From the NCBI RefSeq assembly GCF_026712205.1, contig NZ_JAPPUW010000011.1, forward strand, positions 124,001 through 188,000: DNA of 64,000 nucleotides, read 5' to 3'. Shown here piece by piece: positions 1 to 64,000 of this stretch. This stretch comes from Pelomonas aquatica (lineage in GTDB: Bacteria; Pseudomonadota; Gammaproteobacteria; Burkholderiales; Burkholderiaceae_C). Made by a program: the position numbers and the translations under genes. Numbering within the stretch: the stretch's first letter is position 1; each line of letters starts with the position of its first letter. The notes below the pieces were generated by a model. That model worked only from the letters and a program-made list of their open reading frames with translations. It was not told where the DNA came from and did no database searches.

Positions 1-897
1 CTCCTTGGCGAGTCCTTCCGCAAAGTTCTTGCGTTGCTGGCGGCGCCGCTCGGCGGCTTCTCGGATGGCTCGCTGCTCCGCCCAGTGTCGGGCTTGGGCC
101 TCACGCTCCTGACGCAAGCGCACGGTGGCCTCGCCCGCCGCGACGATGCCGTGAGCGATGGCCGCAAGCTTGTTCTCCAGCCGGTCACGCGTGCCGTCGC
201 CCCAGCTCTTACGCCCGGCGTAGTGCCCTTCCAAGCTGAGCCTCAACTGTCCATTGAACTTGTAGTCGTATTCGCGCCTGTCGAAGTAGCTGTGCGGCGA
301 CGGTTTGACCGGCCTCTCAATGCGTCGATGGCCCTCCGTCAGGCTCACCCCGAGCAGCTCGCCCTGGACGCGGATGGCGACCCGCTTGCCTTCCTTGTCA
401 TGGACCAGCGCAGCACCGACTTGAGGCAAGACGCGTTCGAGGGCATCCAAACTAAGCGCGGCGCGACGAACCGTCTGCGCCGACAGACTGCAGCGCACCA
501 CCTGGGCTGAGCCGCAGCCCAAAAAGCCACTGGCCGTCGGTTTCGCTTTCGAGAGCGCAGCAAGCGTCGCAGCGGCCACGGGCGCCAAGACCTCGGCCTC
601 CGAATCGCGCACGGTGACGGCCACCGCTGGCGCAGGAACTGATGCCTCCGCCACGGCGGGGAGCCGGTGCTGCTGAGCGTTCAGCGTCACCATCTCATCG
701 CCCGAACCAGACAGCGGTGGACGCGACACGGTTTGTCCATGCCGCACCTTGGCCCAGTAGCCCACGGGCGGAGTCGGAACGCCGTGCTTTCGGCAGGCCT
801 TCGACAACCCGACGTCCGAGATATCAAACTCCTTCGCCAAGATGCGAATCGGTGTGTGCCACACGCGTTGATAGAGGTCCCTGCGAGAAATTTGCAT
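1..897 (-). CDS. Accessory protein of unknown function, cut by the left edge
   Basis: The frame reads leftward and stays open to base 1, so at least 299 residues are visible and the C-terminus is missing. I chose the ATG at 897 because a GGAG lies about 6 bases before it; an in-frame ATG at 942 would add 15 residues. The N-terminus (SRRDLYQRVWHTP, then ISDVGLSKACRKHG and GYWAKV) looks like a short helix-turn-helix-like module. I recall this from uncharacterised proteins found near integrases and mobile islands. The middle is Ala/Val-rich and the visible end is a charged, probably coiled-coil stretch rich in Arg, Glu and Gln. I cannot assign a biochemical function. It is probably island cargo, given the integrase and tRNA-Phe to its right. 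Confidence 0.7.
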   Translation of the reverse strand, partial: MQISRRDLYQRVWHTPIRILAKEFDISDVGLSKACRKHGVPTPPVGYWAKVRHGQTVSRPPLSGSGDEMVTLNAQQHRLPAVAEASVPAPAVAVTVRDSEAEVLAPVAAATLAALSKAKPTASGFLGCGSAQVVRCSLSAQTVRRAALSLDALERVLPQVGAALVHDKEGKRVAIRVQGELLGVSLTEGHRRIERPVKPSPHSYFDRREYDYKFNGQLRLSLEGHYAGRKSWGDGTRDRLENKLAAIAHGIVAAGEATVRLRQEREAQARHWAEQRAIREAAERRRQQRKNFAEGLAKE

Positions 898-1114
898 CCA
901 CGGCTCCGCGCTGAAAGCACCCTGGCACGGGATGAAATCCATTCGGCCGCACCCGCCCGTCCCTGGGGCTGACGGCATTTTCGTGAAGAGCCCTTCGACC
1001 CTCACCAATGGCACGCAGCCCAGACTGGATGCGGCAACACGGCTCAAGACGAACGGCGGGATAAACATCAGCGCCTAAACGGGACATCACCTGTTTTTCA
1101 TGAGGCCACCCGCG

Positions 1115-1324
1115 ATGTCCACTGCTACTTCCCCCATCCTGCTTAAAAAGGCCGAGGTCTGCCAACGCCTGTCGATGTCTGTCCGTGCCCTGGAAGGCAA
1201 GGTCAAGGAGGGCGCATTCCCTCCCCCAGTTCGCCTAGGCAAGCACGTCTACTGGAGTGAACTTGCGGTCAACGCGTGGAAGGCGCGCATGTTTGGGCCG
1301 CAGGAGGCATGGCGCCCCCGCTAA
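1115..1324 (+). CDS. AlpA-like helix-turn-helix DNA-binding protein
   Basis: This 69-residue protein has the layout of the AlpA/excisionase-type HTH family: LLKKAEVCQRLSMSVRALEG forms the helix-turn-helix, followed by GAFPPPVRLGKHVYWSEL and a short C-terminal helix. Family members are small regulators of integrase and excision genes on prophages and genomic islands. The ATG at 1115 is preferred because the protein then begins MSTATSPILL as in relatives and an AGG lies upstream; an ATG at 1100 in the same frame would add five residues. It is divergent from the partial gene at the left edge and convergent with the gene ending at 1346. A role as excisionase or transcriptional switch for the tRNA-Phe island is inferred from context. 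Confidence 0.75.
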   Translation: MSTATSPILLKKAEVCQRLSMSVRALEGKVKEGAFPPPVRLGKHVYWSELAVNAWKARMFGPQEAWRPR

Positions 1325-1345
1325 GGCACGTGTTGGCTGGCGCTC

Positions 1346-2284
1346 TCAGCGAGCCCAGCCTAAGTCACGCAGAAGGAAGGCAAACGCTTCGAGCGCAAAC
1401 AAGCCGTCCGCTTCCGTCACCGGCGGCGTGCCCAGCCGGACCTGCTCGTTCGGCTTCCCACGTGGATGCAGCATGCGGATGATGTCGGCCGCGCTGCGCC
1501 GAAGCTTGGCTTGCTCGGGCAAAGCGGCAACGACCTCCCCCAGGTCCTTCTCAAGCAGGTCCCGGGCCTTCCCCTGCTCGACCAGCATTTCCGCCAGCAC
1601 CACCGTCGCCGCCGCCCGGCACAAGTCCACCAAAGCAATGCCACTCTGACGATGGGCGGCGTCCACCACTTTGGCGACCGCCTCGGTCACTCGCTTGCGA
1701 GCAGCGGCCGGGATGGCCTCGGTCAGCAACTCCGGCAAGAAGCCAAAGTTCAAGCGCGCCTTCAGGGTCACGACATCGTGGTCATGGTCCGCGCGCTCCA
1801 CCGCGACGACGCTCCATGCCGTCACAGCAGGTTGGGCGCCAAGAACCACCACAGGTTCCGGCGAGGGCCCCAGCCGCTCCACGAGCCGCGTCATCGGCAC
1901 GAACGTCAGCAGCGACAGGTTCACTTGGCCCGCGCCGTTTTTCGTCTTGCTCGCATCGCTGGCCGTCGGATGTGGATGGACCCACCACAGCGCCGGTTGG
2001 CCTGCACTCAGACTGGGCTCGTAGAAGCGACCGCGCCGAATGCGCGACACGGGGTCGAAGAAGTCTTCTCTGAAGACCACCGAGGCGTTGCGCAGCGCGC
2101 CCGTATTGGGCACCTGGGCCCAGTCTTCGGGTTCACGAATGAACGTCGCACGCAGCAACAGAGGTGCGGGCCACAGGCCATGCCCGAAATTCGAGAGGCC
2201 CTCGTAGACGAGGTTCGTGTTCGGGTCGATACCAATCATCAGGCGGGGTGCAGGCGCAAGAGCAACAAAAAGCAGGGCACGCAT
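1346..2284 (-). CDS. Uncharacterised protein downstream of the integrase
   Basis: This protein of about 312 residues is not one I recognise. The N-terminal third carries aromatic-rich stretches (YEGLSNFGHGLWPAP, then FYEPSLSAGQPALWWVHPHP). The last 120 residues are mostly helical and Ala/Glu-rich. No signal peptide or membrane span stands out. An ATG at 2284 is used; a GTG at 2332 would overlap the integrase stop at 2314, and an ATG at 2239 is also possible, since none has a clear ribosome-binding site. It lies directly downstream of the integrase on the same strand and probably shares its transcript. Codon use is less GC-biased than in the housekeeping genes, which fits island cargo. Confidence 0.6.
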   Translation of the reverse strand: MRALLFVALAPAPRLMIGIDPNTNLVYEGLSNFGHGLWPAPLLLRATFIREPEDWAQVPNTGALRNASVVFREDFFDPVSRIRRGRFYEPSLSAGQPALWWVHPHPTASDASKTKNGAGQVNLSLLTFVPMTRLVERLGPSPEPVVVLGAQPAVTAWSVVAVERADHDHDVVTLKARLNFGFLPELLTEAIPAAARKRVTEAVAKVVDAAHRQSGIALVDLCRAAATVVLAEMLVEQGKARDLLEKDLGEVVAALPEQAKLRRSAADIIRMLHPRGKPNEQVRLGTPPVTEADGLFALEAFAFLLRDLGWAR

Positions 2285-2313
2285 GGTAGCGAGCGCCTGC
2301 CCTCGTTCAGCGC

Positions 2314-3696
2314 TCACCGTCGGCCAGACCACGCACCGCGACGCGCGCGGAAATCCAGTCGCACCACATTGCCCACGGTATCGACGCCTGTGTCACTCAC
2401 GCTATCGGCGGGCGGCATTGAATGCACCGGGGCTTCCTCGGCCGGCGTCGTGGCTGCTGCGGCTGGTGCTGCAGCAAGGGGCTGCGGCGCATGCAGCACG
2501 GCCACCACGTCGCTGGCCTTGACGTTCACGTAGCGCTCCAGCTGCGACAAGGTCTTGTGCCCCGTCAGCGCCCTCACCAAGAAGATGTTGCCGGTCCGCA
2601 GCGCCATGCGCGTGGCCGCCGTGTGCCGCAGGTCGTGAATACGCAGGTCGGCGATGCCCGCGCGCTCACAGGCCCGCTTCCACGCCGCCTTGAGCGACTC
2701 GTAACTCATCTCGACGATGGGGGCGTCGGGGTCGGGAGGATTGAGTCGGGCGAGCTCCTTCAAGGCCTCGATGGCCTTGGGCGAGAGCGGGACGTCGCGC
2801 ATCGAATTCTTTGAATCTCGCAGCTTCAGCAGCTTGCTGTCCCAGTCGACATCCTTCCAGCACGCGTACTCCAGCGGCTCGCCGCTGCGCATGGCCGTTT
2901 CCGTGAGCAGGGTCATGGTGGGGCCAACCAATTGGTTGCGGCATTCCTGAATGGCTTCGTCCAATCGCCGCTGCTCGTCGGCGGACATCACGCGGTCGCG
3001 ACCGTTGTCGACCTTGGGCATCTTCAGCCGGATGGCAGGGTTGGCCTCCGGCTCGCTCCAGCACCACACATGACGCATGTAGTTGAAGCTGCCTCGCAGG
3101 AGCGCCCGCTCCAGCTGCAAGGTGGCCGGTTTTCGGGCCTTGCGCAGCTCGTCCATCAGCTCCTGCACGTCGTAGGGCTGAATGTCGCAAACCTTCATGC
3201 CCGCCAAGCGCGCACGCACGGCGTCTGCTCGCGCCGTCTCGCTGGCCTGCTCGTTGCGATGCTGGGTGAGCCCTCGAGGGATGGCGCGTGCCTCTTGCGG
3301 GGGCACCAGCGCCACCTTGAAGTACTGACGCTCCCCTGCGGCTTGCTCCGGCGCTTCGCCTTCAGCCGAGGCCTGTACCGTGCACTTGGTGACCTTGAGC
3401 GTGGCGAGTCCCGCTGCACGCAGATAGACGTTGATGCGCCGGGCCTCTTGGACGGCGCCCTTCAAGAACGGGAGACGGTCGCAAGCCATGTCCTGCAGAG
3501 CCTGGGCCAGCGTCGTTCGGCGCGGCCCCAAGCCCTTGGGGCGGCCACGCTCGCTCAGCGGCTTGAGCAGCTTCTCCATGGCCTTCTCGGCCGCAGCCTT
3601 GGTCGCCTTGCCCGACACGTAGAAGTCCTGCCCAAAAACGCGTCGACGCAGGGACCAGCCAATGCCTTCCTTGCGCGGCTCAGCTTGCTTAGCCAT
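2314..3696 (-). CDS. Tyrosine-type site-specific recombinase (island integrase)
   Basis: This enzyme cuts and rejoins DNA at attachment sites to integrate or excise the mobile element. Counting from the ATG at 3696 (460 residues), the catalytic set is complete: R270 (TAMRSGEP), K296 (RDSKNSMRDVPL), H354 and R357 (HDLRHTAATRM), H380 (LTGHKTLSQ) and the nucleophile Y389. The N-terminal 200 residues hold the arm-binding and core-binding regions. The C-terminus has a Pro/Ala-rich tail of about 60 residues. The open frame extends to 3744, but MAKQAEP at 3696 is the natural start. The gene begins about 390 bp from the 3' end of tRNA-Phe, the classic position of an integrase that uses the tRNA as its attachment site. 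All catalytic residues are present, so it should be active. Confidence 0.93.
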   Translation of the reverse strand: MAKQAEPRKEGIGWSLRRRVFGQDFYVSGKATKAAAEKAMEKLLKPLSERGRPKGLGPRRTTLAQALQDMACDRLPFLKGAVQEARRINVYLRAAGLATLKVTKCTVQASAEGEAPEQAAGERQYFKVALVPPQEARAIPRGLTQHRNEQASETARADAVRARLAGMKVCDIQPYDVQELMDELRKARKPATLQLERALLRGSFNYMRHVWCWSEPEANPAIRLKMPKVDNGRDRVMSADEQRRLDEAIQECRNQLVGPTMTLLTETAMRSGEPLEYACWKDVDWDSKLLKLRDSKNSMRDVPLSPKAIEALKELARLNPPDPDAPIVEMSYESLKAAWKRACERAGIADLRIHDLRHTAATRMALRTGNIFLVRALTGHKTLSQLERYVNVKASDVVAVLHAPQPLAAAPAAAATTPAEEAPVHSMPPADSVSDTGVDTVGNVVRLDFRARRGAWSGRR

Positions 3697-3789
3697 GACG
3701 CACCTCCGTCGAGGTAGCGCCAGACATGGCCAGGGCGGTGGCAAAAAATCGCGAGCCGGCGGCCGCGAGCGAAACGGATGTCCTCATGA

Positions 3790-3812
3790 CAACTCCAATT
3801 ACCTAGGAGTTG
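3790..3812. promoter_or_regulatory. Inverted repeat upstream of the integrase
   Basis: CAACTCC at 3790-3796 is mirrored by GGAGTTG at 3806-3812 with a 9-base AT-rich spacer. It lies about 95 bp upstream of the integrase start. The size and position fit an operator or a recombinase/excisionase arm site; no regulator can be named. Confidence 0.4.
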
Positions 3813-4025
3813 CGTGTATTCAGACGGGTTTATTCCTGGGCTCGAAACCGCCCTCTCGCGTGAATTCCTTCACGGAGTGCGGCCACCGCGGCTGCGTTTT
3901 CAACCCTGCGCGTCCTGCGCAGCGAAGCGCAAACAAGCGCAGCACCACGCGGGCAATGTCGCTGGCGCGCAGTGTCGGCCTGTTGCATTGCCAGACGAGT
4001 GCCAGAAACAGGGGTTTTAAACGCA

Positions 4026-4055
4026 AAACGGCGACCACTTTCGGGGCCGCCGTTT
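4026..4055 (-). terminator. Rho-independent terminator-like hairpin
   Basis: AAACGGCG (4026-4033) pairs with CGCCGTTT (4048-4055). Read leftward, the stem is followed by a T-rich run (TTTTGCGTTT). It lies just past the 3' end of tRNA-Phe and is suited to end the tRNA transcript before the island integrase. Confidence 0.55.
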
Positions 4056-4060
4056 ACGCT

Positions 4061-4083
4061 AAGTCCTTGTTGGTAAAGGACTT
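4061..4083 (-). terminator. Second hairpin directly after tRNA-Phe
   Basis: AAGTCCTT (4061-4068) and AAGGACTT (4076-4083) form a perfect 8-bp stem with a 7-base loop, 6 bases past the tRNA CCA end. It may help terminate or process the tRNA. It is also a candidate for the crossover-flanking part of the island attachment site. Confidence 0.4.
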
Positions 4084-4089
4084 GTGTTC

Positions 4090-4165
4090 TGGTGGCCTGG
4101 GGCGGAATCGAACCACCGACACGCGGATTTTCAATCCGCTGCTCTACCAACTGAGCTACCAGGCC
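4090..4165 (-). tRNA. tRNA-Phe (anticodon GAA)
   Basis: Read leftward, the 76-base cloverleaf has a 7-bp acceptor stem (GGCCTGG / CCAGGCC), the D-arm AGCTCAGTTGGTAGAGC, the anticodon stem-loop CGGATTGAAAATCCG with anticodon GAA, the T-arm GGTTCGATTCC, discriminator A and an encoded CCA. It decodes phenylalanine codons. The gene lies about 70 bp beyond the stop of the ntrX-type regulator, and its 3' end faces the integrase. Integration into tRNA 3' ends rebuilds the gene, which explains why it is intact. Confidence 0.97.
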
Positions 4166-4233
4166 TTGTTCTGGTCACCTCAACGCGTACCGCGTTTCAG
4201 CGAAGTCCGCGACTATAGCACAGCGCCCGTCGG

Positions 4234-4935
4234 TCAGCCGCCCGCGCCGCGCTTGTTGCGGCTGAGGTCGACGCCGAGCTGCTTGAGCTTGCGGTAGAGG
4301 TGGGTGCGCTCCAGGCCGGTCTTCTCGGCCACGCGGGTCATGGAGCCGTTTTCCTTGGCGAGGTGGAACTCGAAATAGCTCTTCTCGAAGGCGTCGCGCG
4401 CCTCGCGCAGCGGGCGGTCGAGTTCGAAGCTCTGCTCGGACGCGAGCATGCCGCCGCCGGCCATGTGGCCGGACAGGTTCACGCCATGGCTGGGCACCGC
4501 GGGCAGGCCGCTGGGCTCGGGGCGGGCATAGCTGGGCAGGCCGGCCGCGGCGGGCGCGGGGCGCGGCGGCGCGGCCTTGACCAGGGCCTGCTCGACGGCG
4601 CGCAGCAGCTTCTGCAGCGTGATGGGCTTTTCGAGGAAGGCGATGGCACCGAACTTGGTGGCCTCGACCGCCGTGTCGATGGTGCCGTGGCCGCTCATCA
4701 TGATGACGGGCATGGTCAGCAGGCCGGCGCCGCCCCATTCCTTGAGCAGGGTCACGCCGTCGACGTCGGGCATCCAGATGTCGAGAAGCACGAGGTCGGG
4801 GCGCATGCGCTCGCGCACCGCCCGGGCCTGGGTGGCGTTCTCGGCAAGCTCGATGGTGTGCCCCTCGTCGCTGAGGATTTCGGACAACAGGGCGCGGATG
4901 CCCAGTTCGTCGTCGACAACAAGAATGGTGGCCAT
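4234..4935 (-). CDS. NtrX-type response regulator lacking the AAA+ domain
   Basis: This is a 233-residue response regulator. The receiver domain spans roughly residues 1-120, with acidic pocket D9/D10, phospho-acceptor D52 (LVLLDIWMPD), S81 and K103 (FLEKPITLQ). A Pro/Ala-rich linker follows. Residues 175-228 form a Fis-type helix-turn-helix (NGSMTRVAEKTGLERTHLYR), closely matching the C-terminus of NtrX. Full NtrX proteins are about 450 residues and carry a sigma-54 AAA+ domain between these parts; here that domain is absent. The protein should therefore bind DNA but not activate sigma-54 polymerase by itself. It lies downstream of its cognate-looking NtrY kinase, separated by 168 bp containing a hairpin. 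It probably signals redox or nitrogen state. Confidence 0.88.
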   Translation of the reverse strand: MATILVVDDELGIRALLSEILSDEGHTIELAENATQARAVRERMRPDLVLLDIWMPDVDGVTLLKEWGGAGLLTMPVIMMSGHGTIDTAVEATKFGAIAFLEKPITLQKLLRAVEQALVKAAPPRPAPAAAGLPSYARPEPSGLPAVPSHGVNLSGHMAGGGMLASEQSFELDRPLREARDAFEKSYFEFHLAKENGSMTRVAEKTGLERTHLYRKLKQLGVDLSRNKRGAGG

Positions 4936-5041
4936 GAATCCTCAGAAGCTGTGAATGAATCCCGCGCGGCCGAGCGGGCCGCCGCGACGTTGCCAGTCAA
5001 GGCGCAAAGCGGAATCGCAGCGCGGGCTGCGGTGAGCATTT

Positions 5042-5064
5042 GCAACGCCGGATGGCGGCGTTGC
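5042..5064 (-). other. Perfect hairpin between the ntrY-type and ntrX-type genes
   Basis: GCAACGCCG (5042-5050) pairs with CGGCGTTGC (5056-5064) around a 5-base loop, inside the 168-bp gap of an otherwise tight operon. No T-run follows on the coding strand. It looks more like a processing or stability element, or an attenuator, than a simple terminator. Confidence 0.45.
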
Positions 5065-5103
5065 GGGGTCACGAGCGGTCGTGTGGGGTTCGTTCACAGC
5101 TTC

Positions 5104-7392
5104 TCAAGTCTTGGCGCCCTGTGCACCGGGCTCGGTGGCAGGCGCCAGATTGGAAAATGATAGCGAAACTTGCGCGCCGATCACGGCGGCCTCGTGGCCG
5201 TCGTCCGGGGGAGAACCCGCATCGGGAGCGGGATGCAGGTTGCGCAGCGCGATGCTGGCGCCGTGCTCGTCGGCAATCTTCTTGACGACGGCCAGGCCCA
5301 GGCCTGTGCCCTTGGTCTTGGTCGTCACATAGGGCTCGAAGGCGCGCTTGAGCACCTTCTCGGCGAAGCCGTGGCCGTTGTCGATGATGTGCAGGCGCAC
5401 GGCGCGCGGCGCGCCGGCCTCGGTCAGCGACAGCGAGGTGCGCACGACGACGCGGCCGTCGGCGCGGTCGTGCACGGCGTCGAGCGCGTTCTGCACGAGG
5501 TTGTGGATGACCTGGCGCAGCTGGCTGGCATCGCCCTTGATGAAGGGCAGGCGCGGCGCCAGCTCGGCCGTGAGGCCGCCCTTCTCCTGCGCCTCGGCGT
5601 AGAGGCTGAGCACCTCCTGGACGAGGGCGTTGAGGTCCAGGGGCTTGAGCTGGGCCGACGGCAGGCGGGCATAGTCGCGGAACTCGTTGACGAGCTGCTT
5701 CATCGCCTGCACCTGGTTGACGATGGTGGCCACGGAGCGCACGAGCATGCCCTGGTCGGCGCCTTCGAGCTTGGCTTCGAGCTTGTGCTGCAGGCGCTCG
5801 GCGGAGAGCTGGATGGGCGTCAGCGGGTTCTTGATCTCGTGGGCCAGGCGGCGTGCGACCTCGCTCCAGGCCGCCGAGCGCTGGGCCGAGACGATCTCTG
5901 AGATGTCGTCGAAGACGACGAGGCGGGCGCGCTGGGGCAGCGGCGCGCCGCGCACCAGCAGGGTCAGCGGGTCCTGCTTGGGGTCGAGCTGCAGCTCGAA
6001 GGACTCCTGCCAGAGCTCGCGGTCCATGTCGCGCTCGGCGGGGTCGGGGCCGAGGTGCTGGGCGAAGCGCCGGTCCAGCGCGGCGGCGAACTCGGCCAGG
6101 CCCGGCACGTCGGCCAGCGGCCGGCCGGCATAGGCCGACAGCGGCAGGCGCAGGATGCGCGTGGCGCCGGGGTTCACGGTCTCGAGGTGGCCCGCCGCGT
6201 CCAAGACGAGGACGCCGGCGGTCAGGTTGTCGAGGATGGTCTGCAGATGGGTGCGGGCGCTCTCCAGCTCGGCCACGCTGCGCTGCACCTGCTCGCGCGC
6301 GTCGGACAGCTGCTCGGTCATGTCGGCGAAGGAGCGGGTCAGGCCGCCGAGCTCGTCGCGCGACGCGAGCACGGGCCGCACGGACAGGTCGCCCTGGGCC
6401 ACCTGGCGCATGCCGTCGGCCAGCATCAGCAGCGGCCGCGCGAGCTGGTTGCCCAGCGTGACGGCCAGCAGCAGGGCCGCGAACACGGCGAGGATGAGCA
6501 CCAGCGTCAGCGTGCCCAGATACATGCGGCGCAGGCCGACGCGTTCCAGCGAACGCTGCTGGTATTCGCTGTTGGCGGCCTGCACGGCCAGCGCGTTGCT
6601 GAGCATGCTGGCCGGGATGCGCTGCACCACCATCAGATAGCGCTCGCCCAGGCCCAGGCGCAGCTCGGTGTTGGGCAGCAGGGCCAGCGCGCGGACCTGG
6701 GCGCCGCCCCGCAGGGCCTCGGTCTCGTCCTCCAGGCCTTCGAGCTGGCTGGCCGGCACGCCGCCGCGGGCCCGCGTCAGCAGGCCGTCGCTGGGCCGGT
6801 CGGGCGTGAGCTGGCGCGTGTCGCCGCCGCTCTCGAGCAGGATCTGGCCGCGGCCGCCGACGATGGCGACGGTGCGCGCGCCGAGCTTGTCGCGCAGGCG
6901 CTCCAGCGCGAGCAGCTGGGGCGTGTTGGCGTCGGAGAGCTGGTCGGCGGCGTCGCGGGTCTTGGTGCCGAGGTCGGCCACCAGCGCGTCGAGCGTGCCG
7001 CGGCCGAGGTTGAGGCCGGCCTCCAGCGCGGTGGCGAGCTTGACGTCGAACCAGGTCTCGATGCTGCGGTTCACGAACTGGTAGGACACCGCGTAGATCA
7101 TCACGCCGGGCACGACGCCGACGAGGGCGAAGATGCCGGCCAGCTTGAACAGCAGCCGGCTGCCGAAGCGGCCCCGGCGCACGCGCATGACGAGGCGCAC
7201 CGCGGCGACCAGGATGACCAGGGTCAGCACGGCGGCCACCGCCACGTTGACCCAGAACAGCCAGTGATAATGGCGCTCGAAGAAGCCGCGCTCGCTGGTC
7301 GTGCCGACGGACAGCAGGAAGGCCAGCACGCCGGCCACGCCGGTCAGGGTCACCAGCGTGATGACCCAGCCCCATCGCGCGGTTCTGGTCAT
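5104..7392 (-). CDS. ntrY: NtrY-type membrane sensor histidine kinase
   Basis: This 762-residue kinase has N-terminal membrane helices (about residues 8-28, 43-66 and 80-102). A periplasmic sensor region of about 190 residues follows, then another helix near 290-312. A HAMP domain (about 312-362), a PAS-like domain (about 375-490) and the dimerisation domain come next. H518 in RRLAHEIKNPLTPIQL is the phosphorylated histidine. The ATPase domain shows the N-box (HNLVQNALDA), the G1 box (IDNGHGF) and the G2 box (KTKGTGLGLA). This layout and length match NtrY, partner of NtrX in alpha- and betaproteobacteria. It is transcribed with rsmB and DUF4390 upstream, 22 bp after the DUF4390 stop. The natural substrate should be the short NtrX-type regulator downstream. 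Confidence 0.92.
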   Translation of the reverse strand: MTRTARWGWVITLVTLTGVAGVLAFLLSVGTTSERGFFERHYHWLFWVNVAVAAVLTLVILVAAVRLVMRVRRGRFGSRLLFKLAGIFALVGVVPGVMIYAVSYQFVNRSIETWFDVKLATALEAGLNLGRGTLDALVADLGTKTRDAADQLSDANTPQLLALERLRDKLGARTVAIVGGRGQILLESGGDTRQLTPDRPSDGLLTRARGGVPASQLEGLEDETEALRGGAQVRALALLPNTELRLGLGERYLMVVQRIPASMLSNALAVQAANSEYQQRSLERVGLRRMYLGTLTLVLILAVFAALLLAVTLGNQLARPLLMLADGMRQVAQGDLSVRPVLASRDELGGLTRSFADMTEQLSDAREQVQRSVAELESARTHLQTILDNLTAGVLVLDAAGHLETVNPGATRILRLPLSAYAGRPLADVPGLAEFAAALDRRFAQHLGPDPAERDMDRELWQESFELQLDPKQDPLTLLVRGAPLPQRARLVVFDDISEIVSAQRSAAWSEVARRLAHEIKNPLTPIQLSAERLQHKLEAKLEGADQGMLVRSVATIVNQVQAMKQLVNEFRDYARLPSAQLKPLDLNALVQEVLSLYAEAQEKGGLTAELAPRLPFIKGDASQLRQVIHNLVQNALDAVHDRADGRVVVRTSLSLTEAGAPRAVRLHIIDNGHGFAEKVLKRAFEPYVTTKTKGTGLGLAVVKKIADEHGASIALRNLHPAPDAGSPPDDGHEAAVIGAQVSLSFSNLAPATEPGAQGAKT

Positions 7393-7414
7393 GCGGCCCT
7401 GCGCTCGACCCGGT

Positions 7415-7981
7415 TCACGGCTTCAGCGCGAAGTCCGCGCCGAACTGGCGCTTCTGGTCCACGCTCAGCGCGAAGCCCGCCTGCAGGCCGATCTGCATCG
7501 GCCGCGGCAGCTGGCTGACGTCCAGCCGGTAGCTGAATTCGAGGTAGTAGCTGCCGCCGTCCTCGATGTCCTTGGGCTCGGCGACGCGCCAGCCGCTCTG
7601 GCCGCGCAGCGCGGTCATGGCCTCGTCCAGCGTCGCGAAGCTCTGGTGCAGGCCGCCGGTGGAGACGCGGTACTGCCGGGTCAGCGGCTGCCAGGCCAGG
7701 CGCCAGCTGCGTTCGGTCTGGGCGACGCGGGCGTCGCGCCAGTACCAGCGGCTGCGCAGCACGGTGGCCTCGGCGACGAAATACAGCGGCACGCCCTTGT
7801 GCAGCGCGTCCTCGGCGGCACGGCTGAGCTCGAAGCGGGTCGAGAAGCTCAGCTCCAGGCCGTCGTCGACCCGGTGCGTGGCCAGCTGGGCCAGCTCCAC
7901 GCCCTCGGCCCGCGCTGCGCCCGGCATCAGGGCGATCAGTGCGGCAAGCCAGGCAACGATGACGGCGCGAACGAGGGTCAA
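7415..7981 (-). CDS. DUF4390 exported protein
   Basis: This 188-residue protein has a signal peptide (ending near MPGAARA) followed by a beta-rich domain of the DUF4390 family. Typical features are LSFSTRFELSRAAEDAL, VPLYFVAEATVLRSRWYWRD and the C-terminal FSYRLDVSQLPRPMQIG. The start appears to be TTG at 7981, one base after the rsmB stop, because the next in-frame ATG would fall inside the signal peptide. The family has no proven function. In Burkholderiales it sits consistently between rsmB and ntrY, which hints at a periplasmic or envelope input to the NtrY sensor. That link is inferred from gene order. Confidence 0.87.
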   Translation of the reverse strand: MTLVRAVIVAWLAALIALMPGAARAEGVELAQLATHRVDDGLELSFSTRFELSRAAEDALHKGVPLYFVAEATVLRSRWYWRDARVAQTERSWRLAWQPLTRQYRVSTGGLHQSFATLDEAMTALRGQSGWRVAEPKDIEDGGSYYLEFSYRLDVSQLPRPMQIGLQAGFALSVDQKRQFGADFALKP

Positions 7982-7982
7982 C

Positions 7983-9296
7983 TCAGGGCTTCAGGATCAG
8001 GGCGTAGAAGAAGCCGTCCAGGGACGACGGGCTGGCGGCATTGTCGGCCAGGGGGAGCAGATGGCCCGTGAAGCCGGGCACGGCCACGCTGCTGGCATCG
8101 GGCCGGCGTTGCAAAAACGCGTCGAGCTGGGCCTGGCCCTCGGCCTTGAAGACCGAGCAGGTCGCGTAGACGAGGCGGCCGCCCGGCGCGAGCAGCGGCC
8201 ACAGCGCGTCCAGCAGCTCGGCCTGCACCTGGGCCAGCGCCGCGATGTCGTCGGGCCGGCGCAGCCAGCGCACGTCGGGGTGGCGGCGCACGATGCCGGA
8301 GGCGCTGCAGGGCGCGTCGAGCAGGATGGCGTCGAAGGGGGTTCCGTCCCACCAGCTGGCGGTCTGGCGCGCGTCGGCCGCCTTCAGCGTGGCCTTTTGC
8401 TGCAGGCGGTTCAGGTTGTCCTGCACGCGGACCAGGCGCTGCGCGTCGGCGTCCAGCGCGGTCAGCTGCAGGTCGGGCTGCAGTTCGAGCAGATGGGCGG
8501 TCTTGCCGCCGGGCGCGGCGCAGGCGTCGAGCACGCGCGCGCCCGGCCGCAGGCCGCTGCCGACGACCAGCGGCGCGGCGAGCTGGGCGGCGGCGTCCTG
8601 CACCGACACCAGCCCCTCGGCAAAGCCCGGCAGGGCCGACACCGGCACGGGCTTGCCGAGCACGACGGCCTGAGGCGTGGGCGCGCCCAGCGCGCGCGCG
8701 CCGATGCCGGCCTCGGCCAGGCGCTCGACATAGCCGGCCGCCGTCGCGCGGCCGGCATGCACGCGCAGCGTCATCGGCGGCGGGCGGTTGTTGGCGGCCA
8801 GCAGGGCCTGCCACTGCGCGGGCCAGTCCTGGCGCAGCTTTTCTATCCACCAGGCCGGGTGGCTGAAGGCGCCCTGCGGGCTGTGCTCGGCCGCGCTCAC
8901 GAGGGCCTGGCGCTCGCGCAGGAAGCGGCGCAGCACGGCGTTGACGAAGGCCGCGCTGGCCGGCGCACGCTGCCTGGCGGCGTTGACGGCCTGGTCGACC
9001 AGGGTGTGGTCGGCATAGGCCGGCTCGGGGTCGGGCCACAGCAGGGCCAGCGCAACCAGCAGCAGCGCATCCACGCGCGGCGGCGGCGCCTTGGGCGCGA
9101 GCTGCTGGCGCGCGGCCTCGGCGGAGCCCAGGCGGCGCAGCGCCGCGAAGGCCAGGGCCTGGGTGCCGGGGCGCAGCTCGGCCGGCACGCGGGCCAGCAG
9201 CTCGGTGAGGGAGCGGCCCTCGCGCACGCCCTGGACCGCATCCGCGGCCTGGGAGAGCAGCCGGTGCAGGGGGGCAGACTGGGGGCTTTGGGACAT
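7983..9296 (-). CDS. rsmB: 16S rRNA (cytosine-967-C5)-methyltransferase RsmB
   Basis: RsmB methylates C967 of 16S rRNA using S-adenosylmethionine. The N-terminal ~140 residues are the NusB-like RNA-binding domain. The C-terminal Rossmann domain shows the SAM-binding motif VLDACAAPGGKTAHLLE, the DAPCSASGIVRRHPD motif with the accessory cysteine, and VYATCSVFKAEG with the catalytic cysteine. At 437 residues from the ATG at 9296 it has normal length; the frame extends upstream to 9380 but would overlap folE. It heads the operon rsmB-DUF4390-ntrY-ntrX and is divergent from folE with only 43 bp between the starts. Confidence 0.95.
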   Translation of the reverse strand: MSQSPQSAPLHRLLSQAADAVQGVREGRSLTELLARVPAELRPGTQALAFAALRRLGSAEAARQQLAPKAPPPRVDALLLVALALLWPDPEPAYADHTLVDQAVNAARQRAPASAAFVNAVLRRFLRERQALVSAAEHSPQGAFSHPAWWIEKLRQDWPAQWQALLAANNRPPPMTLRVHAGRATAAGYVERLAEAGIGARALGAPTPQAVVLGKPVPVSALPGFAEGLVSVQDAAAQLAAPLVVGSGLRPGARVLDACAAPGGKTAHLLELQPDLQLTALDADAQRLVRVQDNLNRLQQKATLKAADARQTASWWDGTPFDAILLDAPCSASGIVRRHPDVRWLRRPDDIAALAQVQAELLDALWPLLAPGGRLVYATCSVFKAEGQAQLDAFLQRRPDASSVAVPGFTGHLLPLADNAASPSSLDGFFYALILKP

Positions 9297-9339
9297 GGCC
9301 GAAGTGTAGAAGTGGGCTTTCGCCCGAGAATCCGCGCCC

Positions 9340-10032
9340 ATGAATGCACCCGCCGCCGACGCCCCCGTTTCTGAGCGCATCCGCTACCGCCTCGTGTCGG
9401 CCGGCTGCCGCCACCACGCCAACGACAACATCGCCGCCTTCATCGAGCCCGGCGAGCTGGACGCGCTGCAGGAAGAAGTGCAGGCCAGGATGCAGGCCGT
9501 GCTGCAGAGCCTGGTCATCGACACCGACAGCGACCACAACACGCAGGAGACGGCCAAGCGCGTGGCCAAGATGTTCGTGCGCGAGGTCTTCGCCGGCCGC
9601 TACGTCGAGGCACCGCCGGTCACCGAATTCCCCAACGTCAGCCGCCTCAACGAGCTGATGATCGTCGGCCCGATCACGGTGCGCAGCGCCTGCTCCCACC
9701 ACCTCTGCCCGGTCCTCGGCCGGGTGTGGGTGGGCATCATGCCCAACGAGCACTCCAACCTGATCGGCCTGTCCAAGTATGTGCGGCTGACCGACTGGGT
9801 CATGAACCGCCCGCAGATCCAGGAAGAGGCCGTCATCATGCTGGCCGACGAGCTGGAGCACCGCGTGAAGCCCGACGGCCTGGCCGTCGTCATGGAGGCC
9901 GACCACTTCTGCATGCACTGGCGCGGCGTGAAGGACAACCAGGCCGCGATGACGAACAGCGTCATGCGCGGGGCCTTCCTCACCGACGCCAACCTGAGGC
10001 GGGAGTTCCTGGCGCTGATGCCGAAAAAGTGA
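9340..10032 (+). CDS. folE: GTP cyclohydrolase I (FolE type)
   Basis: This enzyme converts GTP to 7,8-dihydroneopterin triphosphate, the first step of folate synthesis and the entry to queuosine precursors. The zinc ligands are all present at the family spacing: C118 and H121 (SACSHHLCP) and C191 (EADHFCMHWRGV). The core LGRVWVGIMPNEHSNLIGLSK is typical. At 230 residues it is slightly longer than E. coli FolE because of an N-terminal extension. queC, which acts further along the deazaguanine branch, lies 0.7 kb downstream on the opposite strand. Both depend on GTP cyclohydrolase chemistry, but they do not form an operon. Confidence 0.96.
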   Translation: MNAPAADAPVSERIRYRLVSAGCRHHANDNIAAFIEPGELDALQEEVQARMQAVLQSLVIDTDSDHNTQETAKRVAKMFVREVFAGRYVEAPPVTEFPNVSRLNELMIVGPITVRSACSHHLCPVLGRVWVGIMPNEHSNLIGLSKYVRLTDWVMNRPQIQEEAVIMLADELEHRVKPDGLAVVMEADHFCMHWRGVKDNQAAMTNSVMRGAFLTDANLRREFLALMPKK

Positions 10033-10038
10033 GCCCCT

Positions 10039-10158
10039 CGTCCAGTCTCGCCCTGCTGAACGCAGGCGAGTCTGGACGGCCCCCTGGGGGACGGCGATGC
10101 TCACGGGGGTGGCCCCGTTCGCACATCGCCAGACGGGCCGGCTTGGGGCGGCCCGGCG
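10039..10158. repeat. Hairpin plus GC-rich palindromic repeat between folE and lemA
   Basis: The 140-bp gap between two convergent genes is filled by structure. CGTCCAGTCTCGCC (10039-10052) pairs with GGCGAGTCTGGACG (10065-10078), 13 of 14 bases matching. CCCCC-A-GGGGG type pairing follows around 10082-10090. The right part (10142-10158) is the reverse complement of a 17-base core also present inside topB at about 24330-24346. It looks like a dispersed palindromic repeat that also serves as a two-way terminator. Confidence 0.6.
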
Positions 10159-10172
10159 CTCGGCCCGAACGC

Positions 10173-10736
10173 CTACAGAGAACGCGCCTCGGTGAAGCCG
10201 TAGAGGTTCGCCAGGATGCGGGTCGGGAACTGGTGCAGGGCCTCGTTGTACTGGCCGACGGCCTGGTTGAAGACCTGGCGCGTGAACGCGCGCTGGCGTT
10301 CGATGAGCTTGAGTTCGCTGACCAGCGCGTCGATGTCGGTCTCGCTGCGCAGCTCGGCCTGGTGGTCCAGCAGCGACAGCAGGCGGGTCAGCGCCGCCGC
10401 ATGCAGCGCGCTGGCCACCGCGAGGCTGCCGACCGGGTCGGGCGCCCAGGGCCGGGCCCGCGAGGCCTGGGCGGCGGACTGCGATTCGGCCTGGGCGCTG
10501 GCCAGCGCGTCGAAGGTGGCCTGCTCGCTGGGCAGGCGCGGCGCGACGGCGGCCAGCAGCTTGTCGCAGGCTTCGCCGCGGGCCTTGAGGTGGGCGTCGA
10601 GTTGCGCGAAGGCCTCGCCGATGGCATTGCGCAGCGACATCAGCCGGTTGTAGGCGCCCACGCCCCAGAAGAACAGCAGCGCCGCCGCGATGACGCCGGC
10701 CGTCTGCCAGTTCAACCAGTTCAGCCAGGCCGTCAT
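10173..10736 (-). CDS. LemA family membrane protein
   Basis: This 187-residue protein begins with a short membrane anchor ([19 protein letters not shown]). An all-helical domain of the LemA type follows: [40 protein letters not shown] and the conserved ending [15 protein letters not shown]. LemA proteins are widespread inner-membrane proteins without a settled function, sometimes paired with TPM-domain or peptidase proteins. No such partner is adjacent here. The ATG overlaps the queC stop in an ATGA, so translation is probably coupled to queC. Confidence 0.88.
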
Positions 10737-11437
10737 GCCGCGGCCCGGTAAGCGGCGAAGCCCTTGGCCCGCAGCGCGCAGGCCGGGCAATGGCCGCAGC
10801 CGCGGCCCCAGTCGTGCAGCGCGCCGCGCTCGCCGAGATAGCAGGTGTGGGTGTCCTCGACGATGAGCTTCACGAGAGCCACGCCGCCCAGGCCCTCGGC
10901 CAGGCGCCAGGTGGCGGCCTTGGTCGTGAACATCAGCGGCGTCTCCAGCGTCATCGGCGCGTCCAGGCCCAGGCTCAACGCGACCTGCATGGCCTTCATC
11001 GTGTTGTCGCGGCAGTCCGGGTAGCCGGAAAAGTCGGTCTCGCACATGCCGCCCACCAGCACCGACGCGCCGCGGCGGTAGGCCAGCGTCGCAGCGAAGG
11101 TCAGGAACAGCAGGTTGCGGCCCGGCACGAAGGTGTTGGGCAGGCCGTTGGCCTGCAGCTCGATGGCGCGCTCGCTGGTCAGCGCCGTGTCGCTGATCTG
11201 CCCCAGCACGGCCAGGTCCAGCAGATGGTCGGCGCCAAGCCTGCCGGCCCAGTGCGGGAACTGGCGCGCGATCTGTTCGCGCACCGTGTTGCGGCAGTCC
11301 AGCTCGACGCGGTGGCGCTGGCCGTAATCGAAGGCCAGCGTCTCGACCTCGGCATAGCGGTTCAGGGCCCAGGCCAGGCAGGTCGTGGAATCCTGGCCGC
11401 CGGAAAAAAGCACGAGCGCTTTGCGGGTGTCTTGCAT
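10733..11437 (-). CDS. queC: 7-cyano-7-deazaguanine synthase QueC
   Basis: QueC turns 7-carboxy-7-deazaguanine into preQ0 with ATP and ammonia, in the pathway to queuosine in tRNA. The 234-residue protein has the PP-loop [11 protein letters not shown] near its N-terminus, the family segment [12 protein letters not shown], and a zinc-binding C-terminus with C199, C214, C217 and C220 ([14 protein letters not shown]). The ATG at 11437 gives the standard start [14 protein letters not shown]; longer frames upstream overlap the divergent DUF4139 gene. lemA follows with a 4-base overlap. The other queuosine genes (queD, queE) are not in this window. Confidence 0.96.
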
Positions 11438-11491
11438 GGGCGGAATGCTACCTTTGCCGTCCCATCCAAGCGGGCTGAGAGCCCCTCCGCC

Positions 11492-13084
11492 ATGAAGAAC
11501 GCGCCCCTGCTGACCGCCGCCCTGCTCTGCGCGCCGGCCGCCTTCGCCCAGCCGCCCTCGTCCGGCCGCATCGACGAGGTCCTCGTCTACCCCGGCGGTG
11601 CCCAGGTGACGCGCCTGGCCACGGTGGCCGCCGGTGCGCGCGAGCTGGTGCTGAACTGCCTGTCGGCCCGCTTCGATCCCGACTCGCTGCAGATCGACGC
11701 GCCGGCCGGCGTCAACCTCGGCCCGGTGCAGCTCGAGACGCTGCCGCGCGAGCGCGCTCCCGAGTGCGCGACCAGCCCGCTGGACGACAACCTGCGCAAG
11801 CTGGAAGGCCAGCGCGACGTGCTGACGGCCGAGTCGAGCGCACTGGAGGCCAGCCTTGGCTACCTGAAGGCGCTCGGCTCGGGCGACGCGAAGGCGACGC
11901 CGGCCGCCGGCATCGCGGCCACGGCCGACAGCATCCGCCGGGCGGCGCAGGACGCGCTGCTGCGCCAGGGGCAGATCCGCCGCCAGCTGGAGGAGCTGGA
12001 CAAGCAGATCGCGCCGCTGCAGGGCGAGCGCGAAAGGCTGGTCGCCGCCAACCCGCAATGGCGCAGCCTGCGCCTGCGGCTGTCCACGGCCAGGGAGGCG
12101 GAACTCCGGCTCCACTACCGCGTCAACCAGGCAGGCTGGGCGCCGAGCTACCGCGCGCTGCTCGACACGGCCAGCGGCGCGCTGACGCTGGAGCGCCTGG
12201 CCCAGGTGTCCCAGCAGAGCGGCGAGGACTGGAAGAACGTGAAGCTGCGGCTGTCGACCGCCCAGGCGGCCCAGAAGGTCGGCCAGAACCCGCCCTGGCC
12301 CTGGCTGCTCGATCTCGCACGACCTGCGGTGATGGCCCCGCCGAAGATGGCACCGCTCCCGGCACCCGCGCCGGCCATGGCGATGCAGTTGGCCGCGCCG
12401 GGCTCGCGCGCCGCGGCCGAGCCCGAGGCCGAACGCTTCGACCCCAGCGTCTTCCAGGGCAGCCATGCCACCGAGTTCGCGCTGCCGCTGCGCGTCAGCG
12501 TCGACAGCGGCACGCAGCGCGCCAGCCTGGCGCTTGGCAGCGAGAAGCTGCAGGCCCAGGTGCTGGCCCGCGTGCAGCCGCAGAGCGAGGCGGCGGCCTA
12601 CCTCGTCGCCGACCTGGCCCGGCCCGCAGGCTCGTGGCCGCGCGGCACGCTGCAACTGGTGCGCGACGGCGCGCTGGTGGGCAGCAGCACGCTCAACATC
12701 GCCGGCGGTGGCGAGCGCCTGGAGCTGCCCTTCGGCCGCGACGACGCCGTGCGCGTGCAGATCGAGCCCGAGCAGCGCAATGCCGGCAACACCGGCTTCA
12801 TCGGCGCCCGTGCCGAGCACCGCTACACCCGCGGCTACGTCGTCGAGAACCGCCACACGGCGGGCACGGTCGCGCTGCAGGTCGTCGAAGCCGCACCGGT
12901 GTCGCAGCACGAGGACATCAAGGTCCAGGCCCAGTTCAGCCCGGCGCCGGCCACGCAGGCCTGGCGCAGGCAGCCGGGCCTGGTGCTGTGGGAGCAGCCG
13001 CTGGCGGCGGGGCAGAGCCAGCGGTTCACGGCGGATTACGTCATCAGTGCGCCGAAGGAGGCGCAGGTGACGGGGTTGCGTTGA
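11492..13084 (+). CDS. DUF4139 exported protein
   Basis: This 530-residue protein starts with a cleavable signal peptide ([15 protein letters not shown]). An N-terminal DUF4140-like part begins [16 protein letters not shown] coiled-coil region of about 90 residues (about 90-185) follows, then the DUF4139 beta domain ([21 protein letters not shown], later [14 protein letters not shown]). The family is known from the Streptomyces 'mucoidy inhibitor' name, but no biochemical role is established. It should be periplasmic or outer-membrane associated. It is divergent from queC with 54 bp between the starts and converges on proA. An Ala/Pro/Met-rich low-complexity stretch separates two parts of the domain. 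Confidence 0.82.
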
Positions 13085-13188
13085 CGCAGCCAGCTTTGCT
13101 TTGGGTTGCTTTCGCGAAGAGCCCTTCGACGCTCTGCACTACCGCGGGATTCCGCCCCGCCAACGCCAAAGGCCTCCCGCTGGCCCTC

Positions 13189-14439
13189 TCACCTCCTCAC
13201 CTCACCCTGCCCCAACACCACCCACTTCATCGACGTCAGCCCCTCCAGCCCCACCGGGCCGCGGGCGTGGAACTTGTCGGTGGAGATGCCGATCTCGGCG
13301 CCCAGGCCGTATTCGAAGCCGTCGGCGAAGCGCGTGCTGGCGTTGACCATCACGCTGGCCGAATCGACCTCGCGCAGGAAGCGCATCGCGTTCGGGTGGT
13401 TGGCGGTCAGGATGGCGTCGGTGTGATGCGAGCCGTAGCGGTTGATGTGGGCGATGGCCTCGTCCAGCGAGTCGACGACCTTGATGCTGATGATGGGCGC
13501 GAGGTATTCGGTGGACCAGTCTTCCTCCGTCGCCGGCACGGCGCCCGGCACCAGCGCCAGCGTGCGCAGGCAGCCGCGCATCTCGACGCCCTTGGCCTTG
13601 AACACCGCCGCGATGCGCGGCAGGAAGGCAGGCGCCTGCGCCGCATGCACGAGCAGCGATTCGGTCGCGTTGCAGGGGCTGTACTTCTGCGTCTTCGCGT
13701 TGTCGGTGACCTTGACGGCCAGGTCCAGGTCGACGACCTCGTCGACATAGCTGTGGCAGTTGCCGTCCAGGTGCTTGATGACGGGCACCTTGGCTTCCGC
13801 CGAGATGCGCTCGATCAGGCCCTTGCCGCCGCGCGGGATGATGACGTCCACCCATTGCGGCCGGCTGATCAGCAGGCCGACGGCGGCGCGGTCGGTCGTG
13901 TTGACGAGCTGCACGGCGGTGCGCGGCAGGCCGGCTTCCTGCAGCGACGCGGCCACCAGCTCGGCCAGCGCCAGGTTGGAGTGGATGGCTTCGGAGCCGC
14001 CGCGCAGGATGCAGGCATTGCCACTCTTGATGGCCAGCGACGCGGCCTCGATGGTCACATTGGGGCGGCTCTCGTAGATCATGCCGAACACGCCCAGCGG
14101 CACGCGCATCTGGCCCACGCTGATGCCGCTCGGACGGCGCTTCACGCCGGTGATCTCGCCGATGGGGTCGGGCATGGCAGCGATCTGCTCGCAGCCTTCG
14201 GCCACGGTGGCCAGCGTCTTCGCGTCGAGCTTGAGGCGGTCGCGCAGCGGGCCGCTCAGTTCGGCGGCGCCGGCGAGGTCGCGCGCATTGGCATCGGCCA
14301 GCGCCGGGCCGGCTTCGCGCAGGCGGCGGGCCAGGGCCAGCAGCGCGGCGTTCTTGGCGGCCGTGGAGGCGGCGGCCATCTGCGTGGCGGCGGCGCGGGC
14401 GGCGCGGCCGAGGTCGTCCATGTAGGCGGTCAGTGACAT
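13189..14439 (-). CDS. proA: Glutamate-5-semialdehyde dehydrogenase ProA
   Basis: ProA reduces glutamyl-5-phosphate to glutamate-5-semialdehyde with NADPH in proline synthesis. From the ATG at 14439 the protein has 416 residues, the usual length. Visible motifs are [19 protein letters not shown] cofactor-binding sequence, GGSEAIHSN, and the catalytic cysteine C256 in [14 protein letters not shown]. The C-terminal [19 protein letters not shown] is diagnostic. The partner kinase ProB is not adjacent. The gene is divergent from the Bug-type receptor at 14538, with 98 bp between them. Confidence 0.96.
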
Positions 14440-14537
14440 GGCAGGGATTTTCACCGAGGCCATCACGGCCGGCCCGCGCACGGCCATCGCCCACAATGCG
14501 GCGCACGGGCCCGCTCCCCAGGGCCGGGAGCCTCGAG

Positions 14538-15548
14538 ATGGCGCCGTCTTCGCATCACGCACAAGCCCGCTTCACCGGACTCGAATCCCCCGGCCGCCGC
14601 CGGCTGCTGGGTGCGGGCTTGGCGGCCCTCGCGCCCTGGCCGACGCTCGCGCAGGACGCCTGGCCCAGCAAGCCGCTGCACTTCGTCGTGCCCTTCGGCC
14701 CCGGCGGCGCCAACGACATCGTCGCCCGCGCGGTGGCCGAGGCCACGGCCCGCCAGCTGGGCCAGCCCATCGTCATCGAGAACCGGCCGGGCGCCGGCTC
14801 CATCGTCGGCGCGGCCTATGTCGCCAAGGCCGCGCCGGACGGCTACACCTTCCTCGCGCCTGCGGCCGGCGTCATCACCAACGCGATGATCCGGGCGCGC
14901 ATGCCCTACGAGGAAGGCGACCTGGTTCCCGTGGCCATGATGGCGGTCAGCCCCTCGGTCGTCGTCGTGCACCCGGACTCGCCGATCAAGGACCTGAAGG
15001 GCCTGATCGCGGCCTCGCACCAGGGCCCGGGCCTGAACTTCGCGACCGCCGGCACTGGCAGCACGCCACATTTCGTCGCCGAGATGTTGAAGCTGCGCGC
15101 GGGCGCCAGGCTGCAGGTGGTGCCGTTCAAGAGCGGCTCCGAAGGCATGACGGCCGTGCTCGCCAGGCAGGTGGACGCCACCTCCGAGGCCAGCCCCGTC
15201 GTGCTGTCCATGGTCAAGGCCGGGCGGCTGCGCGCCATCGCGTCCACCTGGAGCCGGCGCATCGCCGCGCTGCCCGATGTGGTGACGGCCCAGGAGCAGG
15301 GCTTCGCCGATGTCGTCATCGGCCACTGGTCGGGCGTGTTCGCGCCCAAGGGCACGCCCGAGGCCGTGCTGGACAGGCTCAATGCCGCCGTGAACGCGGC
15401 GCTGAAGTCCAGCGAGCTGCGCGCCCGGCTGATCCCGCTGGCCATCGACCCGATGCCCGGCAGCCGCGCCGAGTTCCGCGCCTTCCTGGCCGCCGAGAAG
15501 GCGCGGCTGGGGGCGATCGCCAAGGCCGCGCAGATGAAGGAAGACTAG
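14538..15548 (+). CDS. Bug/TctC-type periplasmic solute receptor
   Basis: This 336-residue protein belongs to the tripartite tricarboxylate transporter receptor (Bug) family, which is very expanded in Burkholderiales. The N-terminus carries a twin-arginine-like export signal ([21 protein letters not shown]). The mature part begins [23 protein letters not shown] and includes the loop [20 protein letters not shown] and [25 protein letters not shown], both typical ligand-binding loops. The start at 14538 has a GGGAG upstream. No TctA/TctB membrane genes are adjacent, so this is an orphan receptor, which is common. The ligand cannot be predicted. Its stop overlaps the end of the convergent TPR gene by 4 bases. 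Confidence 0.9.
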
Positions 15549-17347
15549 ACCCTGGCCAGATCGGGGCCGGCCTCGCCGCCAAACCAGGCCCTCTTCAACG
15601 CGTCGCGGGCGGCCTGCTCGGCCGCGGCGTCGCCCTTGCGCTTGTAGACCTCGGCCAGCGCGGCCAGCGCCCAGCCGTTGTTGCGCACGCGCGCGAGCGA
15701 GTCGCGCAGTGCCTTCTCGGCCTCGTCCAGCCGGCCCTGGCGCAGGCGCACGGCGCCGAGGGACTGGCGCACCGGGTAGTACCAGTAGGCCGGCTCGGTG
15801 TAGGCCAGGCCTTCCTCGATGGCCACGGCCTGTTCCAGCGCCGCGGCGGCGCCGGCCAGGTCGCCCTGGGCATCGGCCACGCGGGCCGTGGCGACGAGGC
15901 GGGCCGTCTGCGCGATGGCCTTGGCCGGCACGCCCCAGGGGTCGAAGGGCTTGAAGTCGGCACCGGCCTCCAGTGCGGCGATGGCCGCGATCTCCTGCTG
16001 GGCCGCGGCCGCGTCGTGGCGCGCGGCCTGGGCCAGCGCGCGGGCGTAGTGGTACATCACGCGCACCAGCACGAAGTCGGCGCCGGGCGCGGGCAGCTTC
16101 AGGATGTCCTCGGGCGCGCTGAACTGCGCATGCGTCGTGTAGGGCGCGGCCTTCACGGGCTGCAGCACGGCAAAGGCCTTGACGACCTCGTCGGGCAGGG
16201 CGGCGTCGAGCTTGGCGGCGGCCTCGATGGCCGTCTTCGCGGCGCCGCCCATCTGCGCCGACACCATCAGGAAGTGGATGTTGTGCGGGTAGTAGGCCGA
16301 GCGGTAGAGCGGGTCGGACGGCGAGTTCCTGAAATAGGCCTCGTCGGCCGCGATGGCGTCGACATTGGCCTGCAGCGACTCGCGGTACAGGCCCACGCGG
16401 TAGTAGATGTGGGCCGGCATGTGCACGATGTGGCCGGCGCCGGGCATCTGCGCGGCCAGGCGGCGCGCGGGCGCGAGCGCGCGGTCGGGCGAGGTCGAGG
16501 CCTCGACCGCGTGGATGTAGAGGTGGATGGCGCCGGCATGGTTGGGGTTGCGCTTGATGACGGCCTCGAGCAGCGCCAGGATGTCGGCCGTGCGGCCCTT
16601 GGGACGGGCGCCGGCGGCCTCCCAGTAGTCCCAGGGCTGGGTGTCCATCGCGGCCTCGGCGGCCAGCACCTGCATCAGGTCCTCGGCGCGGTACTGGGCG
16701 GCCACGCGCTTCATCGCGTCGGCATAGGCCGCGTCCAGCGGCGCGCGGTCGGCCGGCGGCTCGGCCCGGTAGCGCGCCTGCAGGGCCTCGACGAGCACGC
16801 GTTCGCGCGGCGGCAGCGTGCCCTTCAGCGCGACGGCGCGCCGCAGCGCGGCCCAGGCCGGCGCGACGGCCTCGGGCTGCATCGGCACGTTGATGTTGGG
16901 TCCCAGCACCAGGGCCTCGCCCCAGAAGCACAGGCCGCAGCCGGGGTCGAGCTTCTGCGCGGCCTGGAAGGCGCGCTGCGCCTCGGCATGGTTGAAGGCG
17001 AACGACAGCCGCAGGCCCTGGTCGAAATAGGCCTGCACCTTGGGGCTGGCGCGGCCGAGCTTGAAGCTCATGCGGCCGAGGTCCTTGTAGACCGGCACCT
17101 GGCCCGGCGCGGCCTGCATCGTCGCGGGCTGGAAGGGCGCGGTCTCGGACTTGGCGCGCGCGCTGGCCGCCGCCAGCAGCGCCTGCAGCAGCACGGGCCG
17201 GCCGCCGGCCAGCGGCTGGCAGACGCCGCCCGACTGGCTCAGCAGCGGGTCGAAGGCGGTGGCGGTTTCAGCGCCGCCGGCGAGGGCGGCCAGGCCGAGG
17301 GCGGCGAGCGTCCGCAGCAGGCGGGCGGGGCGAGGGCCTGATGGCAT
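15545..17347 (-). CDS. Exported tetratricopeptide-repeat protein
   Basis: This 600-residue protein has an N-terminal hydrophobic export signal (LLRTLAALGLAALAGGAETA), followed by TPR-like helical pairs (FNHAEAQRAFQAAQKLDPGC, RNPNHAGAIHLYIHAVEAS, LDEAEKALRDSLARVRNNGW). A His-rich segment (GHIVHMPAHIYYRVGLY) and the motif GLCFWGEALVLGPNIN recur in this family. I know it only as uncharacterised periplasmic TPR proteins. The ATG at 17347 is chosen because it gives the signal peptide; the frame extends upstream to 17773 over the next gene. The M16 peptidase ends 74 bp upstream on the same strand, so they may be co-transcribed. Confidence 0.8.
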   Translation of the reverse strand: MPSGPRPARLLRTLAALGLAALAGGAETATAFDPLLSQSGGVCQPLAGGRPVLLQALLAAASARAKSETAPFQPATMQAAPGQVPVYKDLGRMSFKLGRASPKVQAYFDQGLRLSFAFNHAEAQRAFQAAQKLDPGCGLCFWGEALVLGPNINVPMQPEAVAPAWAALRRAVALKGTLPPRERVLVEALQARYRAEPPADRAPLDAAYADAMKRVAAQYRAEDLMQVLAAEAAMDTQPWDYWEAAGARPKGRTADILALLEAVIKRNPNHAGAIHLYIHAVEASTSPDRALAPARRLAAQMPGAGHIVHMPAHIYYRVGLYRESLQANVDAIAADEAYFRNSPSDPLYRSAYYPHNIHFLMVSAQMGGAAKTAIEAAAKLDAALPDEVVKAFAVLQPVKAAPYTTHAQFSAPEDILKLPAPGADFVLVRVMYHYARALAQAARHDAAAAQQEIAAIAALEAGADFKPFDPWGVPAKAIAQTARLVATARVADAQGDLAGAAAALEQAVAIEEGLAYTEPAYWYYPVRQSLGAVRLRQGRLDEAEKALRDSLARVRNNGWALAALAEVYKRKGDAAAEQAARDALKRAWFGGEAGPDLARV

Positions 17348-17421
17348 GCGACCTCCGGGCCCGGCAGGGGCCAGGCGCGCATGCTCGCACCGGCCGGGCC
17401 GGTGCGCAATCCGCGCCCCGA

Positions 17422-20262
17422 TCAGGGCTGGGGCTTGCCGTCGGCGTCCAGCACCTCGGCCTTGCGGCCGATGGCCTCCAGCTGCGGCAGCAGCTTGGCC
17501 TTGTCGCCCACGGCGACGACGATGAGCCGGGCCGGGTCGAGATGCCGCCGGGCCGCCTTCAGCGCCGTGGCCGCCGTGACGGCGCCGTATTTGGCGGGCA
17601 GCGCCGCGATGGCGCCCAGCGGCTGGCCCGCGGACCAGTTGCCCGCATAGCCGCCGACGACGGCGACATTGGTGTCGAACCGGCCCGGCAGCGACAGCAG
17701 CTGCGCATTGCGCACGCGGCCCAGCTCGGCCGCGCCCATGGGCTTGGCGCGCATGCCGTCGATCTCCTTCCACATGTCGGCGAGGGCCGCGCCGGTCACG
17801 TCGGTGCGCACGCTGCCGCGGATGCCGAACTGGCCGCGCTCGCGGCCCATCGCGTAGCCCGAGTAGATGCCGTAGGTGTAGCCCTTGACCTCGCGCAGCT
17901 GGGTGTTGATGCGCGACGTGAACAGGCCGCCCAGGGCCGCGTTCATGACCTTGATGTCGGCCGCGTCCGGCACGCCGGCGAAGGGGCCGGGCGCGACGAC
18001 GGCCAGGGCCGTCTGCGGCGCGCCGGGCTTGTCGACGACGACGGTGCGCGCGGCGATGGGCCGGGCCGGCGGCAGCGGCGCCGCGGCGGGCGCGGCGCCT
18101 TCGCCCTTCCAGGCGCCGAACAGCGGCTCGACCAGCGCGCGCAGCTCGGCCTCGCCGAGATCGCCGGCGACGACGAGGGCCGCGTTCTCGGGCCGGTAGC
18201 GGGCCTGCCAGAAGCCGCGCAGCGCCGTCGCGTCGACGGCCCGGATGCTGGCCTCGCTGCCCAGCGCGTTGGCGGCCAGCGGGTGGCCCTCGCCGTAGCT
18301 CACGCGGTTGGCGACGGCGTTGGCCAGCAGCGGGGCCTGCTCGCGCGTCTGCGCCAGCGCCGCGAGGCGCTGGGCCTTCTGGCGCTCGATCTCGGGCGCG
18401 GCGAAGGCCGGGTGCAGGGCCAGGTCGGCGAGCAGGCTGAGGCCCTCGCTGGCGCTGGCCTTGAGGCCGGAGAAGTCGATGCGCGCCTCCTCGCTGCCGG
18501 CCTCTGCCGTCAGCGTCGCGCCCAGCGCCGCGGCGGCCTCGGCGATCTGCTGCGCGCTGCGCGTCGTCGTGCCCTCGGGCAGCATGGCCGCGACGAAGCC
18601 GGCCAGGCCGGGCCGGTCGGCCGGGTCGGCGCCCTGGCCCGCGCGCACGACAAGGCTGGCGCTGACCAGCGGCAGGCCGGCCTTCTGCGAGTGGATGACG
18701 GTCAGGCCGTTGGCGAGCGTGAAGCTCTGCGCGGCGGGCAGCGTCAGCGGCTTGGGCCGGGCGGCGCCGGGCGCCTTGCCGCGCCAGGCCTCCAGTGCAT
18801 TCAGCGACTCGCGCTCACCCTTGGCGGCCTTCGTCGGCGCCGGCGGCGTCGCCACCTCGGGCGGCAGCACCTGCTCGCCGGGCTGGGCGAGCACGACGAC
18901 GCGGCGGTCCTTCTGCAGCCAGCGCGCCACGGTGGCGCTGACGGCGGCCGGCGTCAGCTGTGCGTAGCGGGCCAGGTCCTTGCCGACGTAGCCGGGGTCG
19001 CCGGCCATCTGGTTGTAGCTGTTGACGAGGTCGGCCAGCGACGCGACCTTCTCCATGCGCTGCAGCAGCTGGGTCTGGATGGTGGCGCGGGCCTGGGCCA
19101 TCTCGGCCTCGCTGGGCGGCGTGGCCGCGAGCCTGGCGAGCTCGCCGTCGACCAGTGTCTCGATCTCGTCCAGCGACGCGCCGGGGCGGGCCACGACCTC
19201 GATATTGAAGACCGAGCTCAGCGACTGCGAGCTCTGGCCGACCTCCACGCTCTGCGCGAGCTGCCTGTCGCGCACCAGCAGGCCGTAGAGCCGGCTGGCC
19301 TTGCCGCCGCCCAGCACATGGGCGGCGATGTCCAGCTCGGCGTCGCCGGCAGCGAACATGGCCGGCGTGTGCCAGGCCAGGTCGAGGCGGCTCAGCTCGA
19401 TGCGGTCGGTCACGACGAGGCGGCGCTCCTTCGTGATCTCGGGCATCGCGACCTTGACCTCCGGCACCCTGGGGCCGGGCTTGAGGCTGCCGAAATACTT
19501 CTGCACCAGGGCCTTGGCCTGCCTGGGGTCGAAGTCGCCGGCCAGCACCAGCGTCGCGTTGTTGGACCGGTAGTAGGTGCGGGCGAAGGCCTTCACGTCG
19601 GCGAGCTTGATGCCCTGGATGTCGGCATGCGAGCCGATGACGGCCGCGCGATAGGGGTGGCCTTCGGGGTAGAGGGCCTGGTACATCGCCTCCTCGACGA
19701 TGCCGTAGGGCCGGTTCTCGAAGCTCTGGCGGCGCTCGTTGCGCACCACGTCCTGCTGGTTGGCCAGCGCGACCGAATCGACCTCGTCGATCATCCAGCC
19801 CAGCATGTCGGCCTTCAGCCACAGGCCCAGCTCCAGCTGGTGGGACGGCAGCGTGAAGAAGTAGTTGGTGCGGTCGAAATTGGTCGAGCCATTGCTGTCG
19901 GTGCCGCCGGCGGCGTCGACGTACTGGTCGAACCTGCCGCGCGGCACATGGCGGCTGCCGGCGAACATCAGGTGCTCGAACAGATGGGCAAAGCCCGTCT
20001 GGCCGGCGGCCTCGTTGCGCGGGCCGGCATGCACCCACAGGTTGAAGGCCACCAGCGGCAGCCGGTGGTCCTCGACGAGGATGAGCTCGAAGCCATTGGC
20101 CAGCGTGAGCTTCTCGTGGCGGATGGCGAGCCGGCCGGCCGCGGTGCCGACGGCGGGCGTCGCGGCCGGCGCGGCCCGGGCGGGCAGGCCGGCGTGCAGC
20201 GCGCCGGCCAGCGCCAGCAGCGCCGTCAGGCGGGCGAGACGACGGGATGAGGAAGCATGCAT
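17422..20262 (-). CDS. Two-domain M16 family zinc metallopeptidase
   Basis: This is a 946-residue exported peptidase of the pitrilysin/insulinase class. After a signal peptide (ending near LPARA) the first M16 half carries the inverted zinc motif H93-x-x-E96-H97 (FAHLFEHLMFAG) and a downstream glutamate in VVRNERRQSFENRPYG. The second half (from about residue 480, FTLANGLTVIHSQKAGLPLV) lacks the HxxEH motif, as in the usual active/inactive pairing. C-terminal arginine/tyrosine-rich segments (RINTQLREVKGYTYGIYSGY) bind substrate in relatives. It probably degrades peptides in the periplasm. It follows the sensor kinase by 76 bp on the same strand. Confidence 0.93.
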   Translation of the reverse strand: MHASSSRRLARLTALLALAGALHAGLPARAAPAATPAVGTAAGRLAIRHEKLTLANGFELILVEDHRLPLVAFNLWVHAGPRNEAAGQTGFAHLFEHLMFAGSRHVPRGRFDQYVDAAGGTDSNGSTNFDRTNYFFTLPSHQLELGLWLKADMLGWMIDEVDSVALANQQDVVRNERRQSFENRPYGIVEEAMYQALYPEGHPYRAAVIGSHADIQGIKLADVKAFARTYYRSNNATLVLAGDFDPRQAKALVQKYFGSLKPGPRVPEVKVAMPEITKERRLVVTDRIELSRLDLAWHTPAMFAAGDAELDIAAHVLGGGKASRLYGLLVRDRQLAQSVEVGQSSQSLSSVFNIEVVARPGASLDEIETLVDGELARLAATPPSEAEMAQARATIQTQLLQRMEKVASLADLVNSYNQMAGDPGYVGKDLARYAQLTPAAVSATVARWLQKDRRVVVLAQPGEQVLPPEVATPPAPTKAAKGERESLNALEAWRGKAPGAARPKPLTLPAAQSFTLANGLTVIHSQKAGLPLVSASLVVRAGQGADPADRPGLAGFVAAMLPEGTTTRSAQQIAEAAAALGATLTAEAGSEEARIDFSGLKASASEGLSLLADLALHPAFAAPEIERQKAQRLAALAQTREQAPLLANAVANRVSYGEGHPLAANALGSEASIRAVDATALRGFWQARYRPENAALVVAGDLGEAELRALVEPLFGAWKGEGAAPAAAPLPPARPIAARTVVVDKPGAPQTALAVVAPGPFAGVPDAADIKVMNAALGGLFTSRINTQLREVKGYTYGIYSGYAMGRERGQFGIRGSVRTDVTGAALADMWKEIDGMRAKPMGAAELGRVRNAQLLSLPGRFDTNVAVVGGYAGNWSAGQPLGAIAALPAKYGAVTAATALKAARRHLDPARLIVVAVGDKAKLLPQLEAIGRKAEVLDADGKPQP

Positions 20263-20338
20263 TCGGTTCGGTCCTCCGGGAGCGGTGCGGGGATTGGGCG
20301 CCGCCGCGGCAGCGGCGCAGAAGTGCCGGGAGTCAGCC

Positions 20339-22201
20339 TCATGCAGTCGCCAGCCTCAGCTCGAAGACGAAGCTGCTGCCCTGCCCCGCCGTGCTCAGCA
20401 CGAGGATCTGGCCGCCCATCAGGCGCACGAGCTGCTGGCTGATGGACAGGCCCAGGCCCGTGCCGCCGAGGTGGCGCGACGCGTCGGACACCTGCTCGAA
20501 GGCCTGGAAGAGGCGCGCCTGCTGGGCCGGCGTCATGCCGATGCCGCTGTCGGCCACCTCGAAGCGCAGCTGCACCCGGCCCGGCTCCTGCGCCAGCACG
20601 CGGGCCGACAGCAGCACGCTGCCGCTGTCGGTGAACTTGACCGCGTTGGCCAGCAGGTTGAGCAGCACCTGGCGCAGGCGCTGGCCGTCCACCATGACGA
20701 GATGCGGCAGGCCCGCGTCGACGTCCAGCCCGAAGGCCAGGTTCTTCTGCTCGGCGCGCAGGCGCACGCTGTCGCTGGCCATGTCCAACAGTGCGCGCAG
20801 GTCGACGGCGCTGGGCTTGAGGCTGACCTTGCCGGCCTCGATGCTGGCCATGTCGAGCACGTCGTTGATGAGTTCGAGCAGGTGCAGGCCCGACTCGCGC
20901 ATCAGCTGCAGCTTGGCCTGCTGGCCGGCCGGCACGGCGGCGTCCATCTGCATCAGCTGCGTGAAGCCGAGGATGGCGTTCAGCGGCGTACGGAACTCGT
21001 GGCTCATCGTCGCGAGGAAGCGGCCCTTGGCCTGGTTGGCGGCCTCGGCGCGCAGCTTGGCCTCGCTGAGCTCGGCGGTGCGTTCGTTGACGAGCTCCTC
21101 GAGGTGGTCGCGGTGGCGGGTCAGCTCGGCCTCGGCCTGGCGGCGCAGCGAGATGTCGCTGACCATGCCCTCGATGCGGCGGCGGCCGCCCTCGGCCTCG
21201 ACCCAGTGCGCGTTCAGCTCGACCCACAGCGGCCGGCCGCCGGGCGCCTGCAGCTGCAGCTGGGCCTGCTGGATCTTGCCCTGCTCGTTCATGATGGCGC
21301 TGACGCGCTGCATCTCCTCGCGGTCGATGCCGGTCAGCTCGCGCAGCCGCCGGCCCACCGGGCTCAGCGCCCCCAGGCCCAGCATCTGCGTGAAGGCGCG
21401 GTTCATGCTGAGCACGCGACCGTCGGCATCGGCCTGGAAGATGCCCTCGGTCGCGTTCTCGAACAGGCTGCGGTAGCGCGCCTCGCTGGCGCGCAGGCCC
21501 TCGGAGCTGAGCTGCACCTGGTCGGCCGCGCTGCGCAGCTTCAGGCTCATCGCGTTGAAGCGCATCGTCAGCTGGCCGATCTCGTCCGCACGCTCGACCT
21601 TCTCCTGTGCGCCAAGGTCGCCCTTGGCGACGCGCTGGGCCAGCGCCCCCAGCCGCGCGACCGGCCGACGCACCAGCCAGTCCACGAGCAGATAGCCGGC
21701 CACGGCCACCGCGGCGACGACGCCGGCCAGCAGCTCGAAGACGAAGACCCGCGTGCGGCGGATCTGCTCGTCGACGAGATCGCGCGTGAAGACCAGCACG
21801 GCCGCCGCGACCGCCGTGCCCGGCGCGCCCGCGGCGGGCTGGTAGGTGATGCCGAACTCGCGCCGCAGCGGCCCGCTGGCCGGATGCTCGCGCTCGCGCC
21901 TGGCCAGGCCGCCGCGCAGGCCCAGGCCCCGGATCTCGATGGCATGCACCTCGGGGTCGGCCATGACGGCGTCGAGCAGGTTCTCGAGGGCGACATGGTC
22001 CAGGTTCCAGATCGGCCCGGCGAAGCCGCGCTCGATGAGGCCGGCCATGCGCGCCTCGCGCTCGCGCAGGCCGTCCATCAGCTCGGCCTCCTCGCGCGCC
22101 GTCCAGGTCCAGCCCACCGCCAGCACGATGAGGCTCGCGACCAATGCGATGCCCGCCGCCAGCCGCGTCTGCAGCCCCATGCTCATCGGCGCCCGCGCCA
22201 T
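20339..22201 (-). CDS. Membrane sensor histidine kinase with HAMP and PAS domains
   Basis: This is a 620-residue kinase. An N-terminal membrane helix (AAGIALVASLIVLAVGWTW), a periplasmic domain of about 110 residues and a second helix (VFELLAGVVAAVAVAGYLL) precede HAMP (about residues 175-235). A PAS domain follows (LFENATEGIFQADADGRVLSMN). The dimerisation domain has the phospho-accepting histidine in ATMSHEFRTPLNAILGFT. The ATPase domain is intact (LLNLLANAVKFTDSGS, GTGLGLSISQQLV). There is no receiver domain and no neighbouring response regulator, so the partner is unknown. ATG 22201 is used because a G-rich SD-like run precedes it; ATGs at 22186 and 22180 are alternatives. Confidence 0.9.
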   Translation of the reverse strand: MARAPMSMGLQTRLAAGIALVASLIVLAVGWTWTAREEAELMDGLREREARMAGLIERGFAGPIWNLDHVALENLLDAVMADPEVHAIEIRGLGLRGGLARREREHPASGPLRREFGITYQPAAGAPGTAVAAAVLVFTRDLVDEQIRRTRVFVFELLAGVVAAVAVAGYLLVDWLVRRPVARLGALAQRVAKGDLGAQEKVERADEIGQLTMRFNAMSLKLRSAADQVQLSSEGLRASEARYRSLFENATEGIFQADADGRVLSMNRAFTQMLGLGALSPVGRRLRELTGIDREEMQRVSAIMNEQGKIQQAQLQLQAPGGRPLWVELNAHWVEAEGGRRRIEGMVSDISLRRQAEAELTRHRDHLEELVNERTAELSEAKLRAEAANQAKGRFLATMSHEFRTPLNAILGFTQLMQMDAAVPAGQQAKLQLMRESGLHLLELINDVLDMASIEAGKVSLKPSAVDLRALLDMASDSVRLRAEQKNLAFGLDVDAGLPHLVMVDGQRLRQVLLNLLANAVKFTDSGSVLLSARVLAQEPGRVQLRFEVADSGIGMTPAQQARLFQAFEQVSDASRHLGGTGLGLSISQQLVRLMGGQILVLSTAGQGSSFVFELRLATA

Positions 22202-22353
22202 CCGCCATCCCCCCGAAACCGGCCCCGTGGGCCCAGGCAGCGAGCATAGGGGCATTCGGCCCTCTGCCCCGTCGCGCCGGAGCCGGCGCGGCGGCGGCGC
22301 AGCGGTCCGCTCGTGCCGGACGGCCGGCGTGGCGAAGACCTCGGGCCTCAGTT

Positions 22354-22373
22354 GGCCAGGCGCGAGCCTGGCC
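22354..22373 (-). terminator. Hairpin downstream of topB
   Basis: GGCCAGGC (22354-22361) and GCCTGGCC (22366-22373) form a perfect 8-bp stem around a 4-base loop, about 50 bases past the topB stop. No T-run follows, so it may be a weak terminator or a transcript-stabilising end. Confidence 0.35.
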
Positions 22374-22421
22374 GGCGGGGTGCGCCTCGATGGCCAGCAG
22401 CAGTGCGCGGCGCAGCGGCCA

Positions 22422-25106
22422 TCAACCCTTGGCAGCCGCCTTCTTCGCGGCCGTCTTCCTGGCCGGCGCGGCCTTGCCCGCCGGCTTGCCGTTGCGCGGC
22501 TCGAACTCGAAGACGACCTTGCCTTCCTTCCTGTCGTAGGCCAGGAAGGCCTTGAACTTGCGCCGCGTCTTGTTGGACACGAAGTTCTCCAGCAGGTCGG
22601 TCTTGCCCTCGGCCAGCAGCTTGTGCAGCTGGGCCGGCTCGATGGGCTGGGTCAGGATGACCTTGCCGGTCTTGAAGTCGCAGGTCACATGGGCGCCGAC
22701 GCCGTGCTCGCAGACGTAGTTGCTGCCGTGCTCGTAGACGTGGCCCTGGCACTTGGGGCAGGCGCCCAGGCTCTGCTGGCCGGAGAAGTCCACCGGCTCG
22801 CCGTCGTGCTCGGCCTTCTTGGCGTCCTCGCCGAAGTCGAACTCCAGCTTCCAGTTGGCGATCTCGTCGTCGTAGACCAGCGCGAGTTCCGCCGTGAAGG
22901 GCCAGCCGGCCTTGGAGCGGAAGCCTTCCAGCGGGCCGATCTTCTTGGTCGCCAGGAAGGTCTCGACCTCGGCCAGCTCGAAGCTGCGCCCGCCCGGGAT
23001 CTTGCCGATGCTGAAGCCGCAGGCATCGTCGCCGCCGCCGCTCCTGCCCGTGCAGCTGAAGCGCCGGTAGTTCTCCTTCACGATGCCGCCGCATTTGGGG
23101 CAGGGCGTCTTCAGCGTCGCGTAGTCGCCGGGGATGGTGTCGCGGTCATAGCCCTTGGCCTTGGCGACCATCTTCTCGGTCATCGCCGCGATCTCGGCCA
23201 TGAAGACCTCGCGCTTCAGCCGGCCCTTCTCCATCTCGGCGAGCTTGAACTCCCAGTCGCCGGTCAGCTCGGGCTTGGTCAGGTCCTCGACGTCCAGGCC
23301 GCGCAGCAGCGTCATCAGCTGGAAGGCCTTGGCCGTCGGGATCAGCTCGCGGCCCTCGCGCAGCATGTATTTCTCGGTGATCAGGCCTTCGATGGTGGCG
23401 GCGCGCGTGGCCGGCGTGCCCAGGCCCTTCTCGGCCATGGCCTCGCGCAGCTCGTCGTCGTCGATGAGCTTGCCGGCGCCTTCCATCGCACTCAGCAGCG
23501 TGGCTTCCGTGTAGCGCGCCGGCGGCTTGGTCTGCAGGGCCTTCACGTCGACGCTCTCGGTGCGCACGACCTCGCCCGGCTGCACCGGCACGAGGTTGGC
23601 GTCCTCGTCGTCCACGTCCTTGCCGTAGACGGCCAGCCAGCCCGGCTTGACCAGCACCTTGCCGTTGGTCTGGAAATGGTGCTTGTTGTCGACTTTGGAG
23701 ATACGCGTCGTGACCAGGAACTCGGCCGGCGGGAAGAACACCGCCAGGAAGCGCTTGACGACCATGTCGTAGAGCTTGGCCTCGACCTCGGTCAGCGCCT
23801 TGGGCGCCTGCAGCGTCGGGATGATGGCGAAGTGGTCCGACACCTTGGCGTTGTCGAAGACCTTCTTCGTCGGCTTGATATAGCCCTCCTTCAGCGACTT
23901 GGCGGCGTGGCCGGACAACGCGGCCAGCGGGCCGGGCAGGTCCTCGGTGGCCAGCATCTTGGCCGTGTCCTTGGCCACGGCCAGGTAGTCCTCGGGCAGG
24001 AAGCGCGAGTCCGTCCGCGGGTAGGTCAGCACCTTGTGCTTCTCGTACAGCGCCTGGGCGATGGACAGCGTCGTCTTGGCCGAGAAGCCGAAGCGCGAGT
24101 TGGCCTCGCGCTGCAGCGTCGTCAGGTCGTAGAGCGCGCCGCAGCTCGTCGTGCTGGGCTTGCTTTCCTCGGTCACGGTGGCGGGCTTGCCCAGCACGGC
24201 CTTGGCGATCTCGTCGGCCTCGGCCTGCGTCCACAACCGATCCGCGCGGCGCTCGGCGTCGTCGTTCTTCTTCCAGGCCGGGTCGAACCACTTGCCCTCG
24301 TACTGGCCGGCCTGGGCGTCGACGCCGACGCCGGGCCGCCCCAAGTCGGCGACACCCCCTCGGGGGGCGGTCCGGCCATCGGCCGGGCCTGGGGGCACCA
24401 GGAACGTGGCGCGCAGCTCCCAGTAGTCGCGGGCGACGTGCTTGCGGATCTTTTCCTCGCGCTCGACGACGATGGACAGCGTCGGCGTCTGCACGCGACC
24501 CACGGTGGTCAGGAAGAAGCCGCCGTCGCGCGAGTTGAAGGCCGTCATCGCCCGCGTGCCGTTGATGCCGACCAGCCAGTCGGCCTCGGAGCGGCAGCGC
24601 GCGGCATCGGCCAGCGGCAGCATCTGCGCGTCGCTGCGCAGCTTCTCGAAGCCCTCGCGGATGGCCGCCGGCGTCATCGACTGCAGCCACAGCCGCTGGA
24701 TGGGCTTGTTCAGCTTGCCCTTGGCCGGCTGTGCGTACTGCTCGATGAGGCGGAAGATCAGCTCGCCCTCGCGGCCCGCGTCGCAGGCGTTGATCAGCGC
24801 CGTCACGTCCTTGCGGCGGATCAGCTTGGAGAGCGCGTTGAGGCGGCCCTTGTTCTTGTCGATGGGGTTGAGGTCGAAGTGCGGCGGGATCACCGGCAGG
24901 TGGGCGAAGCTCCACTTGCCGCGCTTGACGTCGTACTCCTCGGGCGCCGCGATCTCCACGAGGTGGCCGACGGCGGAACTGACGACGTAGCTCTCGTTCT
25001 CGAAGTGGTCGTCGTGCTTGTCGAACTTGCCGGCCACGGGGGTCAGCGCCCGGACGATGTCCTGGGCGACGCTGGGCTTCTCGGCAATGATGAGTGTCTT
25101 GGTCAT
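22422..25106 (-). CDS. topB: DNA topoisomerase III
   Basis: TopB is a type IA topoisomerase that relaxes and decatenates DNA through a transient 5'-phosphotyrosine. From ATG 25106 it has 894 residues. The Toprim domain is N-terminal (LIIAEKPSVAQDI, then ACDAGREGELIF). The active-site tyrosine is Y362 in LTYPRTDSRFL. TTVGRVQTPTLSIV is conserved. Zinc-finger-like repeats (CPKCGGIV, CPKCQGHV) and a Lys/Ala tail close the protein. Residues about 240-265, between FLVPPG and QAGQYEGKW, are an in-frame insertion not expected in the family, coded by a palindromic repeat. The E. coli tyrosine is residue 328, consistent with extra residues before it. Confidence 0.95.
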   Translation of the reverse strand: MTKTLIIAEKPSVAQDIVRALTPVAGKFDKHDDHFENESYVVSSAVGHLVEIAAPEEYDVKRGKWSFAHLPVIPPHFDLNPIDKNKGRLNALSKLIRRKDVTALINACDAGREGELIFRLIEQYAQPAKGKLNKPIQRLWLQSMTPAAIREGFEKLRSDAQMLPLADAARCRSEADWLVGINGTRAMTAFNSRDGGFFLTTVGRVQTPTLSIVVEREEKIRKHVARDYWELRATFLVPPGPADGRTAPRGGVADLGRPGVGVDAQAGQYEGKWFDPAWKKNDDAERRADRLWTQAEADEIAKAVLGKPATVTEESKPSTTSCGALYDLTTLQREANSRFGFSAKTTLSIAQALYEKHKVLTYPRTDSRFLPEDYLAVAKDTAKMLATEDLPGPLAALSGHAAKSLKEGYIKPTKKVFDNAKVSDHFAIIPTLQAPKALTEVEAKLYDMVVKRFLAVFFPPAEFLVTTRISKVDNKHHFQTNGKVLVKPGWLAVYGKDVDDEDANLVPVQPGEVVRTESVDVKALQTKPPARYTEATLLSAMEGAGKLIDDDELREAMAEKGLGTPATRAATIEGLITEKYMLREGRELIPTAKAFQLMTLLRGLDVEDLTKPELTGDWEFKLAEMEKGRLKREVFMAEIAAMTEKMVAKAKGYDRDTIPGDYATLKTPCPKCGGIVKENYRRFSCTGRSGGGDDACGFSIGKIPGGRSFELAEVETFLATKKIGPLEGFRSKAGWPFTAELALVYDDEIANWKLEFDFGEDAKKAEHDGEPVDFSGQQSLGACPKCQGHVYEHGSNYVCEHGVGAHVTCDFKTGKVILTQPIEPAQLHKLLAEGKTDLLENFVSNKTRRKFKAFLAYDRKEGKVVFEFEPRNGKPAGKAAPARKTAAKKAAAKG
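24331..24389. repeat. Palindromic repeat copy inside the topB coding region
   Basis: The core CGCCGGGCCGCCCCAAG (from 24330) matches the reverse complement of 10142-10158. It is followed by CCCCC-TC-GGGGG (24355-24366) and GGCC-rich arms, the same order as the copy after folE. It adds about 23 codons to topB without breaking the frame, giving the Gly/Arg/Pro-rich residues GPADGRTAPRGGVADLGRPG. Confidence 0.6.
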
Positions 25107-25122
25107 TTGCGACGGAAGAAAT

Positions 25123-25195
25123 GCAACCACAGAGGCACGGAGACACGGAGCGAGCCCCGCTGGATTCCTCTGTGTCTCGGTGCCTCTGTGGTTGC
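25123..25195. repeat. Long inverted repeat between topB and the SET-domain gene
   Basis: Two 28-base arms, 25123-25150 and 25168-25195, are inverted copies with only two mismatches, around a 17-base centre. The arm core (ACCACAGAGGCACGGAGACAC) resembles a dispersed bacterial intergenic repeat I have seen with similar wording in many genomes. It fills the divergent promoter region 17 bp from the topB start. Confidence 0.7.
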
Positions 25196-25298
25196 GTTTT
25201 GCATTGAATCGGAAGGCTGAGGCAGCTGCCTACAATCCGGGCCTCGCGCGCACGCCTACGCACGCGCGCACCCATGAAATCACCGTACCACAGCGCCG

Positions 25299-25763
25299 AT
25301 GACGCCTAAAACCCCGCGCCGCAAGATCGAAGTCCGTGATTCCGGCGTGCACGGCCGGGGCGTCTACGCGGTGGCCCCCATCGCGGCCGGCGCCAAGATC
25401 ATCGAGTACACGGGCGAGCGCATCTCCTGGGCGGAGGCGGTGGACCGTCACCCCCACGACCCCAGCCAGCCCAACCACACCTTCTATTTCCACCTCGACG
25501 GCGGCCTCGTCATCGACGCGCTGTACGGCGGCAACAACGCGCGCTGGATCAACCACGCCTGCGAGCCCAACTGCGAGGCCGACGAGGTCGACGGCCGCGT
25601 CTTCATCAAGGCGCTGCGCGACCTGGAGCCCGGCGAGGAGCTGTTCTACGACTACGGCCTGGTGCTGGACGAGCGCCACACGGCCAAGGTCAAGAAGCAG
25701 TTCGCCTGCTGGTGCGGCGCCGCCACCTGCCGCGGCACCATGCTCGCTCCGAAGCGTCGCTGA
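25299..25763 (+). CDS. SET-domain protein-lysine methyltransferase
   Basis: This compact 154-residue protein is almost entirely a SET domain, the fold that moves a methyl group from SAM to lysine. The SAM/lysine site motifs are present: GVHGRGVYAVAPIAAG at the start, RWINHACEPNCEA (NHxCxPN core), and ELFYDYGL. A post-SET zinc cluster CWCGAATCRGTML ends the protein. This layout is common in eukaryotic histone methyltransferases. A minority of bacteria, including Burkholderiales, also carry it. The substrate is unknown; a nucleoid or ribosomal protein is possible. It is divergent from topB and only 4 bp upstream of birA, so both are probably co-transcribed. Confidence 0.9.
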   Translation: MTPKTPRRKIEVRDSGVHGRGVYAVAPIAAGAKIIEYTGERISWAEAVDRHPHDPSQPNHTFYFHLDGGLVIDALYGGNNARWINHACEPNCEADEVDGRVFIKALRDLEPGEELFYDYGLVLDERHTAKVKKQFACWCGAATCRGTMLAPKRR

Positions 25764-25767
25764 CGCC

Positions 25768-26487
25768 ATGGAGCGGCGCCACCTCGCCGAATGCGGCTCG
25801 ACCAACACCGAGGCGCTGGCCCATCTGCGCGACGGCGGCGGGCCGCTGCTGCTGTCGGCCAGCCACCAGACCGCCGGCCGCGGCCGCCTGGGCCGGGCCT
25901 GGCAGAGCGATGACGCCGCGCTGACCTTTTCCGTCGCGCTGCCCATGCCGGCCGAGCTGGATCTCTCCGGCCTGTCGCTCGCCGTCGGCTGCACGGTCGC
26001 CGACGTGCTGGACCCGGCCGGCGATCGCATCCGGCTCAAATGGCCGAATGACCTCTTCCTGCACGGCGCCAAGCTCGGCGGCATCCTGATCGAAGCCGTG
26101 CCCCTGCCCGGCGACAGGCGCGGCGTCGTCATCGGCATCGGCCTGAACCTGCGCGCCCTGCCGCCCGACGCCGACCGCGGCGCCTTCGCCAGCGGCCACG
26201 CGGCGCTGCAGGCGCTGGACCCGGCCGCAACGGCACAGGCCACGCTGGACCGCCTCGCACCCGCGCTGCAGGGCCTGCTGGCCGATTTCCAGACGCTGGG
26301 CTTCGCGCCCTGGCAGGCCGCGTTCGCGCGCCGCGACCTGGCTGCGGGCCAGCGCGTGCGCGTGGGCGGCCAGCCGGGCATCGCCCGCGGCGTGAACGTG
26401 CGCGGCGAGCTGCTGCTGCAAACCGAGGCCGGCGTGCAGACCTGTGCCGCCGGCGAACTCAGCCTCAGACTGGAGACATCCCCGTGA
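25768..26487 (+). CDS. birA: Biotin-[acetyl-CoA-carboxylase] ligase
   Basis: BirA activates biotin as biotinyl-AMP and attaches it to the carboxyl carrier protein. The 239-residue protein has the catalytic biotin-binding loop GRGRLGRAWQS and KWPNDLFLHGAKLGGILIE, then the C-terminal SH3-like part (GQRVRVGGQPGIARGVN). The N-terminal DNA-binding domain of E. coli BirA is absent, so this is the monofunctional type and should not repress a biotin operon. It starts 4 bp after the SET-domain stop and overlaps the next gene. The pantothenate kinase gene often found next to birA in this order is not here. Confidence 0.93.
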   Translation: MERRHLAECGSTNTEALAHLRDGGGPLLLSASHQTAGRGRLGRAWQSDDAALTFSVALPMPAELDLSGLSLAVGCTVADVLDPAGDRIRLKWPNDLFLHGAKLGGILIEAVPLPGDRRGVVIGIGLNLRALPPDADRGAFASGHAALQALDPAATAQATLDRLAPALQGLLADFQTLGFAPWQAAFARRDLAAGQRVRVGGQPGIARGVNVRGELLLQTEAGVQTCAAGELSLRLETSP

Positions 26488-27161
26488 TGCGTGCGCTCGT
26501 CATCGTGCTGCTGGCGGTCAACGCCCTCTTCTTCGCCTGGTCGCGCGGCTGGCTGGACACGGTCAGCGGCGTCCCCGCCGACGGTGGCCGCGAGCCCCAG
26601 CGCCTGGCCGCCCAGCAGCATCCCGAGCGCATCCAGCCGCTGGCCGCCAGCGCCGTGGCCGCGCTGGCGCAGCGCAGCTGCCTGGAGCTGGGCCCGCTGG
26701 ACGGCGACGCGGCGCTGGCCGCCGCCCAGGCCGCGCTGAAGGCCGCGGGCGCCGAAGCCCAGGTCCGCAGCAGCGAGCAGCCGGGCGTGTGGGTGGTGGC
26801 CACCATCAGGCTCGCCGACCCCGATTTCCGCGCCCGCAAGGAAGCCACCTACAAGCAGCTGCGCATCGCCTTCGAGCCGCTGGACGGCCTGCCCGCCGAG
26901 CAGCCCGCCTTCGTGCTGAGCCGGCACGAAGGCCAGGCCGAGGCCGCCGCCGAGATCGGCGTGCTGGAAAGGCGCGGCCTGAAGGGCCTGCGCGTGCTGG
27001 CGCTGAAGGCCCCGCAGGCCCGCCACAGCCTCGTCGTCGCCCAGGCCGACGGCCTGCTCGCGGCCCGGCTGATGGCCAGCAAGGATCCGGCCCTGGCCGC
27101 CGGCTTCAGGGCCTGCAGCGCCGCGCCGACGGCCTCGGCCGCGTCGTCAGCCGCGGGCTGA
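26484..27161 (+). CDS. Membrane-anchored SPOR-like protein
   Basis: This 225-residue protein begins with a single membrane segment (RALVIVLLAVNALFFAWSRGWLD) and continues as a periplasmic domain. The domain has SPOR-like features (CLELGPLDGDAALAAAQAALKAAG, GVWVVATIRLADPDFR, ISLERRGLKGL-type strand), as in proteins that follow birA in many Burkholderiales. SPOR domains bind denuded peptidoglycan at division sites. I read the match as probable rather than certain. The GTG at 26484 has a GGAG 8 bases upstream; an ATG at 26487 is equally possible. It overlaps the birA stop and runs 15 bp into the end of the convergent subtilase gene. Confidence 0.75.
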   Translation: MMRALVIVLLAVNALFFAWSRGWLDTVSGVPADGGREPQRLAAQQHPERIQPLAASAVAALAQRSCLELGPLDGDAALAAAQAALKAAGAEAQVRSSEQPGVWVVATIRLADPDFRARKEATYKQLRIAFEPLDGLPAEQPAFVLSRHEGQAEAAAEIGVLERRGLKGLRVLALKAPQARHSLVVAQADGLLAARLMASKDPALAAGFRACSAAPTASAASSAAG

Positions 27162-29207
27162 GCGGCGCAGCGCCAGCGCGGCGCAGAACAGGGCCGCCAG
27201 CCAGGCCGGGCCGGCCGCGCCGCCGCCTGACGAGGTCGATGGCGTGCCCGCCGCTGCGGCCACGCTGATGGTGACCGGCTGGCTGTAAACCAGACCGAGG
27301 TTGTCGGTGATGTCGGCGCGCACCGTAAAGCTGCCAGCCGCCGTGGGCGTCAGCGTCGCCGTGGCCGAGGTCGCACCGGATGAGAAGCCGCCGACGATGC
27401 CGCCGCCGTCGACCAGCACCCAAGCCGTTGAAGCAACGGTGCGCCCGCTGGCCAGGCCGCTGGCGGCAGCGGTCAGCGTCAGGGCCTGGCCGGCTTGCAG
27501 GCCGCTAGCGGGGTTCTGCGTGATCGACACGGCTGCACCGGCCAAGGCCTGCGCCGCCTTCACGGCGGCGAAGGCGTCCACCATGCCGGCGCCGCAGGTG
27601 CTGGTCGTGCAGTAGCACTCGTCCTGCACCGCAGCGCTGGGTGGCGCGCACATCGGCGGCGTCGGGTTGGCCGAGCTGCCCCCGCCGCTGGTGGGGAACG
27701 GGCGTGCCGTCAGCCTGAGGATTTGGGTCGCCTCGGCAGCGCTCAAATTGGGTCGCACCGAGGCCATCAGTCCCACGATGCCGCTGACGATAGGCGCCGA
27801 GAAACTGGTCCCCACCGAGGCAGTGCCGCCGGTGTAGGCCGCGTCATTCGGCACCGGTGATGTCGTGCCGCTGTTGGTCGTGCTGACCATCGAATAGATG
27901 CAGGGCTGACCTGCACCGATGTTGATGCAGTTGCCGCCGGGTGCCGCGACGGTCACTTCGGGGCCGATGCTGGAGAAGCCGACCTTGGTGCCGACATGGC
28001 GCAGCGCCGCGACGCTGACGACGCCCGGGCAGTTGCCCGGCAGCCCCACCGCCTGGCCTTCGGAGTTGCCGGCCGCGACGACGACGGTCGCGCCGGCCGC
28101 GCTGACCTGGTCGATCGCCTGACGGTACAGCGAGCCCGTCGAGTCCGTCGCCGCGCAGCTGCCGCTGCCGCCCAGGCTGAGGTTGAGCACCTTGGCCTTG
28201 TTGGCATTGGCCGGCACGCCGGGCAGCGAGAGGCCGACCGCCCATTTCATCGCCGCGATGATGTCGCTGTCGTAGCCACCGCATTTGCCGAGCACGCGCA
28301 GCGGCAGGATCTTCAGCCCCCAGCCGACGCCGGCCATGCCCAGGCCGTTGTTGCTGGCCGCCGCGATCAGGCCCGACACGCGCGTGCCGTGCCAGGAACT
28401 GTTGCCGATGTCGGCCGATGTGCAGTTGCTGCCGAGCGTGTTGACAGGGCTCAGGTCAGCGCTACTGACCCAATCTCCATAGTCCAGCGCCAGCGTCAGG
28501 TCGGCGCCGGCCGGCCGGTTCGCAATGGCCTTAGCTGGGTCGCTCGGACTGCTGTAGCCGATGAAGTCGTAGCCGCTCAGGAACTGGCTACTGCCGTCGA
28601 CGTTCGTGAAGTCGGGGTGGTCGCGGCGCACGCCGGTGTCGATGACGGCGACGACGACGCTGGATGCGCCGGTCGTGATACCCCAGGCGGCCAGCGCATT
28701 GATGTTGGACACCACGGCCGGGTTGGTCGAACCGCCTGGCGCCTTCAGATACCACTGGTCGATGGTGCGCGCCGCACTGCCGTCGGGATTGGTGGTCTGT
28801 GCGTTCACCGTCGCGCCGCCGAACAGCGGGTCGTTGGGCAGCGCCAGCGCCTTGCGACGGCCGTCCACCGTCACCAGTTCCACTTCGGCGTCGGCGGCCA
28901 GCCGGCGCGCCAGCTCGGCGCTGGACAGGCCGCGCGCATGCATCACGTGGGTGCGCTCGTCCAGGCTCAGGCCGGCCGTCAGCGCCTGGCCGGTGCGGGC
29001 ACCGAGCCCGGTCGCGCGCGTCTGCGCGACATCGCGGGCCTCCGCGGCACCGGCGCGCAGGGCCAGCGCCTTCGCGCGCACGCTGTCGGCCTGGGGCCTG
29101 AAGCGCACGATGACGCGGGCCTCGCCGTCGGCTGTCTGGGCCGTCTGGGCCGGCGCTGCGAAGGGGGCGGCCAGGGCGGCGGCGAGGAGGAGGGGGCGCA
29201 GCAGCAT
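27147..29207 (-). CDS. Secreted S8 (subtilisin-like) serine protease
   Basis: The catalytic set is complete, counted from ATG 29207 (686 residues): D190 (VVVAVIDTGVRRDHPDF), H273 (NSSWHGTRVSG), oxyanion N381 (VVVAAGNSEG) and S468 (TSFSAPIVSG). A signal peptide (LLLAAALAAPFAAPAQ) and a propeptide of about 100 residues precede the protease domain. A PKD-like beta domain (about residues 560-650) follows. The end has a Gly-rich linker, a hydrophobic helix (AWLAALFCAALAL) and a basic tail (RRSARG), the form of a GlyGly-CTERM sorting signal. It is probably an extracellular or surface-processed protease. Two cysteine-rich loops suggest disulfides. The frame extends to 29270, but 29207 gives the signal peptide. 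Confidence 0.93.
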   Translation of the reverse strand: MLLRPLLLAAALAAPFAAPAQTAQTADGEARVIVRFRPQADSVRAKALALRAGAAEARDVAQTRATGLGARTGQALTAGLSLDERTHVMHARGLSSAELARRLAADAEVELVTVDGRRKALALPNDPLFGGATVNAQTTNPDGSAARTIDQWYLKAPGGSTNPAVVSNINALAAWGITTGASSVVVAVIDTGVRRDHPDFTNVDGSSQFLSGYDFIGYSSPSDPAKAIANRPAGADLTLALDYGDWVSSADLSPVNTLGSNCTSADIGNSSWHGTRVSGLIAAASNNGLGMAGVGWGLKILPLRVLGKCGGYDSDIIAAMKWAVGLSLPGVPANANKAKVLNLSLGGSGSCAATDSTGSLYRQAIDQVSAAGATVVVAAGNSEGQAVGLPGNCPGVVSVAALRHVGTKVGFSSIGPEVTVAAPGGNCINIGAGQPCIYSMVSTTNSGTTSPVPNDAAYTGGTASVGTSFSAPIVSGIVGLMASVRPNLSAAEATQILRLTARPFPTSGGGSSANPTPPMCAPPSAAVQDECYCTTSTCGAGMVDAFAAVKAAQALAGAAVSITQNPASGLQAGQALTLTAAASGLASGRTVASTAWVLVDGGGIVGGFSSGATSATATLTPTAAGSFTVRADITDNLGLVYSQPVTISVAAAAGTPSTSSGGGAAGPAWLAALFCAALALRRSARG

Positions 29208-29291
29208 GGCGACGGCTAGAACAAGGAAGCGGGCCAGTTTAGGTGCCGCCCCGGCGCAGGAAGCAAACAAATGTCACGGCGCAAGAAAGCA

Positions 29292-29326
29292 GAAACCCTG
29301 CAGGACGGGCCGTCCTGCAGGGTTTC
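29292..29326 (-). terminator. Strong terminator of gapA
   Basis: A 35-base near-perfect palindrome (GAAACCCTGCAGGACGG and its mirror) lies about 20 bases past the gapA stop, followed leftward by TTTCTGCTTTCTT. It ends the tkt-gapA direction before the subtilase gene. Confidence 0.85.
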
Positions 29327-29347
29327 TTCGGCGCGGCCGGCGCAGGC

Positions 29348-30439
<1,092 letters not shown>

Positions 30440-31120
30440 TCAGTCCAGCTTGATGGTGCCGCAGGGCACATCCACCGTGATGGGGGTGTTCAGCAGGTAC
30501 TCGAAGTCCAGGCGCTTCACGTCCATCACAAGTTCGCCAAGCCACTCGATCAGCGGTGCCCGCGCGGCGTTCCTCGCGCCCTGCTCGATCACCTCATTGG
30601 CAAAGGCCGGCTGGCCGAGTCGCCATGTCAGCCGGAACGGGCATCCCATGGCATCCAGGTCGAAAGCCACCGGCCGCGCTTGCAGGTTCTTCATTGCCGC
30701 CAGCAGGGACTGCAGCGATGCGCTGCGGAGGAACTGCGGCTGCGCTCGCTCGGTCCAGTTGAAGTTGAAAACCTGGCGGTGCTTGAAGTCCCGACCGTCG
30801 GCCAGGCATGGCAGCCGGTACTGGCGGGCGTAGTCCACGACCGCCTCCCGAGTCGTCCGATTCACCGAGTTGTAGAGAACGCGGATCTGCGGCTCCGTAC
30901 CCGGCGCCGTGAAGTCCATCTCGAGCACCGTGTTGCCGACCCCCAGGTCCGGGCCTCTTTCGGGGGCCATCTCGGCATGGATGCCGATCCTTTCCCGTGG
31001 CGGCCATTTCAGGCAGGCGCGAAGATCAGCATCGGACGTCTGCGCCTGAGCGACGGCGCAGGTCAGCAGCGCCAACGCTCCCTGCACGGCCGCCCGCCAA
31101 GTCCCGCGCCGCTTGTGCAT
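30440..31120 (-). CDS. Exported protein of unknown function between tkt and gapA
   Basis: This 226-residue protein has a clear signal peptide (ALALLTCAVAQAQ) and no membrane span after it. The mature part has three cysteines (ACLKWPP, YRLPCLADG, MGCPF, and VDVPCGTIKLD near the end) that could form disulfides. It includes a charged segment around residues 90-120 and no motif I recognise. Sequence around it is visibly less GC-rich than tkt and gapA, with less GC-biased third positions. A late insertion into the tkt-gapA pair is therefore likely. I infer a periplasmic location only. Confidence 0.7.
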   Translation of the reverse strand: MHKRRGTWRAAVQGALALLTCAVAQAQTSDADLRACLKWPPRERIGIHAEMAPERGPDLGVGNTVLEMDFTAPGTEPQIRVLYNSVNRTTREAVVDYARQYRLPCLADGRDFKHRQVFNFNWTERAQPQFLRSASLQSLLAAMKNLQARPVAFDLDAMGCPFRLTWRLGQPAFANEVIEQGARNAARAPLIEWLGELVMDVKRLDFEYLLNTPITVDVPCGTIKLD

Positions 31121-31234
31121 GTCGAACTCCCTGTTCTGTGTGAGCGCAGGTTTTTAACGCCGGAATGTCGTCACCAAGCTCCAGGCTTACCCCGCAGTGA
31201 CTCCAAGCGGCCTGAAACGGCGGCCCAGGGCGGC

Positions 31235-33250
31235 TTACTTCTTCTTCAGCACCGCCTTCACGGTCGCCGCGACGTTCTCGGCCGTGAAGCCGAAGTGCTT
31301 GAACAGCACCGGCGCCGGGGCCGATTCGCCGAAGCTGTCGATGCCGACGACGGCGTCGCAGCCGTACTTCCACCAGAAGTCGCTGACGCCCATCTCGACG
31401 GCCACGCGCGGCAGGCCCTTGGGCAGCACGCTCTTCTTGTAGTCCTTGTCCTGGCGGTCGAACACGCTGGTGGAGGGCATCGACACGACGCGCACCTTCA
31501 CGCCCTCGGCGGCCAGCAGCTGCTGCGCGGCCAGGGCCAGCTGCACCTCGGAGCCGGTGGCGATGATGACGGCCTTGGCCTTGCCCTTGGCGGGCTCGGC
31601 GAGCACATAGGCGCCCTTGGCGATCTCGTCGACATTGGTCTTGGGCGAGTAGGCCAGGTTCTGGCGGCTCAGCGCCAGCAGGCTGGGGCGCTGGGCGTTG
31701 CCCAGCGCCATGGTCCAGGCGACGACGGTCTCGGTCGTGTCGGCCGGGCGCCAGACGTCCAGGCCCGGGATCAGGCGCAGCGAAGCGACATGCTCGATGG
31801 ACTGGTGGGTCGGGCCGTCTTCGCCCAGGCCGATGGAGTCGTGCGTCATCACGTGGATGACGCGCTGCTTCATCAGCGCGGCCATGCGGATGGCGTTGCG
31901 GCTGTAGTCGCTGAAGGTCAGGAAGGTGCCGCCGTAGGGGATGAAGCCGCCGTGCAGGGCCACGCCGTTCATGACGGCGGCCATGCCGAACTCGCGCACG
32001 CCGTAGTTGATGTGGCGGCCGTTGTTGGGCGTGCCGGCGGCGTCAAAGCGCAGGCTGGGCGTGTGACTGGTGTTGGTCAGGTTGGAGCCGGTCAGGTCGG
32101 CGCTGCCGCCCAGCATCTCGGGCAGCTGGCCGGTGAAGGCTTCCAGCGCGATCTGGCTGGCCTTGCGGCTGGCGACGGTCTGGGCCTCGGTGTGGGCCTT
32201 GACGACGGCGTCCACGGCGAGCTGAGCGAAGTTGGCGGGCAGCACGCCGGCCATGCGGCGCTGGAACTCGGCGGCCAGCTCGGGGTGGGCCTCGGCATAG
32301 GCGTCGAAGCGTTCCTCCCAGGCGGCCTCGGCCTCGGCGCCCGCGGCCTTGGCGTCCCAGGCGGCATAGACCTCGGCCGGCACGACGAAGGGCTCGGCGG
32401 TCCAGCCGATGGCCGCGCGGGTCAGCTTGATCTCCTCGGCGCCGAGCGGCTCGCCGTGGGCCTTGGCGGTGTCGGCGCGGTTGGGGCTGCCCTTGCCGAT
32501 GTGGGTCTTGGCGATGATGAGGGTCGGCCTGTCGGCGCTGGTCTTGGCCTGCGCGATGGCGGCGTCGACCGCATCGACGTCGTGGCCGTCCACCGGGCCG
32601 ATGACGTTCCAGCCATAGGCGGCGAAGCGCTGGGCCGTGTTGTCGGCGAACCAGGGCGCGACCTGGCCGTCGATGGAGATGCCGTTGTCGTCGTAGATGG
32701 CGATCAGCTTGTTCAGCTTCCAGGCCGCGGCCAGCGACGCGGCCTCGTGGCTGATGCCTTCCATCAGGCAGCCGTCGCCCAGGAAGACATAGGTGTGGTG
32801 GTCGACGATGGCGTGGCCGTCGCGGTTGAAGTCGCGCGCCATCAGCTTCTCGGCCAGGGCCAGGCCGACGGCATTGGTCACGCCCTGGCCCAGCGGGCCC
32901 GTCGTCGTCTCGACGCCGGCCGTGATACCCACCTCGGGGTGGCCCGGCGTCTGGCTGTGCAGCTGGCGGAAGTTGCGCAGCTCCTCGATGGGCAGCGCAT
33001 AGCCGGTCAGATGCAGCAGCGCATAGATCAGCATGGAGCCGTGGCCGTTGGACAGCACGAAGCGGTCGCGGTCGGCCCAGTGCGGGTTGGCCGGGTTGTG
33101 CCGCAGATGGCGCTTCCACAGCGCGACGCCGATCTCGGCCATGCCCATCGGGGCGCCCGGGTGGCCGGAGTTGGCCGCCTGCACCGCGTCCATCGCGAGG
33201 GCGCGGATCGCGTTGGCCATGAGGGTGGGGGAGGCGGGCGTTGCAGTCAT
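31235..33250 (-). CDS. tkt: Transketolase
   Basis: Transketolase moves two-carbon units between sugar phosphates in the pentose-phosphate and Calvin pathways, using thiamine diphosphate. From ATG 33250 it has 671 residues. The cofactor site shows [16 protein letters not shown] and the [17 protein letters not shown] motif. The pyrimidine-binding middle domain ([18 protein letters not shown] and [14 protein letters not shown]) and the C-terminal transketolase domain are intact. The frame extends upstream to 33478, but [18 protein letters not shown] at 33250 is the normal start. It reads toward gapA, separated by the exported protein gene. Confidence 0.97.
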
Positions 33251-33362
33251 GGCCGGGGCTTTCTTGGGCTGGAGGGGCAAAACGCGGGATTTTACGGGGG
33301 TGCCTGAGCGCGCCTTGATCCAGCGCAAGGCCGGGCCGTCGCCGCCGCGCGACGCTTGCGGC

Positions 33363-33974
33363 ATGCCTGCATCGACACTGCCCCTGGCCCTGCGCGTCAT
33401 CCGCGCCGAGCACGACGCGCTGGCCGCCATGCTGCGCACGCTGCCGCTACTGCTCCAAGCCCAGCGCCGCAGCGGCACGCCGGCCGACTTCGGCGCGCTG
33501 CGCGCGATGCTGTTCTATGTGGACGAATTCCCTGAGCGCCTGCATCACACCAAGGAGAGCGAGCTGCTCTTTCCCAAGCTGCGCGCCCGCGTGCCGGCGC
33601 TGCGCGACACGCTGGACGACCTGGACGCCGACCATGCCCAGGGCGAACGCGCCATCCGCGAGCTGCAGCACAGCCTGCTGGCCTGGGAGCAGATGGGCGA
33701 GCCGCGGCGGGACAAGTTCGAGCAGCAGCTCCAGGTCTACACGGCGCGCTATCTGCGCCACATGAAGCGCGAGGAGACCGAGGTGCTGCCGCTCGCTGCG
33801 GACATCCTCGGCGCCGCGGACTGGGCCGAGCTGGACGAGGCCTTCGGCAGCCACCGCGACCCGCTCGCGCCGCGCCCGGGCCAGCAGGTGGACGAGGCCT
33901 ACGCGCCGCTGCGCGAGCGCATCCTGGCGGCGCTGCCGGCGCCCTTTGGCTGGGGGCCGGCGCTGGCGGCCTGA
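33363..33974 (+). CDS. Hemerythrin HHE cation-binding domain protein
   Basis: This 203-residue protein is mostly a four-helix hemerythrin-like domain that binds a di-iron centre. Candidate ligands are the histidine and glutamate in [36 protein letters not shown] and the final [14 protein letters not shown]. Hemerythrin-like proteins of this kind act in oxygen or nitric-oxide sensing or in iron-centre repair; which applies here is unknown. It is divergent from tkt with 112 bp between the starts. Its 3' end overlaps the convergent GGDEF gene by 76 bases. Confidence 0.88.
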
Positions 33975-36900
33975 AGCGCCGCCGACACCTGCAGCTGCAG
34001 CCGGCCGCTGGCGGCCCAGTCGGCGAGGTCGCGGCGGGCGTCCTGGCGCAGCTCGGTCTCGCTGGCCGCGCGGGCCTGCAGCAGGCCGGCCCAGGCATTG
34101 CGGTCGGCGGCCTTGGCCGCATACAGGGCCGCGTCGGCCAGGTCGACGACCTGGCGCCAGTCGAGGGCGCGCGGCAACCCCGGGCACAGCGGGAAGGCCG
34201 CGAAGCCGACCGAGCAGCTGCACTGCAGCGGCGTGCCGTCGGCCAGCACGAAGGGTTCGGCCGCGACGGCGTGGCGGGCGCGCTCGGCCAGCTCGGCCGC
34301 GCGCCCGCGCGGCAGGCCGCGGGCGACGACGAGGAACTCCTCGCCGCCCCAGCGGATCAGGTAGTCGGCCTCGCGGAAGACCTGCTGCAGCCGGCTGCGC
34401 ATCAGCTTGAGCACGTCGTCGCCGGCGCCATGGCCGCGCTCGTCGTTGATGCGCTTGAAGTGGTCGAAGTCGATCAGGAAGAACAGCAGGTCCTGGTCGT
34501 CCGCGGGCGGGGCGCCCGGCGCGGGCTCGTGGTGGCGCACGACCATGGCGACGTCGGCCGGCATCTGGCGCTCCAGGAAGCGGCGGTTGCGCAGGCCGGT
34601 CAGCGGATCGGTGAGGCTGGCCTCCTCCAGCTCGACGGACTTGGCGGCCAGCTCGGTCGTCGCGGCCTCCAGCGCCTCGGTGCGCTCGCGCACGCGGGCC
34701 TCCAGCACGCGGCGGTGGCGCAGCAGCAGCCGCGTGCGCATGTTGACGATGGCGGCCACGGCGGCCAGCGCGAGCAGCAGGGCCAGGGCCAGCGCCCAGC
34801 GGCCCTGCCACCAGGCGGCATGCACGTCGACGTCCAGCACCAGCTCGTGGGGGCTCCAGGCGCCGTCGCGGTTGCTGCCCTGCAGATGCAGCCTGTAGTG
34901 GCCGGGCGACAGGTTGGTGTAGGCCGCCGTGCGCATCAGCACGCCGGCGTCGACCCAATGGCGGTCCAGCCCGTCGAGGCGGTAGCGGTAGCGGTTGCGG
35001 CCGGGCTGGCTGTAGTCCAGCGACGCGAAGGACAGGCTGAAGCCGCGCTCGCCGGGCGCCAGCACCAGCGGCTGGCCGTCGGCCGGCAGCGCGCGCTCGC
35101 CGCCCTCGACGCGCAGCTCGGAGGCGACCAGCGGCGGCTGGTAGGCCCAGGGCGAGAACTTGGCCGGGTCGATGACGAGCAGGCCGCGCGCGCCGCCGAA
35201 CAGCATGCGGCCGTCGTCCAGCGCCGCATAGGCGCGGAACCAGCCGGTGCCGAGGTCGGCGCCGTCGGCCGCGCCCAGCTCGCGGCGCTCGCCGCTGGCC
35301 GGGTCGAACATATTGCGCTGCGACCAGATGCGGCCCTTGGCGTCGAGCAGCAGATTGGCCCCGAAGGCGCCGCCGACCTCGGACGCCGCGACGGCCTCGA
35401 AGCGCGCATGGTGGCCGTCGCTCGCGACGAGGCGGTGCAGGCCGGTGCCGGTGTCGACCCACAGCACGCCCCTGGCGTCGACGGCCATGCCGAGCACGGT
35501 CTGGCCGGTCAGGCCGCTGGACTCGATCCACTCGGCCAGCGGCTCGGCCGCGCCCGGCCGGGCGATGCGCAGCAGCCCCGCCGCGCCGCCGGCCCACAGG
35601 CTGCCGTCGGGCATGTCGGCGAAGGCATTGACCTCGCCGGTGCCGCCCACCAGGCCGGCCGTGGGCACGGCGCGCATCGCCGGCCGCGCGGGCGTCCAGC
35701 GCATCAGGCCGTCCAGCGTCGCGATCCACAGCGCGCCGTCGTCGGTGGCATGCAGGCGGCGCGGCACGGCGTTGCCGCTGCGCAGCGTCTGCTGCCAGCG
35801 GCCCCGGGCGTCGAAGCGCAGCAGCTGGGTGTCGACGGCGGCCCAGACCGAGCCGTCGCGCGTCTGCCCGAGGGCGTTGACGCGGCCGGGCGGCAGGCCG
35901 CCCGCACCTGGCACAGCGGGCGCGATGCGGCCCAGCGGCCGCAGCTCGCGGTCGCGCTTCTCGATGCCGCCGGCCAGCATGCCGAGCCAGACCTCGCCGC
36001 TGCGCAGCTGCAGCGCACTGCGCACGTCCAGGCCGCCGGCCGCGGCGGCGCCGATGGGCTCGCGCACCATGCTCAGGCCCGGCAGCGGCGGCACATGGCG
36101 CATCAGGCCGCCGCCGAAGCTGCCGACCCAGACCGTGCCCGAGGGGTCGCGCAGCAGCGCGCGCACGTCGCTGCGCGGCGCGTTGCCAGCGCCGCCGGCC
36201 GGCAGGCGTTCGATCAGGCCGCCGTCGGCCGCGCGGTGGCGCTCGATGCCGGAGGCGTCGCCGAACCACAGCTCCTCGGCCGAGGCCTGGGTCATGGTCA
36301 TCACCGGCCAGGCGCCGCCGTGGCTGCCGGTGCCGGCGCTGAAGGGCAGCGCCTGGCCGTCGGCACCGACGGCACGCAGCCGGCCCTCGGCGGTGCCGAC
36401 GATGATGCGGCCGTCCTGGGTCTCGGCCAGCAGCGTGATGAGCTGGTCCTTCAGGCCGAGGTCCAGCGCCTCGATGGGGCCGTCGGCCGCCTTGCGCGCC
36501 AGCCCCCGCCAGCTGCCGATCCACAGCGTGCCGGCGCGGTCGACGAGCAGGGACTGCACGCGCGCGTCGGGCAGGCCGTCGTCGGGGCCGCGGTGGTGGG
36601 TGAAGCGCTGCGTCTGCACGTCCAGCCGGTCCAGGCCGCCGCTGCCGCCTATCCACAGCGTGCCGTCCTTCTCCAGCGCCAGCGCGCGCACCGTGTTGGC
36701 GGCCGGCGCGGTCTCGTCGGCCGAGGCGCCGCTGCGCGCCCAGCGCGACCACTGGCCGCTGGCCAGGTCCAGCCGCACCAAGCCGGCATTGCCCGCCGCC
36801 ACCCAGAGCCAGCCGCGCGGGTCGGCCAGCAGCGCGCGCACGAACTGCTCGGCCAGCAGGCTGCCGTCGGGCGCGCACAGCGGATAGCGGCGGAAGGCAT

Positions 36901-37108
36901 AGCCGTCGAAGCGCAGCAGGCCCTCGGCCGAACCGGCCCACAGCAGGCCGCGCGCATCCAGGGTCAGCGCCGACACGACGTTGTCCCGCACGGCGCCCGG
37001 CTCCCCCACCGGTTCGAAGCGCGGCTCCATGGCCCGCGCGCCGCTGCTGATCGCCGCCGCCGCCAGCAGCACGGCGCAGCAGGTCCTGAATCCCTTCATG
37101 CGGCGCAT
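33899..37108 (-). CDS. Propeller-sensor diguanylate cyclase (Reg_prop, Y_Y_Y, GGDEF)
   Basis: This exported/membrane signalling protein has about 1069 residues. A signal peptide (CCAVLLAAAAISSGARA) is followed by about 650 residues of two-component-regulator propeller repeats (GLLWAGSAEGLLRFDG, GTLWIGSWRGLARKA, GTVWVGSFGGGLMRH). A Y_Y_Y domain (YRYRLDGLDRHWVDAG), one membrane helix (LALALLLALAAVAAIVN) and a coiled coil precede a C-terminal GGDEF domain. The active motif is G921-G-E-E-F925, and the inhibitory RxxD site is R912-D915 (READ), so it should make c-di-GMP with product inhibition. The start among 37123, 37108 and 37099 is uncertain, since none has a ribosome-binding site. The ligand of the propeller is unknown. 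Confidence 0.92.
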   Translation of the reverse strand: MRRMKGFRTCCAVLLAAAAISSGARAMEPRFEPVGEPGAVRDNVVSALTLDARGLLWAGSAEGLLRFDGYAFRRYPLCAPDGSLLAEQFVRALLADPRGWLWVAAGNAGLVRLDLASGQWSRWARSGASADETAPAANTVRALALEKDGTLWIGGSGGLDRLDVQTQRFTHHRGPDDGLPDARVQSLLVDRAGTLWIGSWRGLARKAADGPIEALDLGLKDQLITLLAETQDGRIIVGTAEGRLRAVGADGQALPFSAGTGSHGGAWPVMTMTQASAEELWFGDASGIERHRAADGGLIERLPAGGAGNAPRSDVRALLRDPSGTVWVGSFGGGLMRHVPPLPGLSMVREPIGAAAAGGLDVRSALQLRSGEVWLGMLAGGIEKRDRELRPLGRIAPAVPGAGGLPPGRVNALGQTRDGSVWAAVDTQLLRFDARGRWQQTLRSGNAVPRRLHATDDGALWIATLDGLMRWTPARPAMRAVPTAGLVGGTGEVNAFADMPDGSLWAGGAAGLLRIARPGAAEPLAEWIESSGLTGQTVLGMAVDARGVLWVDTGTGLHRLVASDGHHARFEAVAASEVGGAFGANLLLDAKGRIWSQRNMFDPASGERRELGAADGADLGTGWFRAYAALDDGRMLFGGARGLLVIDPAKFSPWAYQPPLVASELRVEGGERALPADGQPLVLAPGERGFSLSFASLDYSQPGRNRYRYRLDGLDRHWVDAGVLMRTAAYTNLSPGHYRLHLQGSNRDGAWSPHELVLDVDVHAAWWQGRWALALALLLALAAVAAIVNMRTRLLLRHRRVLEARVRERTEALEAATTELAAKSVELEEASLTDPLTGLRNRRFLERQMPADVAMVVRHHEPAPGAPPADDQDLLFFLIDFDHFKRINDERGHGAGDDVLKLMRSRLQQVFREADYLIRWGGEEFLVVARGLPRGRAAELAERARHAVAAEPFVLADGTPLQCSCSVGFAAFPLCPGLPRALDWRQVVDLADAALYAAKAADRNAWAGLLQARAASETELRQDARRDLADWAASGRLQLQVSAALQAASAGPQPKGAGSAARMRSRSGA

Positions 37109-37148
37109 TCTGCGCGATGGCATCGGCGCGCCGGCCCGAGGGTCGGAT

Positions 37149-37434
37149 TCACATCGGGCCGGCGCTCCCGAGGATCTGCAGGACCTCGGCGTCCAGGCCG
37201 GCGTCCGCGGCAACGACGTCGACCCAGCGCGCGCTGTGGTCGCCGTCGCGGCAGACCTCAGGCTGCCGCTCACGCATCTGCACCCGCACCGCATCGCCTG
37301 CCGGGGGGCATGTCGTAGCGCACCAGCCGACGCTGGTGCCGATCCGGATCAGGCCGCGCTCGTCCTTGGCCAGCGCCGTGACGATGCCGTGGACGATGGC
37401 CGCCGTGCCACCGCCCGCGTCACTGCGCCAGCGG
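37149..37434 (-). pseudogene. Coding-like frame without a start codon downstream of the aldo-keto reductase
   Basis: On the minus strand a frame ending at TGA 37149-37151 runs open for about 95 codons with almost only G or C at third positions over its first half. It encodes AAIVHGIVTALAKDERGLIR and later RWVDVVAADAGLDAEVLQIL. No ATG, GTG or TTG is in frame near its beginning; the first GTG would give only about 46 residues. A GTG overlapping the aldo-keto reductase stop (GTGA) is out of frame by one base. It could be a small gene damaged by a frameshift, a gene with an unusual start, or a sequencing error. Confidence 0.35.
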
Positions 37435-38400
37435 CTTGGTGATCGCGTCGATGCGCTCGACCACCTCGGCCGTCAGCCTGGGCGTGACGGCCAGCGCACC
37501 GAGGTTGTCCTGCAGCTGCTCGATGCGGCTGGCGCCCAGGATGACTGTGGACACGCGCGGGTTGCGGTTGATCCAGGCGATGGCCAGCTGCGCCAGGCTG
37601 CAGCCCAGCTCGGCGGCGATCTCGGCCAGCCGGCCGACGGCGTCGTTCCTGGCCTTGTCCTGCAGCTGCTCGCGCATCCAGCCCATGCTCTCCAGCGCGC
37701 CGCGGCTGCCGGCCGGAATGCCGTGGCGGTATTTGCCGGTCAGCAGGCCCGAGGCCAGCGGGCTCCAGGTCGTCAGGCCCAGGCCGATGTCCTCGTAGAG
37801 CCGCGCATAGTCCTGCTCGACGCGGCGGCGGTGGAAGAGGTGGTACTGCGGCTGCTCGACGACGGGCTTGTGCAGGTGGTGGCGCTCGGCGATCTCCCAG
37901 GCCGCGCGGATGTCGGCCGCGCTCCACTCGCTGGTGCCCCAGTACAGCGCCTTGCCCTGGCGGATGATGTCGCTCATCGCCCAGACGGTTTCCTCGATGG
38001 GCGTGTGCGGGTCGGCGCGGTGGCAGTAGATCAGGTCCAGGTGCTCCAGCTGCAGGCGCCTGAGCGAGCCGTCGACGGCCTGCATCAGGTATTTGCGGTT
38101 CAGCGTGTCCTTGCGGTTTACCGTCACGCCGTCGCGCTGCAGACCCCAGAAGAATTTGCTCGACACGATGTAGTCCAGGCGGTTCCAGCCCAGCGCCTTG
38201 AAGGCCTGGCCCATGACGACCTCGCTCTCGCCCTGGGCATAGACCTCGGCGTTGTCGAAGAAGTTGATGCCGGCGTCGAAGGCGGCGGCCAGCATCTCGG
38301 TGGCGGCCTTGGTGTCGACCTGGTTGTGATACGTGACCCAGGAGCCGAGCGAGAGTTCGGAGACCTGGAGGCCGGCACGGCCGAGGCGGCGGTATTGCAT
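37420..38400 (-). CDS. Aldo-keto reductase (voltage-gated K+ channel beta-subunit-like)
   Basis: This NADPH-dependent oxidoreductase has 326 residues. The catalytic tetrad is complete: D49, Y54 ([11 protein letters not shown]), K82 (SSKFFWG) and H127 (LIYCHRADP). Cofactor motifs [11 protein letters not shown] and [15 protein letters not shown] resemble the AKR6/AKR14 branch related to potassium-channel beta subunits and Ygh[18 protein letters not shown] is the phosphate-binding end. Substrates are probably small aldehydes. It is divergent from the ubiH-type gene with 73 bp between the starts. ATG 38400 gives the standard [16 protein letters not shown] start. Confidence 0.93.
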
Positions 38401-38473
38401 GGCAGATCCTGCGGGGGTGTGGGGAAGGTGCGGCAGCTTAGCGGCGCGCATCGCCCCAGGTATCGTTGGGGGC

Positions 38474-39655
38474 ATGAATCTCGCCGTCATCGGCGCCGGC
38501 CCCGCCGGCCTCGCGCTCGCCCTGCTGGCCGCCGAGCGCCTGCCCCAGGCCCGCATCCACCTGTTCGACACCCGCCCGCTGGACCGCGACGTCGGCGGCG
38601 ACGCGCGCACGCTGGCGCTGAACCTCGGCAGCATCCGGCTGCTGCAGCGCCTCGGCGCCTGGCGGCCCGACGCGGCCCAGGCCATCCAGGCCGTGCACGT
38701 CAGCCAGGCGCCGCCCGCGCCGGTGGCCGGCGAGGTGTGGCTGCGCGCGGCCGAGCTGGGCGTGCCGCAGCTCGGCGCCGTGCTGCCCTATGGCGCGCTG
38801 GTGGCGCCGCTGCAGCAGCGTTGGCTGGCGCTGGCCGCGGCGCAGCCGGCGCGGCTGTTCACGCGCTTCGCCACCGCCGTGCATGCGATCCGCTCGCAGG
38901 CCGGCGGCGTGGAGCTGGACTGCGGCGAAGGCCCGGTCGTCGACCGCTTCGACCTCGCCGTCGTCGCCGAGGGCGGCGTGTTCGCCGAGCAGGAGCGCAA
39001 GGCCATCCAGAGCGACTACCACCAGAACGCCTGGGTCGGCACCGTGCGCCTGGCCGCGCCGGGCCTGCAGGGCCTGGCTGTCGAGCGCTTCACGCGCAAC
39101 GGGCCGCTGGCCCTGCTGCCGCTGCCCGACGACGCCCAGGGCGCGCGCGCCGCGCTGGTGTGGTGCCTGCCGCAGCCGGAAGACGACATCGCCGCGCTGG
39201 ACGACGCGCAGCGCCTCGTCGTCATCCAGCAGCAGCTGCCCGCCGTGGCCGGGCGCCTGGCCGGCATCTCGGCGCTGAAATGCTTCCCGCTCGGGCTGAA
39301 CGCCGAGACGCGGCTGCTGCAGGGCCGCGCGCTGCGCATCGGCAACGCGGCCCAGACCCTGCACCCGGTGGCCGGCCAGGGCCTCAACCTCGGCCTGCGC
39401 GACGCGCAAGCCCTGGTGGACGCGCTGCGCGAGGCGGCCGAGACCGGCGCCAGCCTGGACGCCGCGCTGGCCCGCATCGACCGGCAGCGTGCCCCCGACC
39501 GCTGGCCGATGATCGTGGCGACCGACTTCCTCGCGCGCAGCTTCGCGTGGCGGCTGCCCGGCCTGCCGGGCCTGCGCGGCCTGGCCCTGGCCGGGCTGGA
39601 GCTGGCCACGCCGCTGAAGCGCACCATCGCCCACCGCATGATGTTTGGTGCGTGA
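38474..39655 (+). CDS. UbiH-type FAD-dependent hydroxylase
   Basis: This 393-residue flavin monooxygenase is of the UbiH/UbiF/COQ6 family, which hydroxylates the benzoquinone ring in ubiquinone synthesis. It has the FAD-binding start [19 protein letters not shown], the middle motif and the diagnostic [24 protein letters not shown]. Conserved HPVAGQG with the following N-L-G supports ring hydroxylation. Which ring position it uses cannot be told from sequence alone. The stop overlaps the start of the next gene (TGATG), so the exported protein downstream is probably translated in tandem. Confidence 0.92.
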
Positions 39656-40299
39656 TGAGCCCGAGACCCCCGATGCGATACGCCCTCCCCCTCTCGGCCA
39701 GCCTGCTGCTGTTGGCCGCCGCCCAGGCCGCCTCGGCACAGGCGGCGCCCCTGATCGCGCCAACCAAGCCCGTTGCCGGCGTGTCGCAGGAGGAATGGTC
39801 CAAGCGCTGGTGGCGCTGGGCCCTGTCCTTCGACGACGACGACAGCCCGGTCACCGACCCCGACGGCAGCCGGTGCGCCGCGGGCCAGTCGGGCCCGGTC
39901 TGGTTTCTGGCCGGCAGCTATGGCACGGCGCGCACCATCCGCAGCTGCCATGTGCCGGCCGGCAGGACGCTGTTCTTCCCGCTCGTCAACGCCCTCGCCA
40001 TGGAGCCCGACGACGCGGACGAGTCCTGCGCATCGCTGAAGCGGCGCGCCGCGCGGCAGACGCCGGCGTCTTCGGCTCTGGTGCTGGAGGTCAACGGCCG
40101 GCGCTTCCACGGCCTGGACGCCCACCGGCAGGCGACGCGGCGCTGCTTCCATGTCGTCGACGGCGACGACACGCTGGCCGCCGGCAACGGCTTCTACGTC
40201 GCCCTCGGCCCGCTCAGGCGCGGCCGCTACACGCTGAACTTCGGCGGCATCCTGCCCGAGCAGTCCCAGGCCGTGACCTACACGCTGGACGTGGACTGA
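39655..40299 (+). CDS. Small secreted protein of unknown function
   Basis: This 214-residue protein has a signal peptide (LPLSASLLLLAAAQAASAQA). The mature domain is recognised only as an uncharacterised family: SKRWWRWALSFDDDDSPV with paired tryptophans, CAAGQSGPVWFLAGSYG, RTIRSCHVPAGRTLFFPLVN, then ESCASLKR and CFHVVDGDDT. Four cysteines could form two disulfides. The C-terminal FGGILPEQSQAVTYTLDVD looks like a beta strand. Two starts are possible: ATG 39655, which overlaps the ubiH-type stop, and ATG 39673, which gives a more compact signal peptide. I cannot assign a role. Confidence 0.75.
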   Translation: MSPRPPMRYALPLSASLLLLAAAQAASAQAAPLIAPTKPVAGVSQEEWSKRWWRWALSFDDDDSPVTDPDGSRCAAGQSGPVWFLAGSYGTARTIRSCHVPAGRTLFFPLVNALAMEPDDADESCASLKRRAARQTPASSALVLEVNGRRFHGLDAHRQATRRCFHVVDGDDTLAAGNGFYVALGPLRRGRYTLNFGGILPEQSQAVTYTLDVD

Positions 40300-40369
40300 A
40301 AACTTCTGCGGCGCAAAACCCGGCCGTTTCGGCGGATCGGCGGCGCGCCCGCCGGCCTAGCATGGACCG

Positions 40370-40924
40370 ATGCCCCACCCTGCCCGCCTCCTTGCCGCCG
40401 CGCTGCTGGCCGCCCTGGCCGGCTGCGGCACGCCCAGCCGGCCGCTGCCCATGACCGTCACGGCGGCCGATGCGCTGCAGATCCGCGGCTGGGTGCCGGA
40501 CGCGCTGAAGGCCCAGGTCGCGCTGGCCGAAGTCCAGGGCGGCGCGGAGACGGAGCACTGGTGGGGCTCCAAGGTCAGCGCCGCCGCGCTGCAGCAGGCG
40601 CTGGAGGGGTCGCTCTATGCCGTGGGCATGAAGCCGCCGGCGCCGCAACCCCTGCCGCGCTTCGAGCTGCGGGCCGAGCTGGCCCTGCTGGAGCAGCCCA
40701 GGCTGGCGGTGGCCGGCGTGACGGTGGGCGTGGCGGTGCGCTACACGCTGGTCGACAAGGCCGATGGCCGCGTCGTCTACCAGCGCCTCATCGCCAGCCA
40801 GGAGGAAGCCCGTCTGGGCGAAGCCATCCTGTCGCCGTCGGAGCGGCTGCGCATCGCCAACGAGCGCGCGCTGCGCGGCAACATCAACCTGCTGCTGCGC
40901 GACCTGGTGACGCTGCGGCCCTGA
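40370..40924 (+). CDS. Uncharacterised outer-membrane lipoprotein
   Basis: This 184-residue protein has a lipoprotein signal with lipobox LAALAGCG, so C19 is the predicted diacylated residue. No Asp follows at +2 (it is Gly), so Lol sorting to the outer membrane is expected. The mature domain is about 165 residues with RFELRAELALLEQPRLAV and VAVRYTLVDKADGRVVYQRLI as likely strands. No catalytic motif is visible and I recognise no named family. It lies about 70 bp after the secreted protein gene and converges with the MFS gene, whose stop is the next base. Confidence 0.75.
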   Translation: MPHPARLLAAALLAALAGCGTPSRPLPMTVTAADALQIRGWVPDALKAQVALAEVQGGAETEHWWGSKVSAAALQQALEGSLYAVGMKPPAPQPLPRFELRAELALLEQPRLAVAGVTVGVAVRYTLVDKADGRVVYQRLIASQEEARLGEAILSPSERLRIANERALRGNINLLLRDLVTLRP

Positions 40925-42217
40925 TCAGCCGCCGTGGGCCAGCTCATGCTGGCGGCGCCCGGCCGTCCGCCACAGCAGCAGCGCACAGGCGCAGCCGGCC
41001 ACGCTGGCGGCGCCGAAGAAGGCCATCATGCCGCCATAGCCCGCCGGGTTGGCGGCACCGGCGCCGAATCGGTCGTTCAGCCAACCCGCCGCCAGGTTGG
41101 CGCCGGAGATGCCGGCGTTCTGCGCCACCCACATCAGGCCGATGGCGGTGCCAAAGCGGTTGGGGGCGACGAGGCGGCTGGTCAGCGGCCACATGACGGC
41201 CGGCACCAGCGAGAAGCTGACGCCGATCAGCGCCGTGGACAGCCACAGGCTCCAATGGGTCAGCGCCAGCACGCCCAGCGCCACCGGCAGCAGCAGCGCG
41301 CCCAGCGCCAGGAAGGGCGCATAACGGCCCAGCCGGTCGCACATCCAGCCGAAGGCGGGCGTCGCGAACACGGCGGCGAGGAAGACGTAGCTGTTCATCT
41401 CGCCGGCCGTGGCCAGGTCCAGCCCGTGGGCATGCTGGAAATACTTGATCGAGAAGGTGCTGCGGAAGGCCAGGATGACCGAGTACCAGAGCACGCACAG
41501 CGCCAGCAGATACCAGTAGGCGCGGCCGAAGTGCAGCAGGTCGCGCCATTGGAATTTCTCGGCCGTCTTGCCCGTCGGCAGCAGGCCGGCGCGGCGCGGG
41601 CCGCGGTCCACCCACCAGTAGCCGAAGGCCGCGGCGAAGGACGTGGCCGCGATGGCCGTCGCGATGACGAGCGGCGGCTGCCAGCCCTGGGCATAGGCGC
41701 CGGCGAACCAGGTGGGCGACATGTCGGCGCCGTAGGAGCCCATGCGGCCGACGGCCAGCTCCGCGCCCATCGCGAGCGCGAGGCTGCGGCCGCCGAAGTA
41801 GTCGGCCACAGCGGCCAGCGTCGCGATGTTGAAGGTCTCGGCGCCGATGCCGTACAGCAGCCGCCCCGCGGCCATGCCGGCGAAATTCGGGCTGAAGGCC
41901 GTCAGCGCCGCGCCCAGCGCGCAGATGCCGGCCGTCATCAGCGTCATGCGCGCCGCGCCGAAGCGGTCCACCAGCACGCCGCCAACGAGGATGAGCACGA
42001 CGTTGGGCAGGCTGTAGATCGCGTTCAGCAGCGCGACCTGCGTGTCCGAGAAGCCGCGCTGCTGCTGCAGCAGGTCGGCCACCGGGCCGATGGAGTCGTA
42101 GACGTAGAAGTTGCCGAACAGCGCGATGGCCACCAGCACGCCGACGACCCAGGCCACGCCGCGGCCGGGCTGGGCCGCTGCGGCAAACGACGGGGCAGCC
42201 GCGGGTTTGAAGCTCAT
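40925..42217 (-). CDS. MFS transporter (MFSD1-like)
   Basis: This 430-residue carrier has about twelve predicted membrane helices, beginning VAWVVGVLVAIALFGNFYVY and YDSIGPVADLLQQQRGFSDT. The segment FSDTQVALLNAIYSLPNVVLILVGGVLVDRFG matches the MFS branch that includes the eukaryotic MFSD1 and bacterial 'OxlT-like' proteins. A charged loop between helices 2 and 3 carries the DRFG motif. Its substrate is unknown; relatives handle small organic acids or dipeptides. The stop directly abuts the lipoprotein stop. The amidase gene starts upstream at 43091, and the gap of 77 bp makes co-transcription possible. Confidence 0.88.
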   Translation of the reverse strand: MSFKPAAAPSFAAAAQPGRGVAWVVGVLVAIALFGNFYVYDSIGPVADLLQQQRGFSDTQVALLNAIYSLPNVVLILVGGVLVDRFGAARMTLMTAGICALGAALTAFSPNFAGMAAGRLLYGIGAETFNIATLAAVADYFGGRSLALAMGAELAVGRMGSYGADMSPTWFAGAYAQGWQPPLVIATAIAATSFAAAFGYWWVDRGPRRAGLLPTGKTAEKFQWRDLLHFGRAYWYLLALCVLWYSVILAFRSTFSIKYFQHAHGLDLATAGEMNSYVFLAAVFATPAFGWMCDRLGRYAPFLALGALLLPVALGVLALTHWSLWLSTALIGVSFSLVPAVMWPLTSRLVAPNRFGTAIGLMWVAQNAGISGANLAAGWLNDRFGAGAANPAGYGGMMAFFGAASVAGCACALLLWRTAGRRQHELAHGG

Positions 42218-42293
42218 GACGCTGATCCGGAAGCGCAGAAGCGGGCGAGTCTAAGAGCCCCGCCTCGCCGCGTGGATCGTCACCGGATCAGGG

Positions 42294-43091
42294 TCAACCC
42301 AGGCGCCGGTGGCCCAGCGCCGGCAACTGCTGGCGCACCTGGGCGAGCCGCGCCGGGTCCAGGTCCGCCACGACGACGCCCTCGCCCTCCGGCAGCACGG
42401 CCAGCACCTGGCCCCAGGGGTCGACGACCATGCTGTGGCCCCAGGTGCGGCGGCCGTTGGCATGCCGGCCGCCCTGGGCCGGCGCGACGACATAGCACTG
42501 GTTCTCGACGGCGCGGGCGCGCAGCAGCAGCTCCCAGTGCGCCTGGCCGGTCGTGTAGGTGAAGGCGGCCGGCACGGCCAGCAGCGCGCTGCCGGCGTAG
42601 CCGCGGTAGAGCTCCGGGAAGCGCAGGTCGTAGCAGACCGACAGGCCGACCTGCAGGCCGTTCGCGTCGAAGGCCGTGGGCGTGCCGCCGGCCTCCAGCA
42701 CGCGGCCCTCGTCGTAGCTCTCGCGGCCGTCGTCGAAGGCGAACAGATGGATCTTGTCGTAGCGCGCCACGCGCCCGCCGCTGGGCGAGAACACCAGTGT
42801 CGAATTGCGCACGCGCTCGCTCGTCGCGGCCTTGATCGGCAGCGTGCCGCCGATGAGCCACAGCCCCAGCTCGCGCGCCGCCGTGGCCAGCATGGCCTGG
42901 ATGGGGCCTTGGCCCTCGTCCTCGGCCAGCGCCAGCTTGTCGCTGTCGTGCATGCCCATCAGGCAGAAATATTCGGGCAGCGCGGCCAGCGCGGCGCCCT
43001 GGCGGGCGGCGTCTTCGAGCAGGCGGCGGGCGGTGGCGAGGTTGGCGGCCAGGTCGGGGCCGGAGACCATCTGGCAGGCGGCGATCTTCAT
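42294..43091 (-). CDS. Carbon-nitrogen hydrolase (Nit1/Nit2-type amidase)
   Basis: This 265-residue enzyme is of the nitrilase superfamily with the full catalytic triad: E40 (LAALPEYFCL), K113 (RYDKIHLFAFDD) and C153 (GLSVCYDLRFPELYRG). The pattern and the RFPELYR signature match the Nit/deaminated-glutathione amidase branch, which clears the toxic by-product of transaminase action on glutathione. Omega-amidase activity on 2-oxoglutaramate is the alternative. Glutathione synthesis genes (gshA, gshB) lie 8 and 14 kb away in the same window. In many Burkholderiales this gene sits beside yhdP and tldD, which are absent here. Confidence 0.9.
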   Translation of the reverse strand: MKIAACQMVSGPDLAANLATARRLLEDAARQGAALAALPEYFCLMGMHDSDKLALAEDEGQGPIQAMLATAARELGLWLIGGTLPIKAATSERVRNSTLVFSPSGGRVARYDKIHLFAFDDGRESYDEGRVLEAGGTPTAFDANGLQVGLSVCYDLRFPELYRGYAGSALLAVPAAFTYTTGQAHWELLLRARAVENQCYVVAPAQGGRHANGRRTWGHSMVVDPWGQVLAVLPEGEGVVVADLDPARLAQVRQQLPALGHRRLG

Positions 43092-43101
43092 GCGGCCGAT
43101 G

Positions 43102-43455
43102 CTAAGGGAGGCGCGCCTTGAGTCGAAGAACGCGAACGACCTCTTCAGGATTGGTGCTGCTGCAACGGACCATGTGCTCGCAATAGTCACCCACGGTCTG
43201 GATGACCAGCTTGCCTTGCGCCATCTCTTTGAGAAGCTGCCTATCAGCGACATCCTTGATGTCACGATCAACGATGTCGAACTGATTTGCCTTGAAGTCG
43301 GAAACCGGGCTCGCCGTCAACTCTTGCCCGAAGCGGGCACCGAGTGACAGGGTCCCCTCGGGCACGTCGAACACCTCAGCCAAATGCCGCAGCGCGCGCC
43401 GACGAACGATCTCTTCCAAAGAGGCCGCCGCAGGTTTTTTCACTTCAGCAACCAA
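43102..43455 (-). CDS. Small protein with a possible acyl-carrier-like fold
   Basis: This is a 117-residue protein. EEIVRRRALRHLAEVFDVPEGTLSLGARFG and a final TVGDYCEHMV follow the helix pattern of acyl carrier proteins, where TVGD begins the last helix. The DSL phosphopantetheine serine is missing at the expected position; the region around SPVSDFKANQFDIVDRDIKD has no clear serine attachment motif. If it is related, it is a degenerate carrier. The start is uncertain: TTG 43455 or GTG 43443. It lies in an island of lower GC with the next gene and is only 10 bp upstream of the amidase start. Confidence 0.5.
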   Translation of the reverse strand: MVAEVKKPAAASLEEIVRRRALRHLAEVFDVPEGTLSLGARFGQELTASPVSDFKANQFDIVDRDIKDVADRQLLKEMAQGKLVIQTVGDYCEHMVRCSSTNPEEVVRVLRLKARLP

Positions 43456-43467
43456 CGAGCGACACCT

Positions 43468-43827
43468 TCAAGGTTGCCGGCGAGCATGGTCTGAGCCGCA
43501 CTTCGGACACCGCTTCACGGTCAACAGCCAGTGCAGCCATTGCCCGACGCTTTGGCACGATATCGCGAACATCACGATCCTCAGCCCGCAATGTTTGCAG
43601 CGAACGGCATTGGCCGCCCACCCCAAGCTGACGAAGCAGAGCACCATCGCCCCGAACTGGACGGCGACACCAGGAGCATCCAGCGTTCTTCCGATGCCAT
43701 CGGGCATCAAGAGGCCGGCGCCCCCGACAGCCAACATGACTCCGGCAAGCCATAGCTTCCATTGCTGCCTTTCAATCAAGACCGGCAATTCGCATTGCTG
43801 GCCTTCCACGTCTCTCTGTTTTCGCAT
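43468..43827 (-). CDS. Small membrane protein with zinc-ribbon cysteine pairs
   Basis: This protein of about 120 residues has two predicted membrane segments (LWLAGVMLAVGGAGLLMPDG and VAVQFGAMVLCFVSLGWAAN). Two CxxC pairs follow, CKHCG and CPKCG, as in a cytoplasmic zinc ribbon split by about 25 residues. The function is unknown. A GTG start at 43893 would add 22 residues, but the ATG at 43827 is preferred. GC content here is visibly lower than in the genes on both sides, which suggests recent acquisition together with the ACP-like gene. Confidence 0.6.
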   Translation of the reverse strand: MRKQRDVEGQQCELPVLIERQQWKLWLAGVMLAVGGAGLLMPDGIGRTLDAPGVAVQFGAMVLCFVSLGWAANAVRCKHCGLRIVMFAISCQSVGQWLHWLLTVKRCPKCGSDHARRQP

Positions 43828-43935
43828 GTGCAGGCAGCGCTGGAAGCCGCGCGATTTACTGGGCGGTTTCAAACCTGAATCGCAACGCCCCACCGGGTTG
43901 AAGAATCAATGGAGGGTAGCCCGGAATGCATTCGG

Positions 43936-46056
43936 TCATCCGGCAGAAGGCTGGAGCCGCTCCAGCGCGACGGCGAGCTCGCGCGCCTCATGGCGGCACA
44001 GCCGCAGCCGGCGCAGCAGCCAGGGCGTCAGGTCCTGCTGGCCGAGGTGCTCGGGCCAGGCGCCGGCGTCGCCGTCGGGGAGCTCGGCGGGGTCGGTGGC
44101 GCTCATGGGCCCGCCCCTGAGCAGGTCGACGCAGGCCTGGCGGGCCAGCGGCAGCGCGGCCTCGGCGCGGGCGGCGTCCAGCCGCGCGCCGCGCCGCTGC
44201 ACCTGGTGCTGCACGGCGCCCAGCAGGGCCATCAGCCGGTAGCCGTGGCTGAGCGCGGACTCGACCTCGGCCTCGGGCAGGCGCACGCTGAGCGGCTCGA
44301 CGCGCGTGCGCTGCGCCGTCGCGGCCAGCGCGGCCAGCGCGGCATAGGCCTGCTGGCGGCTCAGGCGCTGGGCCAGTTCCTCCTCGGCGCCGGGCGCCCA
44401 GCGCAGCATGTTGGACGCATGCCGCGCCAGCGCGCCGCGCAGCTGCCCGGCCAGGCGCGGCGCGGCCGAGCGCTCCCAGGACGGCAGCACGAAGCTGAAC
44501 AGCCAGGCCAGGCCGGCGCCGATCAGCGTGTCGGCCAGGCGCTCGACGACGGCCGGGTTGCTGCCCGGCGCCAGCATCAGCGGCTGCAGCAGCGCCATCA
44601 GCGTGGCGGCCGTGGCGGCGACGCGGTAGCGGCGGTTCACATAGGCATGGGCCGTGCCCACCGCGGCGATGAAGCACAGGCTCAGCAGCGGCACCGAATG
44701 CACATGGGCCAGCAGCAGCACCAGCAGGCAGCCCTGCACCGTGCCGATGATGCGTTCGTTGCGGCGCGCCAGCGTCTGCTCCAGGTTGCCGCGCAGCACG
44801 ACGGCCACGCTGAGCATCAGCCAGAAGGGGTGGGCCGCCCAGGGCAGGAAGGCGCCCAGCGCATAGGCCAGGGACAGCGCCAGCGCCGAGCGCAGCGCGT
44901 GGCGCATGACGCTGGACTGCAGCGTCAGGTGGGGCTTGAGCGCGGCCAGCGGCCAGCCCTCGGGCGACACGAAGGGCGCCAGGCGCTCAGGCGTCCAGGG
45001 GCTGGCGGGGTCGTCGCTTTGCCCCTGGCGGGCGACCATCGCGGCCACGTCGTCCAGCATGTGCCCCAGCCGCGTCTGCAGCGCCGAGACGAGATGGCTG
45101 CGGCTGTCGCCGGCCGGCGCGCCGACCTCGGCCAGCCGCGCGGCGAGCTGGGCGCGCCAGGCGTCCACCGACACCTCGGGCAGCGGCGCGCCGTAGGCGA
45201 TGCTGTCGGCCAGCGCGCTCAGCACGTCGGCGAGCTGGCGCAGCGTGTCGGCCAGCGCGGCGCGCCACTGGCGGCCGGGGAAGTCTTGGCCCAGCAGCTC
45301 GGTGTCGAGGCGGCTGGCCAGCAGCAGGTCGCGCAGCTCGACGAGGCCGAGCACGAGGTCGGTCTGCTGGCGGCTGCGCGGCGAGCGGCGCGCGGCGAAG
45401 ACCTGGTCGCGCGCGGCCTGCAGTGCCTCGGCCAGCACGACGTCGTCGGCGATGGATGCGCGGATGCGGGCCTCCTCGCCGCCGACGGCACCGGCGATGC
45501 GCTGGGCCCGCGAGCGCAGCCGCTGCTCGGTCGCGCGCAGCGCATTGGCCAGCGCCAGCTGGCGCAGCCGGTGGCGCAACAGCTGGGCGCTCAGGCGCGC
45601 CCAGCCCGCGTAGACGCAGCCGCCCAGGCCCACCCAGGCCGCGTGCTCGGCGGGCGAGGTCGCGCCGGCGGTGCGGTCCCAGGCCATCGCGAAGACCATG
45701 GCCAGCACCGGGGTGAAGGACAGCGGCCCGGCGCGCAGGCCCCAGGCCAGGGCCATCAGCGACAGGAAGGCCACGACGGCGACCAGGGCCACGGTCAGCG
45801 CCAGCGAGCCGTCGGCCAGGCCCACCAGCAGCGTCACCAGCGCCGCGGCGGCGGCGGCGGGCAGCACGCGCGGCAGCACGCGCTGCGGCGGATTGGGCAC
45901 GTCGGGCAGGCTGGCGCAGACCGCGCCGCCCACGGCCGCGAGGCCGGCGGTGTCGCCGAACAGCGCGCCGACGACGGCATGCGTGGCCGCGACGCCCAGC
46001 GCCACGCTGAGGCCGTTGAGGTGGGCCGCCTCGAGGCGCTGGAACAGGGCTTTCAC
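43936..46056 (-). CDS. FUSC-family inner-membrane protein (YccS-like)
   Basis: This 706-residue protein has two blocks of about six membrane helices (starting near ATHAVVGALFGDTAGLAAVG and again near LSLAYALGAFLPWAAHPFW). A cytoplasmic helical domain of about 230 residues separates them. This is the layout of the fusaric-acid-resistance/YccS transporters that export aromatic acids and other inhibitors. The motif RRNERIIGTVQGCLLVLLL is the typical second-block core. Translation appears to start at GTG 46056, overlapping the stop of the upstream peptidase gene by 4 bases (GTGA). The two are probably co-translated. The substrate is not predictable. Confidence 0.87.
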   Translation of the reverse strand: MKALFQRLEAAHLNGLSVALGVAATHAVVGALFGDTAGLAAVGGAVCASLPDVPNPPQRVLPRVLPAAAAAALVTLLVGLADGSLALTVALVAVVAFLSLMALAWGLRAGPLSFTPVLAMVFAMAWDRTAGATSPAEHAAWVGLGGCVYAGWARLSAQLLRHRLRQLALANALRATEQRLRSRAQRIAGAVGGEEARIRASIADDVVLAEALQAARDQVFAARRSPRSRQQTDLVLGLVELRDLLLASRLDTELLGQDFPGRQWRAALADTLRQLADVLSALADSIAYGAPLPEVSVDAWRAQLAARLAEVGAPAGDSRSHLVSALQTRLGHMLDDVAAMVARQGQSDDPASPWTPERLAPFVSPEGWPLAALKPHLTLQSSVMRHALRSALALSLAYALGAFLPWAAHPFWLMLSVAVVLRGNLEQTLARRNERIIGTVQGCLLVLLLAHVHSVPLLSLCFIAAVGTAHAYVNRRYRVAATAATLMALLQPLMLAPGSNPAVVERLADTLIGAGLAWLFSFVLPSWERSAAPRLAGQLRGALARHASNMLRWAPGAEEELAQRLSRQQAYAALAALAATAQRTRVEPLSVRLPEAEVESALSHGYRLMALLGAVQHQVQRRGARLDAARAEAALPLARQACVDLLRGGPMSATDPAELPDGDAGAWPEHLGQQDLTPWLLRRLRLCRHEARELAVALERLQPSAG

Positions 46057-48461
46057 TTGACGAGTAGCTCCATCACGCGGCGCTCGCCGGCCGGCAGCTC
46101 GTGCGCCGAGGCCCAGGCGGATTTCTCGGGCCGGTAGACGTATTGCGGCGCGGCGGCGCCGGCGATGCGCTGGCGCAGCGGCACGAGCGCGGCCTGGGCC
46201 GCATCGGCCTGGCCCTGGGCCTGCAGCGCGGCGGCGCGCAGGATGGCGGCGAGGTCGCTCCAGGGGCCGGCGGCCAGGGCCGCGTCGGCGGTACGCAGCG
46301 CCGCGGCGGCGTCGCCGTCGGCCAGGACCAGCCAGGCCTTCAGCGCCAGCGTGTCGGGGTCGCGCGGGTCGAGGATCAGCGCCTCCTTGACCTGGGCGCG
46401 CGCGGCCTCGATGCGGCCGGCGCGCAGCAGGTCCAGCGCATAGTCGCGGCGCAGCGGCAGCAGGCCGGTGCGCAGGCGCAGCACGGCGCCGTACTGCGCG
46501 AAGGCCTCGTCCCAGCGGCCGTCCAGGGCCAGCGTGGCCGCCCGGCCCCACAGCGCCTCGGGCTGGTCGCCCTGGTAGGCCAGCACGGCCTGGTAGGCCG
46601 CCAGCGCCTGCGGCACGTCGCCCAGGCGGCGGTAGTGGTCGGCCAGGGCCAGGTCGACGCGGAAGCGGTCCTCGCCCTTCAACGCGTCCAGGCCCTTGGC
46701 CAGGCCGGGCACGACCTCGGCGGCCAGCGGCGCGCCGCCATGCCAGAGCGCATCGGCGGTGTTCACGCGCAGCAGGCCGCTGTCCGGGTGCAGGGCCAGC
46801 GCGCGGGCCGACAGCTCGCGCGCCGCCGCGCCATTGCCTTCCAGCGCCAGCGCAGTCAGGCGCGCAGCCAGCGCGCTCTCGTCGTCGGGCGCGAGCCTGA
46901 GCGCGCGCTCGAACAGCGGCGTCGCGTCGGCGAGCCGGCCGTCCTCCAGCTTCTGGTTGCCGGCATTGACGAGGGCGATGGGCAGGCTGGCGCGCGTGTC
47001 GCGCTGGGCGAAGAACTGCCGGACCAGCGTGCGCAGCGCGGGGTCGATCGCGACGAGGCGCTCGCGCACGATCTCGCGGCCGTCGAACGCATCACGTCTC
47101 GGGGACGCCTCGGCGTTGGCGCCCTCGGCGAAGTATTCCCACACCGAGCCGCCGGCGTAGCGCGACAGGAAGCCGTTGCGGGTCGCCGCATCGCGCGCCT
47201 TGGCCTGCTGGTAATGAGCCTCGATCTCGCGCGCCTGGGCTGCCGTCAGCACGCCGTGCACCTGGTGGGTCAGCTCGTGCAGCACGGTGTTGTATCTGTC
47301 GAAGATGCTGCGCTCCACGTCCTCGATGCCGGTGACGGTGAAATAGCCGCCCATGCCGCGCACGTCGTCCCACAGCCGCGAGTCGTAGTCGATGCGCGCG
47401 TCCTTCAGCGCATGGGCCTGCGGCGTCTCGGACAGGCGCATCCACATCGGCTTGATGAAGTGGGTCGCCCCGCCTTCGACGAGCACGGGGATGAAGGCCT
47501 TCCACGGCGCGATGGACAGGGCCACGCGCTTCTGGTGGCGCGGCGACAGCTGCTTCCAGTTCAGCACATAGCGCTCGATGCCGGGCACGACGGGCATGGG
47601 CGTGGCGGCGAAGCGGCGCTCGTAGCCGGCGCGGTGCACGTCGACGGCGAAGCGCTGCGACTCCAGCGCCTTGGCCGCGATGGCGTGGGCGCGGCCGAGC
47701 TGCGGGCAGCGTTCCAGCACGGCCAGGCTGATCGCGAGCGCGGCGTCGAAGTCGCCGCGCTCGAAGGCGTCGGACGCGCGGCGCACGTCGGCCATCAGCG
47801 GCGCGAAGCCCTCGCCCAGGCGCTGGCCGAGCTGGCTGTAGTTCTCGCGGGCATAGCCGTTGCCAAGCAGATAGTGGGCCATCTCGTGATGGCGGTTCAG
47901 CGCGACGGCCTGCTCGGCCGCGGCGATGGCGTCCTCCGTGCGGCCCAGGCGGATCAGCGTGTCGGCCAGCGCGCTGAAGCCGTCGGCCGTGCGCTCGGCG
48001 GCGAGGCCTTCCTCCAGCCGCTGCAGCGACGCGTCGAACTCGCGCAGCTGGTAGTGGCGCTGGCCGAGGCCGCGCAGGGCCTGGGCCTTGTCCACCGGCC
48101 GCGTGGCCTTGGCCAGCGCGCGCTCTAAGCAGAGCCTGGCGCGGTCGAAGTCGCGCCGATCCAGCGCCAGCCGGCCGGCGGCCAGCAGGTCGACGGCCTC
48201 GGTGCCGGCCTCGCGCAGCACGCCGCGCGTGCGGCGGTCGACGGCGGCGCCGTCGTCGCGGGCGAACAGCCACTGGTAGACGAGGCCGCGCTCGGCCGCA
48301 TCGGGATGCTTCTCGCGCAGCAGCGCGTCGAGCCCGCTGCGCGCCGGGGCGTAGCGCTGCTCGGTCAGCAGCGTCTGCAGCCGTGCGGTGTCGGTGGCCG
48401 CAACGGCGGCGTTCAGGGTCAGGCAGGCGGCCAGGGTGATGGCCAGTTGGCGCCAGGGCAT
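46053..48461 (-). CDS. Exported zinc metallopeptidase with tetratricopeptide repeats
   Basis: This is an 802-residue protein. After a signal peptide (LAITLAACLTLNAAVAATD) there are TPR-like helical repeats on both sides of a central peptidase domain. The zinc motif is H395-E396-L-T-H399 in NTVLHELTHQVHG, followed about 60 residues later by EYFAEGANAE, whose Glu could be the third ligand as in the gluzincin pattern. The last 300 residues are TPRs (ALYQAVLAYQGDQPEALWGR-type). It is probably periplasmic. It is coupled to the FUSC gene, so envelope maintenance or export is possible. No named family is recognised beyond the motif. Confidence 0.85.
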   Translation of the reverse strand: MPWRQLAITLAACLTLNAAVAATDTARLQTLLTEQRYAPARSGLDALLREKHPDAAERGLVYQWLFARDDGAAVDRRTRGVLREAGTEAVDLLAAGRLALDRRDFDRARLCLERALAKATRPVDKAQALRGLGQRHYQLREFDASLQRLEEGLAAERTADGFSALADTLIRLGRTEDAIAAAEQAVALNRHHEMAHYLLGNGYARENYSQLGQRLGEGFAPLMADVRRASDAFERGDFDAALAISLAVLERCPQLGRAHAIAAKALESQRFAVDVHRAGYERRFAATPMPVVPGIERYVLNWKQLSPRHQKRVALSIAPWKAFIPVLVEGGATHFIKPMWMRLSETPQAHALKDARIDYDSRLWDDVRGMGGYFTVTGIEDVERSIFDRYNTVLHELTHQVHGVLTAAQAREIEAHYQQAKARDAATRNGFLSRYAGGSVWEYFAEGANAEASPRRDAFDGREIVRERLVAIDPALRTLVRQFFAQRDTRASLPIALVNAGNQKLEDGRLADATPLFERALRLAPDDESALAARLTALALEGNGAAARELSARALALHPDSGLLRVNTADALWHGGAPLAAEVVPGLAKGLDALKGEDRFRVDLALADHYRRLGDVPQALAAYQAVLAYQGDQPEALWGRAATLALDGRWDEAFAQYGAVLRLRTGLLPLRRDYALDLLRAGRIEAARAQVKEALILDPRDPDTLALKAWLVLADGDAAAALRTADAALAAGPWSDLAAILRAAALQAQGQADAAQAALVPLRQRIAGAAAPQYVYRPEKSAWASAHELPAGERRVMELLVK

Positions 48462-48507
48462 GCGGGCAGCTCCATCTGTGGAGCCGGCATGCTAAGGCAG
48501 CGTCGCC

Positions 48508-50199
48508 TCAGGCCTTCAGCATGTCCGCCGCGATCAGGCGCACCGGCGCGCTGCCATAGCCGAGGAACTTCTCGTGAAAGGCCTTGAGGTCGAAGCCCGT
48601 CCTGGTCTTGAGCTGCTCGCGCAGCGCGAAGATCTCGCTGTAGCCGCTGAAATAGCTCGTCAGCTGCACCGAGGTCAGCTGCACGCGGCGCCATTTTTCC
48701 TTGGCCTCGTTCTCGGCCTGGAAGGCCTGGCGCACCAGCAGGTCCAGCGCGTCCTTCTCGCCCATGCCGAGCACGTGCACGCTGTAGTCCAGCATCGTGT
48801 TCGTCACCGAGCGCAGATGCCACTTGCCCCACATCAGCATCATCTCGGGCGAGGCGCCGTAGCCGCTCTCGATCATCATGCGCTCGCCGTAGACGGCCCA
48901 GCCCTCCACCATCGCGCCGTTGCCGAACAGGGCCTTGACCTTGCCCGGCACGCGGTTGGCGTGCACGAGCTGGGTGTAGTGGCCCGGGATGGCCTCGTGG
49001 ATGTTGAGGATCTGCAGGATCCAGTGGTTGTACTCGCGCAGCGAGCTCTCGGCCTGCTCGGGCGTCAGCTCGTCCAGCGGCGTGACGTTGTAGTAGGTCT
49101 TGTCCTGGGGCCGATAGGCGCCGGGCGCCTCGATGCTGGCGCCGGCCACGCCGCGCTCGTACTCGGGCGTCTCGCGCACGGTCAAGGGCTTGCTGGCGTC
49201 CTGGCTGAGCAGATCGTGGTCGCGCACCCAGGCCTGGAGCTGCGGGATCTGCGCGCGGATCTCGTCGACAAATTGCTCGCGCTTCACATGCCGCTCGCTG
49301 AGCTTGGCGATGACGCGGCCGATCAGCTCGAAGCGGTCGGCCGGCGCGGCCTCGGCGCCGATGACCGTGGGCCACAGCGCGGCGGCCTGGGCCTGCATGC
49401 TGGCCAGCACCTCCTCGCGGCGCTGCTGGGCCAGCTCGTAGGTCTGCCGGGCCGTGCGGGCGGACTGGATGTCGTGGGCGAACTTGGGCTCGTAGAGCTC
49501 GGCGCCGAGGCGCCAGGGGCGCCTGGCCGCGGGCAGCAGCTTCTTCAGCCGGGCCACATAGCCGTTCACGGCCGCGCGTGCCTGGGCCAGCGGCGCCTTG
49601 AAGGCCGCCGCCTGGCCGGCCTCGGCGGCGCGCCTGGCGATATCGTCCAGCACGCCGAGCACGCCGGGCGCCTGCTGGATGGCCAGCTCGGTGTGTTCGC
49701 GCGTGACGCCGGCCAGGCCGGCCGCGGCGGCGCGGTAATAGGCCGGCAGCGCGGCGACGCGCGGCTTCAGGCCGTTGAGGCGCTGCGGCAGCGGTGCGTA
49801 GTCGGTGTTGAGCAGCAGGTCCAGCGGCCCGGCCGGGTTGTGCTCGGCGGGATTCCACGACCACTCCTTGAGCACGTCCAGCCGCCACAGGTCGCTCTGC
49901 AGCTTGGCGATGAGCATGGCGCGGTCCATCTGCCGGCTGACGTCAGCGCCCGCATCAAGCGCCTGGAAGCGAGTCAGCCAAGCCATGAGCCACGCGCGGG
50001 CCTTCTGCCTTACGGCGGCACTGGGCAGAGTCACGCGGCCGGCGAACTCGAACCGGCCCGCCGCCACTGCAGCATCCGGATCGATCGCCCAAAGTTCTTC
50101 GAGGAAGTCATTGACGATGCGCTCGAAGATGAGTCGGTCCGCCCGTGCGGGAAACGTGAGCACCCCCAACCCCAGAACGGTGAATTCACGGCGCTTCAT
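48508..50199 (-). CDS. DUF885 family zinc-dependent exopeptidase-like protein
   Basis: This is a 563-residue protein with an N-terminal twin-arginine-like export signal (MKRREFTVLGLGVLTFPARA). The zinc motif is H401-E402-A-I-P-G-H407 in ILNIHEAIPGHYTQ, followed by EGWAVYGERMM, which supplies a further Glu, as in DUF885. Members are probable carboxypeptidase-like enzymes of M32-type fold. The C-terminal SGYSEIFALREQLKTRTGF is conserved. The start overlaps the gshB stop in ATGA. Codon use in the first ~90 residues is noticeably less GC-biased than later, which suggests a different history for this part. Confidence 0.88.
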   Translation of the reverse strand: MKRREFTVLGLGVLTFPARADRLIFERIVNDFLEELWAIDPDAAVAAGRFEFAGRVTLPSAAVRQKARAWLMAWLTRFQALDAGADVSRQMDRAMLIAKLQSDLWRLDVLKEWSWNPAEHNPAGPLDLLLNTDYAPLPQRLNGLKPRVAALPAYYRAAAAGLAGVTREHTELAIQQAPGVLGVLDDIARRAAEAGQAAAFKAPLAQARAAVNGYVARLKKLLPAARRPWRLGAELYEPKFAHDIQSARTARQTYELAQQRREEVLASMQAQAAALWPTVIGAEAAPADRFELIGRVIAKLSERHVKREQFVDEIRAQIPQLQAWVRDHDLLSQDASKPLTVRETPEYERGVAGASIEAPGAYRPQDKTYYNVTPLDELTPEQAESSLREYNHWILQILNIHEAIPGHYTQLVHANRVPGKVKALFGNGAMVEGWAVYGERMMIESGYGASPEMMLMWGKWHLRSVTNTMLDYSVHVLGMGEKDALDLLVRQAFQAENEAKEKWRRVQLTSVQLTSYFSGYSEIFALREQLKTRTGFDLKAFHEKFLGYGSAPVRLIAADMLKA

Positions 50200-51155
50200 G
50201 CCAGGGCATCCTCAAGGGCATCAACAAACATCCTTGCCACATCAAACCCGCTCTGGTCGGTGATCTCCTGGAAGCAGGTCGGGCTGGTCACGTTGATCTC
50301 GGTGACGTTCTCGCCGATGACGTCCAGGCCCACCAGCAGCAGGCCGCGCGCGGCGAGGATGGGGCCGAGATGCTCGGCGATCTCGCGGTCGCGCGCGGTC
50401 AGCGGCCGGGCCACGCCCTTGCCGCCGGCCGCGAGGTTGCCGCGCACCTCGCCGCCCTGCGGGATGCGCGCCAGGCAATGCGGCACGGGCTTGCCACCGA
50501 TGATGAGGATGCGCTTGTCGCCCTCGGCGATGGCGGGGATGAAGCGCTGCACCATGACGGTCTGCGCGCCGTCGCGGTTCAGCGTCTCGATGATGGCGCC
50601 GAGGTTCAGGCCGTCGTCCTTCACGCGGAAGATGCCCATGCCGCCCATGCCGTCCAGCGGCTTGAGGATGATGTCGCGGTGCTCGGCATGGAAGGCGCGG
50701 ATCTCGGCCGGCGAGCGCGTGACCAGGGTCGGCGCGATGAACTGCGGGAACTCGAGGATGGCGAGCTTCTCCGGGTGCTCGCGCAGCGCCGCGGGCTTGT
50801 TGAAGACGCGGGCACCTTCGCGCTCGGCCTGGCCCAGCAGGTGGGTGGCGTAGAAAAACTCGCTGTCGAAGGGCGGGTCCTTGCGCATCAGCACGGCGCC
50901 GGCGTCGGCCAGTGCGAGGTCGGCCGTGGCCTCGACCTTGAACCAGTCGTGGCCGTCTTTCTGATCCCGTCCTGTGAGCGTGATGTGGCGGGCGCCGCGC
51001 GCCGTCACGCGGCCGCCGCGCTGCCAGACCAGCTGCTGCGGCTCGCAGGCGATCAGCGCATGGCCGCGCCGGGCGGCCTCGCGCATCATCGCGAAGGTGG
51101 AGTCCTTGTAGGTCTTGAAGGTGTCGAGCGGGTCGGCGACGAAGAGCAGCTTCAT
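50196..51155 (-). CDS. gshB: Glutathione synthetase
   Basis: GshB adds glycine to gamma-glutamylcysteine with ATP, the second step of glutathione synthesis. The 319-residue ATP-grasp protein has MKLLFVADPLDTFKTYKDST at the start, and the ATP-grasp motifs IILKPLDGMGGMGIFRVK, EGDKRILIIGGKPVPHCLARIP and VGLDVIGENVTEINVTSPTC. Length is standard. It is followed immediately by the DUF885 gene with a 4-base ATGA overlap. gshA lies 5.4 kb upstream in the same direction, separated by benE, kup and the M13 peptidase, so the two pathway genes are near but not one operon. Confidence 0.96.
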   Translation of the reverse strand: MKLLFVADPLDTFKTYKDSTFAMMREAARRGHALIACEPQQLVWQRGGRVTARGARHITLTGRDQKDGHDWFKVEATADLALADAGAVLMRKDPPFDSEFFYATHLLGQAEREGARVFNKPAALREHPEKLAILEFPQFIAPTLVTRSPAEIRAFHAEHRDIILKPLDGMGGMGIFRVKDDGLNLGAIIETLNRDGAQTVMVQRFIPAIAEGDKRILIIGGKPVPHCLARIPQGGEVRGNLAAGGKGVARPLTARDREIAEHLGPILAARGLLLVGLDVIGENVTEINVTSPTCFQEITDQSGFDVARMFVDALEDALA

Positions 51156-51221
51156 GGTCTGGCGCTGAGATAAGGCGTCGGCCAGTGTTGCACAGCGCCG
51201 CGCCGGGCACGGACGCTGGGG

Positions 51222-52394
51222 CTATGCGCGGCGCCAGCCGGCGACCGCGGTGGCGATGCCGCCGGCCACGACGGCCCAGAAGGCCGAGCCGATGCCGAGG
51301 AGCTTGAAGCCCGACAGGCCGACAAGGAAGGTCAGGATGGCGGCGTCGCGGTGAGCCTCGTCCTTCAGCGCGGCGGCCAGCGCGCCGGCGATGGTGCCCA
51401 GCAGGGCCAGGCCGGCGATGGCCGCGACAAGCTCGTGCGGGAAGGCCGCCAGCAGCATCGCGACGCCGCCGCCGGCCAGGCCGATGAGGCAGTAGAACAG
51501 GCCGGCGGCCATGGACGCCGTGTAGCGCCGCGCCGGGTCTTCGTGGGCCTCGCGGCCCATGCAGATCGCGGCGGTGATGGCCGCGAGATTGAGCGCATAG
51601 CCGCCGAAGGGCGCGAGCAGCGTCGTCGCGGCACCGGTCACGGCGATGCTGGCGGAGACCGGTGTGTCGTAGCCGCTGGCGCGCTGGGCCGCGACGCCGG
51701 GCAGGTTCTGCGAGGCCATCGTGACGAGGAAGAGCGGCAGCGCGACGCCGATGGCGGCGTTCCAGCTGAACTCGGGCGCCGTCCAGACCGGCAGCGCGAA
51801 GACCTGGGCGCCGGCCATGCCGGCGAAGTCGAGCCGCCCCTGGGCCAGCGCGACCGCGATGCCGGCGAGCAGCACGCCGGGCACGGCATAACGCGGCCAC
51901 AGCCGGCGGCCCGCGACGTAGGCCGCCGCCATCGAGAGCACGAGGCCGGGCGCGGTCTCGACGCTGACGACGGCGTCCAGCCCGAAGCGCCCGAGCACGC
52001 CGGCCAGCAGGGCCGACGCGATGGCCAGCGGGATGCGGTCCATCAGCTTCTCGAACCAGCCGCTGGCGCCGGCCGCGGCGATGAGCAGGCCGCAGACGAT
52101 GAAGGCGCCGATGGCCTCGGGCATGGCGACGCCGGTCGTCGACGCGAGCAGGGCCGCGCCGGGCGTGGACCAGGCGGTCAGGATGGGCTGGCGCGTCCAC
52201 AGGCTCAGGGCCAGGCTGGTCAGGCCCATGCCCAGGCCCAGCGCCCACAGCCAGGAGGCCGTCTGCGCCGGCGACGCGCCGAGCGCGACGGTGGCCTGGA
52301 AGATGATGGCGACCGAACTGGTATAGCCCACCAGCACGGCGACGAAGCCGGCGACGACGGTGGACGGCGAGAAGTCTTTCGTGAGTGAACTCAT
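51222..52394 (-). CDS. benE: BenE family benzoate/H+ symporter-like transporter
   Basis: This 390-residue membrane protein has about eleven to twelve helices. It starts FSPSTVVAGFVAVLVGYTSSVA and has LWTRQPILTAWSTPGAALL, the family motif of the benzoate transporter BenE (also called YdcO). The APFGGYALNLAAITAAIC stretch and the conserved helix VTMASQNLPGVA are characteristic of this APC-superfamily branch. No benzoate catabolic genes are in the window, so the actual substrate is open; purine-like or aromatic acids are possible. It ends 66 bp before gshB on the same strand, and the kup stop is 22 bp upstream of its start. Confidence 0.9.
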   Translation of the reverse strand: MSSLTKDFSPSTVVAGFVAVLVGYTSSVAIIFQATVALGASPAQTASWLWALGLGMGLTSLALSLWTRQPILTAWSTPGAALLASTTGVAMPEAIGAFIVCGLLIAAAGASGWFEKLMDRIPLAIASALLAGVLGRFGLDAVVSVETAPGLVLSMAAAYVAGRRLWPRYAVPGVLLAGIAVALAQGRLDFAGMAGAQVFALPVWTAPEFSWNAAIGVALPLFLVTMASQNLPGVAAQRASGYDTPVSASIAVTGAATTLLAPFGGYALNLAAITAAICMGREAHEDPARRYTASMAAGLFYCLIGLAGGGVAMLLAAFPHELVAAIAGLALLGTIAGALAAALKDEAHRDAAILTFLVGLSGFKLLGIGSAFWAVVAGGIATAVAGWRRA

Positions 52395-52416
52395 CGGGCC
52401 AGCATAGCCGCCAGGG

Positions 52417-54300
52417 TCAGATCTCCACCTTGCTGCCCAGCTCGACGATGCGGTTGGTCGGCAGATGCAGGAAGTCCGCCGCCGCCGCCGCGTTGCGGTG
52501 CATGCTGGCGAACAGCTTCTCGCGCCACAGCGCCATGCCGGCGCCGACGGTCGGGATGACGATGTCGCGGCTCAGGAAGTAGCTGGTCTCCATCTCCTCG
52601 AGCTGCACGCCCTGGCTCTTCAGCAGGGCCAGCGCCTCCGGCACGTCGGGCTCGTTCTTGAAGCCGAAATGCAGCGCCACCTGCCAGCAGCAGTGGCCCA
52701 GGGCCTGGACCTCGCAGCGGCGGTCGAAGCCGATCCAGGGCACCTCGTGGTGGCGCACGCTGACGAAGACGTTCTGCTCGTGCAGCACGCGGTTGTGCTT
52801 GAGGTTGTGCATCAGCGCGTTCGGCGTGATGCCCTGCTCGGCCGACAGGAAGACGGCCGTGCCGGCCACGCGCGTGGGCGGGTTCACGAACACGGCGGCG
52901 AGGAAGTCCGGCAGCGCGATGGCGTCCTCGCGCAGCTTGTCGGAGAGCTGGCGGCGGCCCTGCTTCCAGGTCAGCATCAGCGTGAACATGCCGATGCCGA
53001 TCATCAGCGGGAACCAGCCGCCGGCCACGATCTTCAGCAGGTTGGACGCGAGGAAGGTCATGTCGATCATGAAGAACACGCCCGTCGCGGCGACGCACAG
53101 CGCCAGCGGGTACTTCCAGCCGTAGCGGATGACGAAGAAGGTCATCACCGTCGTGATCGTCATGTTCATCGTCACCGCGACGCCGTAGGCGCCGGCCATC
53201 TTCTCTGAGGAGCCGAAGAAGACCACCGCCGCGACGACGAACAGCATCAGCGCCCAGTTGATGAAGGGGACGTAGATCTGGCCGATGTCGCGCACGCTGG
53301 TGTGCAGGATGCGCAGCCGCGGCAGCAGGCCGAGCTGGATGCTCTGCTTGGCCACCGAGAAGCTGGCCGTGATGAGGGCCTGCGAGGCGACGATGGCCGC
53401 CGCCGTGGCGAGCAGGAAGAGCGGGATCTCGGCCCAGGACGGCGCCAGCATGAAGAAGGGGTTCTCGACGCCCTCGGGCCTGTTCAGCAGCATGGCGCCC
53501 TGACCGAAATAGTTCAGCACCAGCGACGGCATCGCGATGCCGTACCAGGCGATGCGGATGGGCTGCTTGCCGAAGTGGCCGAGGTCGGCATAGAGGGCCT
53601 CGCCGCCGGTGACGACGAGGACGACGGCGCCCAGCGCGACGAAGGCCACCCAGCGGTAGCGCAGGCAGAACTCCAGCGCATACAGCGGGTTCACGGCCGC
53701 CAGCACCTTGGGGTTGGCGGCGATGTGGGGCAGGCCGAGCAGCGCAATGCTCAGGAACCACACCAGCATGACGGGCCCGAAGGCCTTGCCGATGCCGCCG
53801 GTGCCGAAGCGCTGCACGGCGAACAGGCCGACCATGACGACCAGCGTCAGCGGCAGGATGGCGTCGTGGTACTGCGGCGCATAGACGTCGATGCCCTCGA
53901 CGGCGCCCAGCACCGTCATGGCCGGCGTGATGACGGCGTCGCCGAAGAAGATGGCCGTGCCGAACAGGCCGACCAGCATCAGGCCGCGCCGCAGCGGCGG
54001 CCGGTCCCGCACGGCCATGGTCGCCAGCGCCAGCATCGCGATGAGGCCGCCCTCGCCGTTGTTGTCGGCGCGCAGGATCAGCAGCACGTACTTGACCGAG
54101 ACGACGACGGTCAGTGTCCAGAACAGCAGCGAGAGCACGCCGAGGATGTTGTCGGGCGTGGTGGCGACGTGGCCGCCGTGGAAGACTTCTTTGAGGGCGT
54201 ACAGCGGGCTGGTGCCGATGTCGCCGTAGACCACCCCGAGGGCGCCGAGGGTCAGGCCCGCCAGCGCCGAGCGGCTGGGGGCCGTGTGGGAGGAACTCAC
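52417..54300 (-). CDS. kup: KUP-family potassium uptake protein
   Basis: Kup imports K+ with protons across the inner membrane. From a GTG at 54300 the protein has 627 residues, matching the usual length, and begins [20 protein letters not shown], then [18 protein letters not shown], the family hallmark. Twelve helices and a C-terminal cytoplasmic domain of about 150 residues follow. A longer frame to 54450 exists but adds about 50 atypical residues over a region holding a hairpin. The M13 peptidase gene ends 147 bp upstream on the same strand. No c-di-AMP or other riboswitch structure is evident in the leader. Confidence 0.93.
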
Positions 54301-54409
54301 TTTGGGAAACGCCGCCGGCTTTGGGGCGGCCAGGAACCGAAAGCGGGCATTCTGCGCCCGCCGCGAGGCGTTTTGTGCAGTGCAGCAAACCGCACAAACG
54401 AGGCTTGAC

Positions 54410-54437
54410 GCCCCTCTGCGCATCTGCGTAGAGGGGC
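54410..54437 (-). terminator. Hairpin between the M13 peptidase gene and kup
   Basis: GCCCCTCTGCGC pairs with GCGTAGAGGGGC around a 4-base loop (12 pairs, one G-U), about 10 bases past the peptidase stop. No T-run follows. Arms TTTGTGC/GCACAAA (54372-54378, 54392-54398) lie just beyond. It is either a weak terminator or a leader structure for kup. Confidence 0.5.
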
Positions 54438-54446
54438 CGGCCGGCG

Positions 54447-56468
54447 TCACCAGATGCGGATGCGCTCCTCGGCCGGCTTGTACATGCCGTCGCCGGGTTT
54501 GGTCTTGAAGGCCTCGTGGAAGCCGTCATGGTTGACGGCGGCGCCGTTGGCGCGGAACTCCGGCGGCGAATGCGGGTCCACCGTCAGCAGCTGCAGCCGG
54601 CGCTCCTCGCGGGCCTTCTCGCGCCAGGCCTGGGACCAGCCCATGAAGAAGCGCTGCTGGCCGGTGAGGCCGTCGATGACGGGCGCCGGCTTGCCGCCCA
54701 GCGAGCGCAGATACGCCTTGTAGGCGATCTGCAGGCCGGACAGGTCGGCGATGTTCTCGCCCAGCGTCAGCTTGCCGTTGAGGTGCTTGCCGGCGAGGGG
54801 CTGATAGGCCTCGTACTGCGCGACCAGCTTGGCGGTGATGGCCTCGAAGGCCTTGCGGTCGTCGTCGGTCCACCAGTTGCGCAGCGCGCCGTCGCCGTCG
54901 AACTGGGCGCCGGAGTCGTCGAAGCCATGGCTGATCTCGTGGCCGATGACGGCGCCGATCGCGCCGTAGTTGACCGCGTCGTCCGCCTTGGTGTTGTAGA
55001 AGGGCGGCTGCAGGATGGCGGCCGGGAACACGATTTCGTTGAGCGTCGGGTTGTAGTAGGCGTTGACGGTCTGCGGCGTCATGCCCCATTCGCGGCGGTC
55101 CACCGGCTTGCCGGCCTTGGCGACCTGGCGCTGCCACTCGAAGGCAGCGGCGCGCAGGCCGTTGCCCACCGGGTCGCCGGTCTTGACTTCCAGCCGGCCG
55201 TAGTCGCGCCAGCTGTCGGGGTAGCCGATCTTGACCATGTACTTGGACAGCTTGTCCTGGGCCTGGGCCTTGGTGGCGGGCGTCATCCAGCTCAGGGCCT
55301 CGATGGAGGTCTTGTAGGAGGCCAGCAGGTTGTTGACGAGCACCAGCATGCGGGCCTTGTCCGCGGCCGGGAAGTAGCGCTGCACATAGACCTCGCCGAC
55401 GGCCTCGCCGAGCGCGCCGTTGACGTTGGCGACGGCCTGCTGCCAGCGCGGCTTCTCGGCCTTGGCACCCGTCAGCGCCGCGCCGTGGAAGGCGAAGCTC
55501 GCGTCGCGGAAGCTCTTGGGCAGGGTGTCGGCCACGGCGTCCAGCGTGTGCAGCGTCAGGTAGAGCTTGAGGTCGTCCAGCGGCGCCTCGCCGAGCAGCT
55601 TGGCCGCGCCGGTCAGGAAGCTGGGCTGCGAGGCCGAAAGCTGGTCGATGCCGGGCAGCGACGCGGCGGCGAGGAAGGCCTGCCAGTCGAAGCCGGGCGC
55701 CTGCTGCGCCAGCTCGGCCACCGTCATCAGGTTGTAGAGCTTGCCCGGGTTGCGGTTGTCGACCTTGTCCCACTGCACTTCGGCGAGCTGGTTCTCCAGC
55801 GCCAGCACGCGCGCGGCGGCGCCCGCCGGCTCCTTGATGCCGGCCTCGTGCGCCAGCGTCTCCAGGTAGCCGAGGTAGGCGGCGCGGGCCTTGGACAGGC
55901 GCTCGTCGTCCTTCTTCAGGTAGTAGTCGCGGTCGGGCAGGCCGGTGCCGCCCTGCCAGGTCAGCAGGCGGTTGAGGGTGGGCTGCTTGAAGTCGGCATC
56001 GATGCCCAGGCCCACGGGCGTGTTGACGACGCCCATGTTGCGGCCCATCCACTCGGCGAGCTGCTGGCGGGTCTGGATGGCGGCGATGCCGTCCAGCAGC
56101 GGCCTCACCGGGGCCAGGCCGGCCTTGTCGATGGCGGCCAGGTCCATGTAGGCGGCATAGAACTCGCCAACCTTCTGCTCGACCGAGCCGGGGCTGGCCT
56201 TGTGCTTGGCGAGTTCTTCGATGATGCCGCGCACGCGCTTGTCGGACAGGTCGCGCAGCTGGATGAAGGTGCCGTAGGAGGCCTTGTCGCCGGGGATCTC
56301 GGTGGTGGCCAGCCAGTGGCCGTTGCCGGCGCGGAACAGGTCGTCCTGCGGGCGCACGGCCTTGTCGGCGCCGCCGAGGTCGAGGCCGGAGGCAGTGGGC
56401 GCCGCCAGCGCGAGGCCGCTGACATGCATCAGCAGGGCCAGGGTCGTGAGACGGAGGGTGTTCTTCAT
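54447..56468 (-). CDS. M13 family (neprilysin-like) zinc metallopeptidase
   Basis: This is a 673-residue exported endopeptidase. A signal peptide ([16 protein letters not shown]) is followed by the helical M13 N-domain ([19 protein letters not shown]). The catalytic domain has H510-E511-x-x-H514 in [15 protein letters not shown] and the third ligand E571 in [12 protein letters not shown]. The substrate-binding [21 protein letters not shown] is present. Bacterial M13 enzymes cut periplasmic peptides. It lies between kup and gshA on the same strand, with 118 bp before gshA's stop. The start at 56468 gives the signal peptide; a longer frame to 56501 exists. Confidence 0.95.
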
Positions 56469-56586
56469 GACTTGAGGGGGAAATTGAACGAAGGGACGCA
56501 CAACGCCCCGCGAAGGGTTGGCAGCCTATACCAGCCGCCGGCCCCGGCCCTCAAGTCATGCCCGGGTGCCAAAGGTCAGGGGCGCT

Positions 56587-57852
56587 TCAGGCCGCCTCGG
56601 CCTCGGCCTGCGGGTCGGTCGCCTCCAGCTCGTAGCTGGCGGCCAGCATGGCCAGGCGGCCGATGACGCCGTACATATAGAAGCGGTTGGGCGCGCTGGC
56701 GCCGGGCTTCTCGCCGGGGCGCGGCAGATGGGGCGAGTCGGCAAAGGCCAGCGGCACATAGCTGGCGCCGGGGGCGTTCAGGTTCTCGTCGATGCCGCGG
56801 TGGGCATGCACGCGGTAGAAGCCGCCGACGACGTAGCGGTCCATCATGTAGACGACCGGCTCGGCCACGGCCTCGTGCACGCGCTCGTGCGTGGGCACGC
56901 CCTCCTGCACGATGACCTGCTGGCCGAGGTTCTCGGGCAGGCGTTCGGCCAGGGTCTCGATGTCCTTGGCGTCGCGCACGGTCATCACGCCGCGGCCATA
57001 GCTGCCCACGTCGCTCTTGATGATGACGAAGGGCTTCTCGTTGATGCCGTATTCCTTGTACTTGCGCCGCACCTTGGTCAGCTGGGCGTCGGCCGCGGTC
57101 TGCAGCGCCTCCAAGCCCTTCTTGCCGTGCAGGTCCACGCTGGCGAACATGGGCGTGATCAGCCAGGGGTCCATGCCCAGCAGCTTGGCGAAGCGCTTGG
57201 CGACCTCCTCGTAGGCGCGGAAGTGCTGGCTCTTGCGCCGCACCGTCCAGCCGGCGTGCAGCGGCGGCAGCAGGTATTGCTCGTGCAGGCCCATCAGCTG
57301 CGGCGGCGTGCCGGCGGAGAGGTCGTTGTTGAGCAGGATGGTGCAGGGGTCGAAGCCCTTGAGCGTGAGGCGGCCGCGCCTGCGCACCAGCGGCTCGACG
57401 ACCAGGCTGTCGCCATTGGCCATGCCCAGCTCGGTGGGCTCGGTGATGCTGCTGTCCAGCGTGCCGAAGCGCACGTTCAGGCCGGCCTGCGTGAAGATGC
57501 GCGCCAGCGTGGCCAGGCTCTCCAGGTAGAAGCTGCAGCGCGCGTCGGTCTCGGGGATGACGAGCAGGTTGCGCGCCTCCGGGCAGATCTTCTCGATGGC
57601 CGCCATGGCCGCCTGCACGGCCTGGGGCAGCATCTGCGGCGTCAGGTGGTTGAAACCGCCGGGGAAGAGGTTGGTGTCCACCGGCGCCAGCTTGAAGCCG
57701 GCGTTGCGCAGGTCCACCGACGCGTAGAAGGTCGGCGTGTGCTCCATCCATTCGAGCCTGAACCAGCGCTCCGTGGCCGGCATGGACTCCAGGACGCGGG
57801 CCTCCAGCTCGTTGATGGGGCCTTTCAGGGCGGTGATGAGGTGGGGAACCAT
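56587..57852 (-). CDS. gshA: Glutamate-cysteine ligase (betaproteobacterial type)
   Basis: This enzyme joins glutamate and cysteine, the first step of glutathione synthesis. The 421-residue protein belongs to the distinct GshA group found in Acidithiobacillus and Burkholderiales, not the E. coli GshA or plant type. Recognised segments are PHLITALKGPINELE at the N-terminus, VDTNLFPGGFNHL, KSDVGSYGRGVMTVRDAK and VVGGFYRVHAHRGIDENLN. It ends 118 bp before the peptidase gene start on the same strand. The partner gshB lies downstream in the same direction. A long Ala/Glu-rich tail is the only odd feature. Confidence 0.93.
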   Translation of the reverse strand: MVPHLITALKGPINELEARVLESMPATERWFRLEWMEHTPTFYASVDLRNAGFKLAPVDTNLFPGGFNHLTPQMLPQAVQAAMAAIEKICPEARNLLVIPETDARCSFYLESLATLARIFTQAGLNVRFGTLDSSITEPTELGMANGDSLVVEPLVRRRGRLTLKGFDPCTILLNNDLSAGTPPQLMGLHEQYLLPPLHAGWTVRRKSQHFRAYEEVAKRFAKLLGMDPWLITPMFASVDLHGKKGLEALQTAADAQLTKVRRKYKEYGINEKPFVIIKSDVGSYGRGVMTVRDAKDIETLAERLPENLGQQVIVQEGVPTHERVHEAVAEPVVYMMDRYVVGGFYRVHAHRGIDENLNAPGASYVPLAFADSPHLPRPGEKPGASAPNRFYMYGVIGRLAMLAASYELEATDPQAEAEAA

Positions 57853-57946
57853 GGCCGAATGATGTCAGAAGCTGGCGCGCGGCTGCGCGCGGGCGACCCA
57901 CTTGGGGACATGGGCCCCGATCACAAGCCGCCGCCGGCACGGGCGC

Positions 57947-57970
57947 AAAAAAGCCGCCCCGGGGGGCGGC
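57947..57970 (-). terminator. Rho-independent terminator of the glnK-amtB operon
   Basis: GCCGCCCC (57953-57960) pairs with GGGGCGGC (57963-57970) around two bases, followed leftward by six T on the coding strand. It lies 43 bp past the amtB stop and separates the operon from gshA. Confidence 0.88.
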
Positions 57971-58013
57971 TCCATGTGAGAGGCGGCCGGCAGCGTGCCC
58001 CGCCGCCGGGAGA

Positions 58014-59552
58014 TCACTTGTGATAGGCCGTCTCGCCGTGCGACGAGATGTCCAGGCCCTCGCGCTCTTCCTCTTCGGAGACGCGCAGGCCGATGGTCAG
58101 GTCGACCAGCTTGTAGGCGATGGCCGAGACGATGCCGGACCAGAGGATGGTCACGCCGACGGCCTTGGCCTGCACCAGCACCTGGGCGCCGATGGAGTAG
58201 GCGTCCGCGCTGGTCAGCGTGCCGCTGAACCAGTCCACCGGGAAGCTGGGGCCGCCGAGCTGGGGTGCGTTGAACACGCCGGTCAGCAGGGCGCCCAGGA
58301 TGCCGCCCACGCCGTGCACGCCGAACACGTCCAGCGAGTCGTCCACCTTCAACATCTTCTTCAGGCCGGTCACGCCCCACAGGCAGGCGAAGCCCGCCAC
58401 GAGGCCGACAACCAGGCCGCCGCCGATGCCGACGTTGCCGGCGGCCGGCGTGATCGCGACGAGGCCGGCGACGGCGCCCGAGGCAGCACCCAGCATCGAG
58501 GCCTTGCCCTTGATCAGCGCTTCACCCACGCACCAGGCCAGCACGGCGGCGGCCGTTGCGGCGAAGGTGTTCATGAAGGCCAGCGCGGCCGAGCCGTTGG
58601 CTTCCAGCGCCGAGCCGGCGTTGAAACCGAACCAGCCCACCCACAGCATCGACGCACCGACCATGGTCAGCGTCAGGCTGTGCGGCGTGAACTGCTCCTT
58701 GCCGTAGCCGATGCGCTTGCCGATCAGGATGGCGCCCACCAGGCCCGCCACGGCGGCGTTGATGTGCACGACGGTACCGCCGGCGAAGTCCAGCGCGCCC
58801 CACTGCCACAGCAGACCACCCTTGGCGTTGGTCGCATCGACGACGGCGGCCGAGGTGTAGGCATCCGGGCCGGGCCAGAACCAGACCATGTGGGCGATCG
58901 GGATGTAGGCGAAGGTGAACCACAGCGCCAGGAAGGCCATCACCGCGGCGAACTTGGCGCGCTCGGCGAAGGCGCCGACGATCAGGCAGCCGGTGATGCC
59001 GGCGAAGGTCGCCTGGAAGGCCGCGTAGACCAGCTCCGGAATCGCCACGCCCTTGCTGAAGGTGGCGGCGTTCTCGAAGGTGCCGGCGACGTTGTTCCAG
59101 ATGCCCTTCAGGAACAGCCGGTCGGTGCCGCCGATGAAGGCATTGCCCTCGGTGAACGTGAAGCTGTAGCCGTACAGCACCCACAGCACGACGATCAGCG
59201 AGAAGCCGACCATGACCTGCATCAGGATGGACAGCATGTTCTTGCTGCGCACCAGGCCGCCGTAGAACAGCGCGAGGCCGGGCACCGTCATCATGATGAC
59301 GAGCAGCGTCGACACCATCATCCAGGCCGTGTCGCCCTTGTTGGGCACGACGGCGGGCGCCGAAGCGGCCTCGGCGGGGGCGGAAGCGGCCGCAGCAGCG
59401 GCCGCAGCAGCGGGCGCGGCATCGGCCGCGGAAGCCGCGGGAGCCGCAGCGGTGGCCACGGCCGAGGCGGGCGCCGAGGCCCCGTCCTGGGCCCAGGCGG
59501 CCGGCGCGAGCAGGCCGGCGGCGAGTGCGAGGCCGGCAAGGAGTTTCTTCAT
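58014..59552 (-). CDS. amtB: Ammonium transporter AmtB
   Basis: AmtB conducts ammonium across the inner membrane and is gated by GlnK. From ATG 59552 it has 512 residues, about 80 longer than E. coli AmtB. The eleven-helix core starts DTAWMMVSTLLVIMMTVPGL. The pore histidines lie in PIAHMVWFWPG and DVFGVHGVGGILG. Residues about 22-70 form an Ala-rich low-complexity stretch after a cleavable signal peptide (LAGLALAAGLLAPAAWA). The C-terminal tail (EEEEREGLDISSHGE) is the GlnK-contact region. It follows glnK by 34 bp in the operon torF-glnK-amtB. Confidence 0.96.
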   Translation of the reverse strand: MKKLLAGLALAAGLLAPAAWAQDGASAPASAVATAAAPAASAADAAPAAAAAAAAASAPAEAASAPAVVPNKGDTAWMMVSTLLVIMMTVPGLALFYGGLVRSKNMLSILMQVMVGFSLIVVLWVLYGYSFTFTEGNAFIGGTDRLFLKGIWNNVAGTFENAATFSKGVAIPELVYAAFQATFAGITGCLIVGAFAERAKFAAVMAFLALWFTFAYIPIAHMVWFWPGPDAYTSAAVVDATNAKGGLLWQWGALDFAGGTVVHINAAVAGLVGAILIGKRIGYGKEQFTPHSLTLTMVGASMLWVGWFGFNAGSALEANGSAALAFMNTFAATAAAVLAWCVGEALIKGKASMLGAASGAVAGLVAITPAAGNVGIGGGLVVGLVAGFACLWGVTGLKKMLKVDDSLDVFGVHGVGGILGALLTGVFNAPQLGGPSFPVDWFSGTLTSADAYSIGAQVLVQAKAVGVTILWSGIVSAIAYKLVDLTIGLRVSEEEEREGLDISSHGETAYHK

Positions 59553-59586
59553 TTGAGTGGTCTCCAACAGGTGGTGATGCGACGCG

Positions 59587-59943
<357 letters not shown>

Positions 59944-60693
59944 TCAGAAGGTCTTCTTCAGGCCGACGACCAGCGTGGTCTTGCCCAGGAACTTGCCGTT
60001 GGCCGGGCTGGCGTAGAAGCTCTTGTCGGCGTCGGTGCCGACGACGGCGCCGCTCAGCGCCAGGCCCGACCAGTCCTTGGTCAGCGTCAGCGAGTAGTCC
60101 GTGTAGGAGCCGCCGGCGGTGTGCTTGATGGTCTGGTGGCCGACATGCGGCGCGAGGCTGAGGCCGCCACCGAGGTCGAAGCTGGCCGACACGTCGAGGT
60201 AGCCGCTGTTCTTGCTGTCCGGGTTGCCGAACAGATTGGTCAGGCTGTGGGAATACTTGGCCGTGACCGGGCCGAAGCTCAGCGCGCCGTAGAGCTCGAA
60301 GGTGTTGGCATTGGCCAGCCCGGCGCTGCTCAGCTTGTTGCCCGGATACCAGTACTGCAGGCCGCCGACGTCCAGCGTCAGGCCCTTGGCGACTTCGCTC
60401 TTGTAGCCGCCGTAGATGTCGATTTCGGCATCGGCGCTGCCGCCGCCCGGAATGTCCTTGATCCACTTGATCGTGGAGGCCCAGGTGCCGATGTAGAAGC
60501 CGTTCGCAGCGGCGTAGTCGATGCCGCCCTGCAGGGCCGGCTGCAGGCGGGTCTGGGAGATGCCGCGGTAACGGTATTCGCTGACGGCACCGATGTTGAA
60601 GGACAGCGGGTCGGCCGGCGCCGGCTCATCCGCAAAGGCCGGCAGAACGGCCGCGGACAGCGCCAGGGCAAGCAGCGAAGGGGAAAACTTCAT
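59944..60693 (-). CDS. TorF-family putative outer-membrane porin
   Basis: This 249-residue protein has a signal peptide (PSLLALALSAAVLPAFA) and beta-barrel features: alternating strands rich in Tyr and Gly (NIGAVSEYRYRGISQTRLQP), ending in an aromatic residue (GLKKTF). The N-terminal segment VSEYRYRGISQT and the spacing match the TorF family (TIGR02001-type outer-membrane proteins), often next to glnK-amtB in betaproteobacteria. The last residue F is the usual outer-membrane insertion signal. It leads the operon and sits directly behind the sigma-54 promoter. A role in passing a nitrogen source such as ammonium or amino compounds across the outer membrane is inferred. Confidence 0.88.
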   Translation of the reverse strand: MKFSPSLLALALSAAVLPAFADEPAPADPLSFNIGAVSEYRYRGISQTRLQPALQGGIDYAAANGFYIGTWASTIKWIKDIPGGGSADAEIDIYGGYKSEVAKGLTLDVGGLQYWYPGNKLSSAGLANANTFELYGALSFGPVTAKYSHSLTNLFGNPDSKNSGYLDVSASFDLGGGLSLAPHVGHQTIKHTAGGSYTDYSLTLTKDWSGLALSGAVVGTDADKSFYASPANGKFLGKTTLVVGLKKTF

Positions 60694-60741
60694 GGCGGGG
60701 CTCCTGTTTTCAAGTTGGGGGATGCAGTCCGGCAGCTATCT

Positions 60742-60756
60742 GCAGCTTCCGTGCCA
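60742..60756 (-). promoter_or_regulatory. Sigma-54 (-24/-12) promoter of torF-glnK-amtB
   Basis: On the minus strand TGGCACGGAAGCTGC matches the TGGCACG-N4-TTGC consensus at all conserved positions except one (C for the first T of TTGC), with the GG and GC elements at exact spacing. It ends about 48 bases before the torF ATG. Distance and order fit a promoter for the nitrogen-responsive operon. Confidence 0.88.
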
Positions 60757-60850
60757 AGCCTCATGCCTCGGTCAAGCCGCACAAATCTGGGACGCCGATG
60801 CCCACGGGACAGGCGGGCGCACCAAAGATGTTCGGCACTTCAATGCGGAA

Positions 60851-60865
60851 GCACCATATAGGTGC
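60851..60865. promoter_or_regulatory. NtrC-type enhancer site
   Basis: GCACC-ATATA-GGTGC is a perfect palindrome with the half-sites and 5-base spacer of NtrC-binding sites. It lies about 100-120 bp upstream of the sigma-54 element, the usual enhancer distance. A single half-site-like GCACC at about 60818 could be a weaker second site. Confidence 0.82.
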
Positions 60866-60870
60866 GCCAC

Positions 60871-61181
60871 GCAACGGACAGGGCGAGATTCGCACCTGCG
60901 TGGGATAGCGAGCCGCAGCAGACACCGCTCTATCAGGATCCACGCCGCCGACGATCCCAAGAACACGGGAGAGGTCAAGTAACAGTTACACCGTCAGCCG
61001 CCCAATTCAGCAACTCGTGTAACCAGTTGCGCTGAACGTGAAGTAATGTGCACTTGCCTTCCTAGACTGCGCTCGCTTTCGGAAGGCCGCCTGCTCAGCC
61101 GGTGCGCCACCCGACGAAAGCTGGCTCCGCAACAACCCAGGGAGGAGCCTTCCACAACGGAAATCCAGACGGAGCACAGCA
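60871..61181. other. Intergenic region between the nitrogen operon and the pilin gene
   Basis: This stretch of about 310 bp is less GC-rich than its surroundings and has no convincing gene. GTTACAC at 60984-60990 and GTGTAAC at 61016-61022 form an inverted repeat with 25 bases between the arms, a possible operator for the pilin side. Short open frames here (for example 60994-61182 on the minus strand) lack coding character. Confidence 0.5.
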
Positions 61182-61454
61182 ATGGCTATCAGCACGAAGC
61201 GCAAGCAGCACGGTCAAGGCATGACCGAATACATCATCATCGTGGCCCTCATCGCCATCGCAGCGATCGCGGTCTATCAGCTCTTCGGCAATACGGTGCG
61301 CAGCCAGACCGCCGCCATCGCGCAGGAGCTTTCCGGCAATGACGGCACCTCGGCCAAGTCCGATGCGCAAGCCGCCAGCAGCAAGGCCGAGTCGGAAGCC
61401 GCGACCAAGCGCAACCTTGACAACTTCACCGGCAATGCTGCCAAGGGCAAGTAA
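61182..61454 (+). CDS. Flp-type (class IVb) prepilin
   Basis: This 90-residue pilin subunit has a short basic leader MAISTKRKQHG, predicted to be cut by prepilin peptidase after G11. The mature sequence then starts QGMTEYIIIVALIAIAAIAV, which puts Glu at +5 and Tyr at +6, the hallmark of Flp/Tad pilins. One hydrophobic helix (YIIIVALIAIAAIAVYQLFG) follows, then a polar Ser/Ala/Lys-rich tail of about 50 residues, longer than in most Flp pilins. A GGAG 8 bases upstream supports the start. It precedes a hairpin pair and an Lnt-TadG frame, consistent with a Tad-type pilus locus that continues past the right edge. Confidence 0.9.
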   Translation: MAISTKRKQHGQGMTEYIIIVALIAIAAIAVYQLFGNTVRSQTAAIAQELSGNDGTSAKSDAQAASSKAESEAATKRNLDNFTGNAAKGK

Positions 61455-61469
61455 GCCCTGACGACAGGA

Positions 61470-61516
61470 CCGGCCGCGGGAAGCGGCCGGCGCATGCGGC
61501 ACGCCCTGCGTGCCGC
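61470..61516 (+). terminator. Two stacked hairpins after the pilin gene
   Basis: CCGGCCGC (61470-61477) pairs with GCGGCCGG (61483-61490). GCGGCACGC (61496-61504) pairs with GCGTGCCGC (61508-61516) around three bases. Both stems are perfect. There is no clear T-run, so the pair may slow transcription and stabilise the pilin transcript, lowering the downstream gene rather than ending it fully. Confidence 0.65.
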
Positions 61517-61557
61517 CAACCCGGCGCAGACCGGAATCCAATATCCAGGGAGTGTTG

Positions 61558-64000
61558 ATGACGACGCGAGCCAGCGCCGTAGCGGCGTGCTCTGCCCTGC
61601 TCGGCCTGATGCTGGGCATCAGCTTCGGCCAGGACTGGGGCTGGGCGACGGCCCAGGCCGCCCTGGTCGCCCAGCTCGCGCTGCTGCGCCATGTCAACGC
61701 GCAGGGTTTTCGCCCTGCCCGGCTCGCGCTGGCGGGCGCCTGCTTTGCGACCATGATGGCCGCGGCAGGCTATGCCGGCTTCGTTCTCAGCCTTTCAGCC
61801 AGCTACGGCCGCGCCCTGCTGCTCACCGGCCTGCTGCTGATCCCGCTGCACGCGCTGCTGGGTGCCGGCGCGGCCCTGCTGAGCGCCCGGGTCAGCGGCA
61901 ACAGCCTGCTGCGCTGGGCCCTGACCTGGCCTGCGCTCTACGCGCTGCAGGAATGGCTCTTCGGCCAGAGCGACCTCGCCCTGCCCTGGCTACGCCTGGG
62001 CCCGTTGCAGGCCGCCTCCGGCCCGCTGGCCGGCCTGCTGCCGCTGGGCGGCAGCCTGCTGGCCGGCCTCGCCATGGGCTGGTGCGCCGTAGCCCTGCTG
62101 GCTCTGCTGCAGCGCGGCCCCGCAAGGCGCCGCGCCGCCGTGACCCTGCTCGCGTTGTTAAGCCTCTCGGCCCTCGGCCGGCTGGACTGGACACATGCCA
62201 GCGGAGAACTCCAGGCCGCCTTCGTCCAGGCCCCGCCCGGAAGCGAGGCCAGCACCGGCCAAGCCCTGAACACGCTGATGCAGGCCGCGGCGGAATCGCC
62301 GGCCCGGCTTCTGATCACGCCCCAGCTCATGCTGGCCAAGACCGAGCAGGCACTGCCGCCGGGCCTGCTCGACCAGGCTCGCCGGCGCCTTGCCATGCAC
62401 GACGCCGACCTGCTGCTGGGCCTCTATGCCCAGGCACCCGATGGCTTCTACAACAGCGTGCTGGGACTCGGCGCCTCAGGCGACCAGCACTACCTGAAAC
62501 GCCAGCTCTTCCCCATCGGCGAATTCCTGCCGGTGCGGGGGGCGCTGCGCGACTGGTTGCAAGCCTCGCTGCCCATGCGCGCGCAGGACATGGCGCGTGC
62601 CAGTGGCCCCGAGGACCCGCTCTGGCTGGGCGGCCACCGCGTCAGCCTCAACATCTGCTTCGAACTCGCCTTCGCGTCGCTGTGGCGCCAGGAGGCCGCC
62701 GCCAGCGAACTCATCGTCAACCTGTCCAGCGACAGCAGCCACCCCAGCGACAGCCTCGCCCGCCAGGCCCGGCAGCTGGCGCAGGCACGCGCGATGGAGT
62801 TCCAGAAGCCGGTGCTGCGCAGCACTGACGTCGGCCCCGGCCTGGCTGTCGATCATCGGGGCCATGTGCTGGATGTGCCGGCCGGCACGGCGCGCCTGCA
62901 GCCCCGGCAAGGACTGACCCCTTTTGCGATGCTGGGCGACAGCCTCGCCGTCGGCGCTGCGTTGCTCTGCCTGCTGGCGGCGTTGCTCGCCGGCCCCGCC
63001 CGCGAAGACATGCGCGGCAGCACCGCGCTGCGCGTCCTCGGCCGCGGCCGGGTCGCGCAGACCGGGCAGATCCTGATGGCCACCGTGGCACTGCTGCTGG
63101 TCAGCGCGGCGATGCTTTATTTCATGGTCAACAGCGGCCAGGCCGTGACCGAGAAGATGCGCGTGACCAACGCGTCCGATGCCGCCGCCTACAGCGCGGG
63201 CATCGTCGAGGCCCGGGTGCTCAATTACGACGCCTATCTGAACCGGGCCATGGTGGCCAACGAGATTGCCATTGCGCAGATGGTCAGCATTGGCAGCTGG
63301 CTGCGCTACTTTGCCAACGCAGCAGACAACATCGCTGGCACGGCAGGTGACGTCGCCTTGATGTTGGAACCGAGCCTCGAGGCCAGCAAGATCGTCGGCA
63401 TATTTGGCGTCACGGAAGTCGCGCTGCGCTACTACACGCAACGTAGCGCCAACGAATACGCGGACTACGTTCTCCAAGAGCCATACGGGATCATCGGCCC
63501 CTTCATCACGTTGCACGACGCGGTGGCGGCGGCCATGTCCATAGCCCAGGAAGCGGCCCATTCAAATCTGAAATGGGGCATACGCCAGGGGCAGATCGCC
63601 AACCAGGTGGCCAGGGCCATGGATCCAACACTGACTGCACAGGTAGTTCGCGTCCCCGGCCACTTCGACGACTTCGGCGATTTCACGAAGTCCTATGCCA
63701 GGGATGGCGAAACGGGCGACGAGCGCGGCCGCTTCGCGGACGTCACGATGCGCTCACGCGACCTGTTCACCCGTGAGCGCAATTGGACCATCGGCTCCAT
63801 CGACATCCCGCTGGTGCGCCAGAACGGTGCACTCAAGAAGCGCGGTGGCACGGACCTGGTCGGCTACGACGAATGGCGCGGGGTCGACACGCTGGAACTG
63901 CACGGCCAGACCTTCGGCTGCGGCAAATGGCATCTGTCCTGGTGCGACGACATCCAGGAGCCCTTGGGCTGGGGGGCCGTCAACGTCAACACCGGCGATG
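61558..64000 (+). CDS. Lnt-like apolipoprotein N-acyltransferase fused in frame to a TadG-like pilus protein (right end cut)
   Basis: The frame opens at ATG 61558 with an AGGGAG 6 bases upstream and has no stop before the edge, so 814 codons are visible. Residues 1-480 match apolipoprotein N-acyltransferase: about seven membrane helices, the PWLRLGPLQAASGPLAGLLP segment, and a nitrilase-like domain. Its triad is E263 (AKTEQALP), K314 (YLKRQLFPIGEFLP) and C367 (LNICFELAF), close to E. coli Lnt 267/335/387. A last helix ends near 478. From about M485 the frame continues as a TadG-like protein: VAQTGQILMATVALLLV is a signal-anchor helix, then NSGQAVTEKMRVTNASDAAAYSAG, the TadE/G start, and a periplasmic domain. 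TadG proteins assist Tad pilus assembly. No stop or ribosome site separates the halves. Confidence 0.85.
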   Translation, partial: MTTRASAVAACSALLGLMLGISFGQDWGWATAQAALVAQLALLRHVNAQGFRPARLALAGACFATMMAAAGYAGFVLSLSASYGRALLLTGLLLIPLHALLGAGAALLSARVSGNSLLRWALTWPALYALQEWLFGQSDLALPWLRLGPLQAASGPLAGLLPLGGSLLAGLAMGWCAVALLALLQRGPARRRAAVTLLALLSLSALGRLDWTHASGELQAAFVQAPPGSEASTGQALNTLMQAAAESPARLLITPQLMLAKTEQALPPGLLDQARRRLAMHDADLLLGLYAQAPDGFYNSVLGLGASGDQHYLKRQLFPIGEFLPVRGALRDWLQASLPMRAQDMARASGPEDPLWLGGHRVSLNICFELAFASLWRQEAAASELIVNLSSDSSHPSDSLARQARQLAQARAMEFQKPVLRSTDVGPGLAVDHRGHVLDVPAGTARLQPRQGLTPFAMLGDSLAVGAALLCLLAALLAGPAREDMRGSTALRVLGRGRVAQTGQILMATVALLLVSAAMLYFMVNSGQAVTEKMRVTNASDAAAYSAGIVEARVLNYDAYLNRAMVANEIAIAQMVSIGSWLRYFANAADNIAGTAGDVALMLEPSLEASKIVGIFGVTEVALRYYTQRSANEYADYVLQEPYGIIGPFITLHDAVAAAMSIAQEAAHSNLKWGIRQGQIANQVARAMDPTLTAQVVRVPGHFDDFGDFTKSYARDGETGDERGRFADVTMRSRDLFTRERNWTIGSIDIPLVRQNGALKKRGGTDLVGYDEWRGVDTLELHGQTFGCGKWHLSWCDDIQEPLGWGAVNVNTGD

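Follow-up and report, generated by a model that had tools for sequence, protein, structure and literature searches.

An Lnt-type N-acyltransferase fold joined in frame to a TadG-like minor pilin in a Tad locus

The window analysed here, a stretch of 64,000 nucleotides (G000:C3:124001-188000), ends inside a gene whose single open frame reads first as an Lnt fold and then as a TadG-like minor pilin. The question raised by this locus is whether such a protein is real and, if it is, whether its Lnt half still works as an acyltransferase or has taken on some other role next to a pilus protein.

The fused frame and its Tad locus

An earlier note on this DNA had described a frame running from 61558 to the end of the window without a stop. 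This was borne out, and the contig reaches 196712, which allowed the gene to be followed as far as the stop codon at 64459-64461, giving a single frame of 967 codons from 61558 to 64461 of which the last 461 bases fall beyond the window. The features that define the gene and its upstream neighbour are as follows.

61182 to 61454, plus strand: Flp-like major pilin ORF of 90 aa, the first gene of the Tad locus
61558 to 64000, continuing to 64461 outside the window, plus strand: Lnt-TadG fused gene, 967 aa, ATG start
61603 to 62091, plus strand: LNT_N membrane part, residues 16-178 (Pfam, 26.0 bits, just below the cut-off of 27.1)
62215 to 62838, plus strand: CN_hydrolase (nitrilase-like) domain, residues 220-427 (Pfam, 50.3 bits, above the cut-off)
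62944 to 63000, plus strand: final hydrophobic stretch in the Lnt half, residues 463-481 (hydropathy)
63064 to 63198, plus strand: Tad domain PF13400, residues 503-547, where the TadG part begins (Pfam, 24.8 bits, cut-off 22.3)

The domain order LNT_N then CN_hydrolase was thus present in the protein of the window, and LNT_N scored above its cut-off (30.4 bits) when the same protein was met in the genome search. Comparison by phmmer with E. coli Lnt (5vrg) matched residues 48-478 of the fusion with an E value of 1.8e-21, and judged by sequence the fused half holds the whole Lnt fold. The NCBIfam equivalog model for lnt (TIGR00546, cut-off 132.9) gave 134.1 for the protein of the window, a narrow margin, and 145.1 and 159.2 for the two other fusions described below. 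A simple hydropathy scan found six to seven segments in the fused Lnt half, compared with the eight membrane helices of Lnt, and a structure prediction made from four rows had a mean pLDDT of 37.8, too poor for use.

The in-frame fusion of Lnt and TadG in a Tad locus, as claimed in the earlier note, was confirmed by the presence of the same frame in three genomes. A search of 20 genomes with the full protein gave a full-length fused match of 60% identity in a second genome of the same genus (G003), and a search of 399 genomes gave one of 50% identity in another genus of the same family (G267). Both have one uninterrupted frame in the same position after flp. An entry of '1 TGA' within the G003 match was considered as a sign of a broken junction and rejected, as the ORF listing has one frame up to a stop at L056:6922. 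Since two further genomes encode the same uninterrupted frame, an assembly artefact is excluded and the fusion is genuine. By Pfam, both LNT_N and CN_hydrolase were above their cut-offs in the G267 protein; the G003 protein had CN_hydrolase alone, with no LNT_N and no Tad match at E 0.001. All three genomes, the source genome of the window among them, have another lnt elsewhere.

No further fusion was found in five genomes of the genus of G267, in 399 genomes of the order (best few candidates per genome), in 10 genomes and one genome of two other families, in 350 genomes of the class, or in sets of 199 and 215 made up largely of genomes already covered; there is overlap among the samples, and for the large ones the best two to four candidates per genome were scored. 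One query alignment (A2) consisted of the three fusions themselves. A contig scan gave three distant Lnt loci only, and searches of plasmid and phage proteins returned no record covering 80% of the query. The case that the earlier note had set against a fusion, that relatives always encode Lnt and TadG apart, holds for most relatives, but two share the fusion.

The fused gene sits between flp and the remainder of the Tad operon. The Flp pilin that had been placed just upstream is present as the Flp-like ORF at 61182-61454, but its Pfam match to Flp_Fap is weak and under the cut-off (17.9 bits against 32.2); the Flp-like ORFs preceding the other two fusions are 75-77% identical to it. Beyond the window the order is a secreted protein, a TadE-like protein, a conserved hypothetical protein, a short TadE-like protein and CpaB/RcpC, followed by a secretin with SH3_3, a TadA-type ATPase with FHA (T2SSE) and a TadB-type T2SSF protein. 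The labels 'TadE-like' and 'secreted' are our reading of the sequences, and a Pfam scan gave no match in the four ORFs read as secreted, TadE-like or hypothetical. The SH3_3 domain is C-terminal in the secretin (L003:11913-14015) and the FHA domain N-terminal in the ATPase (L003:14026-15741), both genes lying just past the window. In G003 the stretch past tadC (L162:1267-12405) encodes a DUF192 protein, a product whose start is signal-like and which contains a Cys-Gly run, another TadE pseudopilin (PF07811, 38.8 bits) and an RHS-repeat protein of 1662 aa (DUF6531, RHS), together with an Rhs ORF that carries a Tle1-like phospholipase domain (PF09994, 66 bits); the contig of the window stops after tadB, so the comparison ends there.

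The active site of the Lnt half

The residues of the Lnt half that bear on catalysis were placed by alignment, and Gln256 also by phmmer.

62323 to 62325, plus strand: Gln256 (CAG), at the position of the catalytic Glu of Lnt (E. coli E267)
62497 to 62499, plus strand: Lys314, the catalytic Lys (E. coli K335), retained
62656 to 62658, plus strand: Cys367, the catalytic Cys (E. coli C387), retained
62737 to 62739, plus strand: Ser394, at the position of the gate Trp of Lnt (E. coli W415)

The alignment had 43 rows, made up of 39 distinct non-fused Lnt sequences, the three fusions and one duplicate (C_L153 repeats U_G642); the rows were chosen from loci at hand, and a larger, overlapping listing gave the same split between Glu and Gln. 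The Glu of the PET/PES motif, present in 39/39 of the distinct non-fused rows, is Gln in all three fusions, and in the phmmer comparison with E. coli Lnt (5vrg) it is Gln256 that falls opposite the PES Glu. The Glu-Lys-Cys triad is therefore incomplete in every fusion, with the Glu replaced and the Lys and Cys there. The earlier note had read E263, K314 and C367 as the catalytic residues, of which K314 and C367 stand; E263, seven residues beyond the catalytic position, is replaced by Ala in one of the other fusions and by Val in the other.

The gate Trp of the AWFG loop, likewise found in all 39 distinct non-fused rows, is Ser, Ala and Ala in the fusions. Sixteen columns were invariant among the non-fused rows, and the three fusions all keep 12 of these, all lose three (Trp74, Glu256 and Trp394) and are mixed in one. 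Lys314, Glu322, Cys367, Glu369, Tyr312 and Arg411 are retained throughout. The replacements Gln256, Gly74 and Asp424 are identical across the three fusions, the last of them at a position where Asn is 95% conserved in the other Lnt rows. The two Lnt structure papers searched make no mention of E. coli N445, by residue counting the likely counterpart of Asp424. The equivalent of E. coli F416 is missing in the fusions, a loss that was given no weight because several unfused Tad-linked copies also lack it.

The change of Glu267 to Gln has been reported to inactivate E. coli Lnt (Wiktor and others, PMC5500888), and E267A, K335A, E343A, C387A and E389A are listed as inactive (PMC5500890), which makes it very unlikely that the fused Lnt half would perform the canonical Lnt reaction. 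The gate Trp is harder to read: E. coli Lnt W415A is reported to give no rescue, with the protein undetectable (PMC6971011), so that loss of this residue could also point to an unstable fold. The Lys, Cys, Glu322 and Glu369 that are kept could support some residual chemistry.

Lnt genes beside other Tad loci and the origin of the fusion

Seventeen non-fused Tad loci were picked by TadG match from longer match lists, and in six of them an Lnt-like gene adjoins flp, divergently transcribed and about 100 to 300 bases off. The order lnt-flp-tadG on one strand was seen in three genomes (G511, G642 and G753), and in G083 lnt and flp lie on one contig and tadG on another. With the fusions included, an Lnt-like ORF stands beside flp in 15 of the 27 genomes compared, a count that is no frequency because the genomes were non-random and the later ones were partly found through an Lnt match. 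A second place for lnt was listed in 13 of these 15, the rest being G305 (two matches counted) and G511. The divergent type of lnt stood out in five of the 399 genomes of a family sample, at 472-753 bits with the next match at 199; the query (A1) was built from six divergent copies, including those of G255, G029, G305 and G275 among these five, and G083 was the only new one.

The Lnt and TadG trees share the order of several subtrees, namely (G255,(G083,(G029,G305))), (G275,(G016,G001)) and (G511,(G642,G753)). The link between Lnt and Tad is not strict, because two loci without a neighbouring Lnt (G253 and G256) fall near or inside such groups in the TadG tree. All 12 unfused Tad-linked Lnt rows have the active-site Glu, Lys, Glu and Cys. 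The suggestion in the earlier note that the fused protein is the locus's own working acyltransferase was not upheld, given Gln for the general-base Glu in all three fusions and the missing gate Trp; a Tad-dedicated acyltransferase would better fit the unfused, triad-bearing Lnt encoded beside flp.

Prepilin peptidase works on the cytoplasmic side. Since the Lnt active site is described as periplasmic (PMC5500888), acylation of the Flp N terminus by a Tad-linked Lnt was rejected.

Several other features of these loci were recorded. A secreted protein of about 290 aa is encoded between flp and tadG at L062:3876-4766, and an OmpA C-terminal domain was found in it (PF00691, 80.8 bits); ORFs of similar size are found in L063, L064, L070 and L065, the last of these (G253) having no adjoining lnt. 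The divergent lnt of G016 and that of G001 each adjoin a tandem pair of flp ORFs whose ends overlap (L068:11668-12302 and L069:4243-4937). Plasmids with a matching lnt were found in Psychrobacter (7 records), Halomonas (2) and Vibrio (1); four Acinetobacter records of up to 4 Mb also match, and a Moraxella bovis plasmid gave a TadG-like match.

Separate flp, lnt and tadG genes, arranged in that order along one strand, occur in two genomes from other families (G505 and G457), where the stop of lnt overlaps the start of tadG as ATGA. The TadG proteins of these two genomes group as sister to the fused TadG with support of 100/100 (27 rows). A tree of 42 Lnt rows unites the three fusions in a single clade (100/99); its best topology does not place the Lnt of G505 and G457 as sister to them, but the AU test did not reject such a placement (p 0.26). 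Most simply, lnt and tadG would have been joined through a change of frame at such an overlap, and a possible remnant of the separate start lies in the linker.

63010 to 63012, plus strand: in-frame ATG (Met485) that may be left over from a separate tadG start; no ATG in the same stretch of G003

We read the fusion as a Tad-linked Lnt paralogue that was joined to TadG and turned into a remodelled, probably non-acylating membrane module.

The junction and the role of the Lnt half

One further feature of the junction bears on how TadG might be released from the fused protein.

63064 to 63069, plus strand: Gly503-Gln504, a prepilin-peptidase-like site ahead of the TadG helix (comparison of 27 TadG)

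A Gly precedes the hydrophobic helix in 27/27 TadG proteins, and it is followed by Gln in 25 of them, the three fusions included, the others having GA and GH. Unfused TadG proteins have a short, often basic leader before this site, and the fusions have about 480 residues of Lnt fold instead. Both termini of Lnt are reported to be cytoplasmic (PMC5500888) and the junction in the window holds five Arg, in agreement with the earlier view that the topology is compatible where Lnt and TadG join. Because the Lnt part ends in the cytoplasm, the candidate site would face the prepilin peptidase. TadEFG-type minor pilins have been proposed to form the tip of the Tad pilus and to depend on processing by prepilin peptidase (PMC12075869), and TadV is said to be required for Flp, TadE and TadF, with TadG called uncharacterised (PMC12307814). 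We infer that TadG may be cleaved between TG503 and Q504; no Glu5 is present at this site, which is a reason for caution.

The explanation that we favour, and to which we would give an even chance, is that a Tad-linked Lnt paralogue became fused to TadG and that its Lnt half now serves as a non-transacylating membrane module bringing TadG to the machine. Having lost Lnt transacylation, this half would act as a multi-helix membrane module that takes TadG to the inner-membrane pilus machine, and the retained Cys/Lys pocket might still bind lipid or a former partner. Less surely, prepilin peptidase would cut between TG503 and Q504 on the cytoplasmic side, the Lnt half would then amount to an oversized leader, and TadG would be freed by the cut to join the pilus tip. 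A wider proposal, which we put forward only tentatively, is that the Tad pili of several lineages have their own Lnt-type N-acyltransferase, inherited with the locus, and that in one lineage it was joined to the tip minor pilin TadG and became a lipid-binding, non-acylating (or re-wired) membrane leader from which prepilin peptidase would release TadG, an enzyme having thus turned into a pilin's leader peptide.

The fused Lnt half might instead be an active acyltransferase with a rewired site and a Tad-specific substrate, Gln256 and Asp424 representing an exchange of charge rather than a loss. The retention of Lys, Cys, Glu322 and Glu369, the identity of Gln256 and Asp424 in the three fusions, and the complete Glu, Lys, Glu and Cys of the unfused Tad-linked copies are all in keeping with this, and there is a precedent for a dedicated paralogue in AatD, described as acylating a secreted protein at its N-terminal glycine on behalf of the Aat system, its own secretion system (PMC7943197). 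However, the same source gives the four residues of AatD, Glu, Lys, Glu and Cys, as 100% conserved, and the very change seen in the fusions inactivated the E. coli enzyme (PMC5500888), so that we regard continued acylation by the fused protein as unlikely.

Alternatively, the Lnt half could be an inactive passenger that drifts and is kept open only since tadG follows in the same frame. Compared between the window and G003, the Lnt half shows 51% identity, differences of.38/.34/.48 at codon positions 1/2/3 and (NG86) dN.48 and dS.90; the corresponding values for TadG are 70% identity,.23/.17/.41, dN.22 and dS.85. With dS this high, the dN/dS figures are rough. The Lnt half has thus evolved about twice as fast as TadG, which together with the loss of Glu and Trp is what a passenger would give. 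Against this, third codon positions differ most (.48, against.34 at the second), and 12 of the 16 invariant columns are kept in all three fusions although their Lnt halves are 39-51% identical overall; the half is also open in all three divergent copies, with no stops and no frameshifts. On this comparison the Lnt half is constrained, less so than TadG, and not simply decaying, and free drift is in our view an improbable account of it. That there is no fused protein at all, through a sequence error or because TadG is made from an internal start such as the ATG at 63010 or one of the three ATGs in the G267 linker, we consider highly improbable, as the open frame is common to three genomes and the same stretch of G003 holds only GTG, so that conservation of an internal ATG start is lacking.

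Should the unfused, triad-bearing copies prove active, lipid modification would be a part of Tad pilus biology in some lineages, and a substrate could be looked for by comparing loci with and without lnt. The fusion is a direct statement of the link between Lnt and TadG, and it offers a natural case in which an inactivating Glu-to-Gln change is kept while most of the active site remains. It also carries a warning for annotation: the NCBIfam lnt model labels the three triad-lacking fusions as apolipoprotein N-acyltransferase, as it does 5 of the 6 other Tad-linked copies scanned with it, or 6 of 7 if L159, L160, L062, L063, L164, L166 and L069 are all counted, with L069 the one under the cut-off.

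A literature search of open-licence papers found nothing linking Lnt with Tad loci. Both halves of the protein are known folds; neither their fusion nor the loss of the general base that goes with it is described in the open-licence literature searched. The fusion resembles Lnt (E. coli; PDB 5VRG, 5N6H) in its fold, its catalytic Lys and Cys and further active-site residues, and differs from it in having Gln for the catalytic Glu, no gate Trp, an attached TadG and a second lnt in the genome. As with AatD, an extra copy of Lnt is tied to an export locus, and the unfused Tad-linked copies keep the Glu, Lys, Glu and Cys; unlike AatD, the export system is a different one and all three fusions are without the Glu that AatD conserves. 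With TadG the fusion shares the PF13400 start, the helix after (x)GQ and the place behind flp in the Tad operon, whereas about 480 residues of Lnt fold stand where TadG has its short basic leader.
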